Assembly: GCF_003315205.1 (NCBI RefSeq)
Contig: NZ_QNRR01000002.1
Coordinates: 528,881 to 592,880, forward strand
Reading direction: 5' to 3'
DNA length: 64,000 nt
Source: Roseimicrobium gellanilyticum
GTDB lineage: Bacteria > Verrucomicrobiota > Verrucomicrobiia > Verrucomicrobiales > Verrucomicrobiaceae
Shown: positions 1-64,000 of the stretch, in pieces
Numbering within the stretch: position 1 is the first letter of the stretch
Layout: the number at the start of each line of letters is the position of its first letter
Notes under the pieces: generated by a model
What the model was told of the DNA's origin: nothing
Databases searched by the model: none
Seen by the model: the letters and a program-made list of their open reading frames with translations, nothing else
Made by a program: the position numbers and the translations under genes

Positions 1-618
1 GCTCTCTCCTGGAATCTTCCACTCGTGAAGACGCTTGAGGGTGGTGCCCTCCAACTTGTACTCCCGCAGCACATCGAAGCCGAGAGCGAACAGGGATTGA
101 CGCCCTTCATGCCAGACCACGCCGTGAGCGGAGTGCAGTTCGTCCGTGAATACCGGACTATTCCCCTTGGCCGGGTCGAAGAGCATCAGCTTGTTGCCTT
201 CCGCATGTGTGGAAGCAGCCGCGACCAGCAGTCCTCCTGGCAGCAGTTCAATGGAGTGGGCGTTGGGCACCGAGGCATGAAACAGCGTCTTGTTCTTCTC
301 CACATCCCACACGGCTACGGCGCCTGAAGAAGAGGAGATCAGCAACTGGCTGCCTCCTTGAACCGCCTTCACGTCATCGACGGAATTGAATTTTCGTTTT
401 CTGAACTCTTCTGGCAGATCCTCGACGAGATGCGCATCCCACGTCCATACGATATGAGGTGTCGTTCCTTTGGACGAAGTGCTGTCTATGAGGTGGATTC
501 TGCTGTCGCCGCATACCAGCCATGACCGGGCGTCATGCCGCGTCGTCTGTGCGTGAATGGGAGAGAAAGTGCTGGTGATGAACAGCAGCAGAGCGAAAAA
601 GAGAAAGTGCCTTTGCAT
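1..618 (-). CDS. Exported beta-propeller-like protein, C-terminus beyond the left edge
   Basis: The first 206 codons of a minus-strand gene are present. The start is the ATG at 616-618, followed by a Sec signal peptide (QRHFLFFALLLFITSTFSPIHA). The mature part has short beta-rich repeats such as WLVCGDSRIHLIDS, LLISSSSGAVAVWDV and GGLLVAAASTH, which resemble WD40/PQQ-type propeller blades and the DUF6528 group. It is probably periplasmic or surface exposed. No catalytic motif is visible in this part. It lies downstream of the carboxypeptidase gene on the same strand. The family call is from blade-like spacing only. Confidence 0.7.
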   Translation of the reverse strand, partial: MQRHFLFFALLLFITSTFSPIHAQTTRHDARSWLVCGDSRIHLIDSTSSKGTTPHIVWTWDAHLVEDLPEEFRKRKFNSVDDVKAVQGGSQLLISSSSGAVAVWDVEKNKTLFHASVPNAHSIELLPGGLLVAAASTHAEGNKLMLFDPAKGNSPVFTDELHSAHGVVWHEGRQSLFALGFDVLREYKLEGTTLKRLHEWKIPGES

Positions 619-631
619 GGATGGGATTGTA

Positions 632-739
632 TCAGCTCAAGGGTGGATGTGTTTTCCCAATACCCGCGGCGCCGAAGACAAAGGTCAGTACGGCGACGAT
701 GATTGCTAACCTGGAGTACGCGACGAGGGAAGAAAGCAT
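632..739 (-). CDS. Possible 35-residue membrane peptide
   Basis: A short open frame starts at ATG 737-739, 11 bp after the carboxypeptidase stop, and ends at TGA 632-634, just before the next minus-strand gene. The product has one hydrophobic stretch (LAIIVAVLTFVFGAAGIG) followed by a short polar tail. It could be a small membrane protein in a three-gene run. No homologue is recognised and no ribosome binding site is visible, so it may be chance. Confidence 0.25.
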   Translation of the reverse strand: MLSSLVAYSRLAIIVAVLTFVFGAAGIGKTHPPLS

Positions 740-750
740 GATGGGAGATT

Positions 751-1968
751 TCATTTGTCAGTGGTCTTGCCGGTTTGGTCTTGAAGGAACTTCATCAGTG
801 TCACGGCAAGGTCTCGTCCAAACTCGCGTGCCGACTCGGCGTTCACTTCGCAGCCGTTGGCATTGGCGTAGGGAATTTCCACGGTGCAGCCGAGAAGAGT
901 GTTCGGCAGAGACCGCGCCCAACCGGAGCTGATGGGAGCAGGTTGAGCTGTGATCTTGTTGTAACCAGAGCCGAAGCGTAGATTGCCTGACTTGCGATAG
1001 AGGATCGGGCCCTGCTGCTCACGTTCGAGATGGGTGCAGAGTGCATCAAGGCGTCCGGCCTGGATCTTGTCCTCTGGCTCCAGAAAATGCAGCACCTCGT
1101 GGATGTCATTGCGGAGGGCCGGATCATGCAGGTCCAGGAACACCATGGGCCGCCCTGCGCTCCATGCGGGCAGCCGTTCCTTGAGCGCGGCGACTTCCGG
1201 ATACCGCGGCACGTTGGTGGCGTAGTCGCGATTGTGGTCGAAGGGTGAGCGGTTCTTCCCCTGGTCGCCATCTTCAACGCCATCAACATCCATGAAGGGA
1301 ACGAAGAGAAACTCCGCATGCTCCCGCAGCCAGCGTCCCGCCGCATCGTCCGCCAGGGCTCCTTCCATCAGGCCTTCCAAGGTGTAGCTGGCCATCATTT
1401 CGCAACAGTGATGCCGTGCGGTAATGGCGATGGCGTAGCGAGCCTTCTTTGCCGGGTCGCTGACTCGAATCAAGGGAACCTCGCGGCTTTTGCGTGTCTT
1501 GGTGAGCTGCTCAAGGTGGAGGAATGGGTTGCCCTTGTGCCTCTGCAGGCACCGGTCCAGGTCACCCTGCACGTAGGGCATGCCTACGGAGAAGCGGACG
1601 TCGTGGGCCTTCGGGGGAAAGGCAAAGGAGAACGTGCCATCCTGCACTACGTCTGCTCCGAGCCACTTCCAAGATTTCCCTGCATCGACACTGACGCCCG
1701 GGCCGCGTACGCCGATGTTGGCCTTGTCGAACACAAAGGTCAGGGTGCGACCTGCCGCGCCCGTGACCCGGAAGTACCAGTAGAACCAGGGGACCATGCT
1801 GTCCCGCTTGTCTGGAGCGAGGTGGATGGTGTCGCCATCCACCCTGGCCACGAGGACGTTTCCACCGGGGAAGCTGGCATCAATCGCAAAGGACGGTGCA
1901 GGAGAACGCGCCTGACCATGAACCACCAAGGGTAGGAGAGCGACTATGTAGAGGATGAGCAATTTCAT
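751..1968 (-). CDS. Exported M14-family zinc carboxypeptidase
   Basis: The 405-residue product has a Sec signal peptide from the ATG at 1968 (MKLLILYIVALLPLVVHG); a longer frame upstream is unlikely to be used. After a beta-rich N-terminal domain (about 25-135), typical of cytosolic-carboxypeptidase-like M14 enzymes, the zinc site is complete. H187-x-x-E190 lies in TARHHCCEMM, H280 in FLDLHDP, and the catalytic glutamate is E363 in CTVEIPYANANG. It should remove C-terminal residues from peptides, or trim cell-wall peptides, outside the cytoplasm. The divergent promoter region (1969-2106) is shared with the DUF1549 gene. The substrate cannot be told from sequence. Confidence 0.85.
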   Translation of the reverse strand: MKLLILYIVALLPLVVHGQARSPAPSFAIDASFPGGNVLVARVDGDTIHLAPDKRDSMVPWFYWYFRVTGAAGRTLTFVFDKANIGVRGPGVSVDAGKSWKWLGADVVQDGTFSFAFPPKAHDVRFSVGMPYVQGDLDRCLQRHKGNPFLHLEQLTKTRKSREVPLIRVSDPAKKARYAIAITARHHCCEMMASYTLEGLMEGALADDAAGRWLREHAEFLFVPFMDVDGVEDGDQGKNRSPFDHNRDYATNVPRYPEVAALKERLPAWSAGRPMVFLDLHDPALRNDIHEVLHFLEPEDKIQAGRLDALCTHLEREQQGPILYRKSGNLRFGSGYNKITAQPAPISSGWARSLPNTLLGCTVEIPYANANGCEVNAESAREFGRDLAVTLMKFLQDQTGKTTDK

Positions 1969-2106
1969 ACAAAACGCATCAAAGGATCGTCCATGAATGA
2001 AGAGTCTATCTGGCATTCTGCCATGGCGCCGCCTTTCTTATGGAGTCATCCACCTTGGGATTCCCGCTAGACCCCACCTGTCTGGACGTTTTATGCTATT
2101 GCCCCC

Positions 2107-5100
2107 ATGAGCCGCTCTTCTCTGGTTGCCCTTGTTCTCGCCACCCACGTCGCCATGCCTGTCTTTGCGGCAGAGGGACCCATTCGCTTCAATCGCGATG
2201 TGCGGCCCATCATGTCGGACACATGCTTCCACTGCCATGGTCCAGACAAGAACTCACGCAAAGGAGGGTTGCGGCTGGATATTCGCGAAGAGGCGCTGAA
2301 GCCGGGCAAGTCCGGCGCGATTCCCATCGTCCCCGGGAAGCCGGAGGAAAGCGAGATCGTCACGCGCATCTTCACGAAGGATGCTGACGATCTGATGCCG
2401 CCGGATGACGCGCACAAGGAACTCACCGCCGCACAGAAGGAAATCTTCCGCCGCTGGGTGGCAGAGGGTGCGGTGTATGAAGCGCACTGGGCCTACACAC
2501 CCCTGGTGCGGCCCGCGGTGCCGAAGATTGAGGACGCGCGTTTCACGATTCACAATCCCATCGACGCTTTTATCGCCGAGAAACTGATCGAGAAAAAGGC
2601 GGGCCCATCCTCGCAGGCGGATGCTCGGATGCTGGCGCGTCGCCTGTCTCTGGATATCACGGGGCTGCCGCCATCACCCAAGCAGGTGGGTGACTTTGTA
2701 AAGGCCGCCGCGGGCAAGTCGCCTTCGGAAGTTGATGCCGCCTACGACGCCCTGCGTGAGAGTTTCTTCAAGTCGCCGCACTACGGCGAACGAATGGCGG
2801 TGTGGTGGCTGGATGTTGCGCGGTTCACAGACACGGTCGGTTTCCATGGAGACCAGAACCAGCGCATCTTCCCGTATCGCGATTATGTGATCAGCGCGTT
2901 CAACAAGAACAAGCCCTTTGACCAGTTCACAAGGGACCAGCTTGCCGGCGATCTTTTGCCAAACCCGACGACAGAGCAGCTCGTGGCTTCCGGGTTCAAT
3001 CGCCTGAACATGATGACCCGCGAAGGTGGGGCGCAGCCGAAAGAGTATCTCGCAAAGTATGGCGCAGAACGCGTGCGCACCGTGGGAGGCGCGTGGATGG
3101 GAGCCACGCTCGGCTGCTCCGAGTGTCACGACCACAAATTCGATCCTTTTACCGCAAAGGACTTCTATGCGATGCAGGCCTTCTTTGCAGATGTGAAGCA
3201 GTGGGGCGTGTACTCCGACTACGGCTACACGAAAAACCCCGAACTCAAGGGCTGGAGCAACGACTATCCCTTCCCGCCGGAAATCGAAGTGGTGAGCCCC
3301 TACCTCAAGAAGCGTGGCGAGAAGCTGCATGCCGGGATGATGGCTGTCGCGAAGAAGGCGCTGGCAGCGGTGCCGCAAGAACAGTTTGCAGCGTGGAAGA
3401 GTGCATCGCAGGAATTCCTTGCGCAACACCAGAAGGGTTGGGTCACACCCGCACCGCAGGTGACGGTGAGCGAGGCGCCGGTTGCGGACAAAAAGAAGAA
3501 GGACGCACCCGCCAAACCCGCGCCCAAGAAGGATGGTGCTGCCGCGGAGAAGCCCAAACCCGAACTGCCGCAGCCCGTGGTAGAGGAGGGAAGGAAGATC
3601 GTCTTCAGCGGAAAAGCAGCCGACACCACGAAGGTTTCACTAAGTGTCACGGGTCGTGTCGCTGCGGTGTGGCTGGAGCTTTTGCCGGATGCGCGTCATG
3701 GCGACAGCATCCTGCGTGGCGGGGCGAAGGATACCTCGTTCACAGTGAAGCCTGCCATCAGTGTGCAGCGTAAGGGTGCCGACAAGGCGGCTGCGGCAAC
3801 CATTGCCTATGCGACTGCCACCCATGAAGATCCCCAGTACAGCAGTACGGTGCAACAGCTCAATCTCCGCGGCGGCTGGAAGACCTCATCCAAGGAATGG
3901 AATCAGCCGCAGGCCTCTGCATGGATCCTGGACACGCCGGTGACCCTGATGGAAGGTGATACACTGCATGTTACCATTCCCGGGAACATGGCCGGGGTCA
4001 TGCGCGTGTCAGTTTCTCCCTTTGCTCCCCTCAAGCCGCTTGGCAGGGAATGGGGCGCCAAGCTCGCGGAAGCTCTGAAGCTGGAGCAGCTTTCCGACGA
4101 GTTGGCTGAGCTGTATCTCACCTCTACAGGCACCGACCGCGCAGCCATCACGGAGTACCGCAAGCTGCACAGCGAGTGGCTCGCCTGCCGTGACGGCAAG
4201 ACCTGGACCATGGTCACCAAAGCGATGGATCCGCTGACAGTCCGTATCCTGCCACGTGGCAACTGGATGGATGAGACTGGCGAAGTCACGCCGCCTGCAG
4301 TGCCGGAGTTTCTGCCTGCCACCTTCCGTCCGGAGAAGGACAAGCCCCAGGCGACGCGCCTGCAGCTCGCAGAGTGGCTTTGCTCAAAGGAGAATCCACT
4401 CACGCCACGTGCGACCATGAACCGGCTGTGGAAGCAGTTTTTCGGCAACGGCCTCTCCATAGTGGTGGATGACCTTGGAGCTCAGGGAGAACCTCCCAGT
4501 CATCCGGAGTTGCTCGACTGGCTGGCGTGCGAGTTCCGCGACAGTGGCTGGGACATGCAGCACATGATTCGCCTGATGGTGAGCTCCAGCACGTATCGCC
4601 AGAGCAGCAGCCTTCGTGCGGACATGCGCGAAGTGGATCCGGCCAACCGCCTGCTGTCCTCGCAGAATCCGCGGCGTCTTGATGCGGAGTTCGTGCGGGA
4701 CAATGCCCTCGCGATCTCAGGTGCGTTGAACCGCGACCTCGGAGGACCCAGCGTGAAGCCCTACCAGCCTGCCGACTACTATGAGAATCTGCAGTTCCCA
4801 GACCGCAATTACATCGCGGACGCGGATGACCGTCAGTGGCGCCGCGGGGTTTACATGCACTGGCAGCGAACTTTCCTGCATCCCATGCTGGCCAACTTCG
4901 ATGCGCCCATGCGTGATGAATGCACAGCGTTGCGAAACAATTCCAACACACCCCAGCAGGCGCTCACATTGTTGAATGACCCCACCTTCGTGGAAGCGGC
5001 ACGGGTGTTTGCGGTCCGGCTGCTGGAGGCGAAGTCGACCGACCCTGCCAAACCTCTGGATGATGCCGCACGGCTCAATCGCGCTTTCATGCTGGCGGTA

Positions 5101-5313
5101 AGCCGTCCCGCGAAGAAGGAGGAGCGCGAGTCCTTGCTGGGCTTCCTGAATGCGCAGCGCGAAGCCTTCAAGGCAAACACCGCCGACGCAGAGTTATCGC
5201 TGAAGGTCGGCTTGAAACCTGTGCCCGCAGAGCTGGACAAGGCAGAAGTGGCAGCGTGGACCTCCGTCTGCCGCGTGATCCTGAACCTGCACGAGACCAT
5301 CACCCGCTATTGA
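2107..5313 (+). CDS. PSCyt1-DUF1549-DUF1553 exported cytochrome-like protein (pair 1)
   Basis: This 1068-residue exported protein is of the type abundant in Planctomycetes and Verrucomicrobia. A signal peptide (1-22) is followed by a PSCyt1 domain with haem motif C40-F-H-C-H44. DUF1549 (about 150-360) carries a second CxxCH motif, C337-S-E-C-H341. A Lys/Ala/Pro-rich linker lies near 455-490, then a beta-sandwich-like insert, and DUF1553 covers about 730-1000. The exact function is unknown. The family is usually found with DUF1501 proteins and sulfatases and is thought to act in surface or periplasmic polymer use or electron transfer. The DUF1501 partner begins 36 bp downstream. The short linker is low complexity. 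Confidence 0.9.
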   Translation: MSRSSLVALVLATHVAMPVFAAEGPIRFNRDVRPIMSDTCFHCHGPDKNSRKGGLRLDIREEALKPGKSGAIPIVPGKPEESEIVTRIFTKDADDLMPPDDAHKELTAAQKEIFRRWVAEGAVYEAHWAYTPLVRPAVPKIEDARFTIHNPIDAFIAEKLIEKKAGPSSQADARMLARRLSLDITGLPPSPKQVGDFVKAAAGKSPSEVDAAYDALRESFFKSPHYGERMAVWWLDVARFTDTVGFHGDQNQRIFPYRDYVISAFNKNKPFDQFTRDQLAGDLLPNPTTEQLVASGFNRLNMMTREGGAQPKEYLAKYGAERVRTVGGAWMGATLGCSECHDHKFDPFTAKDFYAMQAFFADVKQWGVYSDYGYTKNPELKGWSNDYPFPPEIEVVSPYLKKRGEKLHAGMMAVAKKALAAVPQEQFAAWKSASQEFLAQHQKGWVTPAPQVTVSEAPVADKKKKDAPAKPAPKKDGAAAEKPKPELPQPVVEEGRKIVFSGKAADTTKVSLSVTGRVAAVWLELLPDARHGDSILRGGAKDTSFTVKPAISVQRKGADKAAAATIAYATATHEDPQYSSTVQQLNLRGGWKTSSKEWNQPQASAWILDTPVTLMEGDTLHVTIPGNMAGVMRVSVSPFAPLKPLGREWGAKLAEALKLEQLSDELAELYLTSTGTDRAAITEYRKLHSEWLACRDGKTWTMVTKAMDPLTVRILPRGNWMDETGEVTPPAVPEFLPATFRPEKDKPQATRLQLAEWLCSKENPLTPRATMNRLWKQFFGNGLSIVVDDLGAQGEPPSHPELLDWLACEFRDSGWDMQHMIRLMVSSSTYRQSSSLRADMREVDPANRLLSSQNPRRLDAEFVRDNALAISGALNRDLGGPSVKPYQPADYYENLQFPDRNYIADADDRQWRRGVYMHWQRTFLHPMLANFDAPMRDECTALRNNSNTPQQALTLLNDPTFVEAARVFAVRLLEAKSTDPAKPLDDAARLNRAFMLAVSRPAKKEERESLLGFLNAQREAFKANTADAELSLKVGLKPVPAELDKAEVAAWTSVCRVILNLHETITRY

Positions 5314-5349
5314 TTGATTTCATCCTCCAAGCTTTTCCAGGTGAATCCC

Positions 5350-6780
5350 ATGAACTTTGATTTTCAGAGCTACGATCGCGGATTGAAGCGCCGGGCGTTT
5401 CTGCATCAGTCGGCGTATGGTCTCGGAGGCATCGCTTTTGCGTCGTTGCTGAATCGCGCAAATGCCGCTGCGACTCCCGAGAGTGCCCGCTGGAATGGCG
5501 TGCTGGCCAAGCCGCATGCGCCAGTGCGCGCACGCCGTGTCATCCATCTTTGCATGGCAGGAGGTCCATCCCATCTGGAGACCTTTGACTGGAAGCCGAA
5601 GCTCAAGGAACTGGATGGCAAAGCCTTCCCTGAATCCTTCACGAAGGGGCAGCAACTTGCGCAGCTCCAGGGTGCGGAGCTCAAGGCGCGTGGCGCTTTC
5701 TGCGGTTTCGCGAAGTATGGGCAGACGGGGAATGAGATCTCGGATCTTTTCCCGCACATGGCAGGCATTGCGGATGATTTGTGCATTGTCCGCTCCATGC
5801 AGACGGAGCAGATCAATCATGACACGGCACATGCCTTCATGAACACGGGCTCCATCATCAAGGGACGTCCGAGCATGGGCTCGTGGCTCCTGTATGGCTT
5901 GGGATGTGAGACAGAAGAGTTGCCCGGCTTCGTGGTGCTGACTTCGGCGGGCAAGACAGGTCAGCAGCCCATCTCTGCACGTCAGTGGTCGAGCGGTATC
6001 CTGCCCAGTAAGTTCCAGGGAATCCTGTTCAACTCGAAAGGAGATGCCGTGCACTATCTGGGCAATCCCGAGGGGGTGTGCCAGAGCACGCAGCGCCAGA
6101 TTGTCGAGGAGGTGAAGCGGCTCAATGGCATGCTGGCGGAGGAGCGCATCGATCCGGAGATCCAGACGCGCATCGCACAGTACGAGATGGCTTTCAAAAT
6201 GCAGAGCTCCGTGCCGGAACTCACCGACATGAAGAACGAGCCGCAGCACATCCTCGATATGTACGGCGTGAAGCAACCAGGGGATGGTACCTTCGCCAGC
6301 AACTGCCTGCTGGCACGTCGCATGGCGGAGCGTGGGGTGCGCATGATCCAGCTCTATCATCGCGCGTGGGACCACCATGGCGGCATTGAGGACGGCATGA
6401 AGTCCGCGGCCGCAGATGTGGACAAGGCCACTGCGGCGCTCATCAAGGACCTGAAGCAGCGCGGTCTGCTGGATGACACGCTCATCCTGTGGGGTGGGGA
6501 GTTCGGCCGCACGCCGATGGGGCAGGGCAGTGGCCGCGACCATCACATCCTCGCCTTCAGTGTGGCCATGGCTGGTGGTGGTGTGAAGCCGGGCACCTAT
6601 GGCGCTACGGATGAGCTGGGCTATCGCGCCGTGGATGACGTGGTGCACGTGCATGATCTACACTCCACGATGCTGCGTCTCATGGGCATTGATGACAAGC
6701 GGCTCACGGTGAAATTCCAGGGGCTGGATGTGCGTCTCACCGGCATCGCGGGCCATGTGGTGAAAGGGATCATGGCGTAA
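5350..6780 (+). CDS. DUF1501 Tat-exported protein (pair 1)
   Basis: The 476-residue product carries a twin-arginine signal near its N-terminus (K-R-R-A-F-L, R14/R15). I chose ATG 5350, preceded by a pyrimidine-rich leader, over the TTG at 5314. DUF1501 has an alkaline-phosphatase/sulfatase-like fold. Visible family motifs are HLCMAGGPSHLETFDWKP, WGGEFGRTP near the end, and GSGRDHHILAFS. It is almost certainly co-transcribed with and partner to the preceding DUF1549 protein. The enzymatic reaction is not known, and DUF1501 proteins should not be called active sulfatases without evidence. Confidence 0.9.
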   Translation: MNFDFQSYDRGLKRRAFLHQSAYGLGGIAFASLLNRANAAATPESARWNGVLAKPHAPVRARRVIHLCMAGGPSHLETFDWKPKLKELDGKAFPESFTKGQQLAQLQGAELKARGAFCGFAKYGQTGNEISDLFPHMAGIADDLCIVRSMQTEQINHDTAHAFMNTGSIIKGRPSMGSWLLYGLGCETEELPGFVVLTSAGKTGQQPISARQWSSGILPSKFQGILFNSKGDAVHYLGNPEGVCQSTQRQIVEEVKRLNGMLAEERIDPEIQTRIAQYEMAFKMQSSVPELTDMKNEPQHILDMYGVKQPGDGTFASNCLLARRMAERGVRMIQLYHRAWDHHGGIEDGMKSAAADVDKATAALIKDLKQRGLLDDTLILWGGEFGRTPMGQGSGRDHHILAFSVAMAGGGVKPGTYGATDELGYRAVDDVVHVHDLHSTMLRLMGIDDKRLTVKFQGLDVRLTGIAGHVVKGIMA

Positions 6781-6807
6781 GGGCGTTTTGCAGTGCCGCC
6801 AACCAAT

Positions 6808-9198
6808 ATGCGACTGCTGCCTTCTGCTTTAGTGTTCCTTTCCGTTTCATACGGATCACTCGGTGCCGCGATCGATTTCGCCCACCAGATCGTGCCGGTG
6901 CTGCGCGAGCACTGCGCGGATTGCCACCTCGGCGACAAGAAGAAGGGTGGCTTCTCCATGAATACCCGGGAGGACCTGCTCGCGGGTTCGGAGAATGGCG
7001 CGGTGCTCTCCTTGGGGAAAGTGGAAGGACACTTGCTCATTGAAGTGCTCACCACAAAGGACAAGGATGTCCAGATGCCGCCCAAGGGGGCGCGCGTGCC
7101 GGAGGAGAAGATTGCGCTGCTGCGCAAGTGGATTGAGGAAGGCGTGCTCTGGGAAGATGGCTTCACCTTTGGAAAGTCCGCCTATGAACCGCCATTGAAG
7201 CCGCGTCTCCCCAAACTGCCGCCCGTGGTGGATGGACGCACCAATCCCATTGACCGCATCCTCGACAAGTACCTTGTGGATCACAAAGTTCCACGTCCCA
7301 AGCCGCTGAATGACGCGGGATTCATCCGTCGGCTCACGCTCGATTTCGTGGGAGTGCTTCCTACGTCGGCGGAGGTCGATGCCTTCGTGAATGACAAGAA
7401 GGCGGATAAGCGGGCTCGCCTCATCAAGAGCACGCTGGAACGCCGTGTGGACTACGCGGAGCACTGGCTCACCTTTTGGAATGACCTGCTTCGCAATGAC
7501 TACGTGGGCACGGGCTACATCGACGGCGGTCGCAAGCCCATCACAAACTGGCTGTACCAGGCGCTCGTGACGAACAAGCCGTATGATCAGTTCGCCCGTG
7601 AATTGCTTTCACCCACGCCGGAGTCAGAGGGCTTCATCTTTGGCATCAAATGGCGCGGTGGGGTGAATGCCAGCCAGGTACGGGAGGTGCAGTTTTCCCA
7701 GAGCATTTCGCAGGTGTTCCTGGGCATCAACATGAAGTGCGCCTCGTGCCACGACAGCTTCATTGATCGCTGGAAGCTCGATGAGGCTTATGGGCTCGCG
7801 GCGATCTACGCGGAGCAGCCGCTGGAGATCAATCGTTGCGACAAGCCTACGGGACGAACGGCGCAGGCCGCGTGGATCTTTCCCGAGCTGGGCACCGTGG
7901 ATGCGAAGGCTCCGCAGCCGGAACGTCTGAAGCAACTCGCGAGGCTCATGACTCACCCGGAGAATGGCCGCTTCACCCGCACCATGGTGAACCGTCTCTG
8001 GCACCGCCTCATGGGACGTGGCATTGTGCATCCGGTGGATGCGATGGGCACGGAGCCGTGGTCCGAGGATCTGCTGGATTACCTCGCATCTTATCTGGTG
8101 GAGCAGAAGCATGACCTGAAAGCCGTGCTGGCGCTCATCGCAGGATCGCAGGCTTATCAGTCAGAATGCGTCACCTCTGCGGAAGGAAACGAGGTCTCGC
8201 ACTATGTGTACCGTGGTCCCATCGCCAAGCGACTGACCGCGGAGCAGTTTGTGGACGCTGTGTGGCAAATCACCGGCACTGCTCCTGCGGCGGCGCACAA
8301 GTCCGTGGTCCGTGGCAGGCCTGAGCTGGGGGTGAAGCCCGCTGGCAGATGGATCTGGGCCAATGCATCTGGCCACGCTGAGGCGGGCGAGACATTGACT
8401 TTCCGCAAGATGGTCGAGGTGAAGGGCGCGCCCACGAGCGCGAGCGCCGTGATCTCCGTGGACAATGGCTATGAGATCTTTCTAAATGGTGCTTCGCTCG
8501 GGAAGGATGAGGATCTCGGCACGGCAGAGGTGGTGTCTTTGGGAGGGCTGAAGCCGGGCAAGAACTACGTTCTTGTGGTGGCAAAGAACGCCGGCAATGG
8601 GCCGAACAAGGCGGGTGTGTATTTCGAAGCCAACGTTGTGCTGCCGGGCGGGAAATCACAGGCCATCACCAGCGATGGCACATGGGAATGGTCCAGGTCG
8701 CTGCCGGATGCCAAGGGCAAATTTGCCAGGGCTCCCGAGGATTGGCAGCGTGCACATGTCGTGAAAGCACAACAGACCTGGGATGGTTTTATGCCCAGCA
8801 TCACCCAAGCGCTGGGCCGTGCTCACGCAAAGGCGCCAGAGCGTGTACGTGCCTCGGTGGTGCAGAGTGATTTGCTCCAGCGTGCGTTGGGGAGGCCCAA
8901 TCGCGAACAGATCGTCACCGTGCGCCCTGAAAATCTCACGACGCTTGAGGCCATCGATTTGGCCAATGGGAACATCCTCGCTGGATTGTTGAAGCGCGGC
9001 GCGGTGGATCTGCAGCAGAGGTATCCGGCCACGCCTGAGCTGGTGCAGGGAGTGTTTCGCAAGGCGCTGTCGCGCGCTCCCACGCCGGATGAGGCCGCCT
9101 TGCTGATTGAGATGGTTGGCGGGAAGCATGAGAGCCAAGGGGTGGAGGATATGTTGTGGATGCTCATGCTTCTTCCCGAGTTTCAGTTTGTCCGGTAA
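6808..9198 (+). CDS. PSCyt1-DUF1549-DUF1553 protein with galactose-binding-like insert (pair 2)
   Basis: The 796-residue product starts at ATG 6808 with a signal peptide; a GTG at 6793 is less likely. The haem motifs are C36-A-D-C-H40 in PSCyt1 and C311-A-S-C-H315 in DUF1549. Between the first DUF1553 part and the C-terminus lies a beta-sandwich segment (about 515-620, with ISVDNGYEIFLNG and GLKPGKNYVLVV) resembling a galactose-binding fold, so it may bind carbohydrate. It is shorter than its two relatives in this window. It follows the first pair by 27 bp and precedes its own DUF1501 partner by 45 bp, so all four genes may be one operon. Confidence 0.88.
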   Translation: MRLLPSALVFLSVSYGSLGAAIDFAHQIVPVLREHCADCHLGDKKKGGFSMNTREDLLAGSENGAVLSLGKVEGHLLIEVLTTKDKDVQMPPKGARVPEEKIALLRKWIEEGVLWEDGFTFGKSAYEPPLKPRLPKLPPVVDGRTNPIDRILDKYLVDHKVPRPKPLNDAGFIRRLTLDFVGVLPTSAEVDAFVNDKKADKRARLIKSTLERRVDYAEHWLTFWNDLLRNDYVGTGYIDGGRKPITNWLYQALVTNKPYDQFARELLSPTPESEGFIFGIKWRGGVNASQVREVQFSQSISQVFLGINMKCASCHDSFIDRWKLDEAYGLAAIYAEQPLEINRCDKPTGRTAQAAWIFPELGTVDAKAPQPERLKQLARLMTHPENGRFTRTMVNRLWHRLMGRGIVHPVDAMGTEPWSEDLLDYLASYLVEQKHDLKAVLALIAGSQAYQSECVTSAEGNEVSHYVYRGPIAKRLTAEQFVDAVWQITGTAPAAAHKSVVRGRPELGVKPAGRWIWANASGHAEAGETLTFRKMVEVKGAPTSASAVISVDNGYEIFLNGASLGKDEDLGTAEVVSLGGLKPGKNYVLVVAKNAGNGPNKAGVYFEANVVLPGGKSQAITSDGTWEWSRSLPDAKGKFARAPEDWQRAHVVKAQQTWDGFMPSITQALGRAHAKAPERVRASVVQSDLLQRALGRPNREQIVTVRPENLTTLEAIDLANGNILAGLLKRGAVDLQQRYPATPELVQGVFRKALSRAPTPDEAALLIEMVGGKHESQGVEDMLWMLMLLPEFQFVR

Positions 9199-9243
9199 GA
9201 TTGCACTTCCTGCCCAGTTTGATCCTTGTAGCCTGCTGCCGCC

Positions 9244-10740
9244 ATGCATCCCTATTCTCCGGATTTCCAAGCTCATGCCGCAGGGCGCGTGTTCACTCAT
9301 GGTGAGAAGCGGGAGACGCGACGTGCGTTCCTCAAGGCCTTGAGCGCGTCTACGCTCGCCGCACTCATGGCGCATGAGCCTCGACTGCTGGGTGCGGCGT
9401 CCACTCCGGGTGCGAAGCTCGTGAATCCCACGGCAAAGGCAGACTGCTGCATTCTGCTCTGGATGGGCGGCGGCATGGCGGCGCCTGAGACCTGGGATCC
9501 GAAACGGTATCTGCCGTTCGAGGTAGGACTTCCGGTCGAGAAGATTCTGAGCACGTTCCCTGCGATTCCCACGGCGGTGGAGGGACTGCAGATCAGCCAG
9601 GGGCTGGAGCATTGTGCCGGCGTCATGGATCGTGCCACGCTCATCCGCTCGCATGTGCAGCCGGATTTGGGGAGCATCCTGCATTCGAGACATCAGTACC
9701 ACTGGCACACCGGTTACGTGCCTCCGCAGACGGTCGCAGCTCCCCACATTGGCGCCTGGATGGCGAGGGTGCTCGGTCCGCGTAACCAGGTCATTCCGCC
9801 TTTCATCAACATTGGCCAGAGGCTTGAAGGGGTGGGGGAGCAGGAGGAATTGAAGGCCTTCACCACCGGTGGATTCTTCGGCGCGGAGTTTGGTCCGTTT
9901 AACCTGCCGTACCCTGAGGAGGCGGCGCGTTCGGTGAAGCCGCCGGAGGGCATGGAGCCGGGGCGTTTTGCGAATCGCTACAAGGCCTACCGCAAGCTCA
10001 TCGACAAGAATCCGCATCGTGAATTCATGAGCGACTACCAGCAGGAGTCGATGCTCCGCAGCATGGAGAGCGCGCAGCGTCTGCTGAGCTCACAGGACAA
10101 GGACGCCTTTGATATCTCACTTGAGAGCAAGGAGACCATCGCTTCTTACGGCGACAGTCGCTTTGGCAGGGGCTGCTTGCTGGCGCGTCGTCTTGCGGAG
10201 GCTGGAGCGCGCTACATCGAAGTCACCACCGAGTACGTGCCCTTCCTGCATTGGGATACGCATGAGAATGGTCATGAAACCGTGAAGCGACTCAAAGGAG
10301 AGGTGGATCGCCCGATTGCCCAGTTGGTGAAGGACCTTGAGTCGCGAGGCCTGCTGGAGCGGACGCTGGTGATCGTAGCCAGTGAGTTCAGCCGCGATAT
10401 GATGATCGAAGGTGTCCCCGGATCGGAGGCCAGAGACCAGAGCCGTGCAAAAACGGACAAGTTGCAGGAGATGAAGCACTATGGACTGCATCGCCACTTC
10501 ACCGGAGGAACTTCCGTGGTGATGTTCGGCGGTGGGACAAAGAAGGGGTATGTGCACGGCGCGACTGCGGACGAGCGTCCCCTGATCGCGGTGAAGGACC
10601 CGGTGAGCATCATGGACCTGCATGCCACCATTTTCACCGCCATGGGAATCAATCCCAAGACCGCGTATGACGTGGAGAAGCGTCCCTTCTACGCGACGGA
10701 AGATGGCCATGGGAAGCCGGTGATGGGTGTGTTTGCGTAA
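9244..10740 (+). CDS. DUF1501 Tat-exported protein (pair 2)
   Basis: This 498-residue DUF1501 protein has a twin-arginine signal (ETRRAFLKALSAST) about 25 residues from the start. The start ATG follows a pyrimidine-rich leader. Motifs include CCILLWMGGGMAAPETWDP near residue 75 and HATIFTAMGI near the end. It is more divergent than the other two DUF1501 proteins here: the WGGEFGRT motif is replaced by VIVASEFSRD. That may mean a different substrate or loss of a ligand. It is paired with the DUF1549 protein upstream. Function is otherwise unknown. Confidence 0.88.
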   Translation: MHPYSPDFQAHAAGRVFTHGEKRETRRAFLKALSASTLAALMAHEPRLLGAASTPGAKLVNPTAKADCCILLWMGGGMAAPETWDPKRYLPFEVGLPVEKILSTFPAIPTAVEGLQISQGLEHCAGVMDRATLIRSHVQPDLGSILHSRHQYHWHTGYVPPQTVAAPHIGAWMARVLGPRNQVIPPFINIGQRLEGVGEQEELKAFTTGGFFGAEFGPFNLPYPEEAARSVKPPEGMEPGRFANRYKAYRKLIDKNPHREFMSDYQQESMLRSMESAQRLLSSQDKDAFDISLESKETIASYGDSRFGRGCLLARRLAEAGARYIEVTTEYVPFLHWDTHENGHETVKRLKGEVDRPIAQLVKDLESRGLLERTLVIVASEFSRDMMIEGVPGSEARDQSRAKTDKLQEMKHYGLHRHFTGGTSVVMFGGGTKKGYVHGATADERPLIAVKDPVSIMDLHATIFTAMGINPKTAYDVEKRPFYATEDGHGKPVMGVFA

Positions 10741-11174
10741 AGCTGCGGATCAGCATGCGTCCCCCAATAGGAAGTCGGGTCTCCTGACCGGACAGCGGTC
10801 GGCGGGTTCCTGCCCGCCAATCATCCTTCGCATCGGCGAAGAACTCAAGTTTGCCATGATCGCGCGTGAGGCTCCCTGAGGTGCCTTCGGACGAAAAGGA
10901 TCCGTTGGCGGTTCGTCTTGGTTTCACACAAGGACAAGGAATACTTGCGAAGAGGGTGGCACGCACCGCGAACCCCTCCCAACACTCCCCACTCAGTCTC
11001 TGAAGTTCCTCTGCGTCTCCGTGTCTCTGTGTTGAATCCAATGCACACCAACACGCCCATCACCCCGGAACCAACCAGCCAAACACTTCCCCGCATGCAT
11101 TCAGGACGTTTCCTGAAAGTGATGTCCAAACCCTCCGTTACCGTAGCCACCATCACCCAGCACGTTCGCCTACC
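10741..11174. other. Intergenic region with palindromes and a dispersed motif
   Basis: No gene is supported in these 434 bp. The region holds a GTCGGGTCTCCTGACCGGAC palindrome (10774-10793), a hairpin GGCGGG-TTCCT-GCCCGCC (10801-10818), and a tract at 11008-11038 matching a motif common between genes of environmental bacteria. The right end (about 11100-11174) should contain the sulfatase promoter, but I see no clear -35/-10 pair. Confidence 0.5.
11008..11038 (-). repeat. Dispersed AACACAGAGACACGGAGA-type motif
   Basis: On the minus strand this reads AACACAGAGACACGGAGACG followed by CAGAGG. I recall near-identical tracts scattered between genes in Planctomycetes, Verrucomicrobia and deltaproteobacterial genomes. 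Only one copy was noticed in this window, and its function is unknown. Confidence 0.4.
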
Positions 11175-12722
11175 ATGATGTTCCCTATCAAACGAGTTCT
11201 TTTCCTCTCGTTCGTCCTGCTCACGTCGAGCATCGCGGCACTCCATGCCGCCGACCGCTCCACGACCCCCAACGTCGTGCTCATCTTCTGCGATGACCTT
11301 GGCTATGCGGACATCGGTTCCTTTGGAGCCAGGGGATATACTACGCCGAATCTCGACCGTCTCGCGAAGGAGGGGGTACGCTTCACAAATTTCCACGTGA
11401 GCCAGGCGGTGTGCTCTGCCTCGCGTGCAGCACTCATGACGGGGTGCTACAACAACCGGATTGGCATTCACGGAGCCCTCGGGCCGGGCGCGCAGGTGGG
11501 TATCAGCAAGGATGAGGTGACCATGGCAGAGCTTTTCAAGCAGAAAGGCTATGCCACGGGAATGTCCGGCAAATGGCACCTGGGTGATGCGCCGCAGTTC
11601 CTGCCCGTGCACCATGGCTTCGATGAATACTATGGCCTGCCATACTCGAATGACATGTGGCCATACCATCCTGAAATGATGGCGAACCTCGCCAAGGCCG
11701 AAGCAAACGCGAAAAAGGTCAACGCCAAGAAGGGGGAAGAGCCGAAGAAGCGCAAGGGCTTCCCACCGCTCCCGATGATTGAAGGTGATAAAGTCGTCGA
11801 TCCGGAAGTGACGCCAGAAGAGCAGGAGCAGCTCACCACGCAATACACGGAACGCGCGGTGAAGTTCATTGAGAAGAACAAGGACAAGCCTTTCTTCTTC
11901 TACCTCGCACACTCCATGCCGCATGTGCCGCTCTATGTGAGCAGCAAATTCAAAGGCAAATCGGAGCGTGGTGTCTTCGGCGATGTGATCATGGAGATCG
12001 ACTGGTCCGTGGGAGAGGTGATGAAGGCTCTGGAGAAAGCTGGAATCGAGAAAGATACTATCGTCATCTTCACCAGTGACAATGGTCCGTGGCTTTCCTA
12101 TGGCACGCATGCAGGTTCCTCGGGATCTCTGAAGGAAGGCAAGGGCACCTCATGGGAGGGGGGCATTCGTGTGCCATTCATCGCGCGCTGGCCTGGGAAG
12201 ATTCCGGCGGACTCCGAGTGTCGTGAGCCGGCGATGACCATCGACCTCTTCCCGACCTTTGCGAGGATCATCGGGGCCTCCCTGCCTGGCCATAAGATCG
12301 ATGGTCTGGACATCACGCAGATGCTGGAGAGCCCCAAGGATGCGAAGTGCCCCCATCCCTTCTACTTCACCTACTACGCCAACAACCAACTCCAGGCGGT
12401 GATGGGCGGCCAGTGGAAGTTGGTGCTGCCTCACACCTATCGCACCCTCGGCGGCAAGCCGGGAGGTGATGGCGGAAAGCCAGCGCAGTACACCAATGCT
12501 CAAGCTGAGCTTGCCCTTTACGACCTCTACAATGACGCTGGTGAAACCATGAACGTGGCGGACAAGCACCCCGAAGTGGTGGCTCGGCTGCAAGGCTACG
12601 CCGAGAGTGCGCGCGAGGACCTCGGTGACTCCCTGCACAAGAGAGATGGCACCGGAACTCGTGAGCCCGGGAGGCGGGCTCCGCAAAAGGCACAGGGGAA
12701 GCAGGAGGCCGCAGGAAAGTAG
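11175..12722 (+). CDS. Exported type I sulfatase
   Basis: This 515-residue sulfatase of the alkaline-phosphatase superfamily has a Sec signal peptide (1-26). Metal ligands D40-D41 lie in LIFCDDLGYAD. The formylglycine motif is C80-S-A-S-R84, a Cys-type site needing oxidation to formylglycine. The second metal site is seen in FTSDNGPWLSYG. It likely removes sulfate esters from a glycan or other organic sulfate outside the cytoplasm. The C-terminus after about residue 490 is low complexity. The stop TAG lies inside a partial copy of the dispersed AAAGTAG repeat, so the last residues (G-K-stop) come from the repeat. Nearby PSCyt1/DUF1501 pairs fit polymer degradation. Confidence 0.92.
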   Translation: MMFPIKRVLFLSFVLLTSSIAALHAADRSTTPNVVLIFCDDLGYADIGSFGARGYTTPNLDRLAKEGVRFTNFHVSQAVCSASRAALMTGCYNNRIGIHGALGPGAQVGISKDEVTMAELFKQKGYATGMSGKWHLGDAPQFLPVHHGFDEYYGLPYSNDMWPYHPEMMANLAKAEANAKKVNAKKGEEPKKRKGFPPLPMIEGDKVVDPEVTPEEQEQLTTQYTERAVKFIEKNKDKPFFFYLAHSMPHVPLYVSSKFKGKSERGVFGDVIMEIDWSVGEVMKALEKAGIEKDTIVIFTSDNGPWLSYGTHAGSSGSLKEGKGTSWEGGIRVPFIARWPGKIPADSECREPAMTIDLFPTFARIIGASLPGHKIDGLDITQMLESPKDAKCPHPFYFTYYANNQLQAVMGGQWKLVLPHTYRTLGGKPGGDGGKPAQYTNAQAELALYDLYNDAGETMNVADKHPEVVARLQGYAESAREDLGDSLHKRDGTGTREPGRRAPQKAQGKQEAAGK

Positions 12723-12755
12723 TCTGCCAAAAAGTAGTCCGCCGAGCCTCGGCGG
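12714..12755 (+). repeat. Hairpin repeat of the AAAGTAGTCCGCCGAG family at a gene end
   Basis: A partial unit (GGAAAGTAGTCTGCC, 12714-12728) overlaps the sulfatase stop codon. It is followed by a full unit at 12731-12755 whose CCGCCGAG-C-CTCGGCGG core forms a hairpin. The same unit occurs as inverted pairs at 24719-24880 and 48350-48486. Confidence 0.75.
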
Positions 12756-12772
12756 TCACATCAGTGATGGAG

Positions 12773-12819
12773 GTTGGGCCTTCCGGCCCGACTGTGGGCG
12801 TTAGGCCTTCCGGCCTGAC
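12773..12819. repeat. Two 20-bp palindromic units
   Basis: GTTGGGCCTTCCGGCCCGAC (12773-12792) and GTTAGGCCTTCCGGCCTGAC (12800-12819) are direct copies of one imperfect palindrome. Relatives lie at 10774 and, four times, at 57220-57354. They resemble REP-like elements. Confidence 0.7.
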
Positions 12820-12894
12820 ATTCGATGAGCCATCAATCCCTTGCGCAGCCTCCTCCCGCCCGGGAGCCGCGCTCACCCATTTCACGCTCAATTC

Positions 12895-13100
12895 AACGCT
12901 TGTTTCAACTATTATATCGGCATAAAATGGGCATGGACCCATACTCGCTCAAGGATCGTCCGGAACAGGCATCCCAGCTATCGTCACGGCGACCGCTTTC
13001 AAGAACATGCCGCAGGGTCAAAAAGACCATCTGTGGACCTCGTTGAGAATCAGTGCCCGGTTCGCAAAACGATAGTTCGTTTGGCCAATTTCTGACGTTT
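12895..13100 (+). promoter_or_regulatory. Two-block conserved upstream region, copy A
   Basis: Block 1 (12895-12926) begins AACGCTTGTTTCAA and contains a dyad TTATATCGGCATAA (12912-12925). Block 2 (13066-13100) begins AAAACGATAGTTCGTT and continues with TTCTGAC. Both recur in the same order and orientation at 46463-46632 (25/32 and 31/35 identical by eye). The region lies 110 bp before ATG 13210. It may be a promoter/operator pair or a structured leader. The remaining intergenic sequence from 12820 to 13209 has no supported gene. Confidence 0.6.
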
Positions 13101-13209
13101 TCTGATCCCCAGCGAGTTCCACAATTTGCCTCAACCGGCAGCCTCTCGTGACGGTCCAATTGTCCAAATATCACTCTCCCGCGTGATTTCCCTGCATCTG
13201 CATCACCAC

Positions 13210-16200
13210 ATGCGCTTTGCACGAGCCAGTTTTCTCTATGCTTTTTTCATCATCAGCCTCGCTGCTGGTGGAGTGGAGGTCTGCGCTGCCTCCCCGGCCA
13301 AGGTCCAGTTCAATCGTGATGTCCGACCCATCCTCTCGGACAAGTGTTTTCACTGCCATGGCTTCGACAGCAAAAAGCGTGAGGCGGGACTGCGACTGGA
13401 TGTCCGCGAGGATGCCATCAAGGACAAGGCCATCACCCCCGGAGATCCTTTGAAGAGTGAGGCTCTGGTGCGCATCCTGAGCACGGATCCGGATGAACAC
13501 ATGCCTCCGGCGAAGTCCAAGCTCGGGTCTCTCACGCCTGCGGAAGTGGACATCCTGAAGAAGTGGATTGAGCAGGGTGCGGAGTACGAGGCGCATTGGG
13601 CTTTCATTCCAGTGCAGAAGCCGGAGCTGGGAATGCCGGGCGCTGGGAGCGTTTCACCTATTGACGATATTGTGGGTAGTGGACTCGCGGAACGTGGAAT
13701 CAAGCCCCAGAAGGAGGCAACGGCAGAGACGCTGATTCGTCGCGTCAGCTTTGACCTTACTGGCCTGCCGCCATCCTCTGCGGAAGTGCTGGCGTTTAAG
13801 AAGGCCTACGCAGCGGAACCGGACAAGGCCTACGCGGCGCTCGTGGACCGTCTGCTGGCTTCTCCTCAGTTTGGAGAGCGCATGGCCGTGGACTGGCTGG
13901 ATGTCTCCCGCTACTCAGACAGCTTCGGATTCCAGGTGGATCGTGACCGTGATGTGTGGATGTGGCGCGACTGGGTGATCTCCGCCTTCAATCGGAACCT
14001 GCCTTTTGATCAATTCGCCACATGGCAGATCGCCGGTGATCTCCTGCCGGATGCGACCGATGAACAGATCCTCGCCACGGCTTTCAGTCGATTGCATCAG
14101 CAGGAGAGCGAGGGCGGCAGTGTGGAGGAGGAGTATCGCGTGGAGTACGTGGCAGATCGAGTTCAGACCTTTGCCACGGCATTCCTCGGGCTCACCTTCG
14201 AGTGCGCACGGTGCCACGACCACAAGTTCGATCCCATCTCTGTGCAGGACTACTACGGGTTGTTCTCGCTCTTTCAGAACATCGATGAAGCGGGCCTGTA
14301 TTCTTTCTTCACGTCGTCCGCTCCGACTCCGGCGCTATCGCTGGTCGATGAGGCTGGAAAGAAAAAGCTTGGGGAATTGAAGGCGCGCGTCGATGACCTT
14401 GAAAAGAGAACGGCGGCACTTCGTGAATCTCGTCGCAACGCCTTCGAGGCCTGGTTGCAAACAGATGCGGCGAACACTCATGCTGGCTCCGTGCCGGGTG
14501 AACTGGGGCGCTATCGTTTTGAGACGCTGGGAAAGAAGAACACTCTGGCCAATGATCTCAAGGCCGACCAACCTGCGAAGCTCAAAGGAGAAAACATGCT
14601 GGTCCCGGGACATGCAGGGCAGGCACTGCTCTTTACGGGAGATGATGCGGTGGATCTGCCCATCGGCAATTTCCAGCGGCAGGAGCCGTTCAGCATCTCA
14701 CTGTGGATGCAGACACCGGATGTGAAGGACAGGGCGGTCGTGTTTCACCGCTCACGCGCGTGGACAGATGCGGCCAGTCGCGGGTATGAGCTGCTCATCG
14801 AGGAGGGCAGGCTGAAGTGGTCATTGATTCACTTCTGGCCGGGCAATGCCATTTCTGTACGAGCCAGGGAACCGCTGCCCGTGAAGCAGTGGACCCATGT
14901 CACGGTGAGCTATGATGGCTCCAGCCGGGCTGACGGATTGAAGCTCTATGTGAACGGCAAACACGCGGCCGTGGATGTCATCCGAGACAGCCTCACCAGG
15001 GAAATCACAGGTGGCGGTGGCGATAACATCGCGCTGGCAGAACGCTTCCGCGACAAGGGATTCAAGGGTGGGATGCTCGATGACTTCCGGGTTTTCGGTC
15101 GGGAGGTGGGTGCGGGGGAGGCTGCACTGCTGTATGCGGACAAAGAGGGGGGCGCAGCCGCGGAACAGGTGAGTGACAAGAGGCTGTTGCAGGAACGTTT
15201 TTTCGCCACTGCAGATGAGGAGTGGAAGAGTCACCTGGAGAACCTGAAGGTCGCTCGTGCTGAGCTGTACAAGGCCCAGGATGCAGCGAAGGAAATCATG
15301 GTGATGCGTGAGCTGCCAGAGCCGAAGACGGCGTACATCCTCTTCCGCGGTGAGTACAACCAGCGTCGCGAAGTGGTGCCGCCATCCACACCCTCGGCGG
15401 TGCCACCTTTCAGCAAGCAGCCACCGAAGAACCGGCTCGACCTCGCGAAGTGGCTCACGAGTCCGGAGAATCCGCTCTTCGCTCGAGTCACGGTGAACCG
15501 CATCTGGCAGAGTCTCTTTGGGCGTGGACTGGTGAAGACGTCGGAGGACTTTGGAAGCCAGAGTGAGCGCCCGCTTTACCCCGAGCTGCTGGACTGGCTG
15601 GCATGGCATTTCCGCGAGAGCGGTTGGGATGTGAAGCACCTGATGAAGACCATCGTCATGTCGCGCACCTATCGGCAGGACAGCTTTGGCGGTGCGCAGG
15701 TGATGGCGGATGATCCGGACAATGCCTGGCTGGCCCGTGGTCCGCGCTTCCGCCTGCCTGCGGAGATGATTCGCGACAATGCACTCGCTGCCTCCGGCCT
15801 GCTGAGGCCCAGGACGGGTGGGCCGCCCGTGCGTCCGTATGAGATGACTGAGGCCTTCAAGCCCATGAAGGCGGATGCCGGTGACGATGCCTACCGTCGC
15901 AGCCTCTACACGATCTGGCGCAGGACCAGTCCACCACCGGCCATGGTGGCCTTTGACGCTCCGCGCCGTGCGGTGTGCATCGCAAAGCGTGAACGCACCG
16001 ATTCGCCGTTACAGGCTCTCATTCTTCTGAATGGTACCCAGTATGTGGAAGCCGCCCGGGTACTTGGGGAGAAACTGCATCGAGAGGCAAAGGGCGACGT
16101 GAAACAGATGATCATCCAGGGATTCCTCACCTGCCTGAGTCGTGAACCGGATGCGAAGGAGATGGACATCCTCCAGCAACTCCACGCAGAGCAGCTCGCG

Positions 16201-16350
16201 CACTTCAAGCAACATCCCGCCGAAGCGGATGCGCTCCTGAAACAGGGGAGTGCAAAGCGTGATGCTTCCCTTCCTGCGCCCGAGGCGGCGGCCGCCACCG
16301 TGCTGGTGCAGGCCCTGATGAACCATGATGCCTGTGTGGTGAAACGATGA
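13210..16350 (+). CDS. PSCyt1-DUF1549-LamG-DUF1553 exported protein (pair 3)
   Basis: The 1046-residue product starts at ATG 13210, where a signal peptide begins; the longer upstream frame is ignored. Haem motifs are C46-F-H-C-H50 (PSCyt1) and C332-A-R-C-H336 (DUF1549). A concanavalin A-like LamG domain (about 450-640; motifs FSISLWMQTP, WTHVTVSYDG, LKLYVNGK, GMLDDFRVFGR) is inserted before DUF1553 (about 720-1000) and could bind glycan. The stop overlaps an ATG in the DUF1501 partner's frame. The promoter region carries the two-block element shared with the 46.7-kb locus. Confidence 0.9.
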   Translation: MRFARASFLYAFFIISLAAGGVEVCAASPAKVQFNRDVRPILSDKCFHCHGFDSKKREAGLRLDVREDAIKDKAITPGDPLKSEALVRILSTDPDEHMPPAKSKLGSLTPAEVDILKKWIEQGAEYEAHWAFIPVQKPELGMPGAGSVSPIDDIVGSGLAERGIKPQKEATAETLIRRVSFDLTGLPPSSAEVLAFKKAYAAEPDKAYAALVDRLLASPQFGERMAVDWLDVSRYSDSFGFQVDRDRDVWMWRDWVISAFNRNLPFDQFATWQIAGDLLPDATDEQILATAFSRLHQQESEGGSVEEEYRVEYVADRVQTFATAFLGLTFECARCHDHKFDPISVQDYYGLFSLFQNIDEAGLYSFFTSSAPTPALSLVDEAGKKKLGELKARVDDLEKRTAALRESRRNAFEAWLQTDAANTHAGSVPGELGRYRFETLGKKNTLANDLKADQPAKLKGENMLVPGHAGQALLFTGDDAVDLPIGNFQRQEPFSISLWMQTPDVKDRAVVFHRSRAWTDAASRGYELLIEEGRLKWSLIHFWPGNAISVRAREPLPVKQWTHVTVSYDGSSRADGLKLYVNGKHAAVDVIRDSLTREITGGGGDNIALAERFRDKGFKGGMLDDFRVFGREVGAGEAALLYADKEGGAAAEQVSDKRLLQERFFATADEEWKSHLENLKVARAELYKAQDAAKEIMVMRELPEPKTAYILFRGEYNQRREVVPPSTPSAVPPFSKQPPKNRLDLAKWLTSPENPLFARVTVNRIWQSLFGRGLVKTSEDFGSQSERPLYPELLDWLAWHFRESGWDVKHLMKTIVMSRTYRQDSFGGAQVMADDPDNAWLARGPRFRLPAEMIRDNALAASGLLRPRTGGPPVRPYEMTEAFKPMKADAGDDAYRRSLYTIWRRTSPPPAMVAFDAPRRAVCIAKRERTDSPLQALILLNGTQYVEAARVLGEKLHREAKGDVKQMIIQGFLTCLSREPDAKEMDILQQLHAEQLAHFKQHPAEADALLKQGSAKRDASLPAPEAAAATVLVQALMNHDACVVKR

Positions 16351-16379
16351 TACACTCTGATACAGCGACCCATCCAGCC

Positions 16380-17819
16380 ATGAATGCCGGTACCATTTCC
16401 CGACGCCAGATGCTCAACCGCTTCGGCATGGGCCTGGGTGGCATTGCACTGGCAGAGATGCTGGGTAAAGAGCAGGCCTTCGGAGCCTCTTCGGCCACTG
16501 CCGCAGTGGATCGCGGTGTGCTCGGAGGCACCCACTGGGCGCCCAAGGCGAAGCGCATCATCTATCTCTTCATGTCCGGCGGTCCTTCGCATCTGGATCT
16601 GCTGGACTACAAGCCGCTGCTGAATCAGCGCCATGGCGAGCAACTTCCTGACTCCGTCCGTGGTGGACAGCGGCTCACGGGGATGTCGGGGAACCAGTCA
16701 TCCATCCCGCTGGTGGGCTCACCGTTCAAGTTCGCGCAGTATGGGCAATCCGGTGCGTGGTTCAGCGATTTGCTGCCGCATACCGCAAGCATTTCGGATG
16801 AGCTTTGCGTCGTGCGTTCGATGTTCACGGAGAGCATCAATCACGGTCCTGGTGTCACGTTCTTCCAGACCGGCAGCCAGATTGCGGGGCGTCCAAGTAT
16901 GGGCTCCTGGCTGAGCTATGGCCTTGGCCAGGAAAATGCGAACCTGCCTTCCTTCGTGGTGCTCATCACCAAGGGCAAAGGCGGCCAGCCGCTTGGTGCG
17001 CATCTTTGGGGCAGCGGCTTCCTTCCTACAAAACATCAAGGTGTGCTCTTCCGTGCGGCGAAAGACCCAGTCTTGTATCTTGGCAATCCCGAGGGCGTCA
17101 GCGCCCAGAGCCGACGCCTCATGCTCGATCGCTTGAAGGACCTGCATGAGCATCAGTTCGCTGGCACACCGGATTCGGAAATTCAGAATCGCATCGACCA
17201 CTATGAGATGGCCTACCGCATGCAAACGAGCATCCCAGAGGTCTCGGATTTCGCGGATGAACCACAGCACATCCTCGACTCCTACGGTCCGGATGTGAAG
17301 ACGCCCGGTACCTTCGCAGCGAACTGTCTGCTCGCACGCCGTCTCGCAGAGAAGGATGTGCGTTTCATCCAGCTCTATCATCAGGACTGGGATCACCACG
17401 GCGGCCTTCCCGGATCCTTGCCAAAGCTTTGCAAGGAAACCGACCAACCCGCTGCTGCCCTCGTGAAGGATCTTAAACAGCGTGGCTTGTTGGATGACAC
17501 CCTTGTGGTGTGGGGCGGTGAGTTCGGCCGCACCAACTACTGCCAGGGCAAGATTCAGCCAAACTTCGGCCGCGACCACCATCCCCGCTGCTTCAGCGTT
17601 TGGATGGCAGGAGGCGGCGTGAAAGCCGGCTCAGTCTATGGCGAGACCTGTGAATTCGGCTACAACGTGGTGAAGGACGGCGTGCACATCCACGACTTCC
17701 ATGCCACGCTGATGCACCTCCTGGGCATCGACCACGAGCGGTTGACATATAAGTTCCAGGGGAGACGCTACCGCCTTACGGATGTGCATGGGCACCTCGT
17801 GAAGGGGATGGTGGGGTAG
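16380..17819 (+). CDS. DUF1501 Tat-exported protein (pair 3)
   Basis: This is a 479-residue DUF1501 protein with Tat motif S-R-R-Q-M-L (R8/R9). I chose ATG 16380, which follows a C-rich leader like most starts here. An in-frame ATG at 16347 overlaps the previous stop (ATGA) and would add 11 residues, so translational coupling is possible. It is close in sequence to the pair 1 protein: IIYLFMSGGPSHLDLLDYKP, VWGGEFGRTNYCQG and FGRDHHPRCFSVWMAGGG are conserved. It partners the LamG-containing DUF1549 protein. The reaction is unknown. Confidence 0.9.
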   Translation: MNAGTISRRQMLNRFGMGLGGIALAEMLGKEQAFGASSATAAVDRGVLGGTHWAPKAKRIIYLFMSGGPSHLDLLDYKPLLNQRHGEQLPDSVRGGQRLTGMSGNQSSIPLVGSPFKFAQYGQSGAWFSDLLPHTASISDELCVVRSMFTESINHGPGVTFFQTGSQIAGRPSMGSWLSYGLGQENANLPSFVVLITKGKGGQPLGAHLWGSGFLPTKHQGVLFRAAKDPVLYLGNPEGVSAQSRRLMLDRLKDLHEHQFAGTPDSEIQNRIDHYEMAYRMQTSIPEVSDFADEPQHILDSYGPDVKTPGTFAANCLLARRLAEKDVRFIQLYHQDWDHHGGLPGSLPKLCKETDQPAAALVKDLKQRGLLDDTLVVWGGEFGRTNYCQGKIQPNFGRDHHPRCFSVWMAGGGVKAGSVYGETCEFGYNVVKDGVHIHDFHATLMHLLGIDHERLTYKFQGRRYRLTDVHGHLVKGMVG

Positions 17820-17846
17820 GACCCACCAATGATTGCGCGTGTGGTG

Positions 17847-18302
17847 TCATTCATACTCGACGCGAACTACCCTTTTTTGCCTTCGACTTAAAGTGGCCAG
17901 AAGGAGGATGCCGATAGCGACAACGAGCACCAGGGAGGCTGCAAATTGGAGGAGGGTAATGTAGGCTGCTATCGGGATGGATGTTCGCATGCCAATGCAA
18001 TAAAATGTCCAGCACAACCCCAAGAACACGAGGATCAAGAGGACCATGACATTCAGATCACGGCGCGCTGCTGCCCAAATGTCAAAGTCCTGTCCTCCGA
18101 CAAACCAAGCGATGACAAGCAGTGTCGCGGAAATGCCCGATGCTATGAGGTAGGGAGGCGAAAACGGGGAGTGGCAATACTTTCGGACGGCGTATGCATT
18201 GACAACGACCGCAGAATAGCAAAGCAGAGTCAAACCCATGGCAATTCCGAGGATGGCTAAGACGGTCATGGCTGGAGTTCCGCTAATGTTGTCCTCGTGC
18301 AT
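17847..18302 (-). CDS. Small four-helix membrane protein
   Basis: The 151-residue protein has four hydrophobic segments, at about 12-34, 48-68, 84-105 and 112-138, and ends with a basic tail (LSRRQKRVVRVEYE). It is probably an inner-membrane protein. No family is recognised. It converges on the DUF1501 gene with only 27 bp between stops and lies 72 bp downstream of the zinc-ribbon gene. The DNA looks AT-richer than its neighbours, which may point to a transferred patch. Confidence 0.6.
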   Translation of the reverse strand: MHEDNISGTPAMTVLAILGIAMGLTLLCYSAVVVNAYAVRKYCHSPFSPPYLIASGISATLLVIAWFVGGQDFDIWAAARRDLNVMVLLILVFLGLCWTFYCIGMRTSIPIAAYITLLQFAASLVLVVAIGILLLATLSRRQKRVVRVEYE

Positions 18303-18374
18303 AGGGCTCTCTGCCTGTTCCTGCGAGCGCGATGCACAAAGTGGTATTTCTAAAAGGTTGGTGGCTGATGCGAA

Positions 18375-18599
18375 TCACAGCTTGGACCATTTGTGAGGAA
18401 AGCCGTTGGGGCATCCATGTGCAGATGGTGTGGCATTGGTGCCAATGACGGTGCCACATTTGGAGCATTGATAGTTGCGATCGCCGACCGGGCCCAGCTT
18501 GTGCCATTTGTGGGGGAAGCTTTTGGGGCATCCTTGGGCGTTCGGGGTTGTTGCATTCTTGATGGTGGTTCCACACTTTTCGCATTGATAGTGGTGCAT
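18375..18599 (-). CDS. 74-residue protein with two zinc-ribbon repeats
   Basis: The protein is two tandem copies of one ~37-residue unit. Each runs Y-Q-C-x-K-C-G-T-x-I, then a GCP motif, then FPHKW-x-K-L. The cysteines CxxC, the GC and the following histidine could each hold a zinc ion. The short length and repeat conservation argue for a real gene. Function is unknown; DNA, RNA or protein binding are all possible. It is likely co-transcribed with the membrane protein downstream. Confidence 0.65.
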   Translation of the reverse strand: MHHYQCEKCGTTIKNATTPNAQGCPKSFPHKWHKLGPVGDRNYQCSKCGTVIGTNATPSAHGCPNGFPHKWSKL

Positions 18600-18681
18600 G
18601 TCGTGTAAGAGGGTTGCTCGACGTGCATGTATAGCTTGTTCCGCGCATGGGACACAAGAATATTTTATGCAGGTTGCGCTG

Positions 18682-19611
18682 CTATCTTCGCATCGCCTTC
18701 TTCCGATAGTCCTTCGGATTGCACTTCATCGCGCTCCTGAATACTCGGTTGAAATACGAGAGACTGTTGAACCCATTCCCAAACGCAATCTCACCCACGG
18801 TCGCGCTTCCTGCGACCAACTCCCTGCACGCCGAATCCAGACGCACGCGATTCACAAACGCACTGAAGGGAGTTCCCGCATGTTTGCGGAACTGGCGGGC
18901 GAAGGTGGCTTTGCTCATGCCGGCGACTTTCAGCACATCTGACAGGGGTAGGGGTTCGCGGAAATGATCCAGGATGTGGCGGATGGCACGCTCGATGGCG
19001 GGCTGGTGGGCGTGCAGGCCGGAGAGGTCGAAGGGCCGCTGCGAGAGCCGCTGCCACTCGCGGCGGGGAGCGCGGGCGAGGGTGGTGAAGAGTTGCAGGA
19101 GGAGATGCAACCGGACCATGCCTTCTTCGCGGGACATCTCCTCGGCAAGGGAGAGGGCCTTCTCTGCAGTCTGCCCGCTGAAGCGAATGCCGTGAGCGGA
19201 GAGTTTCCAGAGGGGCTTCAGCTCTTCCATCTCGGGAAGACTGAGTGCGAGACCGGTGGTGGTCGCCATGCTTTGTGCCTGCCTCTGGCCAGGTGAAAGA
19301 TTCCACTGCACGGCATAGCCAGCCGAACCGTGCAGACCTTTCCAAAAGTGCGGCACGTTGGGGCCGATGAGCACGACATCCAGCGAGTCGAACGGTCCGA
19401 TGTGATCTCCCACGAACCGGGTACCATTTCCGTGTTGGGTGATGGTGATCTCCATCTCCGGATGGTAGTGCCAGCGCTCTCCAGATCCCTGAAACTTCAC
19501 GCGTCGCCGGGGGGAGAGGATGGACTCCACATCGCGCACGTTGTCCTTCCACCGGAGGAGGCGAAAGGACTGGCGGGCATCGAGATGGATGGCTTCGCGC
19601 TGGAGGTCCAT
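18682..19611 (-). CDS. AraC/XylS-family regulator
   Basis: The 309-residue protein has an N-terminal cupin sensor (about 25-110; WHYHPEMEITITQ and IGPNVPHFW) and a C-terminal double helix-turn-helix (about 205-305; LPLSDVLKVAGMSKATFARQ and VGEIAFGNGFNSLSYFNRVF). It is transcribed away from the sugar operon that starts at 19765 and most likely regulates it. A dyad AATTGTGCAATT lies between the two starts. The sugar sensed cannot be read from the sequence. Confidence 0.9.
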   Translation of the reverse strand: MDLQREAIHLDARQSFRLLRWKDNVRDVESILSPRRRVKFQGSGERWHYHPEMEITITQHGNGTRFVGDHIGPFDSLDVVLIGPNVPHFWKGLHGSAGYAVQWNLSPGQRQAQSMATTTGLALSLPEMEELKPLWKLSAHGIRFSGQTAEKALSLAEEMSREEGMVRLHLLLQLFTTLARAPRREWQRLSQRPFDLSGLHAHQPAIERAIRHILDHFREPLPLSDVLKVAGMSKATFARQFRKHAGTPFSAFVNRVRLDSACRELVAGSATVGEIAFGNGFNSLSYFNRVFRSAMKCNPKDYRKKAMRR

Positions 19612-19658
19612 GCATCATCGTCTCACGATCTATCCGTAAAGTCGAGAGTGGCTGAGAC

Positions 19659-19670
19659 AATTGTGCAATT
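19659..19670. promoter_or_regulatory. Candidate operator dyad in the AraC/isomerase divergent region
   Basis: AATTGTGCAATT (arms AATTG/CAATT) lies 47 bp from the AraC start and 94 bp from the isomerase start. Its position suggests binding of the AraC regulator or another factor. No second copy was found. Confidence 0.35.
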
Positions 19671-19764
19671 TTATGAGCCGCCACACGGAGAATCGCGGGG
19701 TGTAGCTGGTGTTTACTGCACCTGTATTTCACGAACCGTTTCTCACTCCTAGTTCTTCCCATTC

Positions 19765-20808
19765 ATGAGCACGCCCACCACCTACCGCTTCTCCTTTGGC
19801 CCCTGGAACATCTCCGAGGGCGGCGATCCCTTTGGTCCCACCGTTCGCGCTGAGTATCCGCATGAGGCCAAATATGCCCTCTACAAGCCACTCGGCTTCG
19901 ATGGCGTGCAGTTCCATGATGACGATGTGGTGCCCGGCATGGATGACCTCACACCAGACCAGATTTCCAAGAAGGCGACGGAAGTAAAGGCCATGCTCGG
20001 CAATCAGGGACTCACTCCCGAATTCGTCGCGCCGCGTCTCTGGTTCGCGGATGCCACAGTGGATGGCGGCTATACCTCCAACAGCGCCGCAGATCGCCAG
20101 TATGCCTGGGACCGCACCCAGAAGTGCATCGACATCGCGAACGCTGTGGGCAGCAAGGCCGTCGTCCTCTGGCTGGCACGCGAAGGCAGCTACATCCGTG
20201 AGAGCAAGAATGCGCGCGTGGCCTATGACCGCCTGCTGGAGACCATCAACAAGATGCTCGACTACGACAAGAACATCGAGATCTGGATTGAGCCCAAGCC
20301 GAATGAACCCACCGATCAGGCGTACGTGCCGACCATCGGCCATGCCATTGCGCTGGCGTATGCCTCGAAGGACTCGAAGCGAGTGAAGGGCCTCATCGAA
20401 ACGGCCCATGCTCTGCTCGCCGGTTTGGACCCCTCCGATGAAATGGCCTTTGCCCTGGCGCACGACAAACTGGGCAGCGTGCACCTGAACGACCAGAACG
20501 GCCTCAAGTACGACCAGGACAAGAACTTCGGCGCGGCGAACCTGCGTGCGGCCTTCAACCAGGTGCGCGTGCTTGAGGAGAATGGCTACGGCTCGAAGGG
20601 TGAGTTCATCGGTCTTGATGTGAAGGCCATGCGCACGCAGAAGGGCAGTCCCATCACCGCCCACCTTGCGAACAGCCGCACCATCTTCCTGCACCTCGTG
20701 GACAAGGTGCGCAGCTACGACCGGAAGCTGGAGCAGCAGTACATCGAGGCCCGTGACTATGAGGCGCTTGAGCTTTTTGTGCTCAATCACCTGATGGGAG
20801 TGAAGTAA
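19765..20808 (+). CDS. Xylose-isomerase-like sugar isomerase
   Basis: This 347-residue TIM-barrel protein is closest in motifs to actinobacterial-type XylA. F-H-D-D-D (H51, D54) matches the catalytic His/Asp pair, and IEPKPNEPT (E176, K178) the metal/substrate site. VLWLAREGSY replaces the usual WGGREG. It should interconvert an aldose and a ketose in the cytoplasm with divalent metal. The altered WGGREG motif and short length (XylA is about 390) leave the sugar open. It is first in an operon with aldolase, oxidoreductase, ABC ATPase and PfkB kinase, under the divergent AraC gene. Confidence 0.85.
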   Translation: MSTPTTYRFSFGPWNISEGGDPFGPTVRAEYPHEAKYALYKPLGFDGVQFHDDDVVPGMDDLTPDQISKKATEVKAMLGNQGLTPEFVAPRLWFADATVDGGYTSNSAADRQYAWDRTQKCIDIANAVGSKAVVLWLAREGSYIRESKNARVAYDRLLETINKMLDYDKNIEIWIEPKPNEPTDQAYVPTIGHAIALAYASKDSKRVKGLIETAHALLAGLDPSDEMAFALAHDKLGSVHLNDQNGLKYDQDKNFGAANLRAAFNQVRVLEENGYGSKGEFIGLDVKAMRTQKGSPITAHLANSRTIFLHLVDKVRSYDRKLEQQYIEARDYEALELFVLNHLMGVK

Positions 20809-20864
20809 CGGGAGCTGCGCATTGACAGCACCGCCCGCCTTTCCAGCATAGCTAACCCATTCCA

Positions 20865-21695
20865 ATGAAGTCTTTTCGCCTCAATCGCCTCTTCAACGCC
20901 AAGTCCGGACGCTGCTTTGACGTCGCCGTGGACCACGGTTTCTTCAATCAGCCAGGCTTCCTCCAGGGCATCGAGTCCATGCCCAAGGTCATCAAGACCC
21001 TCGTGGACGCCGCTCCGGATGCCATCCAGCTCACGGTAGGGCAGGCGCGTCACCTGCAGGAGATTCCCGGGCGCGAGAAGCCTTCCCTGGTGCTGCGCAC
21101 GGACGTGGCGAACATCTACGGCAAGGAACTGCCCACTTCACGCTTCAGCCTCATGATTGAGGAGACCATGCTGCAGGCGGTGCGTTTCGATGCCGCGTGC
21201 GTGTGCGTGAATCTCTTCCAGATTCCCGGCGCGCCGGAAGTCCACGAGCAGTGCGTGGAGAACATTCTGAAGCTCAAGCCGCAGGCGGACTACTACGGCA
21301 TGCCGATGATGGTGGAGCCCCTCGTCTTCCAGCCGAATGAAAAAGCCGGTGGCTACATGGTGAATGGCGATGTGGTGCAGATCATGCACCTCGTACGCCA
21401 GGCCGTGGAACTCGGGGCGGACATCATCAAGGCGGACCCCACGGACGATGTCTCCCTCTACAATCAAGTGGTGGAGACCGCTGGTGGCATCCCCGTGCTG
21501 GTGCGTGGCGGCGGTCGTGTGAGCGATCGCGAGATCCTCGAGCGCACCCAAGGACTGCTCAAGCAGGGCGCCGCGGGCATCGTGTACGGACGCAACATCA
21601 TCCAGCACCCAAATCCCAAGGGCATCACCCGAGCGCTCATGGCCATGGTGCATGACAACGTCAGCGTGGATGACGCGCTGAAGCTCATCGCCTAG
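20865..21695 (+). CDS. Class I (DhnA/LsrF-type) aldolase
   Basis: The 276-residue protein belongs to the DeoC/FbaB/LacD TIM-barrel aldolases. The N-terminal motif is DVAVDHGFF, the likely Schiff-base lysine is in ADIIKADPTDD, and the phosphate site is VLVRGGGRVS and IVYGRNIIQHPNP. It should cleave a ketose phosphate to dihydroxyacetone phosphate and an aldehyde. Next to an isomerase and a PfkB kinase, it would complete an isomerise-phosphorylate-cleave route. The exact phosphate ester is unknown. Confidence 0.85.
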   Translation: MKSFRLNRLFNAKSGRCFDVAVDHGFFNQPGFLQGIESMPKVIKTLVDAAPDAIQLTVGQARHLQEIPGREKPSLVLRTDVANIYGKELPTSRFSLMIEETMLQAVRFDAACVCVNLFQIPGAPEVHEQCVENILKLKPQADYYGMPMMVEPLVFQPNEKAGGYMVNGDVVQIMHLVRQAVELGADIIKADPTDDVSLYNQVVETAGGIPVLVRGGGRVSDREILERTQGLLKQGAAGIVYGRNIIQHPNPKGITRALMAMVHDNVSVDDALKLIA

Positions 21696-21728
21696 TCCTC
21701 GACAGTACCAGCATCAAATTTCCTCACG

Positions 21729-22856
21729 ATGAAATCTGTCGGTATCGGCATCATTGGTGGCGGCCTCATGGGCCGTGAAATGGCCAGCGCCTTTGGGCGC
21801 TGGTGCGCCCTCACGGACGTGGAGGTGAAACCGGAACTCGTCGCCGTGGCGGACGTGGTGGAGGACGTGCGGAACTGGTTTCAGCGCATCCCTTCCTGCA
21901 CGCAGCTCACGGGTGACTACAAGGAGTTGCTCGCGAATCCCGCCGTGGACGTGGTGTACGTGGCCGTGCCGCACAACCTGCATGAGCGCATCTATATTGA
22001 TGTGCTTGAGGCAGGGAAGGATCTCTTCGCGGAGAAGCCCTTCGGTTTCGATCTCACTGCAGCGAAGAACATTGCTGCTGTCGTGAAGAAGACGGGCCGT
22101 TACACGCGGTGCAGTTCGGAGTTTCCCTTCTTCCCCGGCGCGCAGCGTGTGGTGCAGGCGGTGAAGGTCGCCAAATTCGGTCGTGTGCTGGAGGTTGTGT
22201 CCGGCTTCCATCACAGCAGTGACCTGGATGCCACGAAGCCTGCGAACTGGAAACGTTTCAGCCGCACTTGCGGTGAGATTGGCGTGTTGGGTGACCTTGG
22301 CATGCATGCATGCCACTTGCCGCTCCGCTTCGGGTGGAAGCCCAAGTCACTCTTCGCCCAGCTCCAGAAGGGCTACCCCCAGCGCCCGGATGGCAAGGGC
22401 GGCATGACTGATTGCGATACGTGGGACAACGCCGTGCTGCACACGTGGGCGGACATTGGTGGGCAGGAGGCGCCCCTTCGCCTGGAGATGAAGCGCCTGG
22501 CTCCCGGAGAGACGAATACGTGGTTCATCGAAGTGCTCGGCACCGAGGGGGGCGTGCGCTACTCCACGAAGCATCCCAAGACCCTTTGGGTGTTCGAGGG
22601 CGGCAAGGAGCAGTACTGGAAACAGACGGACCTTGGCTTTGGCACGCCGTTTAAGGCGGTGACGGGTGGCATCTTCGAACCGGGATTCCCGGATGTGATT
22701 CAGCAGATGTGGGCCGCGTTCCTCATGGAGCGTGAGGGCAAGCTGGGCGATCGTTTCGGTTGCGCCACGGTGGAGGAGGCGGTGGCTTCGCAGGAGATAT
22801 TCGCCGCCGCGCTGGAATCGCAGAAGACTGGCACGGCAGTGAAGCTCTCCCTGTGA
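21729..22856 (+). CDS. Gfo/Idh/MocA-family oxidoreductase
   Basis: This is a 375-residue NAD(P)-dependent sugar-type oxidoreductase. The Rossmann motif is GIGIIGGGLMGREMA at the N-terminus; the family's lysine motif is E-K-P in FAEKPFGFD. The C-terminal alpha/beta domain includes DLGMHACHLPLRFG. It likely oxidises or reduces a sugar or sugar acid in the pathway encoded by this operon. It starts 33 bp after the aldolase stop. Confidence 0.88.
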   Translation: MKSVGIGIIGGGLMGREMASAFGRWCALTDVEVKPELVAVADVVEDVRNWFQRIPSCTQLTGDYKELLANPAVDVVYVAVPHNLHERIYIDVLEAGKDLFAEKPFGFDLTAAKNIAAVVKKTGRYTRCSSEFPFFPGAQRVVQAVKVAKFGRVLEVVSGFHHSSDLDATKPANWKRFSRTCGEIGVLGDLGMHACHLPLRFGWKPKSLFAQLQKGYPQRPDGKGGMTDCDTWDNAVLHTWADIGGQEAPLRLEMKRLAPGETNTWFIEVLGTEGGVRYSTKHPKTLWVFEGGKEQYWKQTDLGFGTPFKAVTGGIFEPGFPDVIQQMWAAFLMEREGKLGDRFGCATVEEAVASQEIFAAALESQKTGTAVKLSL

Positions 22857-22867
22857 GCACCCACACC

Positions 22868-23668
22868 ATGGCGGATACAAGCAACGCTCCCGTCCTGAAC
22901 ATCTCCGGTCTGCGCTATGAGCGCAACGACCGGAAGATCCTCAAGGGCGTGGACTGGCGTGTCGGGGCAGGGGAGCACTGGGTGATCTTGGGTCCAAATG
23001 GATGTGGAAAAACATCACTTATCAACTGCCTCACCGGCTATGAGATGTCCACTGCTGGAGACATCACGGTGGATGGCTCCGAATTCGGCCGCACGGACTG
23101 GCGCGAAGTGCGCAAGCGTGTAGGCCTGGTAACGAGCACACTCACGTCTTATCTGGAACCTGGCGAACCCGTGCTGGATGCCGTGGCCAGTGGTCGCGAG
23201 GCCATGCTGAATCTGGTGGGCGAAGTCAGTGCGGAGGTGCGCACCGAGGCGCGTGCACTATTGGAGCGTATCGGTTGCGGGTACCTTGCAGACTCATTTT
23301 GGGGCGTGCTTTCCCAGGGGGAACGACAGAAGATTTTGATCTGCCGAGCGCTGATGTCGAAATACCACGTACTCATTCTTGATGAGCCCTGCGCTGGTCT
23401 CGATCCCGTGGCGCGTGAGCACTTCCTCGGATGGCTGCAACAGCTTGCGACCGCGCCCGGCGCACCGTCCATGGTGCTGGTGACGCATCACGTGGAGGAG
23501 ATTCTCCCGTGCTTCACCCATGTGCTGGTGCTGAAACAAGGCGCCGTGCTCGCCTCGGGCACCAAACAGGAGGTGCTCACCAGTGAATGCTTGAGCGAGG
23601 CGTATGGCGCGCCGCTGAGCCTGGAAGCGGGTGGTGACCGGTATCGACTGACACTGCTCAATCCTTGA
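22868..23668 (+). CDS. ABC transporter ATP-binding protein without local permease
   Basis: The 266-residue ATPase shows Walker A GPNGCGKTS, signature LSQGERQK, Walker B VLILDEPCAGLD and switch histidine VTHHVEE. The start is ATG 22868, 11 bp after the oxidoreductase stop. No permease or binding protein is encoded in the operon, so either the partners are elsewhere or the protein has another role. It resembles single-ATPase ABC proteins of the ModF/YlmA type. Confidence 0.85.
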   Translation: MADTSNAPVLNISGLRYERNDRKILKGVDWRVGAGEHWVILGPNGCGKTSLINCLTGYEMSTAGDITVDGSEFGRTDWREVRKRVGLVTSTLTSYLEPGEPVLDAVASGREAMLNLVGEVSAEVRTEARALLERIGCGYLADSFWGVLSQGERQKILICRALMSKYHVLILDEPCAGLDPVAREHFLGWLQQLATAPGAPSMVLVTHHVEEILPCFTHVLVLKQGAVLASGTKQEVLTSECLSEAYGAPLSLEAGGDRYRLTLLNP

Positions 23669-23709
23669 TCCCGCTGACACCTAATCGTTGACCTTTGAGT
23701 TCCCTCTCC

Positions 23710-24720
23710 ATGCGCACCGGAATCCTCGCCGCGGGTAATTTCATCATCGACTACGTGAAGATCATCGACGCGTGGCCGGAGCAGGACATGCTCTCGAGCA
23801 TCCGCTCGGAGACCTCCAGCAATGGAGGCGGACCGTACAATGTGCTCAAGGACCTCGCCGCGATGGGCGTGGGCTATCCTCTGGAGGCCTGTGGGTTGGT
23901 GGGAGATGATGCCAACGGCGCGTGGATCCAGCAGGACTGCGCAAAGACGGGGATCAATACGCGGCAGCTTCATCACACCGCGAGCTCACCCACGAGCTAT
24001 ACGGACGCCATGACAGTGGTATCCACGGGACGGCGTACCTTCTTCCATCAGCGCGGGGCGAATGCGCACTTCAATGAAACCCATGTGGACTTCACCGCGA
24101 CGAACGCGAAGCATTTCCATCTCGGCTATCTCATGCTGCTGGATGCGATGGACAGCTTTGTGAGCAGCGGTCGCACACGCGCCTCGCTCGCCTTGGAAGC
24201 CGCGAAGAAAAGCGGGCTCACTACTTCGGTGGACATCGTCAGCACGGAGAACCCGCAGTTCCGTGAGATTGCGGAGAGTGCCTTGCCGTACACCGACGTG
24301 CTGATCATCAATGAAATCGAGGCCGGCAAGGTGGCGGGTATGAATTTGAAGAAGGGCGAGGCCGTTGATGTGGACGGTTGTGTGGCTGCCGCGCGAGCCT
24401 TGCTGGATCGAGGCGTGCTACAGCAGGTCGTGATCCACTTTGTGGAGGGTGGTGTGGTCGTTTCAAAAGATGGAGCGGTCGCCAAGCAAAGCTCCTTGAA
24501 GCTGCCCACAGGGTTTATCGTGGGCGCCACGGGCGCGGGTGATGCCTTTGCCGCAGGCTATTTGCATGGCTGGCATGAACAGTGGGACGTCTCCCGTTGT
24601 CTGAAGACCGCCGTATGCACTGCTGCCGCGTGTCTCACGCATGCCACGCCCTCCTTGGGTTTGCGTCCTGTGGATGAATGCCTGAACCTTGGTGAAGCCT
24701 ATGGCTACCGCAGTCTTTGA
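23710..24720 (+). CDS. PfkB-family carbohydrate kinase
   Basis: This 336-residue ribokinase/fructokinase-family kinase starts at ATG 23710 after a pyrimidine-rich leader. The N-terminal GG motif is in SSNGGGPYNV, and the second PfkB signature is GATGAGDAFAAG with catalytic D278. It should phosphorylate the ketose made by the isomerase for the aldolase. Its TGA overlaps the first base of the AAAGTAG repeat element that follows. It is the last gene of the sugar operon. Confidence 0.88.
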   Translation: MRTGILAAGNFIIDYVKIIDAWPEQDMLSSIRSETSSNGGGPYNVLKDLAAMGVGYPLEACGLVGDDANGAWIQQDCAKTGINTRQLHHTASSPTSYTDAMTVVSTGRRTFFHQRGANAHFNETHVDFTATNAKHFHLGYLMLLDAMDSFVSSGRTRASLALEAAKKSGLTTSVDIVSTENPQFREIAESALPYTDVLIINEIEAGKVAGMNLKKGEAVDVDGCVAAARALLDRGVLQQVVIHFVEGGVVVSKDGAVAKQSSLKLPTGFIVGATGAGDAFAAGYLHGWHEQWDVSRCLKTAVCTAAACLTHATPSLGLRPVDECLNLGEAYGYRSL

Positions 24721-24880
24721 AAGTAGTCCGCCGAGCTTCGGCGGTTCGTTGCATGACTCTTGATTTTCCAATCCGAATGCAGAAGATACAAGAGACAGTC
24801 GTGGATGGATTTGGAGCCAGGGTGCTTGGCAAAGTTGTGGGTTGCGCCACCCTGCCGCCGAGGCTTGGCGGACTACTTTC
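24719..24880. mobile_element. 162-bp MITE-like element with 26-bp inverted ends
   Basis: The left end (24719-24744) begins GAAAGTAGTCCGCCGAGC. The right end (24855-24880) is its near-perfect inverse, ending GGCGGACTACTTTC. Each end is itself a hairpin. No open frame is supported inside. The left end touches the stop codon of the PfkB gene and the right end lies 17 bp before glcD. A related element is at 48350-48486. Confidence 0.6.
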
Positions 24881-24897
24881 TTTGGCTGCCGCATCCC

Positions 24898-26322
24898 ATG
24901 AGTAGTTCTGTTCCATCCGCGATTATTCACGCAACTGCCAAGCCTTTGAACGAGGCGGTGCTTGCGGAGCTTCGTGCTATCGTCGGCGCAGAGGCGGTGC
25001 TGACGGCGGACGAGGATCTCATTCCGTACAGCTTCGATGGTACGGCGGCGCTGAAGCAGCGTCCTGCGTGCGTGGTGTTTCCTCGCAGCACGGAGCAAGT
25101 CTCTGCGTGCGTAAAGCTGGCCGCACGCGAGGGGAGGCAAGTCGTGACGCGTGGAAGCGGCACTGGCTTGAGTGGCGGCAGCGTGCCGATGGGAGGCTGC
25201 ATGGTGCTTTGCCTCGTGAAGCTCGACCACATTCTCGAGCTGGATGAGAAAAATCTCACCATGCGTGCGCAGTGCGGCGTGATCACGAAAGAGATTGATG
25301 ACGCTGCTGCGAAGCACGGCCTCTTCTATCCGCCCGACCCGGGTTCAATGAAGATCAGTACCATCGGTGGGAATGTCGCTGAGAATAGCGGCGGGCTTCG
25401 TGGACTGAAGTATGGCGTTACGCGGGACTACATCATGGGCATGACCGTGGTGTTGCCGGATGGCGAGATCTCACGCCTGGGAAACAAATGCGTGAAGGAT
25501 GTTGCCGGATACTCGTTGAAGGATTTGTTTATCGGTAGCGAGGGCACGCTGGGCATCATCACGGAAGTGCTGTTGAAATTGCTCCCGCGTCCAGCCGCAC
25601 GACGCACCATGCTGGCCATGTATGACTCCATGGAGGCGGCCGCAGAAACGGTGAGCGCCATCATTGCGGCACGCATCATCCCCTGCACGCTGGAGTTTCT
25701 GGACCGCATGACGGTGCAGTGCGTGGAGGACTATGCGCGCATCGGCCTGCCCACGGATGTGGAGGCGCTGCTGCTCATGGAGACGGATGGTCATCCTGCT
25801 GCAGTAGAGGATGAAGCCTCACGCATGATGGAGATTGCCCGGAGCCATGGAGCCCGTGAAGTGAAAATGGCGGCAGACGATGCGGAAGGCGCGCGACTCG
25901 CCTCTGCGCGACGCAATGCCTTCTCCGCGCTGGCTCGAGTGAAACCCACGACCATCTTGGAAGACGTCACGGTGCCCCGCAGCGAACTCGCCCGCATGGT
26001 GAAGTTCATCAATGCGACGGCGGCGAAACACCGCCTCCTCATCGGAACCTTTGGCCATATGGGAGATGGGAATTTGCATCCCACCTTCCTGACAAATGAG
26101 AAGGATACCGAGGAAATGCATCGAGTGGAGCTGGCGCTGCAGGAGATTGTGGATGAGACACTTGCGGTCGGCGGGACGGTGACTGGGGAGCATGGTGTGG
26201 GCCTCGCAAAGAAGGCCTTTCTACGTCAGCAGTTTGGTGATGTGAGCTACGTGCTTTTGCAGAAGGTGAAAAAGGCACTCGACCCCAATGGGCTCTTGAA
26301 CCCAGGAAAGATCTTTGATTAA
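24898..26322 (+). CDS. glcD: Glycolate/D-lactate oxidase FAD subunit
   Basis: The 474-residue flavoprotein has a PCMH-type FAD domain (VTRGSGTGLSGGSVP near 80; PDPGSMKISTIGGNVAENSGG near 145) and a C-terminal FAD-linked oxidase domain (FGHMGDGNLHPTF, GTVTGEHGVGLAKK). It oxidises glycolate, or D-2-hydroxy acids such as D-lactate, with electrons passed to the GlcF iron-sulfur protein. The start ATG 24898 lies just after the MITE-like element; longer reading into the element is rejected. Two small membrane peptides and glcF follow. Confidence 0.88.
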   Translation: MSSSVPSAIIHATAKPLNEAVLAELRAIVGAEAVLTADEDLIPYSFDGTAALKQRPACVVFPRSTEQVSACVKLAAREGRQVVTRGSGTGLSGGSVPMGGCMVLCLVKLDHILELDEKNLTMRAQCGVITKEIDDAAAKHGLFYPPDPGSMKISTIGGNVAENSGGLRGLKYGVTRDYIMGMTVVLPDGEISRLGNKCVKDVAGYSLKDLFIGSEGTLGIITEVLLKLLPRPAARRTMLAMYDSMEAAAETVSAIIAARIIPCTLEFLDRMTVQCVEDYARIGLPTDVEALLLMETDGHPAAVEDEASRMMEIARSHGAREVKMAADDAEGARLASARRNAFSALARVKPTTILEDVTVPRSELARMVKFINATAAKHRLLIGTFGHMGDGNLHPTFLTNEKDTEEMHRVELALQEIVDETLAVGGTVTGEHGVGLAKKAFLRQQFGDVSYVLLQKVKKALDPNGLLNPGKIFD

Positions 26323-26333
26323 AATGTCTTCTC

Positions 26334-26471
26334 ATGAGCCCATCCAATGCGCGCATCCTCATGCTGGCTGGTCTGGCGGTGGTGCTTCTCCTCGTGGTGT
26401 CACTGGGTCTTGCGTGGTTGCTGTGGGGCGGTCTGCCGAGTTTTGAAGTAAAGGGTTTTTGGTGGAACTGA
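26334..26471 (+). CDS. 45-residue single-pass membrane peptide between glcD and glcF (first)
   Basis: The peptide begins MSPSNARILM and has one hydrophobic helix (LAGLAVVLLLVVSLGLAWLL), then the tail PSFEVKGFWWN. It starts 11 bp after glcD and ends 2 bp before the next peptide. The tail resembles that of the second peptide (P-x-F-E-V), suggesting duplication. It may anchor GlcD/GlcF to the membrane or the quinone pool. No known family is recognised. Confidence 0.6.
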   Translation: MSPSNARILMLAGLAVVLLLVVSLGLAWLLWGGLPSFEVKGFWWN

Positions 26472-26473
26472 TT

Positions 26474-26605
26474 ATGAACTCACGTCTACTCCTCGTTGTT
26501 GGTTTGTTGATGGTGGCGGTCTTGTTGCTGGCGCTGGGCGCCGGTGTGGCATACACACACAAGGTGAAGCCTGAGTTCGAGGTGTCTTCCGTGGTGATCG
26601 AATGA
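26474..26605 (+). CDS. 43-residue single-pass membrane peptide between glcD and glcF (second)
   Basis: The peptide begins MNSRLLLVVG, has a transmembrane helix (LLMVAVLLLALGAGVAY) and ends THKVKPEFEVSSVVIE. GGTGG lies about 11 bp before its ATG. Its stop overlaps the glcF start (ATGA at 26602-26605), strong evidence of coupled translation. Size, topology and the FEV tail match the first peptide. Confidence 0.65.
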   Translation: MNSRLLLVVGLLMVAVLLLALGAGVAYTHKVKPEFEVSSVVIE

Positions 26606-27978
26606 GTGCGGAGCGGGCGGGGACTCAGAAGCAAACTGGCAAACTCCTGCTCAAGGAGCTGGACTACTCCGTCCTGCAGCAGTGCATGCACTGCGGCATG
26701 TGCCTGCCGACGTGCCCAACTTACATGGAGACCAAGCGGGAACGGAACAGCCCGCGTGGTCGCATCGCCCTCATGAGGGCGATCGCGGATGATGAAGCCA
26801 CGGTCAGCAAGTCCTTCGCGGATGAGATGTACTACTGCCTCGGCTGCCTGGCCTGCCAGACAGCGTGCCCCGCAGGCGTGAACTACGTGGAGCTTTTCGA
26901 GACGGCCCGAGCGGACATCGAGAAAACCGGTGCCGCGGGCCATGGGCAGCGTGACTTCTGGCGCTGGCTCACGCTGGAGGTGCTCTTCATGAAGCCGCGC
27001 TTGTTGCGCTTTGTGGGAGTGCTCATGCGCTGGTACCAGCAGAGTGGAGTGGAGAGTTTTGTGCGGAAGTTCGGACTCACGCGCCTGGCTCCCAAAGGTC
27101 TGCGTGATCTGGAGCCCCAGTCACCACGCATCGCTCCGGACTTTTCGGATGCCATCATCAATACCGTCGAGCTGCCGCAAGGCACACATCGCTATCGCGT
27201 GGGTATGCTCACGGGCTGCATGCAGGACCTCGTGTTCCCGGATGTGAATCGTGCCACGGTGGATGTGCTCCTCGCCAATGGGTGTGAGGTGATCACGCCA
27301 CGGGTGCAGTCCTGCTGCGGATCCCTGCACGGGCACAATGGCGCGACGCATTTGGCGAAGGAACTGGCGCGACGTCAGCTTGATGCCTTCGAGGTGGAAA
27401 CACTCGACGCCATCATCACCAACGCCGGTGGCTGCGGCTCCCATCTCAAACACTACGGACACCTGCTGCATGATGATCCTGCGTACGCGGAGCGTGCTGC
27501 GCTCTGGGATTCGAAAGTGAAGGATATTCACGAATGGTTGGTGCAGATCGGTTTCCGTAAGCCACAGGCAGGTGTGCATGTGCCTGAGGTGACCTACCAC
27601 GAGTCCTGCCATCTCTGCCACGGGCAGAAGGTGATGAGTCAGCCGCGTGCGGTGTTGAATGCCATTCCTGGATTGAAGGTGATCGAACTGCCCGAGAGCA
27701 ACTGGTGCTGCGGCAGTGCCGGCATCTACAACATCACCCAGCCGGAGCAATCGGCGAAGCTGCTGGATCGCAAGCTGGGCAACATTGAGCAGACCGGTGC
27801 TTGTGCGGTGGCGACGTCCAATCCGGGGTGCCATCTGCAACTGGCGTTTGGATTGAAGAATCGCGTGCAGGCGATGTGCCGTGAGGTGACGCAGCCGGTG
27901 ACGTTGCTGGCAGAGGCGTACCGGCGGGAGAAGGGTGACTCGCGCTTTTGCCAAGAAGCAACCCGTTGCAACTCGTAA
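26602..27978 (+). CDS. glcF: Glycolate/D-lactate oxidase iron-sulfur subunit
   Basis: The 458-residue protein has two [4Fe-4S] motifs (C28-x2-C31-x2-C34-x3-C38-P, and C79-x2-C82-x2-C85-x3-C89-P) and two CCG domains (SCCGSLHGHNG; NWCCGSAGIYN). It accepts electrons from GlcD and passes them toward quinone. The start overlaps the stop of the second membrane peptide. No separate GlcE is present, as in many non-proteobacterial glycolate/lactate oxidases. Confidence 0.88.
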   Translation: MSAERAGTQKQTGKLLLKELDYSVLQQCMHCGMCLPTCPTYMETKRERNSPRGRIALMRAIADDEATVSKSFADEMYYCLGCLACQTACPAGVNYVELFETARADIEKTGAAGHGQRDFWRWLTLEVLFMKPRLLRFVGVLMRWYQQSGVESFVRKFGLTRLAPKGLRDLEPQSPRIAPDFSDAIINTVELPQGTHRYRVGMLTGCMQDLVFPDVNRATVDVLLANGCEVITPRVQSCCGSLHGHNGATHLAKELARRQLDAFEVETLDAIITNAGGCGSHLKHYGHLLHDDPAYAERAALWDSKVKDIHEWLVQIGFRKPQAGVHVPEVTYHESCHLCHGQKVMSQPRAVLNAIPGLKVIELPESNWCCGSAGIYNITQPEQSAKLLDRKLGNIEQTGACAVATSNPGCHLQLAFGLKNRVQAMCREVTQPVTLLAEAYRREKGDSRFCQEATRCNS

Positions 27979-28026
27979 TGAAAGCGCAGGATCTCCCAGA
28001 GTCGATGCGTTGAGCCTCGGACTCGG

Positions 28027-28488
28027 TTACTCTGAATATGGACCAGCTTGTAAGCCTTCAAGGAAGACTTTGAACGTAACGCCCAGGTCAAAGACACGCA
28101 TGTAGTCAAGCGTGTATCGTTCTTCGAGCAGTATCCAATGCACATTCCCCGAATCACACTCGAGGCAAAGAACATTTCCAAACGAGTCATGAGCGAATGG
28201 AAATGCAGTGGATGGCAGAAAGCCAATGCAGTTCTCTGTCTCCTCATGCAGATTACGAATAGGCTCGCATTGATTCGACAATGAATAGAATTGATGAACG
28301 GTAATTGTTTTGCCACCCGGAAGGTCGATTGGCGTATGATGGCTGTCGCAGTTGTACGCCGGGATGCACCCGTTGAATTGCATTAGAAAATTCTTGTATT
28401 CGACAGGTAGCTCGGTGTGGAGGAAGCTTTCGAACTCTTCAATATCCGCGGAACAGCAGGCGGGCCCTTTCGATACTGCTTCAAACAT
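28027..28488 (-). CDS. SMI1/KNR4-family protein
   Basis: This 153-residue SUKH-type protein has the family core at its N-terminus (IEEFESFLHTELPVEYKNFL) and FAHDSFGNVLCLE with a typical FPFA...G.....D pattern. Many SUKH proteins are immunity proteins against contact-dependent toxins, but no toxin gene is adjacent. The DNA is AT-richer than the flanks, so it may be acquired. It converges on glcF with 48 bp between. Confidence 0.8.
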   Translation of the reverse strand: MFEAVSKGPACCSADIEEFESFLHTELPVEYKNFLMQFNGCIPAYNCDSHHTPIDLPGGKTITVHQFYSLSNQCEPIRNLHEETENCIGFLPSTAFPFAHDSFGNVLCLECDSGNVHWILLEERYTLDYMRVFDLGVTFKVFLEGLQAGPYSE

Positions 28489-28716
28489 AGAATTGAGTCT
28501 GCGTCTGGAATGCTCTAATCGGTCTGCAAATTAGGTGTTGTATTGGCCGTTACCACTGCCAATACAACTCGACACGTGCATCCCGTCGAAATGCCTCGAT
28601 GATTCGCATTTCGTTGACGGAATACATGCTCAGAGGCATCCACCTGTTGCTCGTATGCAGGTGAAGAAGCCACCGCCTGTAACTGAGGCCTGGTGTAAAA
28701 GGGGAAAGCTTCTCAG
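28489..28716. other. Hairpin-dense gap
   Basis: No gene is supported here, but perfect inverted repeats crowd the gap. GTTGTATTGGC/GCCAATACAAC is at 28537-28568 (11-bp stem). CGAAATGC/GCATTTCG is at 28587-28613, extended by CCGTC/GACGG to 28583-28620. CACCTG/CAGGTG is at 28641-28663. GTAACTGAG/CTCAGTTAC is at 28679-28720 and overlaps the stop codon of the gene to the right. No T-run follows. It could be a small RNA or stacked processing signals. Confidence 0.5.
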
Positions 28717-30150
28717 TTACAATCCCACCGACCTCTGCGCCTGCTTCACCACCTGGATGAACTTGGCACGCTCGCCCTTCGGATCTTCACCGCGGTACTG
28801 TTCGGCGAGATCGAGCACGAGCTTGTAGTTCAGGTTGCCGATGTTCTCGGTGCCCTGAAGCAGGAGGCTCCAGCCGATCATGGCCGTTTCAAAGGCGAAG
28901 TCTTCACGCGCTTCCTGCCAGCCGATGCCGCGGTCTACCAGGGGCAGTGGGCGGAGGTCCTGGGGTTGCGAACCACGAGGCTGTTCCAGCGAAATGGTGC
29001 CGATGGTCACCGGACGATCCCCTGAGGGATTGAAATTGCGATTGGGCACAATCTCATACCAGGCGAAGCGGGTGGCCTGCGTGCCGGCGGCGTTCGGCGG
29101 CATGTGCTTCTCACCCACCAGGCGGAAAGCCTGTACGTGGAAGGGGTCGAACTTGGCCACGAGCTTGTAGTCCTGCTCCTGATGCTGGATGCCATTCTGC
29201 TCCACGGGAACCTGGGCCACGAAACGCATCAGGCGGCGGCTGGAATCCCAGGGGCAGGAGGCGATTTCCGCCTTCCAGGAGTGCACCTGCAAGGCGGGCT
29301 GCGGCTCAGGCTTGCGCTGGGGCTCAGGCTTCACGTTGACCGGCATTGGAGAAGCCAGCACCACATCGGCGAATTCACGCGGCATGGGGGGCTTGCGCAG
29401 GAGCTTCGGGGTGATGCTCACGCGGGACTCAGCGGAGGATGCCGTTGAAGCAAAACCCTTGAGTGAGGAAGAGCTCTGATGAGTAGGTGCGGGAGGTGTA
29501 GCTACAGGCTCGGCTCGCTCCACCACGGCGGCAACGGCGACCACGGACTTGGCAGGCGTGCTGACGCGGCTCGAACCCAAGATCTGGGAGCCCACCGTAG
29601 CCGGCACAGGTGCTGCCGCTGCAGGGGCGGGTTCCACAGGCGCCTCTGCGGATACGGTGCCTGCCACCAACCTCTGGACGGTGGGTTGATCGACGAGGTC
29701 CTTGAGTGAGGTCTCACTCTGGGTCAGGAAACCTCCGCTGAACGAATTGGAGGTCTTCTGGCCAAGCACAAAGGCACCCACGGTGAGCGCGGCTGCCGCG
29801 GCATACTTGAAAACGGTCCAGCCGACACTGGCGGCTGGTCTGGCATACGGCACGCGGGACTGCGGCGGGCGAAAGGGGACCACTCTGGAGGAGCGGGAAG
29901 CGCCGGCCGCCGGCACGGCGGGAGCCTGACCCATGGAGAGCACCGTTTCGCGCTGGCGCGGATGCAGGGCACGCACGGGAATGGGAGGGGCCTGATTCAG
30001 CGCGGTCAGCATGACCTGAATCTGCTCCAGCTCAGCGCGAGCTTCGGGCGACTGGTCCAGATGCTGCCTGACGCGGGCCGCTTCGTTGGGCGGCAGCTCA
30101 CCCATCGCATAGGCGGTGAGGTCAGGCGGGTTGAAGTCTTGGGAGTTCAT
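28717..30150 (-). CDS. Membrane anti-sigma-like protein with YfbK-type C-terminal domain
   Basis: The 477-residue protein has a short N-terminal segment like zinc-finger anti-sigma factors (LTAYAMGELPPNEAARVRQH) but without the HxxxCxxC ligands. One transmembrane helix follows (about 111-130), then a Pro/Ala-rich stretch, and a C-terminal domain (about 290-475) resembling DUF3520, the tail of YfbK-like von Willebrand proteins. The von Willebrand domain itself is absent. Encoded 21 bp after an ECF sigma gene on the same strand, it is probably that sigma factor's membrane partner. Confidence 0.65.
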   Translation of the reverse strand: MNSQDFNPPDLTAYAMGELPPNEAARVRQHLDQSPEARAELEQIQVMLTALNQAPPIPVRALHPRQRETVLSMGQAPAVPAAGASRSSRVVPFRPPQSRVPYARPAASVGWTVFKYAAAAALTVGAFVLGQKTSNSFSGGFLTQSETSLKDLVDQPTVQRLVAGTVSAEAPVEPAPAAAAPVPATVGSQILGSSRVSTPAKSVVAVAAVVERAEPVATPPAPTHQSSSSLKGFASTASSAESRVSITPKLLRKPPMPREFADVVLASPMPVNVKPEPQRKPEPQPALQVHSWKAEIASCPWDSSRRLMRFVAQVPVEQNGIQHQEQDYKLVAKFDPFHVQAFRLVGEKHMPPNAAGTQATRFAWYEIVPNRNFNPSGDRPVTIGTISLEQPRGSQPQDLRPLPLVDRGIGWQEAREDFAFETAMIGWSLLLQGTENIGNLNYKLVLDLAEQYRGEDPKGERAKFIQVVKQAQRSVGL

Positions 30151-30171
30151 GGAAAATGGGGGTTGAGAGGA

Positions 30172-30720
30172 TCAAGGTTCGGCCAGCGCATGGTTCATGA
30201 GCTTGCGCAGGCGCTTGATGGCGGTGTGGAGGAGGAAGCCCACGTTCGTGACGCTGAGCCCGGTGATGCCGGAGATTTCCTTGTAGCTGAGGCCGTGTTG
30301 AAATTTGAGGCGGAGGACTTCCTTCTGGTTGGGAGGGAGCTGCTCCATCGTGGTCCAGACGTGCTCGAGCATCTCTTCCCGGCTGGCGTCGTCACTGGGA
30401 TCGGGCTGCCATTCATCAAGCCAGTCGAGCGTGTCCTGGTCGTCGGTGAAGCTGAGGCGGTGCTCCTTGCGGAGGACATCAAGCGCGCGATTGCGGCATA
30501 CGGCGTAGAGCCAGGCTTTGAGGTTCTCCCGCACGCGATCAGGATCCGCGAGGTAGAGCTTGAGGAAGGTGTCCTGCACCACATCCCGGGCACGATTTTC
30601 GTCACCCCCCAGAATGCTGGTGGCATACCCAATGAGATTGCTCTCATGCTGTGCGAGGGCTTCCCGCACCAGCGTTCCGGCCGGGTCGCTTGACTGTGAT
30701 GGCATGGGTACATTGCTCAT
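30172..30720 (-). CDS. ECF-type RNA polymerase sigma factor
   Basis: The 182-residue protein has sigma region 2 (ARDVVQDTFLKLYLA ... LKAWLYAVCRNRALDVLRK) and region 4 (LPPNQKEVLRLKFQHGLSYKEI followed by a helix-turn-helix). It directs RNA polymerase to stress or surface-response promoters. The membrane protein downstream likely controls it. In the leader, TTTTGTAC occurs twice on the minus strand (30762-30785 area), a possible autoregulatory site. Confidence 0.9.
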   Translation of the reverse strand: MSNVPMPSQSSDPAGTLVREALAQHESNLIGYATSILGGDENRARDVVQDTFLKLYLADPDRVRENLKAWLYAVCRNRALDVLRKEHRLSFTDDQDTLDWLDEWQPDPSDDASREEMLEHVWTTMEQLPPNQKEVLRLKFQHGLSYKEISGITGLSVTNVGFLLHTAIKRLRKLMNHALAEP

Positions 30721-30810
30721 CTCAGAAACGATTTAGCGGCCCATTTATTAGTGTTGGCGTACAAAACCTCCAGCCAGTACAAAAAGTAGTATCGGCATAC
30801 CCTAGAATCG

Positions 30811-30831
30811 CGGCAAGGGGAAAACTTGCCG
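30811..30831. other. Stem-loop between the methyltransferase and ECF sigma genes
   Basis: CGGCAAG-GGGAAAA-CTTGCCG forms a 7-bp stem in the 175-bp gap between two minus-strand genes. No T-run follows, so terminator activity is uncertain. Confidence 0.3.
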
Positions 30832-30895
30832 GAACTGCCTTTGTGCCATCCCCATTTGTCCTGGATCGCGGGTAGGACCCCGGCCAGAGGTCACG

Positions 30896-31687
30896 TCACC
30901 GGCCCAAGAGCCGGGCACGCCAGCGTCTCCAGCGGTGCTTCAGCGGCAAATCCCGTTTCTTCTCTGCAATGACGTTGTCTTGAAAACCATGGTGCACGGG
31001 CCAGCGAATCTGCAGGCCACGGCGTTCGCATTGGGCCGTGACCCAGCTCTCCTGGTAGGCGATGGCGGCTCCGGGATTGTTCTCCACCTGCAGGCGGTAG
31101 TGCTTGTAGGCGTGGGGAAACGTCAAATGCGATGCTACCCGCTCGGGTCTTGGCGCAGCGCCCTTCGCGTACAGGAAGAACGTGGCAAACATCCGCCCAG
31201 CCGGCTTCAGCACGCGGTTGATTTCGTCGAGGTAGTTCAAGGTCACCTCGGGTTGCAGGTGTGTGAATATCGAGGTGAGAATGACGAAGTCGAAGGAACG
31301 CGAGGGGTACGGAAAGTGAAAGGACGATGCGTCCTCCTTTTCATCTGGCAGGTAGTGGCTGTTGTGAAGCTTTACCAACTTGAAGCGAAATCGCGGATGC
31401 TTCGGCGCGATGCGTTCCAGGCACCACTTGACACCATCCTCGCGAATGTCGAAGCCGTCATAGGAACCTTCTTCGTTCAGGTAGCGCGTCAGGGGGATTG
31501 CCATCCGCCCCAGGCCGCAGCCCACATCAAGCACCCGGTGATGGGGCTTCAATCCGCCGGGCTTGATGAAGAGCGGGAGGAAACTATTGCCAATGGCCGC
31601 GAAGTCGCCGCCTCCGACGAAGTCCATTTCGGGAGGCGGAATCATGCTGTCCGCCGCTGTGGTGACCGAGGAAGGAGCGGTGCTCAT
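30896..31687 (-). CDS. Class I SAM-dependent methyltransferase
   Basis: The 263-residue protein has motif I VLDVGCGLGRMA, then a Rossmann-like core with YDGFDIREDG and FDFVILTSIFTHLQPE, matching the Methyltransf_11/25 group. The substrate is unknown. It lies alone between the sigma operon and the small 31.8-kb gene on the same strand, with leaders of about 100 bp or more, so it is probably transcribed by itself. Confidence 0.85.
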   Translation of the reverse strand: MSTAPSSVTTAADSMIPPPEMDFVGGGDFAAIGNSFLPLFIKPGGLKPHHRVLDVGCGLGRMAIPLTRYLNEEGSYDGFDIREDGVKWCLERIAPKHPRFRFKLVKLHNSHYLPDEKEDASSFHFPYPSRSFDFVILTSIFTHLQPEVTLNYLDEINRVLKPAGRMFATFFLYAKGAAPRPERVASHLTFPHAYKHYRLQVENNPGAAIAYQESWVTAQCERRGLQIRWPVHHGFQDNVIAEKKRDLPLKHRWRRWRARLLGR

Positions 31688-31784
31688 CTCGGGACCAGTC
31701 CTAACTCCGGGTCAATTCTGAACGCAAGTGGCGAGATTCCTATTTTCACCACGCCCAGCAGAGGCTCGCAGATATCAGTGAACC

Positions 31785-31976
31785 TCAATTCTCACCAGCC
31801 AGGCCATCACGCCAGCCTTCACGGTGCTCGGAGATCCACTCGGTGAGTGCTCGCTCAAAGCCGATGTCTTCCTGCGCCTTCGTGCTTTCGATCCATTTGT
31901 GTTTCAGGATCTCTTCACGCTCAGCCAGAAATTGCTCGTAGAACTTAGCCGGGTCAATGGGGGATTGGCTCGCCAT
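31785..31976 (-). CDS. Small conserved-type protein (HKWIES motif)
   Basis: The 63-residue product from ATG 31976 (longer starts at 31988 and 32036 are possible) contains EREEILKHKWIES followed by an acidic/aromatic tail (FERALTEWISEHREGWR). This pattern of HKW, DIGFE and HREGWR is familiar from short uncharacterised bacterial proteins and resembles the end of DUF4032. A function cannot be given. It lies directly after the propeller gene, separated by about 40 bp from the chosen start. Confidence 0.55.
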   Translation of the reverse strand: MASQSPIDPAKFYEQFLAEREEILKHKWIESTKAQEDIGFERALTEWISEHREGWRDGLAGEN

Positions 31977-32016
31977 GGTTTCACGCATTGTGACAGATTT
32001 GCCACGGTGCGACGAC

Positions 32017-33483
32017 CTATTTTTCGGGAATTTCATTGAGGGTGTAATACGCCACCGGATGCAGCAGTGGTTGCCCCACAGGCGACTTCACACCATCGAG
32101 ATGCAGCTCATGGATGTGCCCCTTGGTCAGGGGAGAGAGACGCAGGCGCACAGACTTGCCGTCCTTCGCCACTTCTGCGGCGGTGATCTTCGGCAGGACC
32201 TCATCTACCTCGGGGCTGCCGTACTCCGCCTGGTAGATGTAGGTGAAGGCGCGAAGACTGTAGCTGGCGGGATTTCCAGCCGTGGCAGGGTCCACCGGTT
32301 CAGTGAAGGTGAGCTCGAATCCGTCTGGCTTCGCATGCATTTCGTGAATCTCGAACGGTACCTTGCCGGTCCACTCCAGCTTCTCGAAATCATATGGCTT
32401 GCCACCGCGCGCGCCCCATCCACGATCGGAACCACCGACATAGAGGCGGCCTTCGCTGTCCATGCGACCGCCGATGAGGCCGGACTGGAACCCTGAACGG
32501 AAGGGGATGACGGCACCCTGCTTCACGCCATTCACCGTTTCGAGGAAGACACGCGAGACATTCGAGTGTGACTGGTCGGCGACGAAGAGCTGCTTCTCGA
32601 AGGGGCCGAACTTGCCCTTGGACTCATCGCACACGATGAAGCTGGAGGAGTTGCCAATCTTCCCGTGCACCATGTAGACGGCGGGTGGCACGAGTTCCTT
32701 GATACGGGCGCGCTCGGTCACCATGCGGCTCTTGTCATTGGGCTCGACAGGTTTCTTGAGGGAAGTCTTTTCATACCAGCGGAAGCCGCCGGGATGTCCC
32801 TGGAAGGTGCCGGGCACCAGATGCTGCAGGGTACAGGAGCCATGCCAGGGGCCCTGGTTGTCCGTGTAATAAACCTCGCCGTCCGCATCAAAGCCGATGC
32901 CGCCGGGGGAGCGGATGCCGCTGCAGGTGGGGATGACCTTGCCCTCGGGCGTGATGCGCAGGGCCCAGCCGCGGAAGTCGATGTTGCTGTTGAAGGAACC
33001 CGTGAGGCAGAGCGTGACCCAGAGATTGTCGTCCTTGTCGAAGCGGGAGCCGATGGCGTACTCGTGGTAGTCGCCGCTCACGCCCCAGCCATCGCTCACG
33101 GGTTCAAAGATGTCTGCGCGTCCATCGCCGTCCTGGTCCTTCAGCCGCACGATCTCATAGCGGATGGTGGCGTAGAGCCAGCCGTCCTTCCACGCGAGGC
33201 CCAGCACTTCATGCAGGCCCGAGGCGAAGAGCTGGAATTTGATCTTGCTGGGGTCCGCCTCGCGGGCGTGGTCCACCACCCAGATTTCGCCACGGCGGGT
33301 GCCCAGGGCCAGCTTGCCCTCAGGCAGCAGCTCGATGGAGCCCACCTCCATGGCGGTCTCCCTGGGTGTATCATAAGTGGTGATTTTGTAATAGTCGGAC
33401 TCCTTGGGCGCTTCGGCGGCGTGCGTGGCGACAGCAAAACCGAGCAGGGCCGGAAGGAGCAGGGCTGCGGAACGGAAGTTCAT
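32017..33483 (-). CDS. Exported PQQ/sorbosone-dehydrogenase-like beta-propeller protein
   Basis: This 488-residue protein has a signal peptide from ATG 33483 (MNFRSAALLLPALLGFAVATHA). Blades of the glucose/sorbosone dehydrogenase type follow (EVGSIELLPEGKLALGTRRG; VLGLAWKDGWLYATIRYEIVRL; RSPGGIGFDADGEVYYTDN). The C-terminal part (about 370-488) is a beta domain. It probably acts in the periplasm, with the azurin-like protein encoded 61 bp upstream as a possible electron acceptor. PQQ-site residues were not verified. Confidence 0.75.
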   Translation of the reverse strand: MNFRSAALLLPALLGFAVATHAAEAPKESDYYKITTYDTPRETAMEVGSIELLPEGKLALGTRRGEIWVVDHAREADPSKIKFQLFASGLHEVLGLAWKDGWLYATIRYEIVRLKDQDGDGRADIFEPVSDGWGVSGDYHEYAIGSRFDKDDNLWVTLCLTGSFNSNIDFRGWALRITPEGKVIPTCSGIRSPGGIGFDADGEVYYTDNQGPWHGSCTLQHLVPGTFQGHPGGFRWYEKTSLKKPVEPNDKSRMVTERARIKELVPPAVYMVHGKIGNSSSFIVCDESKGKFGPFEKQLFVADQSHSNVSRVFLETVNGVKQGAVIPFRSGFQSGLIGGRMDSEGRLYVGGSDRGWGARGGKPYDFEKLEWTGKVPFEIHEMHAKPDGFELTFTEPVDPATAGNPASYSLRAFTYIYQAEYGSPEVDEVLPKITAAEVAKDGKSVRLRLSPLTKGHIHELHLDGVKSPVGQPLLHPVAYYTLNEIPEK

Positions 33484-33544
33484 GGGGAGGAGAAAGAAGA
33501 AGGAAAAGGGCGGGGGAGAATGAGACGGTGGGAGAGGCAGCTGG

Positions 33545-35146
33545 TTATTTCGGCCAGGTGTAGGTGACCACGATTTCTGAGGTGGCAGGTACCACGAGGT
33601 TCTCGCCCTTTGCCTCAGCGCCCTTCGCGGAGACGAGGAACTGGTTGTTGAAGGTGTTCCCATCCAGGGAGAACTTTGGAGCTTCCACGAGGAAGGCCCC
33701 GTCCTTCTGCTGTAGCTTGCCATTGGCCAGGCGGAAGAGTGCGCCGGCGGGAATGTTCCCCTTGAGCTTGATGGTGCGTGTGAGCTTGGCATCCGGGCCG
33801 GTGCCGGTGCCGTTTGTGGCAAAGGTGTCTTCCACGGACACGCCATTCCATTCATAGCGGAAGGTGGGCACGCGCTTTGAATCGAGGGTGTATCCCTTCC
33901 AGATATACCCATCGTAGCGCTGTTCCTTGTTCCACGTGGGCCAGGAGGCTCCGCTGCTGCCATCCGCGACTGCAAACGCGGGAGTCACCTCCCCCGTGGG
34001 ACGCAGGACATCGTAGCCCAGCGGTGCCTGGTAACCACCTCCTCGGCTGTTCCAGTGGCGGGCCGCATCCATGAAGGCGCCGCGCCATACCAGCGCGAGA
34101 TTCATGCTCTCGGCGCTCCAGGCGATATTGATGCCGCCGGGATAGCCCACCGCGATGCCGCGATTGCCCGCGCCAGCAATGAAGTTGCGATAGATCATCG
34201 GTTCGCTACCCACGGCGAGTGGCATGCCGAGTGTGTCTGGCTTCTTTTTCGCATCGCCTTCCTTCCAGCCCTTGGGACGCCAGGTGGAGAGGGGAGTGAT
34301 ATCAAAGTCGGTGCCCTTCCACGCAGCGTAGATCTCGATGCCGCCACCCGCCTGGAAGTACTCCAAACGGAACTCATGCTCACCCTGATCGAGTTTCACA
34401 CCAGCGCTCTTGATGCTTCCGGCAGGGTGGATGCCATCATATTCCACGACCTTTTTGCCATCGATGAGGATTCGTGCGCCATCATCCGACGTGAGGAAGA
34501 AGCGGTAGCTGCCCGTGCGCGGAGCGTGAATCTTCGCCGTGTACACCACGCCGAACTGGTTCTTGTAGTCGTCCAGCTTCACCTGGATCAGGTTGTCCTC
34601 GATGGTGCCTTCGCGATGTACCTCCGTCAGTTTGGAGAAGTCGGGGAGTTGCTTCCAGTCTCCCAAGTACATCTTGAACTTCAGCTCCTTGAGTCCTTCG
34701 CCTTCCGGGATGACCTTCATCTCGCCATTCATGGTCATGGCGTGGCCGGGGAAGGTGCAGACAAAAGGATAGACGCCCGCTTTCTCCGGAGCCGTGAAGC
34801 GGATGACCTCTCGCTCCTTGGGGTTCAGCATCTTTGTGTGAAACAGGATGCGAGGATCCTCAGGCAGCCAGTTGCGCTTGAGCGCGAGTTCCGGCGTCTC
34901 CATCTGTTTCATGGACAGTTCCACCACATTGGTGCCCGGTTTGCAGAAGACGAGGTTGTGCGGCAGGTCGTCGCCATTCTGAAACACCACCTCCACGGGT
35001 TGTCCGGGCCGCACGGTGAACTCGTTCTCATCATACTTCATCTGTGCGGTCATCGTATTGATGCGCACGGTCTGCATTTCCGGGGGCTCTGCGTGAAGGC
35101 AGAGAGCGGCGGACAGACACAGGAATGAGGGCAGGAGCTGCTTCAT
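33545..35146 (-). CDS. Exported azurin-type cupredoxin fused to a PA14-like domain
   Basis: The 533-residue protein has a signal peptide, then a complete type 1 copper site: H63 (DLPHNLVF) and C130-T-F-P-G-H135-x3-M139. A PA14-like domain (about 160-285; YRFFLTSDDGARILIDGKKV) and a beta-rich C-terminal region follow. Azurin itself is about 130 residues, so most of this protein is extra. It probably ferries electrons for the adjacent propeller protein or binds glycan at the cell surface. The partner gene lies 61 bp downstream. Confidence 0.8.
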   Translation of the reverse strand: MKQLLPSFLCLSAALCLHAEPPEMQTVRINTMTAQMKYDENEFTVRPGQPVEVVFQNGDDLPHNLVFCKPGTNVVELSMKQMETPELALKRNWLPEDPRILFHTKMLNPKEREVIRFTAPEKAGVYPFVCTFPGHAMTMNGEMKVIPEGEGLKELKFKMYLGDWKQLPDFSKLTEVHREGTIEDNLIQVKLDDYKNQFGVVYTAKIHAPRTGSYRFFLTSDDGARILIDGKKVVEYDGIHPAGSIKSAGVKLDQGEHEFRLEYFQAGGGIEIYAAWKGTDFDITPLSTWRPKGWKEGDAKKKPDTLGMPLAVGSEPMIYRNFIAGAGNRGIAVGYPGGINIAWSAESMNLALVWRGAFMDAARHWNSRGGGYQAPLGYDVLRPTGEVTPAFAVADGSSGASWPTWNKEQRYDGYIWKGYTLDSKRVPTFRYEWNGVSVEDTFATNGTGTGPDAKLTRTIKLKGNIPAGALFRLANGKLQQKDGAFLVEAPKFSLDGNTFNNQFLVSAKGAEAKGENLVVPATSEIVVTYTWPK

Positions 35147-35337
35147 GGGCGAGGTGACTTTTTGCGAAAAGGGTGCGACATAACGAACAGTTTGGGCGGT
35201 TTCTATGCGACCTTTGGACGCGTTTTGTTAGAAACCTGCCAAGTGAGGGCACGGACGGGCTTCGGAGGGGATGAAGAAATTTTCTCCGAAAAGATGAAAG
35301 CATCCTGAAAAGGTTCTCGTTTTAACTTGCGCACACC

Positions 35338-35351
35338 GCTGGTATACCAGC
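35338..35351. promoter_or_regulatory. Perfect palindrome, likely GntR/FCD operator
   Basis: GCTGGTATACCAGC is a perfect 14-bp palindrome 23 bp before the GntR start. TGGTATACCA-type sites are typical of FadR/VanR-subfamily regulators. Position suggests autoregulation and perhaps control of the minus-strand cupredoxin operon, which starts about 190 bp away. Confidence 0.6.
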
Positions 35352-35373
35352 AATATGCTACACCGACACTCCC

Positions 35374-36180
35374 ATGTCTGACGCACCCACCGATTCCCTG
35401 AGCGACAGGGCCTACCACTATGTCCAGAAGAAGCTCCTCGCCGGGGAGTGGACCGCTGGAGACGTGCTCTCTGAGCTGGCCGTGGCCAAGGAGATGGGTA
35501 TCAGCCGCACGCCGGTGCGCGAGGCCTTCCGCATGCTGGAGCAGGAGGGCGTGCTGGAGCAGGTGCCCCGCTTCGGCACCCGCGTGAAGGCGCTCGACCG
35601 GCGCGACCTGGTGGAACTCTATGAACTGCGCGAGGCTCTGGAGCCCTACGCGGTGTCCCAGGCCGCAGGCAAGCTCTCCGAAGCCGATGCGCACATGCTG
35701 GACACCCTCTGTCGGGAGATGAAGTCCGTGGCGGAGGAACTGCGCAGGAAGGGCAAGACGGTGCCCGATGCCGCGATGATGAAACGCCTGCTCTCCGCGG
35801 ATCTGGCCTTCCACCAACTTCTCATCCGCGCGGCGGGCAACCGTCGTATGATGAAAATTGTGGCGGACAGCCGCCTGCTGGCCCGCATCTTCGCCACGCC
35901 CCGCCAGGAGCACGACCTTACCATCATCGAGGAGACGCACCGCTACCACATTCAGATTCTCGATGCGGTGAATGCAGGGAAGGGAGAGGTCGCTCGTACG
36001 CTGATGGCCGAGCACATCCGCGCCAGCATGAAGGAATCGCTCGATCACTATGACCAGCAGCGTGCTGCTGCTGAGGCGGATGCCGTGCCACTGGATCTGC
36101 CGGATGACATGATGAGCGAGTACCAGCGCATGGAGCGCAACGCCCGTCCCCGCAAACCACAGAAGCCCAGAGCTGCCTGA
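35374..36180 (+). CDS. GntR-family regulator with FCD domain
   Basis: The 268-residue regulator has an N-terminal winged helix (LSELAVAKEMGISRTPVREAF) and a C-terminal FCD all-helical ligand domain (about 90-235; LYELREALEPYAVSQAA, DLAFHQLLIRAAGNRRM, ETHRYHIQILDAV). FCD regulators often sense sugar acids, and several of the expected metal-ligand positions (D, H, H) are present. It is upstream of the FG-GAP/sialidase cluster and divergent from the cupredoxin operon. Confidence 0.88.
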   Translation: MSDAPTDSLSDRAYHYVQKKLLAGEWTAGDVLSELAVAKEMGISRTPVREAFRMLEQEGVLEQVPRFGTRVKALDRRDLVELYELREALEPYAVSQAAGKLSEADAHMLDTLCREMKSVAEELRRKGKTVPDAAMMKRLLSADLAFHQLLIRAAGNRRMMKIVADSRLLARIFATPRQEHDLTIIEETHRYHIQILDAVNAGKGEVARTLMAEHIRASMKESLDHYDQQRAAAEADAVPLDLPDDMMSEYQRMERNARPRKPQKPRAA

Positions 36181-36265
36181 GTTCGCTCCTGACGCCCCGT
36201 TCCCCCTCGTCACAGGCAGCCACCGCTGTTGCATCATTTCCAGCTACTTCTTCCTATTCTGCATC

Positions 36266-38239
36266 ATGACACGCTACACCTCTTCTCTACGCACCTCGTT
36301 GTGTGCGCTGCTCGCAGCCACTTCATTCTCGGCAGTCTCTGCGCTGGATCGCCTGGAATACAAGAATCCGGGACTGGCGGTGGACCTGGGCGTGGGACTC
36401 TGGGCATGGCCCGTACCGTGTGATGCGGATGGGGACGGGGACTACGACCTGATAGTCTCCTGCCCAGATAAGCCGTTCAACGGCATCTACGTCTTCGAAA
36501 ATGTAACGGGGGATACGGCGAAGAACAAGATGCCTGTCTTCAAGCCCGGCCCGCGCCTGAGCAAGACCATGCACTACGTGATGCCGAGCTACGCGAAGGA
36601 TGGCTCCATGCGCGTGCTGACACCTGGGCATGAGCACCTGAACTTTCTCAAGACTGGCCTCGATGAGAAGGTGAAACTTTCCGTGGAGGCGAAGTTCCAC
36701 AAACCCCAGGGCAAGCAGCCCAAGGGACCCAAGATGCGCCACAACCAGTGGCGCTACGAGGACTACGATGGTGATGGCGTGACCGACCTCATCGTGGCCG
36801 TGGAAGACTGGAGCTACTACGGCTGGGATGATGCGTGGAATGCCGAGGGCAAGTGGACGAATGGTCCGCTGCATGGCTGGGTCTACTTCATCAAGAACAC
36901 CGGCACCACGGAGAAGCCAACGTATGCCGAACCTCAGTTCCTCGAAGCGGATGGAAAGCGACTCGAAACTTTCGGCTGCCCCTCGCCAAACTTCGGGGAC
37001 TACGATGGCGATGGTGACCTCGATCTGATCTGCGGTGAGTTCCTGGACAAGTTCACCTACTTCGAAAACATCGGCACACGCAAAGAGCCGAAGTACGCGA
37101 AGGGCATGAGGCTCAAGGGTGCAGATGGCAAGACTCTCGCCATGGACCTGGAGATGATTGTGCCGGTTGCCTTCGACTGGGATAAGGACGGCGACCTCGA
37201 TCTCATCGTGGGTGATGAAGACGGCCGCGTCGCCTTCATGGAGAACACAGGCAAGCTTTCTGACAAGCGCGTGCCCGTCTTCAAGGCACCTGCTTACTTC
37301 CAGCAGCAAGCTGATACGCTGAAATGCGGCGCCCTCGCCACGCCGGTGGGCGTTGACTGGGATGGCGATGGCGACATGGACATCGTTTCCGGCAACACCG
37401 CAGGCTACATCGAGTTCTTCGAGAATCTGAGCGGTCCAAATGTCGCGGTACCCAAGTGGTCCGCACCGAAACGCCTGGAAGCGGGCGGCAAGGTCTTCCG
37501 CATTCTCGCCGGACCAAATGGCAGCATCCAGGGACCTGCCGAGGCGAAGTGGGGCTACACCACGCTGAACGTCGCTGACTGGGATGCTGATGGTCTGCCG
37601 GACATCCTCGTGAATGGCATCTGGGGCAAGGTGGAACTGCTGAAGAACGTCGGCACTCGGAAGGAGCCGAAGCTCGCCGCACCGCAAGCGATCGAAGTGG
37701 AGTGGACAGGTCCTGCTCCCAAGCCCGCTTGGATGTGGTGGAATCCCAAGGGGAAGGACCTGGTCACCCAGTGGCGCACCACCCCTGCGGTGTATGACTT
37801 CAACAAGGATGGTCTGCTGGATCTCGCCATGCTGGATCAGGAGGGTTACCTCGCCTTCTTCGAGCGCGCGAAGGTGGATGGCAAACTCGTGCTGAAGGCT
37901 CCGCGCCGTGCCTTCGTGGACGAAGCAGGCAAGCCGCTTCAGCTCAATGCCAAGACCGCCGGCGGCAGTGGACGTCGCAAGCTCTGTGTCACCGACTGGG
38001 ATGGCGATGGCAAGTTCGACTTCCTGCTGAACTCCTCCAACGCCGACTTCCTCAAGCAAGTCGGCGAGAAGGACGGCAACTGGGTGATGAAGAACGCCGG
38101 CACGCTCGCTGAACGCAACATCGAGGGCCATGATGTGAGTCCGACCGTGGTGGACTTCGATGGTGACAAGATCCCCGACTTCCTCGGCGGTGCCGAGGAT
38201 GGCCGCTTCTACTTCATGAAGAATCCTCGCAGCAAATAA
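36266..38239 (+). CDS. Exported FG-GAP/VCBS-repeat protein
   Basis: The 657-residue protein has a signal peptide and at least nine calcium-loop repeats of D-x-D/N-x-D-G-D-x-x-D form (DADGDGDYD, DYDGDGVTD, DYDGDGDLD, DWDKDGDLD, DWDGDGDMD, DWDADGLPD, DFNKDGLLD, DWDGDGKFD, DFDGDKIPD), forming an integrin-like propeller. It is probably surface located, in binding or scaffolding. It precedes three sialidase-like genes on the same strand. Confidence 0.85.
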   Translation: MTRYTSSLRTSLCALLAATSFSAVSALDRLEYKNPGLAVDLGVGLWAWPVPCDADGDGDYDLIVSCPDKPFNGIYVFENVTGDTAKNKMPVFKPGPRLSKTMHYVMPSYAKDGSMRVLTPGHEHLNFLKTGLDEKVKLSVEAKFHKPQGKQPKGPKMRHNQWRYEDYDGDGVTDLIVAVEDWSYYGWDDAWNAEGKWTNGPLHGWVYFIKNTGTTEKPTYAEPQFLEADGKRLETFGCPSPNFGDYDGDGDLDLICGEFLDKFTYFENIGTRKEPKYAKGMRLKGADGKTLAMDLEMIVPVAFDWDKDGDLDLIVGDEDGRVAFMENTGKLSDKRVPVFKAPAYFQQQADTLKCGALATPVGVDWDGDGDMDIVSGNTAGYIEFFENLSGPNVAVPKWSAPKRLEAGGKVFRILAGPNGSIQGPAEAKWGYTTLNVADWDADGLPDILVNGIWGKVELLKNVGTRKEPKLAAPQAIEVEWTGPAPKPAWMWWNPKGKDLVTQWRTTPAVYDFNKDGLLDLAMLDQEGYLAFFERAKVDGKLVLKAPRRAFVDEAGKPLQLNAKTAGGSGRRKLCVTDWDGDGKFDFLLNSSNADFLKQVGEKDGNWVMKNAGTLAERNIEGHDVSPTVVDFDGDKIPDFLGGAEDGRFYFMKNPRSK

Positions 38240-38270
38240 TCCCTTCGCACTCGCACGCCCCATCACAGTC

Positions 38271-39347
38271 ATGAATCGCTTGCTTCTCACTCTCGCCATT
38301 GGCACCCTGCAATGCTCTCTCCAGGGAGCGGAACCTGCTGTGCTCAAACAAGAGTACATCTACGACACCGGCCCCTATCCGCAGATCCATGCGACGACCA
38401 TTGTCGAGACTCCCACAGGTCTTGTCTCTGCCTGGTTCGGAGGCACGCATGAGAAGAATCCAGATGTGTGCATCTGGGTCTCCCGTCTGGTGGAGGGGAA
38501 GTGGACGGAAAGTGTGGAGACGGCGAATGGCGTACAGCCCGACGGCACGCGTCATCCCACATGGAATCCGGTGCTCTTCCAACCTAAGGATGGCCCTCTC
38601 ATGCTGTTCTACAAAGTTGGTCCAAATCCAGAGCAGTGGTGGGGCGAACTCAAGACCTCCATGGATGGTGGCAAGACCTGGAGCGCGGCACGCAAGCTGC
38701 CTGAAGGGATTCTTGGCCCCATCAAGAACAAGCCTGTGCAACTCCCCAACGGAGACATACTGAGCCCCACCAGCAACGAGACCCATGAGAAGCCCAGCAA
38801 ATGGTCTGTGCACTTCGAGCGCAGTAGCGACCTCGGCAAGACCTGGCAGAAAATCGGACCGGTGCACGATGGCGTGACCATTCAGGCCATCCAGCCCAGC
38901 ATCTTGAGTCTTGGCAATGACACCCTGCTCGCGCTGGGGCGCTCCCGCCAGGACCGCGTGTTTGAGGTACGCAGCACCGATGGCGGCAAGACGTGGGGGG
39001 AGATGACGCTTGGCACATTGCCCAACAACAACAGTGGCACGGACGCCGTCACCCTGAAGGATGGTACCCATCTCATCATCTACAACCACATCGGAGGCAC
39101 CCCGGGGAAGTGGGGTGGCAAGCGCACGCCGCTCAATCTGGCAGCGTCAAAGGATGCCAGGAATTGGGATGCTGCCTTGGTTCTGGAAAGCGAGCCCGGC
39201 GAGTACAGCTACCCAGCCATCATCCAGACAAGCGATGGACTGGTGCACATCACCTACACGTGGAAGCGGCAGAAGGTGAAGCATGTGGTCGTTGATCCCG
39301 CGAAGCTGATGCTGAAGCCGATCATCAATGGCGAGTGGCCGAAGTGA
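38271..39347 (+). CDS. Exported sialidase-like (BNR/Asp-box) protein
   Basis: The 358-residue protein has a signal peptide and Asp-box repeats (MDGGKTWS, SDLGKTWQ, TDGGKTWG) of a six-bladed exo-alpha-sialidase fold. ATTIVETPTGLVSAWFGG is typical of bacterial members. Sialic acid is one possible substrate; related verrucomicrobial proteins act on unknown glycans. The next gene starts 32 bp on, and this gene begins 31 bp after the FG-GAP gene, so one operon is likely. Confidence 0.8.
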   Translation: MNRLLLTLAIGTLQCSLQGAEPAVLKQEYIYDTGPYPQIHATTIVETPTGLVSAWFGGTHEKNPDVCIWVSRLVEGKWTESVETANGVQPDGTRHPTWNPVLFQPKDGPLMLFYKVGPNPEQWWGELKTSMDGGKTWSAARKLPEGILGPIKNKPVQLPNGDILSPTSNETHEKPSKWSVHFERSSDLGKTWQKIGPVHDGVTIQAIQPSILSLGNDTLLALGRSRQDRVFEVRSTDGGKTWGEMTLGTLPNNNSGTDAVTLKDGTHLIIYNHIGGTPGKWGGKRTPLNLAASKDARNWDAALVLESEPGEYSYPAIIQTSDGLVHITYTWKRQKVKHVVVDPAKLMLKPIINGEWPK

Positions 39348-39379
39348 AGGCCTGGATGGCAAGCCACACTCCTGCACCC

Positions 39380-41449
39380 ATGAAGGTCTCCTTCGTTTCA
39401 TTCATGACTGCTGCCTCTTGCGCACTCGTTGAGCCTGCTTGCCTAAGGGCGGCCGATGCTGCGAGTGATGGAGTGGCGACGAATAGCATCGGCATGAAGC
39501 TGGTCCACATCGCGCCCGGCAAGTTCCGCATGGGGCAGGACGGACCACTGTCGCAGTACAATCTAAAGAAGGACCCGACGAAGTTCGATGATGCGGACTA
39601 CGATGAAATGCCGGCGCATGAAGTGGTGCTCACGAAGGCGTTTCATCTGGGTACGACGGAGGTGACCCTTGGACAGTATCGTGAATTCAAACCCGGCTTC
39701 GGCAAAGGCGATGACGACGAAGCGGTCATAGGAATCAGTTGGACGGAAGCGAAGGAATTCTGCGCATGGCTTTCGAAGAAGGAAGGCCGCACCTACCGCC
39801 TCCCGACCGAGGCGGAGTGGGAATACGCGTGCCGTGCGGGGACGACGACGTTCTTCCATACGGGAGATGCGTTGCCTGCGGGTTTCCACAAGTGGAATCG
39901 CGATGCAGGTGGGCGTGGCTTCATCTTCCCGGATGGCAAGCTGCCGGCGGAGTATGCGCCGATTGAAGAGTCGGCCAATTTCACCGTGGGAAAGACGCCA
40001 GCCAATGCATGGGGACTCTATGACATGCACGGAAATGTGGCCGAGTGGTGTGAGGATTGGTATGGCCCCTACGAAGGTAGTGAGCAGACAGATCCTCTGG
40101 GGCGTGCAGATGGAGACTTTCGCGTGATTCGTGGCGGTAGCCAGTCCGTGCAGACACGCTTGCTCCGCTCCGCCAACCGTGGTGGATGGCTGCCTGATAC
40201 GAAGAACGATAAGACAGGATTCCGCGTGGTGCTTGGCGAACCTCCACCAGGCAAGCCACTCCCGCTCGCGGCTCCAGCCTTGAATGCGGCGAATGTGAGT
40301 CAGAGCTTCCCCAAGATTGAGCGCGCGCGTGTCGACATTCCCTTCTTCTCCGGACCGAAGCCGTACGTGAAGATCCCACCGGATAGCTATGGTCCTCTCT
40401 TCACGAGACACAACCACAGCCCCGCCATCGCGGAGTGTCTCAATGGTGACCTGCTGGCTATCTGGTACTCCTGCGTGAATGAGCCGGGCACGGAGCTCAA
40501 CAACCTCGCCAGTCGCTTGCGCCTCGGCTCGGAGGAATGGGAACCTGCGTCACTCTTCTGGGATGGGCCGGATGTGAACGATCATGGTCCGAAGCTCTGG
40601 TGGGATGGAGATCGCACGCTGTACTTTTTCACACGTGGGCTGAACGAAAACCTCATCCGCACTTCCACGGACAACGGCGCGACCTGGAGCAAAGCGCAGA
40701 CGACCCTGCCGGTGTGCGAATGGGGAAATGCTCCCATCCGCACGAAAGAGGGCTACCTGGTAATAACCACAGACGTGCCGTCCACCACCTTTAACATCAG
40801 CCGTGATGGCGGGAAGACCTGGGCCTCTCCAGTTATTGCTGAGAAGTCGAAGCAGAATCGCAGAGGCAGTGGTGCACGGCATGTGGGCATCCATGCACCC
40901 ATCGTCCAGCTTGCTGATGGAAGGCTGATGACCGTGGGACGCCAGGATGATGTGAAGGACCAGGCAAGATATGAAGGCAAGACATCCGTGAGCTACACCA
41001 GCGACTGGGGACAAACATGGACGTATGACACGATTGATTTCCCCGCAATCAGCACCGTGCAGCGTCCTGTTCTTATGCGCTTGAAGGAGGGACCTCTGCT
41101 CTTCTGCTCCTACACCGACCCGATTCGTGAATGGAAGAATCGCAAGGGCATGAAGTTCAAGAACAGCTCCGGTGGCGAGTTTACCGGCTACGGTCTCTTT
41201 GCCGCGCTTTCCTTTGACGAAGGCAAGACCTGGCCGGTGCGGCGTCTCATCACGAAGGGTGGTGAGAAACGCACGCTCAACACCATCGATCGCGGCATGT
41301 TCGAGATGAGTGATACCATGGCAGAGCCCCAAGGCTACCTCGCCGCCACGCAGACGCGTGATGACCACATCCAGCTCATCACGAGCAAGAATCACTACGT
41401 CTTCAATCTCGCCTGGCTGAAGTCGCTGCCTGCCGTGCCGGCAGATTGA
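39380..41449 (+). CDS. Fusion of an FGE-sulfatase-like domain and a sialidase-like domain
   Basis: The 689-residue protein starts at ATG 39380 with a signal peptide. The N-terminal half (about 40-290) is an FGE/SUMF1 fold (GMKLVHIAPGKFRMGQ, ISWTEAKEFCAWLSKKEGRTYRLP, YDMHGNVAEWCEDWYG, VIRGGSQSVQTRLLRSANRGG). The catalytic cysteines of true formylglycine-generating enzymes, expected near the RGGS region, are absent. The C-terminal half (about 330-689) has Asp boxes (TDNGATWS, RDGGKTWA, SDWGQTWT, FDEGKTWP). This suggests a surface glycan-acting protein rather than a sulfatase maturase. Confidence 0.8.
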   Translation: MKVSFVSFMTAASCALVEPACLRAADAASDGVATNSIGMKLVHIAPGKFRMGQDGPLSQYNLKKDPTKFDDADYDEMPAHEVVLTKAFHLGTTEVTLGQYREFKPGFGKGDDDEAVIGISWTEAKEFCAWLSKKEGRTYRLPTEAEWEYACRAGTTTFFHTGDALPAGFHKWNRDAGGRGFIFPDGKLPAEYAPIEESANFTVGKTPANAWGLYDMHGNVAEWCEDWYGPYEGSEQTDPLGRADGDFRVIRGGSQSVQTRLLRSANRGGWLPDTKNDKTGFRVVLGEPPPGKPLPLAAPALNAANVSQSFPKIERARVDIPFFSGPKPYVKIPPDSYGPLFTRHNHSPAIAECLNGDLLAIWYSCVNEPGTELNNLASRLRLGSEEWEPASLFWDGPDVNDHGPKLWWDGDRTLYFFTRGLNENLIRTSTDNGATWSKAQTTLPVCEWGNAPIRTKEGYLVITTDVPSTTFNISRDGGKTWASPVIAEKSKQNRRGSGARHVGIHAPIVQLADGRLMTVGRQDDVKDQARYEGKTSVSYTSDWGQTWTYDTIDFPAISTVQRPVLMRLKEGPLLFCSYTDPIREWKNRKGMKFKNSSGGEFTGYGLFAALSFDEGKTWPVRRLITKGGEKRTLNTIDRGMFEMSDTMAEPQGYLAATQTRDDHIQLITSKNHYVFNLAWLKSLPAVPAD

Positions 41450-41538
41450 TTGCTTTATCGGTGACATTCAATTCGAATGACCTTGCATATTCGACCTGCA
41501 GAACAAACCCACCGCGTTGTCATGAGCTATCTCCGGTC

Positions 41539-41638
41539 GCGCCCTGAAGGGGCGCAGGAGCCCAGCCCAGGGTTAGGGAGCCTTGGCGACCGACACCCTG
41601 GGTGGGCAGCAATAGGGAACTCGACTCTGAAGGAGTCG
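41539..41638. repeat. Cluster of three hairpins
   Basis: GCGCCCTGAAGGGGCGC (41539-41555), a long stem CCCAGGGT/ACCCTGGG (about 41565-41603) and CGACTCTGAAGGAGTCG (41622-41638) fill the gap before the next gene. A similar style of cluster lies at 46290-46371. They may limit read-through or be REP-like elements. The rest of the gap shows nothing. Confidence 0.6.
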
Positions 41639-41722
41639 CGGAGTTGTTCAATTCGGTATGCAGCATTGCAGAACCAGCGCCTTTCTTTTGCGCAGTCTAT
41701 TTCACACGGCTCGATAGCACTC

Positions 41723-43768
41723 ATGAAGTCCATCCGTTGTTGCCTGTCGCTGCCATTGTTTCTGTTCATTCTGGGGGTGTCGTCACCTGCCCAGGATTCG
41801 AAGCCCCTGCCTCCCATGCTCCATCTCCCCGGCTCAGAGGGAGATGAGTCAAAGATCGAATATGACACCCTGCCGTTGCTCAGCGGCGCCCACTCCGTCG
41901 TCTGTGCTCCAGACTCGCAGTGGAAGTTCCAACTGCACAATTACCTCCTGCACCATGATGGCAAGTTCTGGTGCATGTGGAGCCATGGGCCGGTGGTAGA
42001 AGATGTGCCCACGCAACATGTGCGTTACGCCACCAGCGAGGATGGATTGAAGTGGAGCGAATCCAAGATGCTGAGTGGTCCGCCCGCGGAAGGTCGAGCT
42101 TACATCGCGCGTGGCTTCTGGGTGCGGGATGGTGAACTGCTCGCACTCGCCGCCAGCTACAAGGGGAAGGGCGCCTTCGGCGTGGACAAAGACCTGAAGC
42201 TTGTCGCCTTCGCCTACAACAAGGCGGATGACTCTTGGAAGGAGAAAGGCGTGCTCTATGAGAATGCCATCAACAACTTCACCCCGCAGAGGCTCTCCAC
42301 CGGGGAGTGGATGATGACCCGCCGTGATGCACGTTTTAACGTATCCATGCTCATCGGTGGCACGAAGGCGCTCAATGACTGGCAGGCCTTTCCCGTGGTG
42401 GATCGCAAAGAAGCCATGGCCACCAGCAAGTTCAGCCCAGACGAGCCCGTGTGGTGGGAGCAGCAGGATGGGACCCTCGTCTCTGCCATTCGTGACAATG
42501 GTGGCTCCCTGCGCCTTTTCCGTTCGGTATCCCGTGATCACGGCCACACCTGGAGCGCACCGGAGAAGACGAACTATCCCAATGCGACCAGCAAACTCTT
42601 CACCCTGCAAACCAGCCGGGGCTTCCGCGTGCTCGTCTCGAATGCCAATCCCAAGATTGGCCGCCGTGAGATGCACCTCGCCGTTTCACAGGATGGCCTC
42701 ACCTTCACCCGCATGGCTCTGCTGGGCATCCCACAGGACAAGCCTTCCACGCTGCAGTATCCCCACGTCATCGAGCATGAGGGCAGCTTATACATTGCTT
42801 ACTCGCGCACCAAGGCCAACACAGAGCTGCTGAAGGTCTCGCTGGATGATGTGGAGCGCTTGCTGAAAGGCGAGCTTCCTGCACGGCAGCCCGTCGCCAT
42901 CAGCGCGCCTGCCAGACCCGCGGACAGCGCGACGGTACTGGCCATTCCAAATCTCGTAGCGTTTTGGGACTTCCAGGAAATCGCCGGACAAGCCAGAGCC
43001 TCGAAGGGTGGAGACCACGCCTATGCACTACAGGAAATGCAAGGCCCGGTCGCTCAGGTGGAGGATGGTGTCTTTGGTCCGTATGCCGCACGCATCAAAC
43101 GAGGTCAATGGCTCATGGTACCTCGCAAGGACATGGGAGCGCTGGATATTCATGGCAAGGATGCTCAGGTCACCGTGGTAGCTTGGGTGAAGCGCGGGGA
43201 TAAGGCCTCCTGGCAGGCCATCGGCGGCGTGTGGGATGAGACGCGGAAGAAGCGGCAGTACTGTCTTTTCCTCAATGCGCCTCGCGGCACGAAGGCGGAT
43301 GAGATGAAGCGGTATCCGCTGGCCAATCGCATCCATGGCCATGTCTCCGCAGTGGGAGGTCCCACACCGGGCGACGAGTTCTGCATTACCTACTCCAGCG
43401 GCGCCACGGAGATTCCGTTCAATTCATGGCAGTGCCTCGCCATGAGCTATGATGGCAAGGCCTCGCGTGTCTTTGTGAATGGGAAGCTCGACTCGCTGGA
43501 GCAGTACAACCCCTTTCCGTATCCCGATGGTCTGTTCGATGGCGGTGCGGATGGCGCTGACTTCACCGTGGGCGCAGTGCATCGTGGCGGCTCCTGGGGG
43601 AACTTCTTTGATGGGCGCATGGGCGGTCTCGCCATCTTCAACCGTGCCTTGAGTGAAGACGAATTGGCGAAGCTGGCAGCCCTGACTCCCAAGCAAAACA
43701 CCAAGCCCAAGCCTGTGGTCAAGTCAGGTGACCAGTCTGCTGCCGTTGACCGTGCCAAGCGCGAGTGA
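41723..43768 (+). CDS. Exported sialidase-like protein with C-terminal LamG domain
   Basis: The 681-residue protein starts at ATG 41723 with a signal peptide (KSIRCCLSLPLFLFILGV). The N-terminal propeller (about 45-370) has Asp-box-like turns (SEDGLKWS, SRDHGHTWS). The C-terminal part (about 400-650) is a concanavalin A-like/LamG domain (LVAFWDFQEIAG, VTVVAWVKRGD, SYDGKASRVFVNGKLD, MGGLAIFNRALSEDEL). It probably degrades or binds a glycan. A cluster of hairpins separates it from the preceding gene. Confidence 0.82.
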   Translation: MKSIRCCLSLPLFLFILGVSSPAQDSKPLPPMLHLPGSEGDESKIEYDTLPLLSGAHSVVCAPDSQWKFQLHNYLLHHDGKFWCMWSHGPVVEDVPTQHVRYATSEDGLKWSESKMLSGPPAEGRAYIARGFWVRDGELLALAASYKGKGAFGVDKDLKLVAFAYNKADDSWKEKGVLYENAINNFTPQRLSTGEWMMTRRDARFNVSMLIGGTKALNDWQAFPVVDRKEAMATSKFSPDEPVWWEQQDGTLVSAIRDNGGSLRLFRSVSRDHGHTWSAPEKTNYPNATSKLFTLQTSRGFRVLVSNANPKIGRREMHLAVSQDGLTFTRMALLGIPQDKPSTLQYPHVIEHEGSLYIAYSRTKANTELLKVSLDDVERLLKGELPARQPVAISAPARPADSATVLAIPNLVAFWDFQEIAGQARASKGGDHAYALQEMQGPVAQVEDGVFGPYAARIKRGQWLMVPRKDMGALDIHGKDAQVTVVAWVKRGDKASWQAIGGVWDETRKKRQYCLFLNAPRGTKADEMKRYPLANRIHGHVSAVGGPTPGDEFCITYSSGATEIPFNSWQCLAMSYDGKASRVFVNGKLDSLEQYNPFPYPDGLFDGGADGADFTVGAVHRGGSWGNFFDGRMGGLAIFNRALSEDELAKLAALTPKQNTKPKPVVKSGDQSAAVDRAKRE

Positions 43769-43809
43769 CGAGAATACGCCGCTGTCTCCATCATCTCCGC
43801 ACCTTCCTC

Positions 43810-45099
43810 ATGACTGCCTCCTTTCCGTCTTCTTCCACCCTTCGCTACGCGTGGATCATCGTTGCTCTGCTGTTTCCTGTTGCGCTGCTGAACTATCTTG
43901 ACCGGCAGATGATTGCCTCCATGAAGGTGTCCGTGATGAAGGACATCCCTTCGGTGGGATCGGAGGAGAACTGGGGGCACATGCTGGCGCAGTTCAAGTG
44001 GGTGTACGCCTTCTTCAGTCCCATCGGTGGGTACATCGCTGACCGTTTCAGCAAGCGCTACACCATTTGCACGAGTCTCTTTGTGTGGTCGGCGATTACC
44101 TGGTGGACGGGCCATGCTTCCAGCTTTCAGGAACTCATGTGGGCGCGCTCCCTCATGGGCATCAGCGAAGCGTTCTACATTCCTGCCGCCCTGGCACTCA
44201 TTGCGGACTACCACAGCACTCTCACTCGTTCGCGCGCGGTGAGCATCCACCAGATGGGTATCTACTGCGGTGTCATCGTGGGTGGTTTTGCAGGTTATGT
44301 GGCGGACGCTCCGAGCCTGGGGTGGCGCTGGGCATTCGATGTGACGGGTATCGTCGGGGTGCTGTATGCCATTCCGCTTCTGATCTTCTTAAGGGACAAG
44401 TCGCGCTTCGGGACTGGCGATGCTGCGGCTGCTGCGGAGCCCGTTCAGGAGAATGAACTCAGCAAGTTGGGCAGGGCGTTGCGGCTCCTCTTTGGGAATG
44501 CCTCCTTCATCCTCCTCGTGCTCTACTTCACCTTGCCTGCCATCGCGGCCTGGGTGGTGCGCGATTGGATGCCCGCCATTCTGCAGAAGGAGTTCAACAT
44601 CTCCCAAGGCAAGGCGGGCGTCTCCGCCGCTCTCTACTGGCAGGCCGCTGCGCTGGTCTCTGCCATCTTCGCCGGATGGCTGGCGGACAGGTGGATGCGC
44701 CGCACGCAGCGTGGCCGCATCTACGTGAGCGCGCTCGGCATGGCGTTAATCGTGCCTGCACTCTTCAGCGTGGGGAATGCTCCCGGCATGCATTCCTTTG
44801 GTCTGGCCATCTTTGGCCTCATCCTTTTTGGCATGGGTTGGGGATTCTTTGACATCAACAACATGCCGATCCTCTCGCAGATTGTGCGTCCCGACCTGCG
44901 AGCCACCGGCTACGGCATCATGAATTTTGTGAGCATGATGTTCGGCGGCGTGGCGGACTGGAGCTTTGGCTACATGCGCGACCGCCATGTGCCGCTCAAT
45001 GTCATCTTCACCGCTTTCGCCGGTGTGTGCGTCCTGTCTGCGCTGTTGGTGCTCATGATCCGTCCGCGCGACACGGAGACATCTCATTCCCAGAACTGA
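43810..45099 (+). CDS. MFS transporter, sugar-acid/ACS type
   Basis: The 429-residue membrane protein begins at ATG 43810 after a C-rich leader (a GTG overlapping the previous stop is possible). It has about 12 transmembrane segments and the MFS loop motif IADRFSKRYTICTSL. FPVALLNYLDRQMIASM and AITWWTGHASSF are typical of the anion:cation/hexuronate/sialate symporters. Its place before a NanA/DHDPS-type lyase suggests uptake of an acidic sugar released by the exported enzymes. Confidence 0.85.
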   Translation: MTASFPSSSTLRYAWIIVALLFPVALLNYLDRQMIASMKVSVMKDIPSVGSEENWGHMLAQFKWVYAFFSPIGGYIADRFSKRYTICTSLFVWSAITWWTGHASSFQELMWARSLMGISEAFYIPAALALIADYHSTLTRSRAVSIHQMGIYCGVIVGGFAGYVADAPSLGWRWAFDVTGIVGVLYAIPLLIFLRDKSRFGTGDAAAAAEPVQENELSKLGRALRLLFGNASFILLVLYFTLPAIAAWVVRDWMPAILQKEFNISQGKAGVSAALYWQAAALVSAIFAGWLADRWMRRTQRGRIYVSALGMALIVPALFSVGNAPGMHSFGLAIFGLILFGMGWGFFDINNMPILSQIVRPDLRATGYGIMNFVSMMFGGVADWSFGYMRDRHVPLNVIFTAFAGVCVLSALLVLMIRPRDTETSHSQN

Positions 45100-45106
45100 C
45101 CCATTC

Positions 45107-46063
45107 ATGACCCAAGCAGCCTCGCCCGCCTACCGCGGCATCATCCCGCCCATCATCACTCCCCTCAAAGATCGCGACACGCTTGATGTCGCCGGACTGG
45201 AGAGGCTCGTCGAGCACATGCTGGGTGGGGGAGTGCATGGCATCTTTGCCCTCGGCACCACGGGAGAGGCGCCGAGCCTGAGCTACCGTCTGCGGCGGGA
45301 GATGGTGGAGCGCACCTGCAAGCTGGTAGCGGGTCGCGTTCCGGTGCTCGTGGGAATCACAGACACGTCCTTCGTGGAGAGCGTGGAGCTGGCCCGTTTC
45401 TCCGCGGAGCAGGGTGTGAAGGCCGTGGTGCTCTCCGCGCCTTATTACTTCCCCGTGGGTCAGCCAGAACTGGTGGAGTACGTGGAAGACCTCGTGCCGG
45501 AACTGCCGCTGCCCGTCTTCCTCTACAACATGCCCAGCCATACGAAGGTGACCTTCGAGCTGGATACCGTGCGCCGCGCCATGCAGCTCCCCGGCGTCGT
45601 GGGGCTCAAGGACAGCTCGGGCAATATGGTGTATTATCATCAACTGGTCCGCGAGCTGGCCCAGCGCCCTGACTGGAGTCTGCTGGTGGGGCCGGAGGAA
45701 CTGCTGGGAGAAAGCGTCCTGCTCGGCGGCCACGGCGGTGTGTGTGGCGGAGCAAATCTCTGCCCGCGTCTTTATGTCGCCCTTTATGAGGCTGCGGTGC
45801 GGAACGACGTGCATCGCGTGATGGAACTGCACGCGCAGGTGATGCGCATCTCTTGCACCGTTTACAAGGTGGGCCGCTATGGCTCCGCCTTCATCAAGAG
45901 CGTGAAGTGCGCCCTGAGCGTGCTTGGGATCTGTGATGACTTTCTGGCCGAACCCTTCCACCGCTTCCGCGAGCAGGAGCGTGAACGTGTCGGCGCCTTC
46001 CTCACCGAGTTCGGCATCACGCGCGATCGTGCCTGGCCTGCGGCAGCCAATCTCGTTTCCTGA
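45107..46063 (+). CDS. DHDPS/N-acetylneuraminate-lyase-family aldolase
   Basis: The 318-residue class I aldolase has the substrate-carboxylate motif GTTGEAPSLS, catalytic Tyr140 (FLYNMPSH) and Schiff-base Lys168 (GLKDSSGN). It begins 7 bp after the transporter stop. With an acid-sugar-type MFS transporter and sialidase-like enzymes upstream, cleavage of a 2-keto-3-deoxy sugar acid or sialic acid is more likely than lysine synthesis. No partner kinase or epimerase is nearby. Confidence 0.82.
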   Translation: MTQAASPAYRGIIPPIITPLKDRDTLDVAGLERLVEHMLGGGVHGIFALGTTGEAPSLSYRLRREMVERTCKLVAGRVPVLVGITDTSFVESVELARFSAEQGVKAVVLSAPYYFPVGQPELVEYVEDLVPELPLPVFLYNMPSHTKVTFELDTVRRAMQLPGVVGLKDSSGNMVYYHQLVRELAQRPDWSLLVGPEELLGESVLLGGHGGVCGGANLCPRLYVALYEAAVRNDVHRVMELHAQVMRISCTVYKVGRYGSAFIKSVKCALSVLGICDDFLAEPFHRFREQERERVGAFLTEFGITRDRAWPAAANLVS

Positions 46064-46289
46064 GCAACGAAAGCCACCCGTGATCATGATCCGAGTATCA
46101 CTGCCACAACCGACCGGGATCAGCATCTCGCGCGAGTATGGCTGGCTTGGGAAGGCGGGTCTTTCTGCGTAAGGACAGCAAACCACTGGTGGTCATGCCT
46201 CGTGAATTACACCCACAATATCAGGATGATCCTGGACGGGCACATCGACACAATCGCGCGCACATGGACACTCCCGATTCGGAAACTCA

Positions 46290-46371
46290 GTCGCGAAGCG
46301 ACGACCGCATCTTAGCCTGGCCTTTCAAGGCCGGGTTGTCCCCAGAAACCCATCGTGTCGCGGAGCGACAC
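46290..46371. repeat. Cluster of three hairpins
   Basis: GTCGCGAAGCGAC (46290-46302), CCTGGCCTTTCAAGGCCGGG (46316-46335) and GTGTCGCGGAGCGACAC (46355-46371) are perfect or near-perfect stems in a row. The first and third share the TCGCG-AGCGA core. Confidence 0.65.
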
Positions 46372-46462
46372 CCGAACCCGTGGCGATCACGAACCCGTGT
46401 CCGCCTACCGGTTCGCACTTCGTTTTGCATGCCATTGTTGGCGACCGTACCACGAACAACTT

Positions 46463-46632
46463 AACGCTTGTTTCAATAATTGTATCGATGCAAATTCGGT
46501 GTGAACAAACTCGTCCCTCTCATCATGGCATGTGCCACCAACGATGCGGCCCCCAAACAGCCTCGCACCGGTCCTTGATACCCAACGCACTGCTCCAAAA
46601 ACGATAGTTCGTTCTGCCAAATTCTGACTTTT
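46463..46632 (+). promoter_or_regulatory. Two-block conserved upstream region, copy B
   Basis: Block 1 (46463-46494) begins AACGCTTGTTTCAA and has dyad TTGTATCGATGCAA (46480-46493). Block 2 (46598-46632) begins AAAACGATAGTTCGTT. The dyad keeps its symmetry with changed outer bases compared with copy A (TTG/CAA here, TTA/TAA there). It lies 65 bp before the fucose-isomerase-like gene. Confidence 0.6.
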
Positions 46633-46696
46633 CGGCCCCTTCGTCTCTCACTCGCCGCCTCCTTCTCCAAGCCCCATCTTCTAACCTTCCTCTGCC

Positions 46697-48340
46697 ATGC
46701 CCAAAGCAAGCCGCAAAAAGCCATTCGCATCCCTCCGTCCCGCCGTGCAACTCATCGCCAGCGGTGACCTCCGTCTCTCCGCAAACCAGACCTGCTGGCC
46801 GGCGCAGCATGCCATGGAGACGGCACTGGGCGAAGCGCTCGCCGCAGAGGGATTCGATCTCGTCCGCTCACATCCGTACAAGGAAGATGAGAAGCACGGC
46901 TTCATCGCCAGCCAGCGCGAGGGCATCGAAGTCTTCCGCAGCATCGATCCCGACGCGCCGCTCATTGTGGCAGAGGCGGTGTGGCAGTATTCGCACCATG
47001 TGCTGGCAGGACTCACCACCCATCGTGGCCCCATCCTCACCGTGGCGAATTGGTCCGGCCAGTGGCCTGGTCTCGTGGGCATGCTGAATCTCAATGGCTC
47101 CCTCACCAAGGCCGGAGTGCGCTACTCCACGCTGTGGAGCTTGGATTTCACGGACGCCTTCTTCAAGAGCAAGCTGCGCCAGTGGCTGAAGACTGGCAAG
47201 GTGACGCATGACCTCAGCCATGTGAAGAAACTGGACAAGGTAAAGGTGCCCGCGCAATCCGCAAAACTGGGCGCCCACCTCGGGCAGGAATTGCGCTCTC
47301 AGAAGGCCATCCTCGGCATCTTCGATGAAGGTTGCATGGGCATGTTCAACGCCATCATCCCGGACCACGCCTTGCACGCGTGTGGTGTCTTCAAGGAACG
47401 CCTCAGCCAGTCCTCACTCTTCTACGAAACCATGAAGACTCCAGATGACGAGGCCCATGCGGTGCTCGCGTGGCTGGAGAAGAAGGGAATGAAATTCCAC
47501 TTCGGCAAGGATCACGCCACCGAGCTCACGCGCGAGCAGGTGCTCCTGCAGTGCAAGATGTACATCGCCGCCCTGCGCATCGCCGATGATTTCGGCTGTG
47601 ACTCCATTGGCATCCAGTACCAGCAGGGGCTCAAGGATCTGCTTCCCGCGAGTGACCTCGTGGAAGGCACGCTCAACAATGCCGACCGACCCCCGGTCAC
47701 CAGCCGCGATGGTACCCATGTCCTCTACAAGGGTGAGCCTCTCGTCCATTTCAATGAGGTGGACGAATGCGCGGGCCTCGATGGCTTGATGACCTGCCGC
47801 GTGCATCAGGCACTCGGGCAGCCCGTGGAATCCACGCTGCACGACGTGCGCTGGGGTGAGCAGTATGGCGATGACTACGTGTGGGTGCTGCTCATCAGTG
47901 GCGCCGCGCCACCGGCGCACTTCATCAAGGGATGGAAGGGAGCCGATGGCCACCGCCAGCCCACGATGTATTTCCCCAATGGCGGCAGCACCTTGCGTGG
48001 TGTCTCGAAGCCGGGCGAGATCGTGTGGTCACGCATCTACGTGGAGAACGAAACCCTGCACATGGACATCGGCCGTGGTGGTGTGGTGGAGCTCCCGAAG
48101 GCCGAAACCGAACGACGCTGGCAGGCCACCACGCCGCAGTGGCCCATCATGCATGCGGTGACCTATGGCGTGAGCCGGGATCAACTCATGGCCAAGCACA
48201 AGGCCAATCACATTCAGGTGGCCTATGCCAATGATGCGAAGGCAGCGGACCATTGCCTTTTCACCAAGGCCGCCTTCGCGCGCGAACTCGGCATCAAGGT
48301 GAACGTGTGCGGCTCGCGGACCCGTACCAAGGGATGGTGA
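46697..48340 (+). CDS. L-fucose/L-arabinose-isomerase-like protein (COG2407 type)
   Basis: The 547-residue cytoplasmic protein resembles the fucose isomerase group. The N-terminal Rossmann-like domain includes [17 protein letters not shown], the middle has [12 protein letters not shown], and the C-terminal domain has [22 protein letters not shown]. It could isomerise an aldose such as L-fucose. Gene context here is single: nothing else of a fucose route is adjacent, and the next gene is on the other strand. The start follows a C/T-rich leader. Its promoter region carries the two-block element also found at 12.9-13.1 kb. Confidence 0.7.
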
Positions 48341-48349
48341 GCTGAGGAA

Positions 48350-48486
48350 GAAAGTAGTCCGCCGAGCCTCGGCGGTGCGTGACAAGCACCAATGACAGCA
48401 ACCCAACTTCTGGGGTGCATCAACGCTGTTGTGTCATTGGAAATTCAGGAGACGCCCTGACCGCCGAAGCTCGGCGGATTACTTTC
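48350..48486. mobile_element. 137-bp MITE-like element with inverted hairpin ends
   Basis: The left end 48350-48375 begins GAAAGTAGTCCGCCGAGC. The right end 48461-48486 is the inverse, ending GCGGATTACTTTC. It sits between convergent genes. The stop codon of the acetyltransferase (TAA, 48479-48481 on the minus strand) lies inside the right end. It can fold as two hairpins and may end transcription both ways. Confidence 0.6.
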
Positions 48487-49024
48487 CCAACCGTAGTTCC
48501 AGAATATCCTCCTCGCCATCGATCTCATCGATGTGCGATGCAATCTTCACAAAACCAAGTTGTGCGGCGAGGGCCTGTGACGGCAAGTTGTCTGGCCGGA
48601 TGGTCATGATGAACTCGGTGACGCCATGGTTGTCGGTGGCCCAGTGCATCATGGCTTTCGCCGCTTCGCGGGCGTAGCCCTTGCGTCGGTACTCGGGGAA
48701 CACGCTGAACCCAAACTCCACCGCGTAGGGCGAGTAGGGCTGTAGATACTCGGGCGCTGGAGCCGTGTGAAAGCCGATGTCACCCACCATCGTGCGGGTC
48801 TCGCGGTCGACCATGGCCCGCATGAGCCAGGGTTGGAGGTTTGGGTCAGCCTCGAGCTGGCCGATTCTCAGGTCCAATACATAGCGGTAATCGGGTTCTG
48901 GCCACTCCGGAGGCACCGTGGCGCCCAGGATCCATGAGCACTGGTCGGTGTCATGCGCGAGCGAGGCACGCATGAAATCCAGCGTGAAAGGCACAAGGTC
49001 GAGACGTGATGAAGCGATGAGCAT
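48479..49024 (-). CDS. GNAT-family (RimJ/RimL-like) acetyltransferase
   Basis: The 181-residue protein from ATG 49024 (an ATG at 49126 would add a non-conserved leader) begins with the RimJ-like RLDLVPFTLDFM. It has the acetyl-CoA motif YRRKGYAREAAKAMMHWA and the C-terminal strand ALAAQLGFVKI. It likely acetylates a small molecule or protein N-terminus. The last residues G-K-stop are read from the MITE-like repeat. Confidence 0.82.
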   Translation of the reverse strand: MLIASSRLDLVPFTLDFMRASLAHDTDQCSWILGATVPPEWPEPDYRYVLDLRIGQLEADPNLQPWLMRAMVDRETRTMVGDIGFHTAPAPEYLQPYSPYAVEFGFSVFPEYRRKGYAREAAKAMMHWATDNHGVTEFIMTIRPDNLPSQALAAQLGFVKIASHIDEIDGEEDILELRLGK

Positions 49025-49149
49025 CAAGGACTCACTACGAATGGCACAGCGGGGATGTGGCGTCCACAGCGGCGGCGTTCGGAGATTGAAAGATAAGTCT
49101 TGCCTCCATTGAACGTATTGTGACAAGATAGTACGAACCTGCTATTGCC

Positions 49150-49485
49150 ATGAACTCGACTTCCTCAACTGTGGAGGGCGCGGGACTGGTGCCGGGGCTG
49201 CCCGCCTTTCTAGACGGCTACCCAGACGGCACACGGATGTTGCTTGAAGCCAAGGCCTTTCAACCCGTTGCGCATGCGCCTATTTTCAAGGCGTTCTGCA
49301 GAGTGGCGGGACCGGCCCTGGACTGGCTGAAGCATCCGACGAACTCGGCCATCGCCATCGCCTGCACGCTCGCTGCGCCGCTCATCGGGCTGATGCTGTT
49401 GCCGCTGTTCCTGATCCTCCTGCCTGCCGCGCTGATTCTCGGATTCATCGGGATCGCCGCAGCTTCCATCAACACGGATAGCTGA
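49150..49485 (+). CDS. Small membrane protein, unknown
   Basis: The 111-residue protein has a polar N-terminus and one long or two short hydrophobic segments near the C-terminus (about 66-105; IAIACTLAAPLIGLMLLPLFLILLPAALILGFIGI). No family is recognised. It is transcribed away from the acetyltransferase gene and toward the ABC operon. Confidence 0.55.
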   Translation: MNSTSSTVEGAGLVPGLPAFLDGYPDGTRMLLEAKAFQPVAHAPIFKAFCRVAGPALDWLKHPTNSAIAIACTLAAPLIGLMLLPLFLILLPAALILGFIGIAAASINTDS

Positions 49486-49520
49486 CGCGCCCTGTCACTC
49501 CGAGACCCTCCGGTGATTTT

Positions 49521-50708
49521 TTACGTCTCGCGAAGAGCGGAGGCGATGGGGAGCCTTGCAGCACGAATGGCAGGGAAGATGCCTCCGAGCAGGCCCAACA
49601 CGCTCGCCCAGATGATGGCGAGTATGAGCAGGGTAGGGGTGACCGCGAAGGCGAAGGACACCTGGCTGAAAGTCTGGAAGTTCATGGTCGCTGCTTGATA
49701 GCCATCGAAGAGCAGCCAGGCCAGCCCGGCGCCGAGAGCGCCACCGGCGAGAGCCAGCACGAGCGACTCCGCCAGCACCGACATCACCACCGGGAGAGAG
49801 CCGAATCCCAGCGCTCTGAGGGTGGCAATCTCCCGCGTGCGTGAGGATACCGCGCTGTACATCGTGTTGAGCGCACCAAAGAGAGCACCGAGCGCCATCA
49901 TCCCTGCGATGAACTTGCCGATGCTCGTGATGAAGTCGGAGGTGGCGGTGGATTGCTCTGCGTAGAATTCTTTCAAGGTATGCACCTTGATCTTGAGCTG
50001 CGGATTGGTCGTCAGTGCGTCTTTGAATTCGGAGAACGAACCCACCGAGGCGAGGCGGACATACACTGACTGGAAGGCATTGGGCCGGTTGTAAGCGGGC
50101 TGCAGCACGGCCGCGTCCGTCCAGAGTTCAGACTCGGCTGCTCCACCGCCGGAGGTGAAGATCCCGACCACTTCCCAGGTGTTCACTCCGATCTTGAGTG
50201 AATTTCCCACGGTCAATCCGCCAAAGGCCCTCGCAGCCCCGGCGCCGACCATGATTTCATTCTTGCCGAACTCAATGCGGCGTCCCTGCACCATCTGGAT
50301 GTTTCCCCGAATGTCGAAGGCAGTCGGTTCTACGCCACGCAGCGGCACATTCGCAGGAGTGCCCGTGGTGATCTTCGGCAGGTCGATGATGACGAAGAGT
50401 TCCGCGGAGGCGAGGGGGGCATCATTGGCACGCGCCACACCGGGAGTGTCGCTGATGAGTCGTGCTTCGTCTTTGGTGAGATTGCTGGTCATCTCATTAT
50501 CCGCACCACTGCGCATGACGATGGCCACATCTTCAGAACCGGAAGCCGTCATGGCATGACGGAAACCTTCTGCTATGGACAACACACCGACGAGGGTGCC
50601 CACTACACCCGCGATGCCGATCGCGGCGGAAGTGGAGGCACCCAGACGCGCCGGGATCGTGCGGATGCTGAAGCCAACCACGGAGACAATTTGCTGAAGC
50701 AAGTTCAT
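49521..50708 (-). CDS. MacB/FtsX-type ABC transporter permease (second)
   Basis: The 395-residue protein has an N-terminal helix (about 24-44), a large periplasmic MacB_PCD-like domain, and three C-terminal helices (about 265-385; IAGMMALGALFGALNTMYSA, REIATLRALGFG). It forms the export channel with the other permease and ATPase. The run 54.8 to 49.5 kb is a MacA-MacB-like efflux or lipoprotein-type system. No outer-membrane TolC gene is nearby. Confidence 0.88.
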   Translation of the reverse strand: MNLLQQIVSVVGFSIRTIPARLGASTSAAIGIAGVVGTLVGVLSIAEGFRHAMTASGSEDVAIVMRSGADNEMTSNLTKDEARLISDTPGVARANDAPLASAELFVIIDLPKITTGTPANVPLRGVEPTAFDIRGNIQMVQGRRIEFGKNEIMVGAGAARAFGGLTVGNSLKIGVNTWEVVGIFTSGGGAAESELWTDAAVLQPAYNRPNAFQSVYVRLASVGSFSEFKDALTTNPQLKIKVHTLKEFYAEQSTATSDFITSIGKFIAGMMALGALFGALNTMYSAVSSRTREIATLRALGFGSLPVVMSVLAESLVLALAGGALGAGLAWLLFDGYQAATMNFQTFSQVSFAFAVTPTLLILAIIWASVLGLLGGIFPAIRAARLPIASALRET

Positions 50709-50741
50709 CTTGAAAAGGGAGTTGAGTCGGTCCGGGGAGGA

Positions 50742-51902
50742 TTATCCGTTGCGGCGCAGTGCTACGGCGATCTGGAGCCTCATGGCCTGGATGGCCGGGA
50801 GCGCTCCAGCCACCAGGCCCAGAGCGAGGGCCATGCAGGCACCAATGATGAGATCCTTCTGCGGGAGGAAAAAGACTGGCAGCACGCTCGGAGCAGGGCT
50901 TCCACCCACACCGATGGCCCAGGCGATACCGAGGCCAATAAGACCTCCCAGCAGGGCGATCACACAGGACTCAAGCAGCACGAGCATCAGCACGAGGCCG
51001 TTGGTGAAGCCCATGGCCTTCAGCACCCCCAGCTCTTCGGTGCGCTCACGCACGGATTGGGTCATGGTATTGCCTGCCACCAGCAGGATGGTGAAAAACA
51101 CCGCACTCACCACGGCGAACATGATGGTGCCGATGTCGCCAAGTTGCTCCGCAAACCCTGCCATCATCGCGCCTTCTGGCTCCGTCTTGGTCTCATAGGC
51201 GGAGTTTGCGAACTCTTCGTCGATGGTCTTCGAGATGGATGCGGCCTTGTCCTTGTCCGCCACGCGGATCCCAAACCAGCCAATCTCACCTTTGCCACGC
51301 TCGCGTGCTTCATCAAAGAAGTCGTAGCGGAAGTAGAAGGAGGTGAGATCCGCGCCCTTCCGCTGGGAAGTGTACACGCCCACGATCTGAAATTCCCAAT
51401 GGGTCTTGCCCTTGGGTTCGCCCCAAATGGGTGCCGTGAGAGGAATGGTGTCACCAATCTTCCAGCCAAAACGTTTCAGGGTGACCTCTCCCACAATCGC
51501 GCCATGGCGCACCTTCAGCCATTCCGCTTTCTGTTCCGCGGGCAAGTCGAACTCCGGATACATTGCCAGGAAGGACTCAGGCTCCACCGCGATGGTGGCG
51601 AAGAAGTTTTTTGAGTCATTCTGATAGATGCCGCCGAACCATGACTGCGGCGCTACAAGGGTGACTCCCGGCACCTTGGTGATGCGTGACTCATAGCTGC
51701 TGGGAATGCTCTGGATGATAGAGACCTTGTGCCGGGTCACCAGGCGATCCGCATCCGCCATGTTCACACCACTGTTGAAGGCCGCCTTGATGCACGCCAG
51801 GAATCCGTACAGCAGAAACGCGACTAGGATCGAAAGGACCGTCAGCGAAGTCCGCAGCTTCTTCCGTTTGAGGTTGCTCCAGACGAGGGAGAGGAATTTC
51901 AT
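50742..51902 (-). CDS. MacB/FtsX-type ABC transporter permease (first)
   Basis: The 386-residue permease has an N-terminal helix, a periplasmic MacB_PCD domain (about 50-255) and three C-terminal helices (IGTIMFAVVSAVFFTILLVAG, ERTEELGVLKAMGF). It partners the second permease 33 bp downstream. A shortened paralogue is encoded immediately upstream. Confidence 0.88.
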   Translation of the reverse strand: MKFLSLVWSNLKRKKLRTSLTVLSILVAFLLYGFLACIKAAFNSGVNMADADRLVTRHKVSIIQSIPSSYESRITKVPGVTLVAPQSWFGGIYQNDSKNFFATIAVEPESFLAMYPEFDLPAEQKAEWLKVRHGAIVGEVTLKRFGWKIGDTIPLTAPIWGEPKGKTHWEFQIVGVYTSQRKGADLTSFYFRYDFFDEARERGKGEIGWFGIRVADKDKAASISKTIDEEFANSAYETKTEPEGAMMAGFAEQLGDIGTIMFAVVSAVFFTILLVAGNTMTQSVRERTEELGVLKAMGFTNGLVLMLVLLESCVIALLGGLIGLGIAWAIGVGGSPAPSVLPVFFLPQKDLIIGACMALALGLVAGALPAIQAMRLQIAVALRRNG

Positions 51903-51972
51903 GGCAGATCAGATGGGAGGCGAAAGTGAAAACAGGGTGTTGGAGAGGCTCCGTCAGGATGTCCGGGTGTGC

Positions 51973-52764
51973 TTATGGAGTTCCTCCGCTGGATCCGGGA
52001 CCAAACAGTTTGGTGGAGCCATCGGTAGATGCAGCTTCAGGTTCGGATGTTGTCTCATGCGGTGAACCGGAAAACTCGTTGTCTATCTCTTGTGAGATGG
52101 CCAGGCGTTGGTCTTTGTCGATGCACCGAATCACGAACCATCCAACTTCATCCTTGGCGTGCTGGCGCTTGGATTGGTTGAAGAAGTCGTAGCGGATGTA
52201 GACGCAAGTCACGTCTGTGGTCTTCTTGGTTCCTGTGTTGATGCCGACGACCTGGAAGTCCCACTGGGTTTTTCCCCCAGGTTCACCCCAGATGGGTGAA
52301 GTGAGTGAGATGGTGTCGCCCACTTTCCAGCCGAACCGCTTTGCGGTTTCCTCTCCCACAATGGCTCCATGAGGTACTTTCAGCCACTCCTCCTTTTGAA
52401 CGGACGGAAGTTTGAACTCCGGAAACACCGTAAAGAATGAGGTAGGTTCGACCACGAGGGTGGTAAAGAAGTTCTTCGGGTCGTTCCGATAAATGCCACC
52501 GAACCAGGTTTGCGATGTCACATGCGTCACGCCAGGTATCTTGGCGATTCGAGTCTCGTAGCTGGTGGGGAGGGTTCGAATGAGCGAGACCTTGTGCCGG
52601 GTGAAGACACGCTTGCTGTCTCCTGTGCCAATGCCCAGGGCGGAGCCTGCCTTGTCGCAAGCCACGGGACCAGATGAAAGCATCGCCATCATGAAGAGCA
52701 TGGTCGTCCACCCTGCCCGCAATTTCTTGCGCTTCAGATTTCGGACGAGTTCGGGAAGTTTCAT
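51973..52764 (-). CDS. Half-permease: shortened paralogue of the MacB-like permease
   Basis: The 263-residue product aligns along its whole periplasmic domain with the permease at 50742-51902 (VPHGAIVGEETAKRFGWKVGDTI against VRHGAIVGEVTLKRFGWKIGDTI). It ends before the three C-terminal helices. Its N-terminal helix is altered (MLFMMAMLSSGPVACDKAG) and may be a signal-like segment. The frame is intact, so it may be a soluble or anchored domain rather than a dead copy. The start is ATG 52764. Confidence 0.65.
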   Translation of the reverse strand: MKLPELVRNLKRKKLRAGWTTMLFMMAMLSSGPVACDKAGSALGIGTGDSKRVFTRHKVSLIRTLPTSYETRIAKIPGVTHVTSQTWFGGIYRNDPKNFFTTLVVEPTSFFTVFPEFKLPSVQKEEWLKVPHGAIVGEETAKRFGWKVGDTISLTSPIWGEPGGKTQWDFQVVGINTGTKKTTDVTCVYIRYDFFNQSKRQHAKDEVGWFVIRCIDKDQRLAISQEIDNEFSGSPHETTSEPEAASTDGSTKLFGPGSSGGTP

Positions 52765-52859
52765 CCTTGGGGAAGGAGCAAGAGTTGTGACTGATTCGTT
52801 GGCGGTTACGAGTTGCCTCCTGCCAACCTGCAACTCCTAACCTCTGACCAATGCTTGCT

Positions 52860-53558
52860 TCACGCCACCGGCTCCGTAGAGAGCTGACCCTTGTCGAGGT
52901 GAAGCGTGCGCGAGGCTCTCGCAGATGCATGCGGGTCGTGCGTGACCATCACAATGGTCTTGCCGTGGTCCTTGTTCAGCGTCTGCAGCAGGGTCAGGAT
53001 TTCATCACCGGACTTGCGGTCAAGGTCACCGGTCGGCTCGTCGCAAAGGAGGATCGTGGGGTCAGTCACAATGGCGCGGGCAATGCCCACGCGCTGCTGC
53101 TCACCACCTGACATGGTGCGGGGATAGTGCTTCATGCGGTGGGAGAGGCCCACAGCTTTGAGCGCGATTTCCACGTGCTTCTTACGGTCGGCCTTGGAGA
53201 GATGGGTCAACAGCAGGGGGAGTTCGACATTGCGCTCTGCGGTGAGTACCGGGAGCAGGTTGTAGAACTGGAAGACGAATCCCACATTCCGTGCGCGCCA
53301 GGCGGCGAGCTGTCCGTCGGAGTATTGATCGATGCGCTCACTGCCGATGGTCACCGAGCCATGTGTGGCGCGATCCAGTCCACCCATGAGATTGAGCAGG
53401 GTGGACTTGCCGGAGCCGGACGGGCCCATGAGCGCGAGGAATTCGCCCTTCTTCACTTCCACGTCCAGACCGGAGAGGACATGAATCTCCTCCGAGCCAC
53501 GCTTGAAGTTCTTGGAGACACTTTTGATGTCCACGAGGATGTCGTTCGATGTGCTCAT
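52860..53558 (-). CDS. MacB/LolD-type ABC transporter ATP-binding protein
   Basis: The 232-residue ATPase has Walker A GPSGSGKST, signature MSGGEQQRVGIARA, Walker B ILLCDEPTGDLD and switch histidine VTHDPHA. It energises the two permeases downstream. Its start overlaps the stop of the adaptor gene by 4 bp (ATGA), so translation is coupled. Confidence 0.9.
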   Translation of the reverse strand: MSTSNDILVDIKSVSKNFKRGSEEIHVLSGLDVEVKKGEFLALMGPSGSGKSTLLNLMGGLDRATHGSVTIGSERIDQYSDGQLAAWRARNVGFVFQFYNLLPVLTAERNVELPLLLTHLSKADRKKHVEIALKAVGLSHRMKHYPRTMSGGEQQRVGIARAIVTDPTILLCDEPTGDLDRKSGDEILTLLQTLNKDHGKTIVMVTHDPHASARASRTLHLDKGQLSTEPVA

Positions 53559-54814
53559 GATTTCTTTTCCGTGACTTTCGTTCCGTCCTTCAGGCCGGTG
53601 GGTGCATTCAGTACCAGACGTTCGCCTGCATTGATGCCGGCAGTGACTGTGGAGGTCTCGGCATCGGTGCCATTGACCGTGATGGCCCGGCGTTCCACGC
53701 GGCCATCCTTCACGACCCAGGCCACATCTTTGCCGCCATCTTGATGGACGGCTTCCTTTGGTACGATGACCAGGCGCTGAGGTTTCTCAGCCGCGGAAGG
53801 CGAGGCTGCCAGCTCCTGTGGCGCACTATGGAAGGCGACCTTCACACCCATCTCGGGAAGGATGCGGGGGTCCAGTTTGTCGAACCCAATGCGAACCTTC
53901 ACCGTGGCTTTCTGCCGGTCCGCCGTGGGGATGATAGCGATCACCTTGGCGGGAATCTTCCAATCGGAGTACGCGTCCAACTTCGCCTCGACAGGCTGGC
54001 CAGCCTGTACCCGGTTGATGTAGCTTTCGCTCACGTCGACCTCGATCTCGAGGGAGTTCATGTCCACGATGGTGCAGATGCCGGTGCGTGTGAAGCTGCC
54101 GCCTGCGGACATGGGGGAGATCATTTCGCCCGGCTGGGCATTCTTGGAAGTGACGATGCCAGTGAAGGGGGCACGGACGATGGTGTCATCCACCTGCTGC
54201 TTCCACTGGGCGACTTCGCGCTCCGCCACCACTACGTCGGCGGTCTGGCGCACGAGTTTGGCAGCCAGAGCTTTGGTTTCAGCATCGGCCTTGTTCAGGT
54301 CAGACTGGCTGGCGGCTTTGGATTGAGCCAGTTCGCGGAAACGCTTGAGCTCCTGTTCTGCGAAGACCGCATTGGGCTTGGTTTCCTCCAGGGCTTTTCG
54401 CGCAGAGTCGAGTTGTGCTTCTGCAAGGCGAAGGCTCGCTTCGGTGTTGGAGGCATCAAGATGGGCGACAATCTGTCCCTGTTCCACCTTCATGCCCTCT
54501 TCCACGAGTACTTCCATCACCTTGCCGGTGACCTTGGCAGATACCGTGGCGATACGGCGTGCCGTGACATAGCCGGAGCCATTGAGCACGGCACGTTGAG
54601 ACGGGGCGGATCCTCCGTTGCCTCCTGATGACTGTTCCTTGGCCACAGCCACCTCGACGGCGAGGGGCTTTGGACGCATGAACCACCATGTGACTCCACC
54701 TGCAACTGCAAGCAAAATCACGATGGTGGGCAATAACCAGGCAGGGCGCTCCTTCTTGGGCATCGCAGAGCGATCAATTCGGAGACCATCGAGCGACACT
54801 TTCTCAGCACTCAT
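53555..54814 (-). CDS. MacA/HlyD-type periplasmic adaptor
   Basis: The 419-residue protein (start ATG 54814 after a C-rich leader; an ATG at 54832 is possible) has one N-terminal helix (about 25-42), a biotin-lipoyl-like hairpin (VLVEEGMKVEQGQIVAHLDA), an alpha-helical coiled coil (about 100-195, SLRLAEAQLDSARKALEE) and beta-barrel domains (IVRAPFTGIVTSKNAQPGEM). It connects the ABC pump to the outer membrane or periplasm. It is first in the operon. Confidence 0.88.
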   Translation of the reverse strand: MSAEKVSLDGLRIDRSAMPKKERPAWLLPTIVILLAVAGGVTWWFMRPKPLAVEVAVAKEQSSGGNGGSAPSQRAVLNGSGYVTARRIATVSAKVTGKVMEVLVEEGMKVEQGQIVAHLDASNTEASLRLAEAQLDSARKALEETKPNAVFAEQELKRFRELAQSKAASQSDLNKADAETKALAAKLVRQTADVVVAEREVAQWKQQVDDTIVRAPFTGIVTSKNAQPGEMISPMSAGGSFTRTGICTIVDMNSLEIEVDVSESYINRVQAGQPVEAKLDAYSDWKIPAKVIAIIPTADRQKATVKVRIGFDKLDPRILPEMGVKVAFHSAPQELAASPSAAEKPQRLVIVPKEAVHQDGGKDVAWVVKDGRVERRAITVNGTDAETSTVTAGINAGERLVLNAPTGLKDGTKVTEKKS

Positions 54815-54962
54815 GGGAATGGGGGGAGTCATCAGCTAACAAGGCGTTGCCTTTGAGATCAAATGCAATCTGAAACGAACGCATCATTCCAAGGCTAGGC
54901 ACCACCGTCAGCGATGTGACATGCATTCCCATGGGGAAAAGGTGGACGATCCGGCGTTGCAA

Positions 54963-55454
54963 CTAGAGGGTCTGGCAGAGCTCTTCGAGCTGCTCGGCGC
55001 ACTTGCCCCAGCCCTCGTGGAAGCCCATCTTCTCATGCGCCTCGCGGTCTTCTGCCTTCCAGTGGCGGGCAATGGCGGTGTAGTTCGTCTTTCCATCGCT
55101 CGCGTCTTCCAGCAGGATGATGCCCGTGAAGAAGGGCTTCTCGGAGGGGATCCACGCTTCCGTGTAGGCATCGGTGAAGACGATTTTCTCGTTTTCTACC
55201 ACTTCGAGATAAACGCCCTTGTTGGGATATTCATTGCCTTCCGGGTCGCACATCACGACGAGGCTTCTGCCGCCGGCGCGCACGTCCGTTTCGACTTTGG
55301 AGAGGGTCCAGGGTTTGGGGACGAACCACTGCTTCATCAGCTCGGGAGTGGTCCAGGCCTTGAAGATTTTTTCCTTTGAGGTGTTGAGTACACGCTTGAG
55401 GACGAGGTCGAGGTCCGTGATGGTTTCGTTGGCGGCGGCGGTAGTGGAGCTCAT
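54963..55454 (-). CDS. SRPBCC/AHSA1-family protein
   Basis: The 163-residue protein is a START-like fold of the activator of Hsp90 type (LKRVLNTSKEKIFKAWTTPELMKQWF; FTGIILLEDASDGKTNYTAIARHW). Such proteins bind small hydrophobic ligands. It is monocistronic. Its promoter (55536-55562) matches that of the VOC gene at 57.5 kb, so both may be under the same ECF sigma factor. Confidence 0.85.
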   Translation of the reverse strand: MSSTTAAANETITDLDLVLKRVLNTSKEKIFKAWTTPELMKQWFVPKPWTLSKVETDVRAGGRSLVVMCDPEGNEYPNKGVYLEVVENEKIVFTDAYTEAWIPSEKPFFTGIILLEDASDGKTNYTAIARHWKAEDREAHEKMGFHEGWGKCAEQLEELCQTL

Positions 55455-55757
55455 GTCTGTTGGATTGGCTGGAGGTCTTGTTTTTCGTTTTTGAGTTCGG
55501 CGTCATCGCCCGTGCGTTGCGCCTTTCATTGCCATGACGAACCTGTCAGTTCTCGCGGGACATTTCGACGATACTTTTCTGAAAAAAGTCATTCTTCGGG
55601 AAGGACGGGGAGATGTGGCGATTCTGTCACGCGGGGGGTATCGTCCAAACCACCGCGCGCCACGAAAGGAAGATGGCCATGGTGGGGTAGAAGTTCTCCG
55701 CCATTTGTCCACTGTTCTTGCTCAAATCTCACCCTCACCACCTCAGAAGTCCCACGC
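55455..55757. other. Divergent intergenic region between the AHSA1 and PhoD-like genes
   Basis: These 303 bp carry the ECF-like promoter for the minus-strand gene (55536-55562). Nothing else recognisable is seen. The part near 55700-55757 is C/T-rich and leads into the PhoD-like start. Confidence 0.5.
55536..55562 (-). promoter_or_regulatory. ECF-like promoter of the AHSA1-type gene
   Basis: On the minus strand the site reads TGTCC-N18-CGTC, then ATGG. The same spacing and flanks occur at 58044-58070. TGTC...CGTC resembles promoters of ECF41/42-type sigma factors. The -10-like CGTC is 82 bp before the start. Confidence 0.5.
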
Positions 55758-57212
55758 ATGACACGTCGCGAATTCATCGCCGCCACTTCCGCTTTGCCTG
55801 CTGCCACGCTTGCGGCAGAACCGGGGGCGCCGGTCCCGAAAGACAAGAATCACGCCAAACCCAAGCCTGCCTCAGCTCCCAAGCCTCCGCATCCCCAGAT
55901 TCCTCCGCTGACTCCAATTCCCGGTCCGGCATGCCTTGAGGCAGGGCCCATGCTCGGGCATGTGAGTGATGAGGAGGCGTGGATCTGGGTCAAGGCTTCC
56001 AAGCCCTCCACCTTGAAGGTGCGAGTGAGCGAACATGCCGATCTGTCTGAGTCGCGTGAGGTTGCATTCGGTCCCGTGGATGAAAGGTCCGGTCGCACAG
56101 CTTCCGTGCGTGTGGATAATCTGCATGCGGACAAGCGCTACTACTACGAGGTGCTCCTCGATGATCGCATCGTGAGCAGCATGCCGGCGCCCTCCTTCGT
56201 GGCTGCGTCACCTTCAGTGTGGCATGGCAGGATTCGGGTGGCCTTCGGCTCCTGCGTAGGACGGCTTCCGGAGTACTCCGCTGCCACTTGGGGAGACCTC
56301 GCCGCGCGTGGGAACTTTGACCTCTTTCTCATGCTCGGGGACAATCACTATGGCGACACCACTGAGTTGGAGCGGCAGCGTTTGTACTATACAGCGCATC
56401 GACAGCTTGCAGGCTTCCGGGAAATCACCGCGCAGCGCCCCGTGTACGCCATCTGGGATGACCATGACTTCGGGCCGAACAACAGCGACTCCACCTCCGT
56501 GGGCAAGGAGCAGTCGCGCCAGGCCTTCCACGAATACTGGGCCAATCCCGTGCGCATCACGGAGAAGGAGGATCCTGCGATCTATCACACGTTCGAGCGC
56601 AGCGGTGTTGGCTTCTTCATGCTCGACGTCCGCTGGCATCGTACCCCGAACAAGGATCCAGATGGCGCTGCAAAGACCATGCTCGGAGCTACGCAGCTTG
56701 CCTGGCTCAAACGCGAGCTCAAGGCCAGCAAGGCGAGGGTGAAAATCATCGCCAGCGGCAGCGAGTGGCAGACCTACAGCCAGCCGGATAGCTGGGCGAA
56801 ATTCCTGACCGAGCGCGATGCATTGCTCTCGTGGATGCAGCAGGAAGGCATCGAAGGAGTCATTTTCGTCTCAGGGGATCGACACTTCTCCGCAGGGTAC
56901 CACATTCATGACAGGTGGGTGGAATTCACCTCGGGTCCCTTGGGCAGCGACAATCCGAAAAATCCCACGAGCCTGGTATCCCCAGAGACCTTCACCTTCC
57001 ATCACGAAGGTAAGCTGTGGACCGTGCTGGATATCGATTGCTCGACAGCGATACCTGCCGTGAGCTACGAAGTGTGGCAGGCAGGTGAAGGGATGATTGA
57101 GTCCACGCCCTTGGCTTGGGAGGCCATCTGTGGACGCGAACTCATTGCAAAGAGCGAGCGTGTCATGGAAGTGCGTGAGGAGCAGGAGAGGAAGAAGGCA
57201 GGCAGGAGCTAG
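55758..57212 (+). CDS. PhoD-like metallophosphatase, Tat-exported
   Basis: The 484-residue protein has a twin-arginine signal (MTRREFIAATSALPAATLAA), a Pro-rich linker, an N-terminal Fn3-like domain (about 60-150), and the PhoD catalytic domain. Visible motifs are MLGDNHYGD, YAIWDDHDFGPNNSD and FVSGDRHFSAGY. It should hydrolyse phosphate esters, perhaps phosphodiesters, in the periplasm using Fe/Ca. The start at ATG 55758 follows a C/T-rich leader. No Pho box was recognised. Confidence 0.9.
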   Translation: MTRREFIAATSALPAATLAAEPGAPVPKDKNHAKPKPASAPKPPHPQIPPLTPIPGPACLEAGPMLGHVSDEEAWIWVKASKPSTLKVRVSEHADLSESREVAFGPVDERSGRTASVRVDNLHADKRYYYEVLLDDRIVSSMPAPSFVAASPSVWHGRIRVAFGSCVGRLPEYSAATWGDLAARGNFDLFLMLGDNHYGDTTELERQRLYYTAHRQLAGFREITAQRPVYAIWDDHDFGPNNSDSTSVGKEQSRQAFHEYWANPVRITEKEDPAIYHTFERSGVGFFMLDVRWHRTPNKDPDGAAKTMLGATQLAWLKRELKASKARVKIIASGSEWQTYSQPDSWAKFLTERDALLSWMQQEGIEGVIFVSGDRHFSAGYHIHDRWVEFTSGPLGSDNPKNPTSLVSPETFTFHHEGKLWTVLDIDCSTAIPAVSYEVWQAGEGMIESTPLAWEAICGRELIAKSERVMEVREEQERKKAGRS

Positions 57213-57219
57213 CGTGCTC

Positions 57220-57354
57220 GGAGGTTAGGCCTTCAGGCCTGACAGTGGTGGTTGGGTCTTCTGACCTGACCTCCTACGTCATGGCGCCGCGATGCATCAG
57301 AACGTCGGACTGGAAAGTCCAACATCCACTGTCAGGGCAGAAGCCCTAACCTCC
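57220..57354. repeat. Nested inverted array of four palindromic units
   Basis: Four 20-bp palindromes form two nested inverted pairs. GTTAGGCCTTCAGGCCTGAC (57224-57243) pairs with the inverse unit within 57326-57354. GTTGGGTCTTCTGACCTGAC (about 57251-57270) pairs with GTCGGACTGGAAAGTCCAAC (57304-57323). The outer 29-bp arms (57220-57248 and 57326-57354) also match. It lies just after the PhoD-like gene. Confidence 0.7.
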
Positions 57355-57373
57355 TTTTCTCGAATACAAAGAA

Positions 57374-57401
57374 CGCCCTCCCGCGTTTCCGCAGGAGGGC
57401 G
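57374..57401 (-). terminator. Intrinsic terminator for the VOC gene
   Basis: The stem CGCCCTCC/GGAGGGCG with a 12-nt loop is followed on the minus strand by TTCTTTGT and on the plus strand by CCTTGTTTGTTT. It lies 56 bp after the VOC stop and could work both ways. Confidence 0.65.
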
Positions 57402-57456
57402 CCTTGTTTGTTTCGGACGCAGACCCTTGTCTGCAATTCATATCGGGCAGGCCATG

Positions 57457-57972
57457 TCAGGCCACGCAGCTTTCTCCACAGCAGGCACTGGCGGCGGCCT
57501 TCTGCAACTCTTCGGGAGAGACGTCGCGCACGTGGGTGGCGATGGACCACTGGTGGCCACAGGGATCTTCCACCACGCCGTAGCGATCGCCCCAGAACTG
57601 CTCGGTGATGGGCATCACCACCTTGGCGCCAGCCTTCACCGCCTGGTCAAAGAGGGCATCAGAATCCTTTACCTGTAGATGGATGGTGACGGATGAGCCA
57701 CCCTTGGCCTTGGGGCCCAGGATGCCGAAGTCTGGCATTTCATCCACCAGCATGACGAGGGAGTCGCCAATGCCGATCATGGCATGCATCAGCTTGCCAT
57801 CCTGCCCTGGGACGCGGCAGATGTCGGTAGCGCCGAAGGCTTTCACATAGAAATCGATGGCTTCAGCGGCACCGGCACAAACAAGGTGCGGGGTCACGGT
57901 GTGCATGCCATTCGGCACGGGATCCACGGGCTTCGTAGCGGAGGCTTCTTTGGTAGCGGTTTTCGAGCTCAT
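57457..57972 (-). CDS. VOC-superfamily (PhnB/glyoxalase-like) protein
   Basis: The 171-residue protein starts at ATG 57972, after a C-rich leader, with a short charged N-terminus. The VOC fold shows TPHLVCAGAAEAIDFYVKAFGA and FWGDRYGVVEDPCGHQWSIATH. The C-terminus is unusually cysteine-rich (ASACCGESCVA). The PhnB-like type lacks a defined substrate. Its promoter is near identical to that of the AHSA1 gene, and such VOC proteins are often in ECF regulons. Confidence 0.85.
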   Translation of the reverse strand: MSSKTATKEASATKPVDPVPNGMHTVTPHLVCAGAAEAIDFYVKAFGATDICRVPGQDGKLMHAMIGIGDSLVMLVDEMPDFGILGPKAKGGSSVTIHLQVKDSDALFDQAVKAGAKVVMPITEQFWGDRYGVVEDPCGHQWSIATHVRDVSPEELQKAAASACCGESCVA

Positions 57973-58043
57973 GATTTGTTTGGAGGGATGTTGGTATTGG
58001 GCTTGCGATTCGGTGAGGGTTGCACTGCACCGTTCATGACCAT

Positions 58044-58070
58044 GACGAACAGGGGACGGAACGCAGGACA
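58044..58070 (-). promoter_or_regulatory. ECF-like promoter of the VOC gene
   Basis: On the minus strand TGTCC-N18-CGTC is followed by ATGGTCATGAA. Spacing and flanks match 55536-55562, and the CGTC lies 72 bp before ATG 57972. Confidence 0.5.
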
Positions 58071-58179
58071 TCGCCCCCAATCTTTTTTTGGAGGGCCATT
58101 TCAGACAAGTGAATCGCATCCCACCGGGTATGTCCGCCGCACCCTTTCGTGAACCATCCGCCTTATCCGGACCGGCTTC

Positions 58180-59385
58180 TCAGTCACACAGGAGTGCCTG
58201 AACAGTAGCGCCTTCCGCTAGCTCCTGCTCCGGATCCATGCGCAGGAAGGCATTCGCCCGGCTCAGGCTGAAGAGCGCGTGAGATTGTTGCACGCCGGTG
58301 GGGGTGAACTTCCCATCCTCATGAACACCGCGGATGTAATGCGGACGGTCACCGCGATTTTTCATGGCACGGGTGAGCGTGGCACTTACGCGGGGCAGGC
58401 TCCGCGAGGCATTGCCGGCGCCGAGGACTTTCAACAGGGCAGGCCGCACAAAGAGGTGGAATGTCACATGCGAAGACACGGGATTGCCCGGCAGGCCGAA
58501 AAGATGACAAGGGCGAGGGGACGAGACTGTCTTCGCAAAGAGCACCGGCTTGCCCGGCTTCACCTTCACGCGCCAGAACTCCGCGGGAATGTCCAGTGCC
58601 TTGAGGGCAGGCTTGATGTAGTCATGCTCACCCACGGACACGCCGCCGGAGAGAATGATGAAGTCATGCTGTCGAGTCAACTCGCGCAATGCGCTCACGG
58701 TTTCCTCAAGGTTATCCCTCAGATGATGGAAGGTGATGGGTGAGGAGATGCCCACGCTCCGCAACATCGCTTCCAGCATGATGCCATTGGAGTTGTAGAG
58801 TTTCCCGGGAAGCAGCGGTTCACCGGGAGGGATGAGCTCATCGCCTGTGGTGACGACTGCGATGCGTGGCGCTTCCGCAATGTCCACGTGCGTGAGCCCT
58901 TGGGATGCCAGCACGGCGAGGCGCGCGGCATTGAGAGGCTCGCCTTTGTCCACGATGCGCTGGCCCACACAGAGGTCGCAGCCGAGCACGCGGACGTTCT
59001 CCCCGAGTTCCACCGGTTCCTTGCACACGATCGATTTCTTCTCCGCATCCGTGGATACGTCCTCCTGCATGATCACGGCATCAGCCCCCGGAGGCATGGG
59101 GGCGCCGGTGAAGATGCGAATGGCGGTGTGAGGCTCGAGTGAGACACCGGCCACATCACCTGCGGCGATGGCTCCTGTGACACGCAGGGGCTCCGTGGTT
59201 CGAGTATCCTCTGCACGGACTGCATAGCCATCCATCGCTGAGTTGTCGAAGCCGGGGAGGGGAATGGTCGCGTGTATCGCCCTGGCAGCATAGCTCCTAA
59301 CCCCTTCGCGAAGAGGCACGCTCTGCGATGGAAGGGCCGTGACGGAGGAGAGGATGTGTTCGAGGGCTTCTTGCTCGGTGAGCAT
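58180..59385 (-). CDS. moeA: Molybdopterin molybdenumtransferase
   Basis: The 401-residue protein starts at ATG 59385 (a longer upstream start lacks family support). It has the MoeA motifs PLPGFDNSAMDGYAVRAED, RIFTGAPMPPGADAVIMQED, GDELIPPGEPLLPGKLYNSN, ILSGGVSVGEHDYI and FGLPGNPVSSHVTF. It inserts molybdenum into adenylylated molybdopterin. No other moa/mob gene is nearby. Confidence 0.92.
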   Translation of the reverse strand: MLTEQEALEHILSSVTALPSQSVPLREGVRSYAARAIHATIPLPGFDNSAMDGYAVRAEDTRTTEPLRVTGAIAAGDVAGVSLEPHTAIRIFTGAPMPPGADAVIMQEDVSTDAEKKSIVCKEPVELGENVRVLGCDLCVGQRIVDKGEPLNAARLAVLASQGLTHVDIAEAPRIAVVTTGDELIPPGEPLLPGKLYNSNGIMLEAMLRSVGISSPITFHHLRDNLEETVSALRELTRQHDFIILSGGVSVGEHDYIKPALKALDIPAEFWRVKVKPGKPVLFAKTVSSPRPCHLFGLPGNPVSSHVTFHLFVRPALLKVLGAGNASRSLPRVSATLTRAMKNRGDRPHYIRGVHEDGKFTPTGVQQSHALFSLSRANAFLRMDPEQELAEGATVQALLCD

Positions 59386-59595
59386 GGGCGGAGAATGGTG
59401 AGCGCGTGGTGGAGCGGCTTCTCTTATACACGAATGTTCGCAAATCGACCTCAAATGGCAGGGACAGAGAAAGAGCCTTGAAGTTGGTGTGTGGTTCCCG
59501 ATGAAAGAGGCTGCAATTCCGGGCGTAACCCCATTGACGCCTGAACTGGAAACTGGGAGACTTCAGGCAACCACAACCCACGGGGAGGTCATCGT

Positions 59596-61164
59596 ATGAA
59601 TGCACTGCAATCCCGACGCGCGTTCCTGTCCAATGTCGGCAAGGGAACCATCGCCGCCACCATTGGTCCTGCTCTCGCCGGCGAGTTGGGCCTTGCACCC
59701 TCAGCTTCGGCTGCGGACGGTCCCAAAGCGTTGAACTTCGGGGACATGGAGTCTCTGGTGTGCTTCATGCAGGAGACACCTGTCGCGGGCCTGCAGGCTG
59801 CTCTCGCGGAGAAGGTGAAGGCAGGCGTGCCACTGAAGAAGCTCGTGGCTGCAGGCGTGCTGGCGAATGCGCGGACATTCGGCGGTGAGGACTACGTAGG
59901 CTTCCACACGCTCATGGCCCTGAGCCCCGCGCTCTCCATGTCTGGCAACATGGCTTCCGAGAAGGAAAAGGCCCTGCCCATCTTCAAGGTGCTCTATCGC
60001 AATACAAACCGCATCCAGGAGCACGGCGGCCGGGGCAATGAAGTGCTGCATGAGGTGGATGGTCAGGCTTCCGGTCTGACAGCATCACCGACGGAATTGC
60101 TGCAGGTGATGAAGACCAAGGACGAGGCGGCCACGGAAAAACTGATGGCACGCATGGTCTCACGGGATCCTGAGGAGGCCTTCGATGCGTTGCTCTACTG
60201 TGTGCAGGAGAATCCTGAGGTGCACCGCACCGTGCTGCCCTACCGCGCCTGGGATCTGCTGGACGTGGTGGGCGAGGAGAATGCGAGCACCATGCTGCGG
60301 CAGTCGCTGCACTACTGCTTGAAGGCTGAGAAATATCGCAAGCCGGAATGGGAGGAGCACAGCCGCATACTCACCAAGCTGTTGGACGAGCATAAGCTGC
60401 TGGAGAAAGACTCGGGTACGAGAACCGCCACCGATGATTACGTCGAGCAACTTAGCAAGACCATCTTTGAAGGCACTGCGGAGCAGGCGGCAAGCGCTGT
60501 GGCGCACGCCATCGCGGAGGGATTTGATCCCATGGCGATTGGCGAGGCGATTTCACTGGCAGCGAATCAACTGGTCCTACGTGACGTCGGCAGGCCCCCA
60601 GCCTGGGAATCACCCGGCAAACCGGTGGGAAGTGTGCATGGCGACTCTGTTGGCGTGCATGCGTCGGATTCCATTCATGCGTGGCGTAACCTTGCCGGTA
60701 TCGCCAAAGGCAGGAATGCTCACGCCTGCCTCATCTTGGGGGCGTGGCAGGTGGCGCGCGATCGTGGTTACAGTGGGGAAGGACGGGATTTCTTGAAATG
60801 GACTCCCTTGCCCACCAAGTATCAGATTGGCAGCGTGAAAGGAAAGGACCAGGACACGTTGCTGGCGGAACTGAACGAGGCCATCAAGGGCAACCTTCAG
60901 GCGCAGTCTGCCGCCATCGTGCACCAGTGCGGTCAGCTCGGCATCCCTGAGAAGCCTGTCTTCCAGGCACTGCTGCGCTATGCCGTCAGCGAGGATGGCG
61001 CCCTGCATGCGGAGAAGTACTACCAGACCACGTGGGATGAATTCCACCGCACGCGCCCCAGCTTCCGCTGGAGGCATCTCGTGGCTCTCGCCCGTGTCAC
61101 CGCGAGTGAGTACGGCAGGCCTGCAGCGGGACAGGCGGAGGCGAGGGAGTTGTTGGGGGTGTGA
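59596..61164 (+). CDS. Tat-exported protein of unknown function
   Basis: The 522-residue protein begins with a Tat signal (QSRRAFLSNVGKGTIAATIG) ending near residue 40. The rest is largely helical. Recognisable runs include GGEDYVGFHTLMALSPAL, VLPYRAWDLLDVVG, HDSIHAW-like HASDSIHAWRNL and SFRWRHLVALARV. Several conserved-looking His residues (F-H-T, G-D-S-V-G-V-H, D-S-I-H-A-W) could hold metal. Similar unnamed proteins seem to occur in Planctomycetes and Verrucomicrobia, but I cannot name a family. Confidence 0.7.
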   Translation: MNALQSRRAFLSNVGKGTIAATIGPALAGELGLAPSASAADGPKALNFGDMESLVCFMQETPVAGLQAALAEKVKAGVPLKKLVAAGVLANARTFGGEDYVGFHTLMALSPALSMSGNMASEKEKALPIFKVLYRNTNRIQEHGGRGNEVLHEVDGQASGLTASPTELLQVMKTKDEAATEKLMARMVSRDPEEAFDALLYCVQENPEVHRTVLPYRAWDLLDVVGEENASTMLRQSLHYCLKAEKYRKPEWEEHSRILTKLLDEHKLLEKDSGTRTATDDYVEQLSKTIFEGTAEQAASAVAHAIAEGFDPMAIGEAISLAANQLVLRDVGRPPAWESPGKPVGSVHGDSVGVHASDSIHAWRNLAGIAKGRNAHACLILGAWQVARDRGYSGEGRDFLKWTPLPTKYQIGSVKGKDQDTLLAELNEAIKGNLQAQSAAIVHQCGQLGIPEKPVFQALLRYAVSEDGALHAEKYYQTTWDEFHRTRPSFRWRHLVALARVTASEYGRPAAGQAEARELLGV

Positions 61165-61169
61165 TGGTT

Positions 61170-61424
61170 TCAGCTGCCTGCAGACGTTACTGCAAGAATC
61201 TTCACGTGCCGGTCCGCGAAATCCTCCCAATAGTGGATTGCAATTCCTTCATAGACGCAGACATCAATGCGTCTGCCTGAGTCGTCGCGTTCTGAATACT
61301 CAGCGTGGTGGCCTGGGTGTGATTGAATCCGTTTGAATTGCTCGATCAGTCGATTGCGAAGCGAAGGTTTCAACTTCGCGAGGTGCTCAATTACCTCAAT
61401 ATCGACCAAGGGCCGGTATTCCAA
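61170..61424 (-). CDS. RelE/ParE-like toxin of a TA-like pair
   Basis: The 84-residue basic protein has a RelE-like order of helices and strands (EHLAKLKPSLRNRLIEQFKRI; RRIDVCVYEGIAIHYWEDFADRHVKILAV). It lies 18 bp after the partner gene on the same strand. RelE-type toxins cleave mRNA at ribosomes, and ParE-type ones inhibit gyrase. Catalytic residues are not certain. Confidence 0.6.
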   Translation of the reverse strand: MEYRPLVDIEVIEHLAKLKPSLRNRLIEQFKRIQSHPGHHAEYSERDDSGRRIDVCVYEGIAIHYWEDFADRHVKILAVTSAGS

Positions 61425-61442
61425 ATGCTAGGAACCAGCCTT

Positions 61443-61634
61443 CTACTTGAGACGCTTTTCCACTTCTTCGATGGTCAACCACCGCTCAGGCGATTTGTCA
61501 TCGATCTTGACCGCAAGCTTGCGCAGAAACTCACCATTGTCATTGCGATTGAGTGCCGCGATGTAGCCCATCAACTCCCGCCGTTGTTCCAGTGGGAGGT
61601 TGGCAATTTCAGACTTCAGTGAAGCGAAGCTCAC
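61443..61634 (-). CDS. Antitoxin-like partner of the TA pair
   Basis: The 63-residue protein begins MSFASLKSEIANLPLEQRRE and ends ERWLTIEEVEKRLK. Short length, charged helical composition and position just upstream of the toxin-like gene suggest an antitoxin. No DNA-binding family is clear. Confidence 0.55.
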   Translation of the reverse strand: MSFASLKSEIANLPLEQRRELMGYIAALNRNDNGEFLRKLAVKIDDKSPERWLTIEEVEKRLK

Positions 61635-61670
61635 AATTCAAAGTACGACAGATAAGCCAAGAATCAACGG

Positions 61671-62165
61671 TCAAGCGCCACCAGCTTGGGCTCCAGAAAC
61701 ACCTGGCGTCCGGGTGTAGTAGATGTCCCACTCGTCCTCGGCCGTCTGCACAAATCCGTGACGCTGGTAGAACCGGTTTGAAGCGCTGTCTCGCAACGCG
61801 TTGAGAGAAACTGGCATCTGGCTGGCATCGGCGAGGGAAAGCAAATGCCGGATGACCTCGGAACCGATTCCCCGCGACTGGCAACTCGGGTGGACATAGA
61901 GGTGATCCAATTGAAAGCCCTCATCAGCAGGGCGGAAGGTGTAGAAACCGATGCGTTGTCCATCCACAACGATGAAGGCCGTGTGGTCAGGGTAGAAGGA
62001 CTTGCGCAGTCGCTCGCGAGCCCGCTCGGGATCGAAACGGCCGACAGCCTCCAGACTGGCCTTCATGGCTGCGATGCGAAGAGCAGCAAGTTCTTCGAAA
62101 TCGGCTGCCGAGACGACGGCAAAGGTGACGTGGCCTGAAGGTGTCGAGTTGGATGCTTGGGTCAT
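61671..62165 (-). CDS. GNAT-family acetyltransferase
   Basis: The 164-residue protein has the acetyl-CoA-binding motif FQLDHLYVHPSCQSRGIGSEVIRHLL and C-terminal NRFYQRHGFVQTAEDEWDIYY. Its ATG overlaps the stop of the NTF2-like frame (4-bp ATGA), so the two were cotranslated. The substrate is unknown. Confidence 0.85.
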   Translation of the reverse strand: MTQASNSTPSGHVTFAVVSAADFEELAALRIAAMKASLEAVGRFDPERARERLRKSFYPDHTAFIVVDGQRIGFYTFRPADEGFQLDHLYVHPSCQSRGIGSEVIRHLLSLADASQMPVSLNALRDSASNRFYQRHGFVQTAEDEWDIYYTRTPGVSGAQAGGA

Positions 62166-62516
62166 ACTTTGGGGTCGAGAGTCTTCGTGCCGGAGATAAA
62201 CCGGGCTGCGGTGATTCTGCCGTTACGCACCTCATACATCGCCACCAACTCGAGCCTGCCCGTGCCTTCAGGAAAGGTCCGGGTCACTTCTTCATGGTCA
62301 ATCACGACCTCTCCCATCACGAGGCGCTTGATGAGCTTTGCGTGCAGATTCGGCTCGCTGAATCGGGCGATGAAGCGCTCGCGTAATTGCGCCGCTCCAC
62401 TGGCCAGCAATGTGGAGGGATACTCAAAGTGCTGCGCGTCCTCAGCATAGGTCGCCATCAAGGCGTCAACGTCCCTGGCGTTGCACTACGGTTTCAGGTG
62501 AGTGGGATGGTGCCAT
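62162..62516 (-). pseudogene. NTF2/SnoaL-like gene with N-terminal frameshift
   Basis: From ATG 62514-62516 the frame reads MAPSHSPETVVQRQGR and stops at 62466-62468. In another frame the family sequence continues with NARDVDALMATYAEDAQHFE to TGA at 62162. A normal NTF2-like N-terminus would run from VVQRQ through a few residues into NARDVDALM. A short deletion, perhaps between copies of CAACGCCAG, would cause this. A TTG or ATG restart near 62458-62461 could still make 99 residues. Confidence 0.6.
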
Positions 62517-62562
62517 GGTTGTCCGAACGGTGTGTTAACGCAGGCCGGGGGGCAAAGCCCAG

Positions 62563-62597
62563 AAAAAAGGCGCTGGTTTGCGAAATGCTCCAGCGCC
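62563..62597 (-). terminator. Intrinsic terminator of the fumarase gene
   Basis: On the minus strand the stem GGCGCTGG/CCAGCGCC (62569-62597) with a 13-nt loop is followed by TTTTTT (62563-62568). It lies 36 bp after the fumarase stop. Confidence 0.8.
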
Positions 62598-62632
62598 TCT
62601 TTGGCAAATGTCAGTGAGACAGGAATGGAGGC

Positions 62633-64000
<1,368 letters not shown>

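Follow-up and report, generated by a model that had tools for sequence, protein, structure and literature searches.

Mobile promoters consist of promoter-bearing DNA that is propagated upstream of genes, and REP/REPIN sequences are palindromic hairpins with a conserved 5′ tetranucleotide and a linked RAYT gene. Sites of the ops type make RNA polymerase pause and recruit a cognate NusG paralog. The ops element of RfaH, 12 nt in length, is described with 16 sites in E. coli MG1655 (PMC7819879) and as being read in the non-template strand in the form of a small loop (PMC5995543), and TTNTTT is described as the sequence read by the NusG protein of B. subtilis (PMC7819879). The Pcauto motif of Clostridium autoethanogenum is presented as serving many genes, some of them essential, with a TetR-family activator; it is placed no more than 50 nt upstream of mapped starts, consists of an interspaced (A/T)G repeat and has been assigned to hundreds of starts (PMC6873888). 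Control sites have mostly been studied where relatives share them. The sites considered here, which we call block 2, were found in a single genome, and the relatives that we searched lack them.

We analysed a stretch of 64,000 nt of the Roseimicrobium gellanilyticum contig NZ_QNRR01000002.1, hereafter the window, together with the genome to which it belongs (G000; 7.93 Mb in 32 contigs) and the only genome of the same genus among those compared (G001).

Two blocks at two loci of the window

A sequence-only reading of the window had pointed to two blocks of similar sequence that recur upstream of a DUF1549-LamG gene (locus L034) and of a fucose-isomerase-like gene (locus L035). We find both blocks where that reading had located them, in the same order and orientation (Table 1), and we reproduce the identities between the two copies (25/32 for block 1 and 31/35 for block 2) as well as the spacing between the blocks, which is 139 bp at the first locus versus 103 bp at the second.

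Table 1. Features of the two window loci, with positions in the window, and the gaps at the further loci flanked by conserved genes where G000 is longer than G001.
Feature	Position	Strand	Remarks
Block 1, DUF1549-LamG locus	12892..12931	+	promoter-like, -35-like TTGTTT, -10-like TAAAAT; score 46.5
Block 2, DUF1549-LamG locus (L034)	13067..13102	+	36 bp: exact 19-base core, T-rich tail; score 51.6
Intergenic stretch, L034	12723..13160	.	438 bp; no alignable counterpart in G001 (167 bp there)
Gene downstream of L034 block 2	13210..16350	+	Pfam: PSCyt1, PSCyt2 (DUF1549), Laminin_G_3, PSD1 (DUF1553)
Block 1, fucose-isomerase-like locus	46460..46499	+	score 38.4
Block 2, fucose-isomerase-like locus (L035)	46599..46634	+	exact 15-base start, CTGCC variant at core end; score 48.2
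Stretch between conserved genes, L035	46055..46672	.	618 bp; 40 bp in G001
Gene downstream of L035 block 2	46697..48340	+	Pfam: L-fucose isomerase C-terminal domain
Gap, L039			339 bp in G000, 28 bp in G001
Gap, L044			292 bp in G000, 24 bp in G001
Gap, L046			227 bp in G000, 40 bp in G001
Gap, L050			443 bp in G000, 141 bp in G001
Gap, L056			294 bp in G000, 68 bp in G001

When up to three mismatches were allowed, the 16-base start of block 2 matched two sites of the window, both exactly, against 0.18 expected from shuffled sequences. The corresponding search with the 14-base start of block 1 gave three window matches versus 3.26 expected, which is not significant, and a block 1 13-mer with up to two mismatches was not enriched in the whole genome (94 matches versus 96 for the reversed control). 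Unlike these loose short patterns of block 1, the full-length blocks are significant in the window. Indeed, with weight matrices from whose training the two window sites had been left out, the only other site listed for block 2 scored 5.3 and is the same place reversed, and the reversed control reached at most 3.8. For block 1, the next distinct site of the window scored 12.9, and the reversed control peaked at 14.4 within the window and, over the 1.18 Mb of contig C2, at 18.5. A strict sigma-70 scan left block 1 uncalled at both window loci.

In G000 as a whole, the block 1 sequence YTTGTTTAACAA occurs five times, four of these being block 1 copies, and it is absent from the genomes G001, G002 and G012. 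Contig C2 holds a weaker block 1-like site, with a score of 23.6, just over the control maximum. In addition, a sequence closely resembling block 1 of the fucose-isomerase-like locus is found around position 1513 of L003, on contig C13 of G000, with no block 2 nearby; the gene that follows is presumably GxxExxY-like.

Other repeats were seen in the course of this analysis. A 97-bp repeat at window positions 46288-46384 has five strong further copies in G000 (contigs C8 and C15) and 15 matches in G001, and its minus strand overlaps a match to the Acido-Lenti-1 RNA family that scores 34.4 bits versus the 37 bits of the gathering threshold. The palindromic repeat around GTCCGCCGAGCCTCGGCGG at positions 12733-12755, which is terminator-like on the minus strand, belongs to a family dispersed in both G000 and G001. 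Finally, contig C2 carries further dispersed intergenic repeat families, such as TGTAGCCATTTTCGT and TGTCCGGTCAGGAGA, whose conserved surroundings are long.

The block 2 family and its setting

Searching G000 with the 15-mer AAACGATAGTTCGTT yielded 23 exact copies and six with one mismatch, that is, about 29 block 2 sites, whereas the reversed AAACGATAGTTCGTT control gave four matches in total at up to two mismatches. Block 2 is made up of the 19-base core AAACGATAGTTCGTTTGGC, a GGCC-like step and two T tracts, which amount to about 36 shared positions; in the tail the T tracts are kept and the remaining bases vary (column counts over 30 sites, including L060, later dropped). Outside these positions, no 9-mer at a consistent place was common to five or more loci. 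A search with a 20-mer, allowing up to three mismatches, returned 28 places in G000, each with at most one mismatch within the first 15 bases. Five two-mismatch matches, namely L060 and places on contigs C2, C9, C10 and C14, were excluded from the 29; L060 is still counted in the tallies of stop codons, 9-mers and some downstream genes, and L089 was read for orientation and left unscored. The copies at L041, L043 and L048 have a poor tail and lie inside genes or antisense.

The next gene is co-oriented with block 2 at 21 of the 25 intergenic copies that could be scored, for which the one-sided chance of at least 21 in sense is 0.00046; at the other four (L043, L044, L055 and L058) it lies on the opposite strand. 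Next genes were chosen by their conservation with G001, and at L031, L035, L036, L038 and L051 short or weakly matched opposite-strand ORFs were skipped by judgement. The scored set leaves aside L053 and L059, where the next gene is ambiguous, and the intragenic copies at L041 and L048, both of which are in sense to the host gene. With 21 of 25 copies pointing at the next gene, the family is thus neither scattered at random positions nor a repeat unrelated to gene starts.

What precedes block 2 was sorted by eye into several contexts. At ten of the 29 sites (L031, L033, L034, L035, L038, L039, L046, L050, L052 and L056) block 1 starts 134-229 bp before block 2, and a doubtful block 1 is seen at L047. 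In the ten block 1-block 2 leaders measured, the C content (0.32-0.51) exceeds the G content (0.04-0.25). A second promoter-like sequence, the class B element RGGTGTANAGTCAC, is present in exact form at six of the 29 sites, where it starts 30-71 bp upstream of block 2, and in degraded form at L055. In all five intercistronic copies (L037, L040, L042, L054 and L057) block 2 begins at the stop codon of the upstream co-directional gene, and some of these gaps offer little room for a separate promoter. Five further intergenic copies (L032, L043, L045, L047 and L058) have no clear upstream element of these kinds.

The class B element was considered as a private partner of block 2 and rejected: block 2 follows each of its six exact copies in G000, yet four exact copies in G001 stand before other genes without block 2. 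When one mismatch is allowed, neither G000 nor G001 contains more matches to the element than to its reversed control. The sequence RGGTGTANAGTCAC, or a one-mismatch form of it, also stands directly before a short gene at L240, L242, L236 (G001) and L247 (G000); we take this gene to be helix-turn-helix-like, and the gene then following at L240, L242 and L247 is presumably a primase-like gene of a mobile element. RGGTGTANAGTCAC may be an operator of mobile islands.

The proteins encoded downstream were scanned at 25 of the 29 sites, L043, L051, L055 and L058 being left out; for L044 and L049 the protein came from a more distant gene. The families found are Mur ligase, PSCyt1/PSCyt2, sulfatase, H+-pyrophosphatase, ribosomal protein L19, ABC transporter, MacB, HEAT repeats, a weak match to squalene-hopene cyclase, FAD enzyme/halogenase, the RecF/RecN/SMC type, acyl-CoA dehydrogenase, GDSL esterase, glycosyltransferase 9, LysM, homocysteine methyltransferase of the methionine synthase type, LolA, FecR, YCII, DUF1552 and the fucose isomerase domain; cytochromes are also among the targets. 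The proteins scanned at L053 and L059 matched no family. No common pathway was seen among the scanned downstream genes.

The distribution of block 2 was followed with an 18-base pattern, one mismatch being allowed, in 57 genomes comprising G000 and 56 relatives from the same genus, family and order. This pattern gave 30 matches in G000, a single one in one other genome and none in the rest, and its reversed control gave a single match in each of three of the 57 genomes; the lone match, in one of the 55 relatives beyond G001, is chance-like. G001 itself has no match at up to one mismatch in 18 bases, and two three-mismatch places with the 20-mer. Across 84,980 species, among which records of the species itself may be absent, the exact 18-base core produced five stray single matches, none of them with the tail (by eye). 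As the copies lie in one genome and none in its sequenced relatives, these presumed gene-control sites seem to have arisen within a single lineage. A viral, a plasmid and a phage origin were each considered and rejected: a core pattern with two free letters led to 20 viral contigs, many of them one phage sequence and none with a T-rich tail (by eye), a plasmid collection gave no match, and a phage collection gave one 21-base match, from one phage that appears under two records. An analogous motif was looked for in 0.8 Mb of G001, where the six over-represented 14-mers inspected, out of 41 listed, proved to be repeats in one long gene or short intergenic repeats.

Gain in one lineage and possible function

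A counterpart in G001 was located for 28 of the 29 block 2 loci (L039 weakly at first), and these site-free counterparts offer a before-and-after view of a new cis signal taking over unrelated genes. Seven loci flanked by conserved genes are longer in G000 by 187-578 bp (Table 1), and L052 spans about 1.2 kb in G000 versus about 0.5 kb in G001; G000 is shorter at L043 (155 versus 749 bp), L058 (120 versus 417 bp) and L036 (about 1.1 versus 3.4 kb). At nine loci the downstream side alone aligned with the G001 sequence that was compared, and at eight the two genomes align across the site itself. One of these, L048, has an in-frame insertion of 36 bp in a glycosyltransferase gene, the aligned start of which is the first core base, and at L045 about 35 bp are inserted. 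The net change is 0, as counted by hand, in the HEAT-repeat gene at L041, and the distance from stop to start differs by +9 bp at L040, +17 bp at L042, -2 bp at L054 and +29 bp at L057. Furthermore, L032 has diverged from G001 across the site, and at L031 alignment with G001 covers the tail half of the motif and leaves out the core half (by eye). Given this mixture of insertions and in-place changes, a gain of block 2 in this lineage is well supported, though one achieved by more than one route. At the block 2 loci one can ask whether the motif spread through insertion or through selected mutations. At L037 (contig C2, near 934,650), asnB lies directly upstream of the gene for ribosomal protein L19, and G001 has a different sequence there.

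From the two window loci, the sequence-only reading had proposed a binding site or a structured RNA, with a dyad in block 1 that keeps its pairing. Across the family this pairing fails, since at least five of the six pairs are retained in four of the nine copies scored (L031 and L047 being left out). The possible hairpin of block 2, taken over 29 copies, has nine broken pair-cells, one wobble and no compensated pair; between its arms AAACGA and TCGTTT, the outer and third pairs are broken in five and four of the copies, respectively, and the other four pairs are kept, one as a wobble. Single-sequence folds vary from copy to copy, and no Rfam family was found at block 2 in 12 loci, nor any at gathering score in the window. 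It is the letters that are conserved, not a fold, and with no covariation a folded RNA is unsupported. What stands of the earlier proposal is that the sequences are non-random, lie upstream of genes and resemble a cis-acting signal.

Our preferred explanation, which we hold tentatively and with less than even confidence, is that block 2 is a cis-acting leader element that was born in this lineage and is read as sequence in the transcribed leader by a putative trans factor. Block 2 would have spread or arisen after the split from the same-genus relative, accompanied at about one third of its sites by the private, promoter-like block 1 and often located in newly gained intergenic DNA. We infer that the sites are transcribed and that a factor reads them, acting in elongation or on the leader: the 19-base core would be read linearly during transcription, in the exposed non-template strand or in the nascent leader RNA, and the putative factor would control the following gene through pausing, antitermination or translation. 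A leader signal fits the asymmetric conservation, the sense orientation, the lack of covariation and the place of block 2, which is at a stop codon or behind two promoter-like kinds of sequence. Against it stand the four opposite-strand copies together with the two ambiguous ones (L053 and L059), the poorly tailed intragenic or antisense copies at L041, L043 and L048, the strict sigma-70 scan without a call of block 1, the failure to find a NusG or RfaH relative in about 1.48 Mb of G000, and the core dyad, which fits a duplex operator equally. We therefore place the leader signal first and treat a duplex operator or promoter, and then a mobile repeat, as serious rivals.

A bolder version, which we regard as distinctly improbable, is that a new leader-recognition system, for example a NusG paralog paired with an ops-like site, was born in one lineage and took over about 29 unrelated units, housekeeping ones included, with a private promoter block spreading at one third of them. 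A tblastn search with E. coli NusG and RfaH, run without a positive control, gave no match at an E-value cutoff of 1, either in G000 (about 1.48 Mb including overlaps, roughly one fifth of the genome) or in 0.8 Mb of G001. If the trans factor were found, it would be a new factor of transcription or elongation, private to this lineage, whose target code can be read.

It is possible, although we lean against it, that block 2 is instead the duplex operator of a dimeric regulator gained in the lineage, or a private promoter motif to which such a regulator binds. The core dyad AAACGA-N4-TCGTTT has a size usual for TetR-type operators and 5 bp of it are kept in most copies, though without covariation. 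The upstream position and the orientation suit an operator as well, and unrelated targets have a parallel in Pcauto, which serves many unrelated genes. A duplex operator or promoter thus explains the dyad and the targets nearly as well as a leader signal. It accords less well with the asymmetric conservation over 36 bp with two T tracts, with the 15 bases identical in 23 of the 29 copies, which is stiff for an operator, and with the location of block 2 downstream of promoter-like DNA, at the variable distances from block 1 given above. In the intercistronic copies, moreover, no -10-like sequence is visible behind block 2 (by eye, to position 45).

We consider it unlikely that block 2 is a mobile or repeat element of about 36 bp without a regulatory role, whose orientation and place reflect tolerated insertions. 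Such an element explains L048 best, and the insertion at L045, the seven lengthened loci and the presence of several other dispersed repeat families in the genome are in its favour; however, it does not explain the orientation of 21 of 25 copies in sense or the in-place gains, the net changes at L041, L040, L042, L054 and L057 being other than 36 bp. In addition, the T tracts are kept in the tail, the 20-mer search found no copy with two or three mismatches in the first 15 bases, and no transposase is linked to the family, the RAYT gene near L059 being flanked by a repeat of its own.

Very unlikely is a role of the core as the target of a base-pairing small RNA made from L043. This locus is the one antisense copy between two co-directional genes, without the tail, and its 19 bases are complementary to the sense cores, but no promoter or terminator was seen around it (by eye) and an exact match of 15-19 bases in 23 targets exceeds what pairing needs. 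Hardly tenable, finally, is the conventional regulon, with a structured leader, that would join sugar isomerisation to a surface complex and that the sequence-only reading had drawn from the blocks common to the two window genes: these genes account for two of the 29 sites, the other scanned genes are unrelated, so that the gene list already contradicts it, and neither block covaries.

Comparison with known systems

Like REP/REPIN sequences, block 2 is short, dispersed, species-private and found mostly between genes; unlike them, it is not palindromic over its length and it points at genes. An origin from a REP/RAYT system was rejected, as no conserved tetranucleotide precedes the core and the inverted repeat on either side of the RAYT gene near L059 is a different one (by eye). 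That gene, a RAYT-like Y1 transposase gene at positions 81-1421 of L059, lies directly upstream of the block 2 copy. With mobile promoters the family has in common that promoter-bearing DNA was gained before unrelated genes in one lineage. It differs from them in that only the two ends, block 1 and block 2, are alike and the DNA between them is unalignable, and in that many copies are without block 1. A mobile promoter with homology throughout its recent copies was rejected, as the intervening DNA could not be aligned across the 11 sequences tried, one of which (L047) is doubtful. Pcauto is likewise a motif that serves many genes and is named from one lineage, but block 2 stands behind promoter-like DNA.

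The T tracts of block 2 recall the TTNTTT sequence of B. subtilis NusG. As an actual ops site, block 2 was rejected: when GGCGGTAGCGTG is set against it in the best register found by eye, six of 12 bases agree, which is not significant. Block 2 is also longer than ops, with its 19-base core within 36 bp, its targets include single housekeeping genes, and it is private to one genome among those searched. By analogy, the ops element of RfaH nevertheless appears to offer the nearest known logic for block 2, that of a short exact sequence, in sense orientation in the leaders of unlinked units, which would act on the gene that follows.
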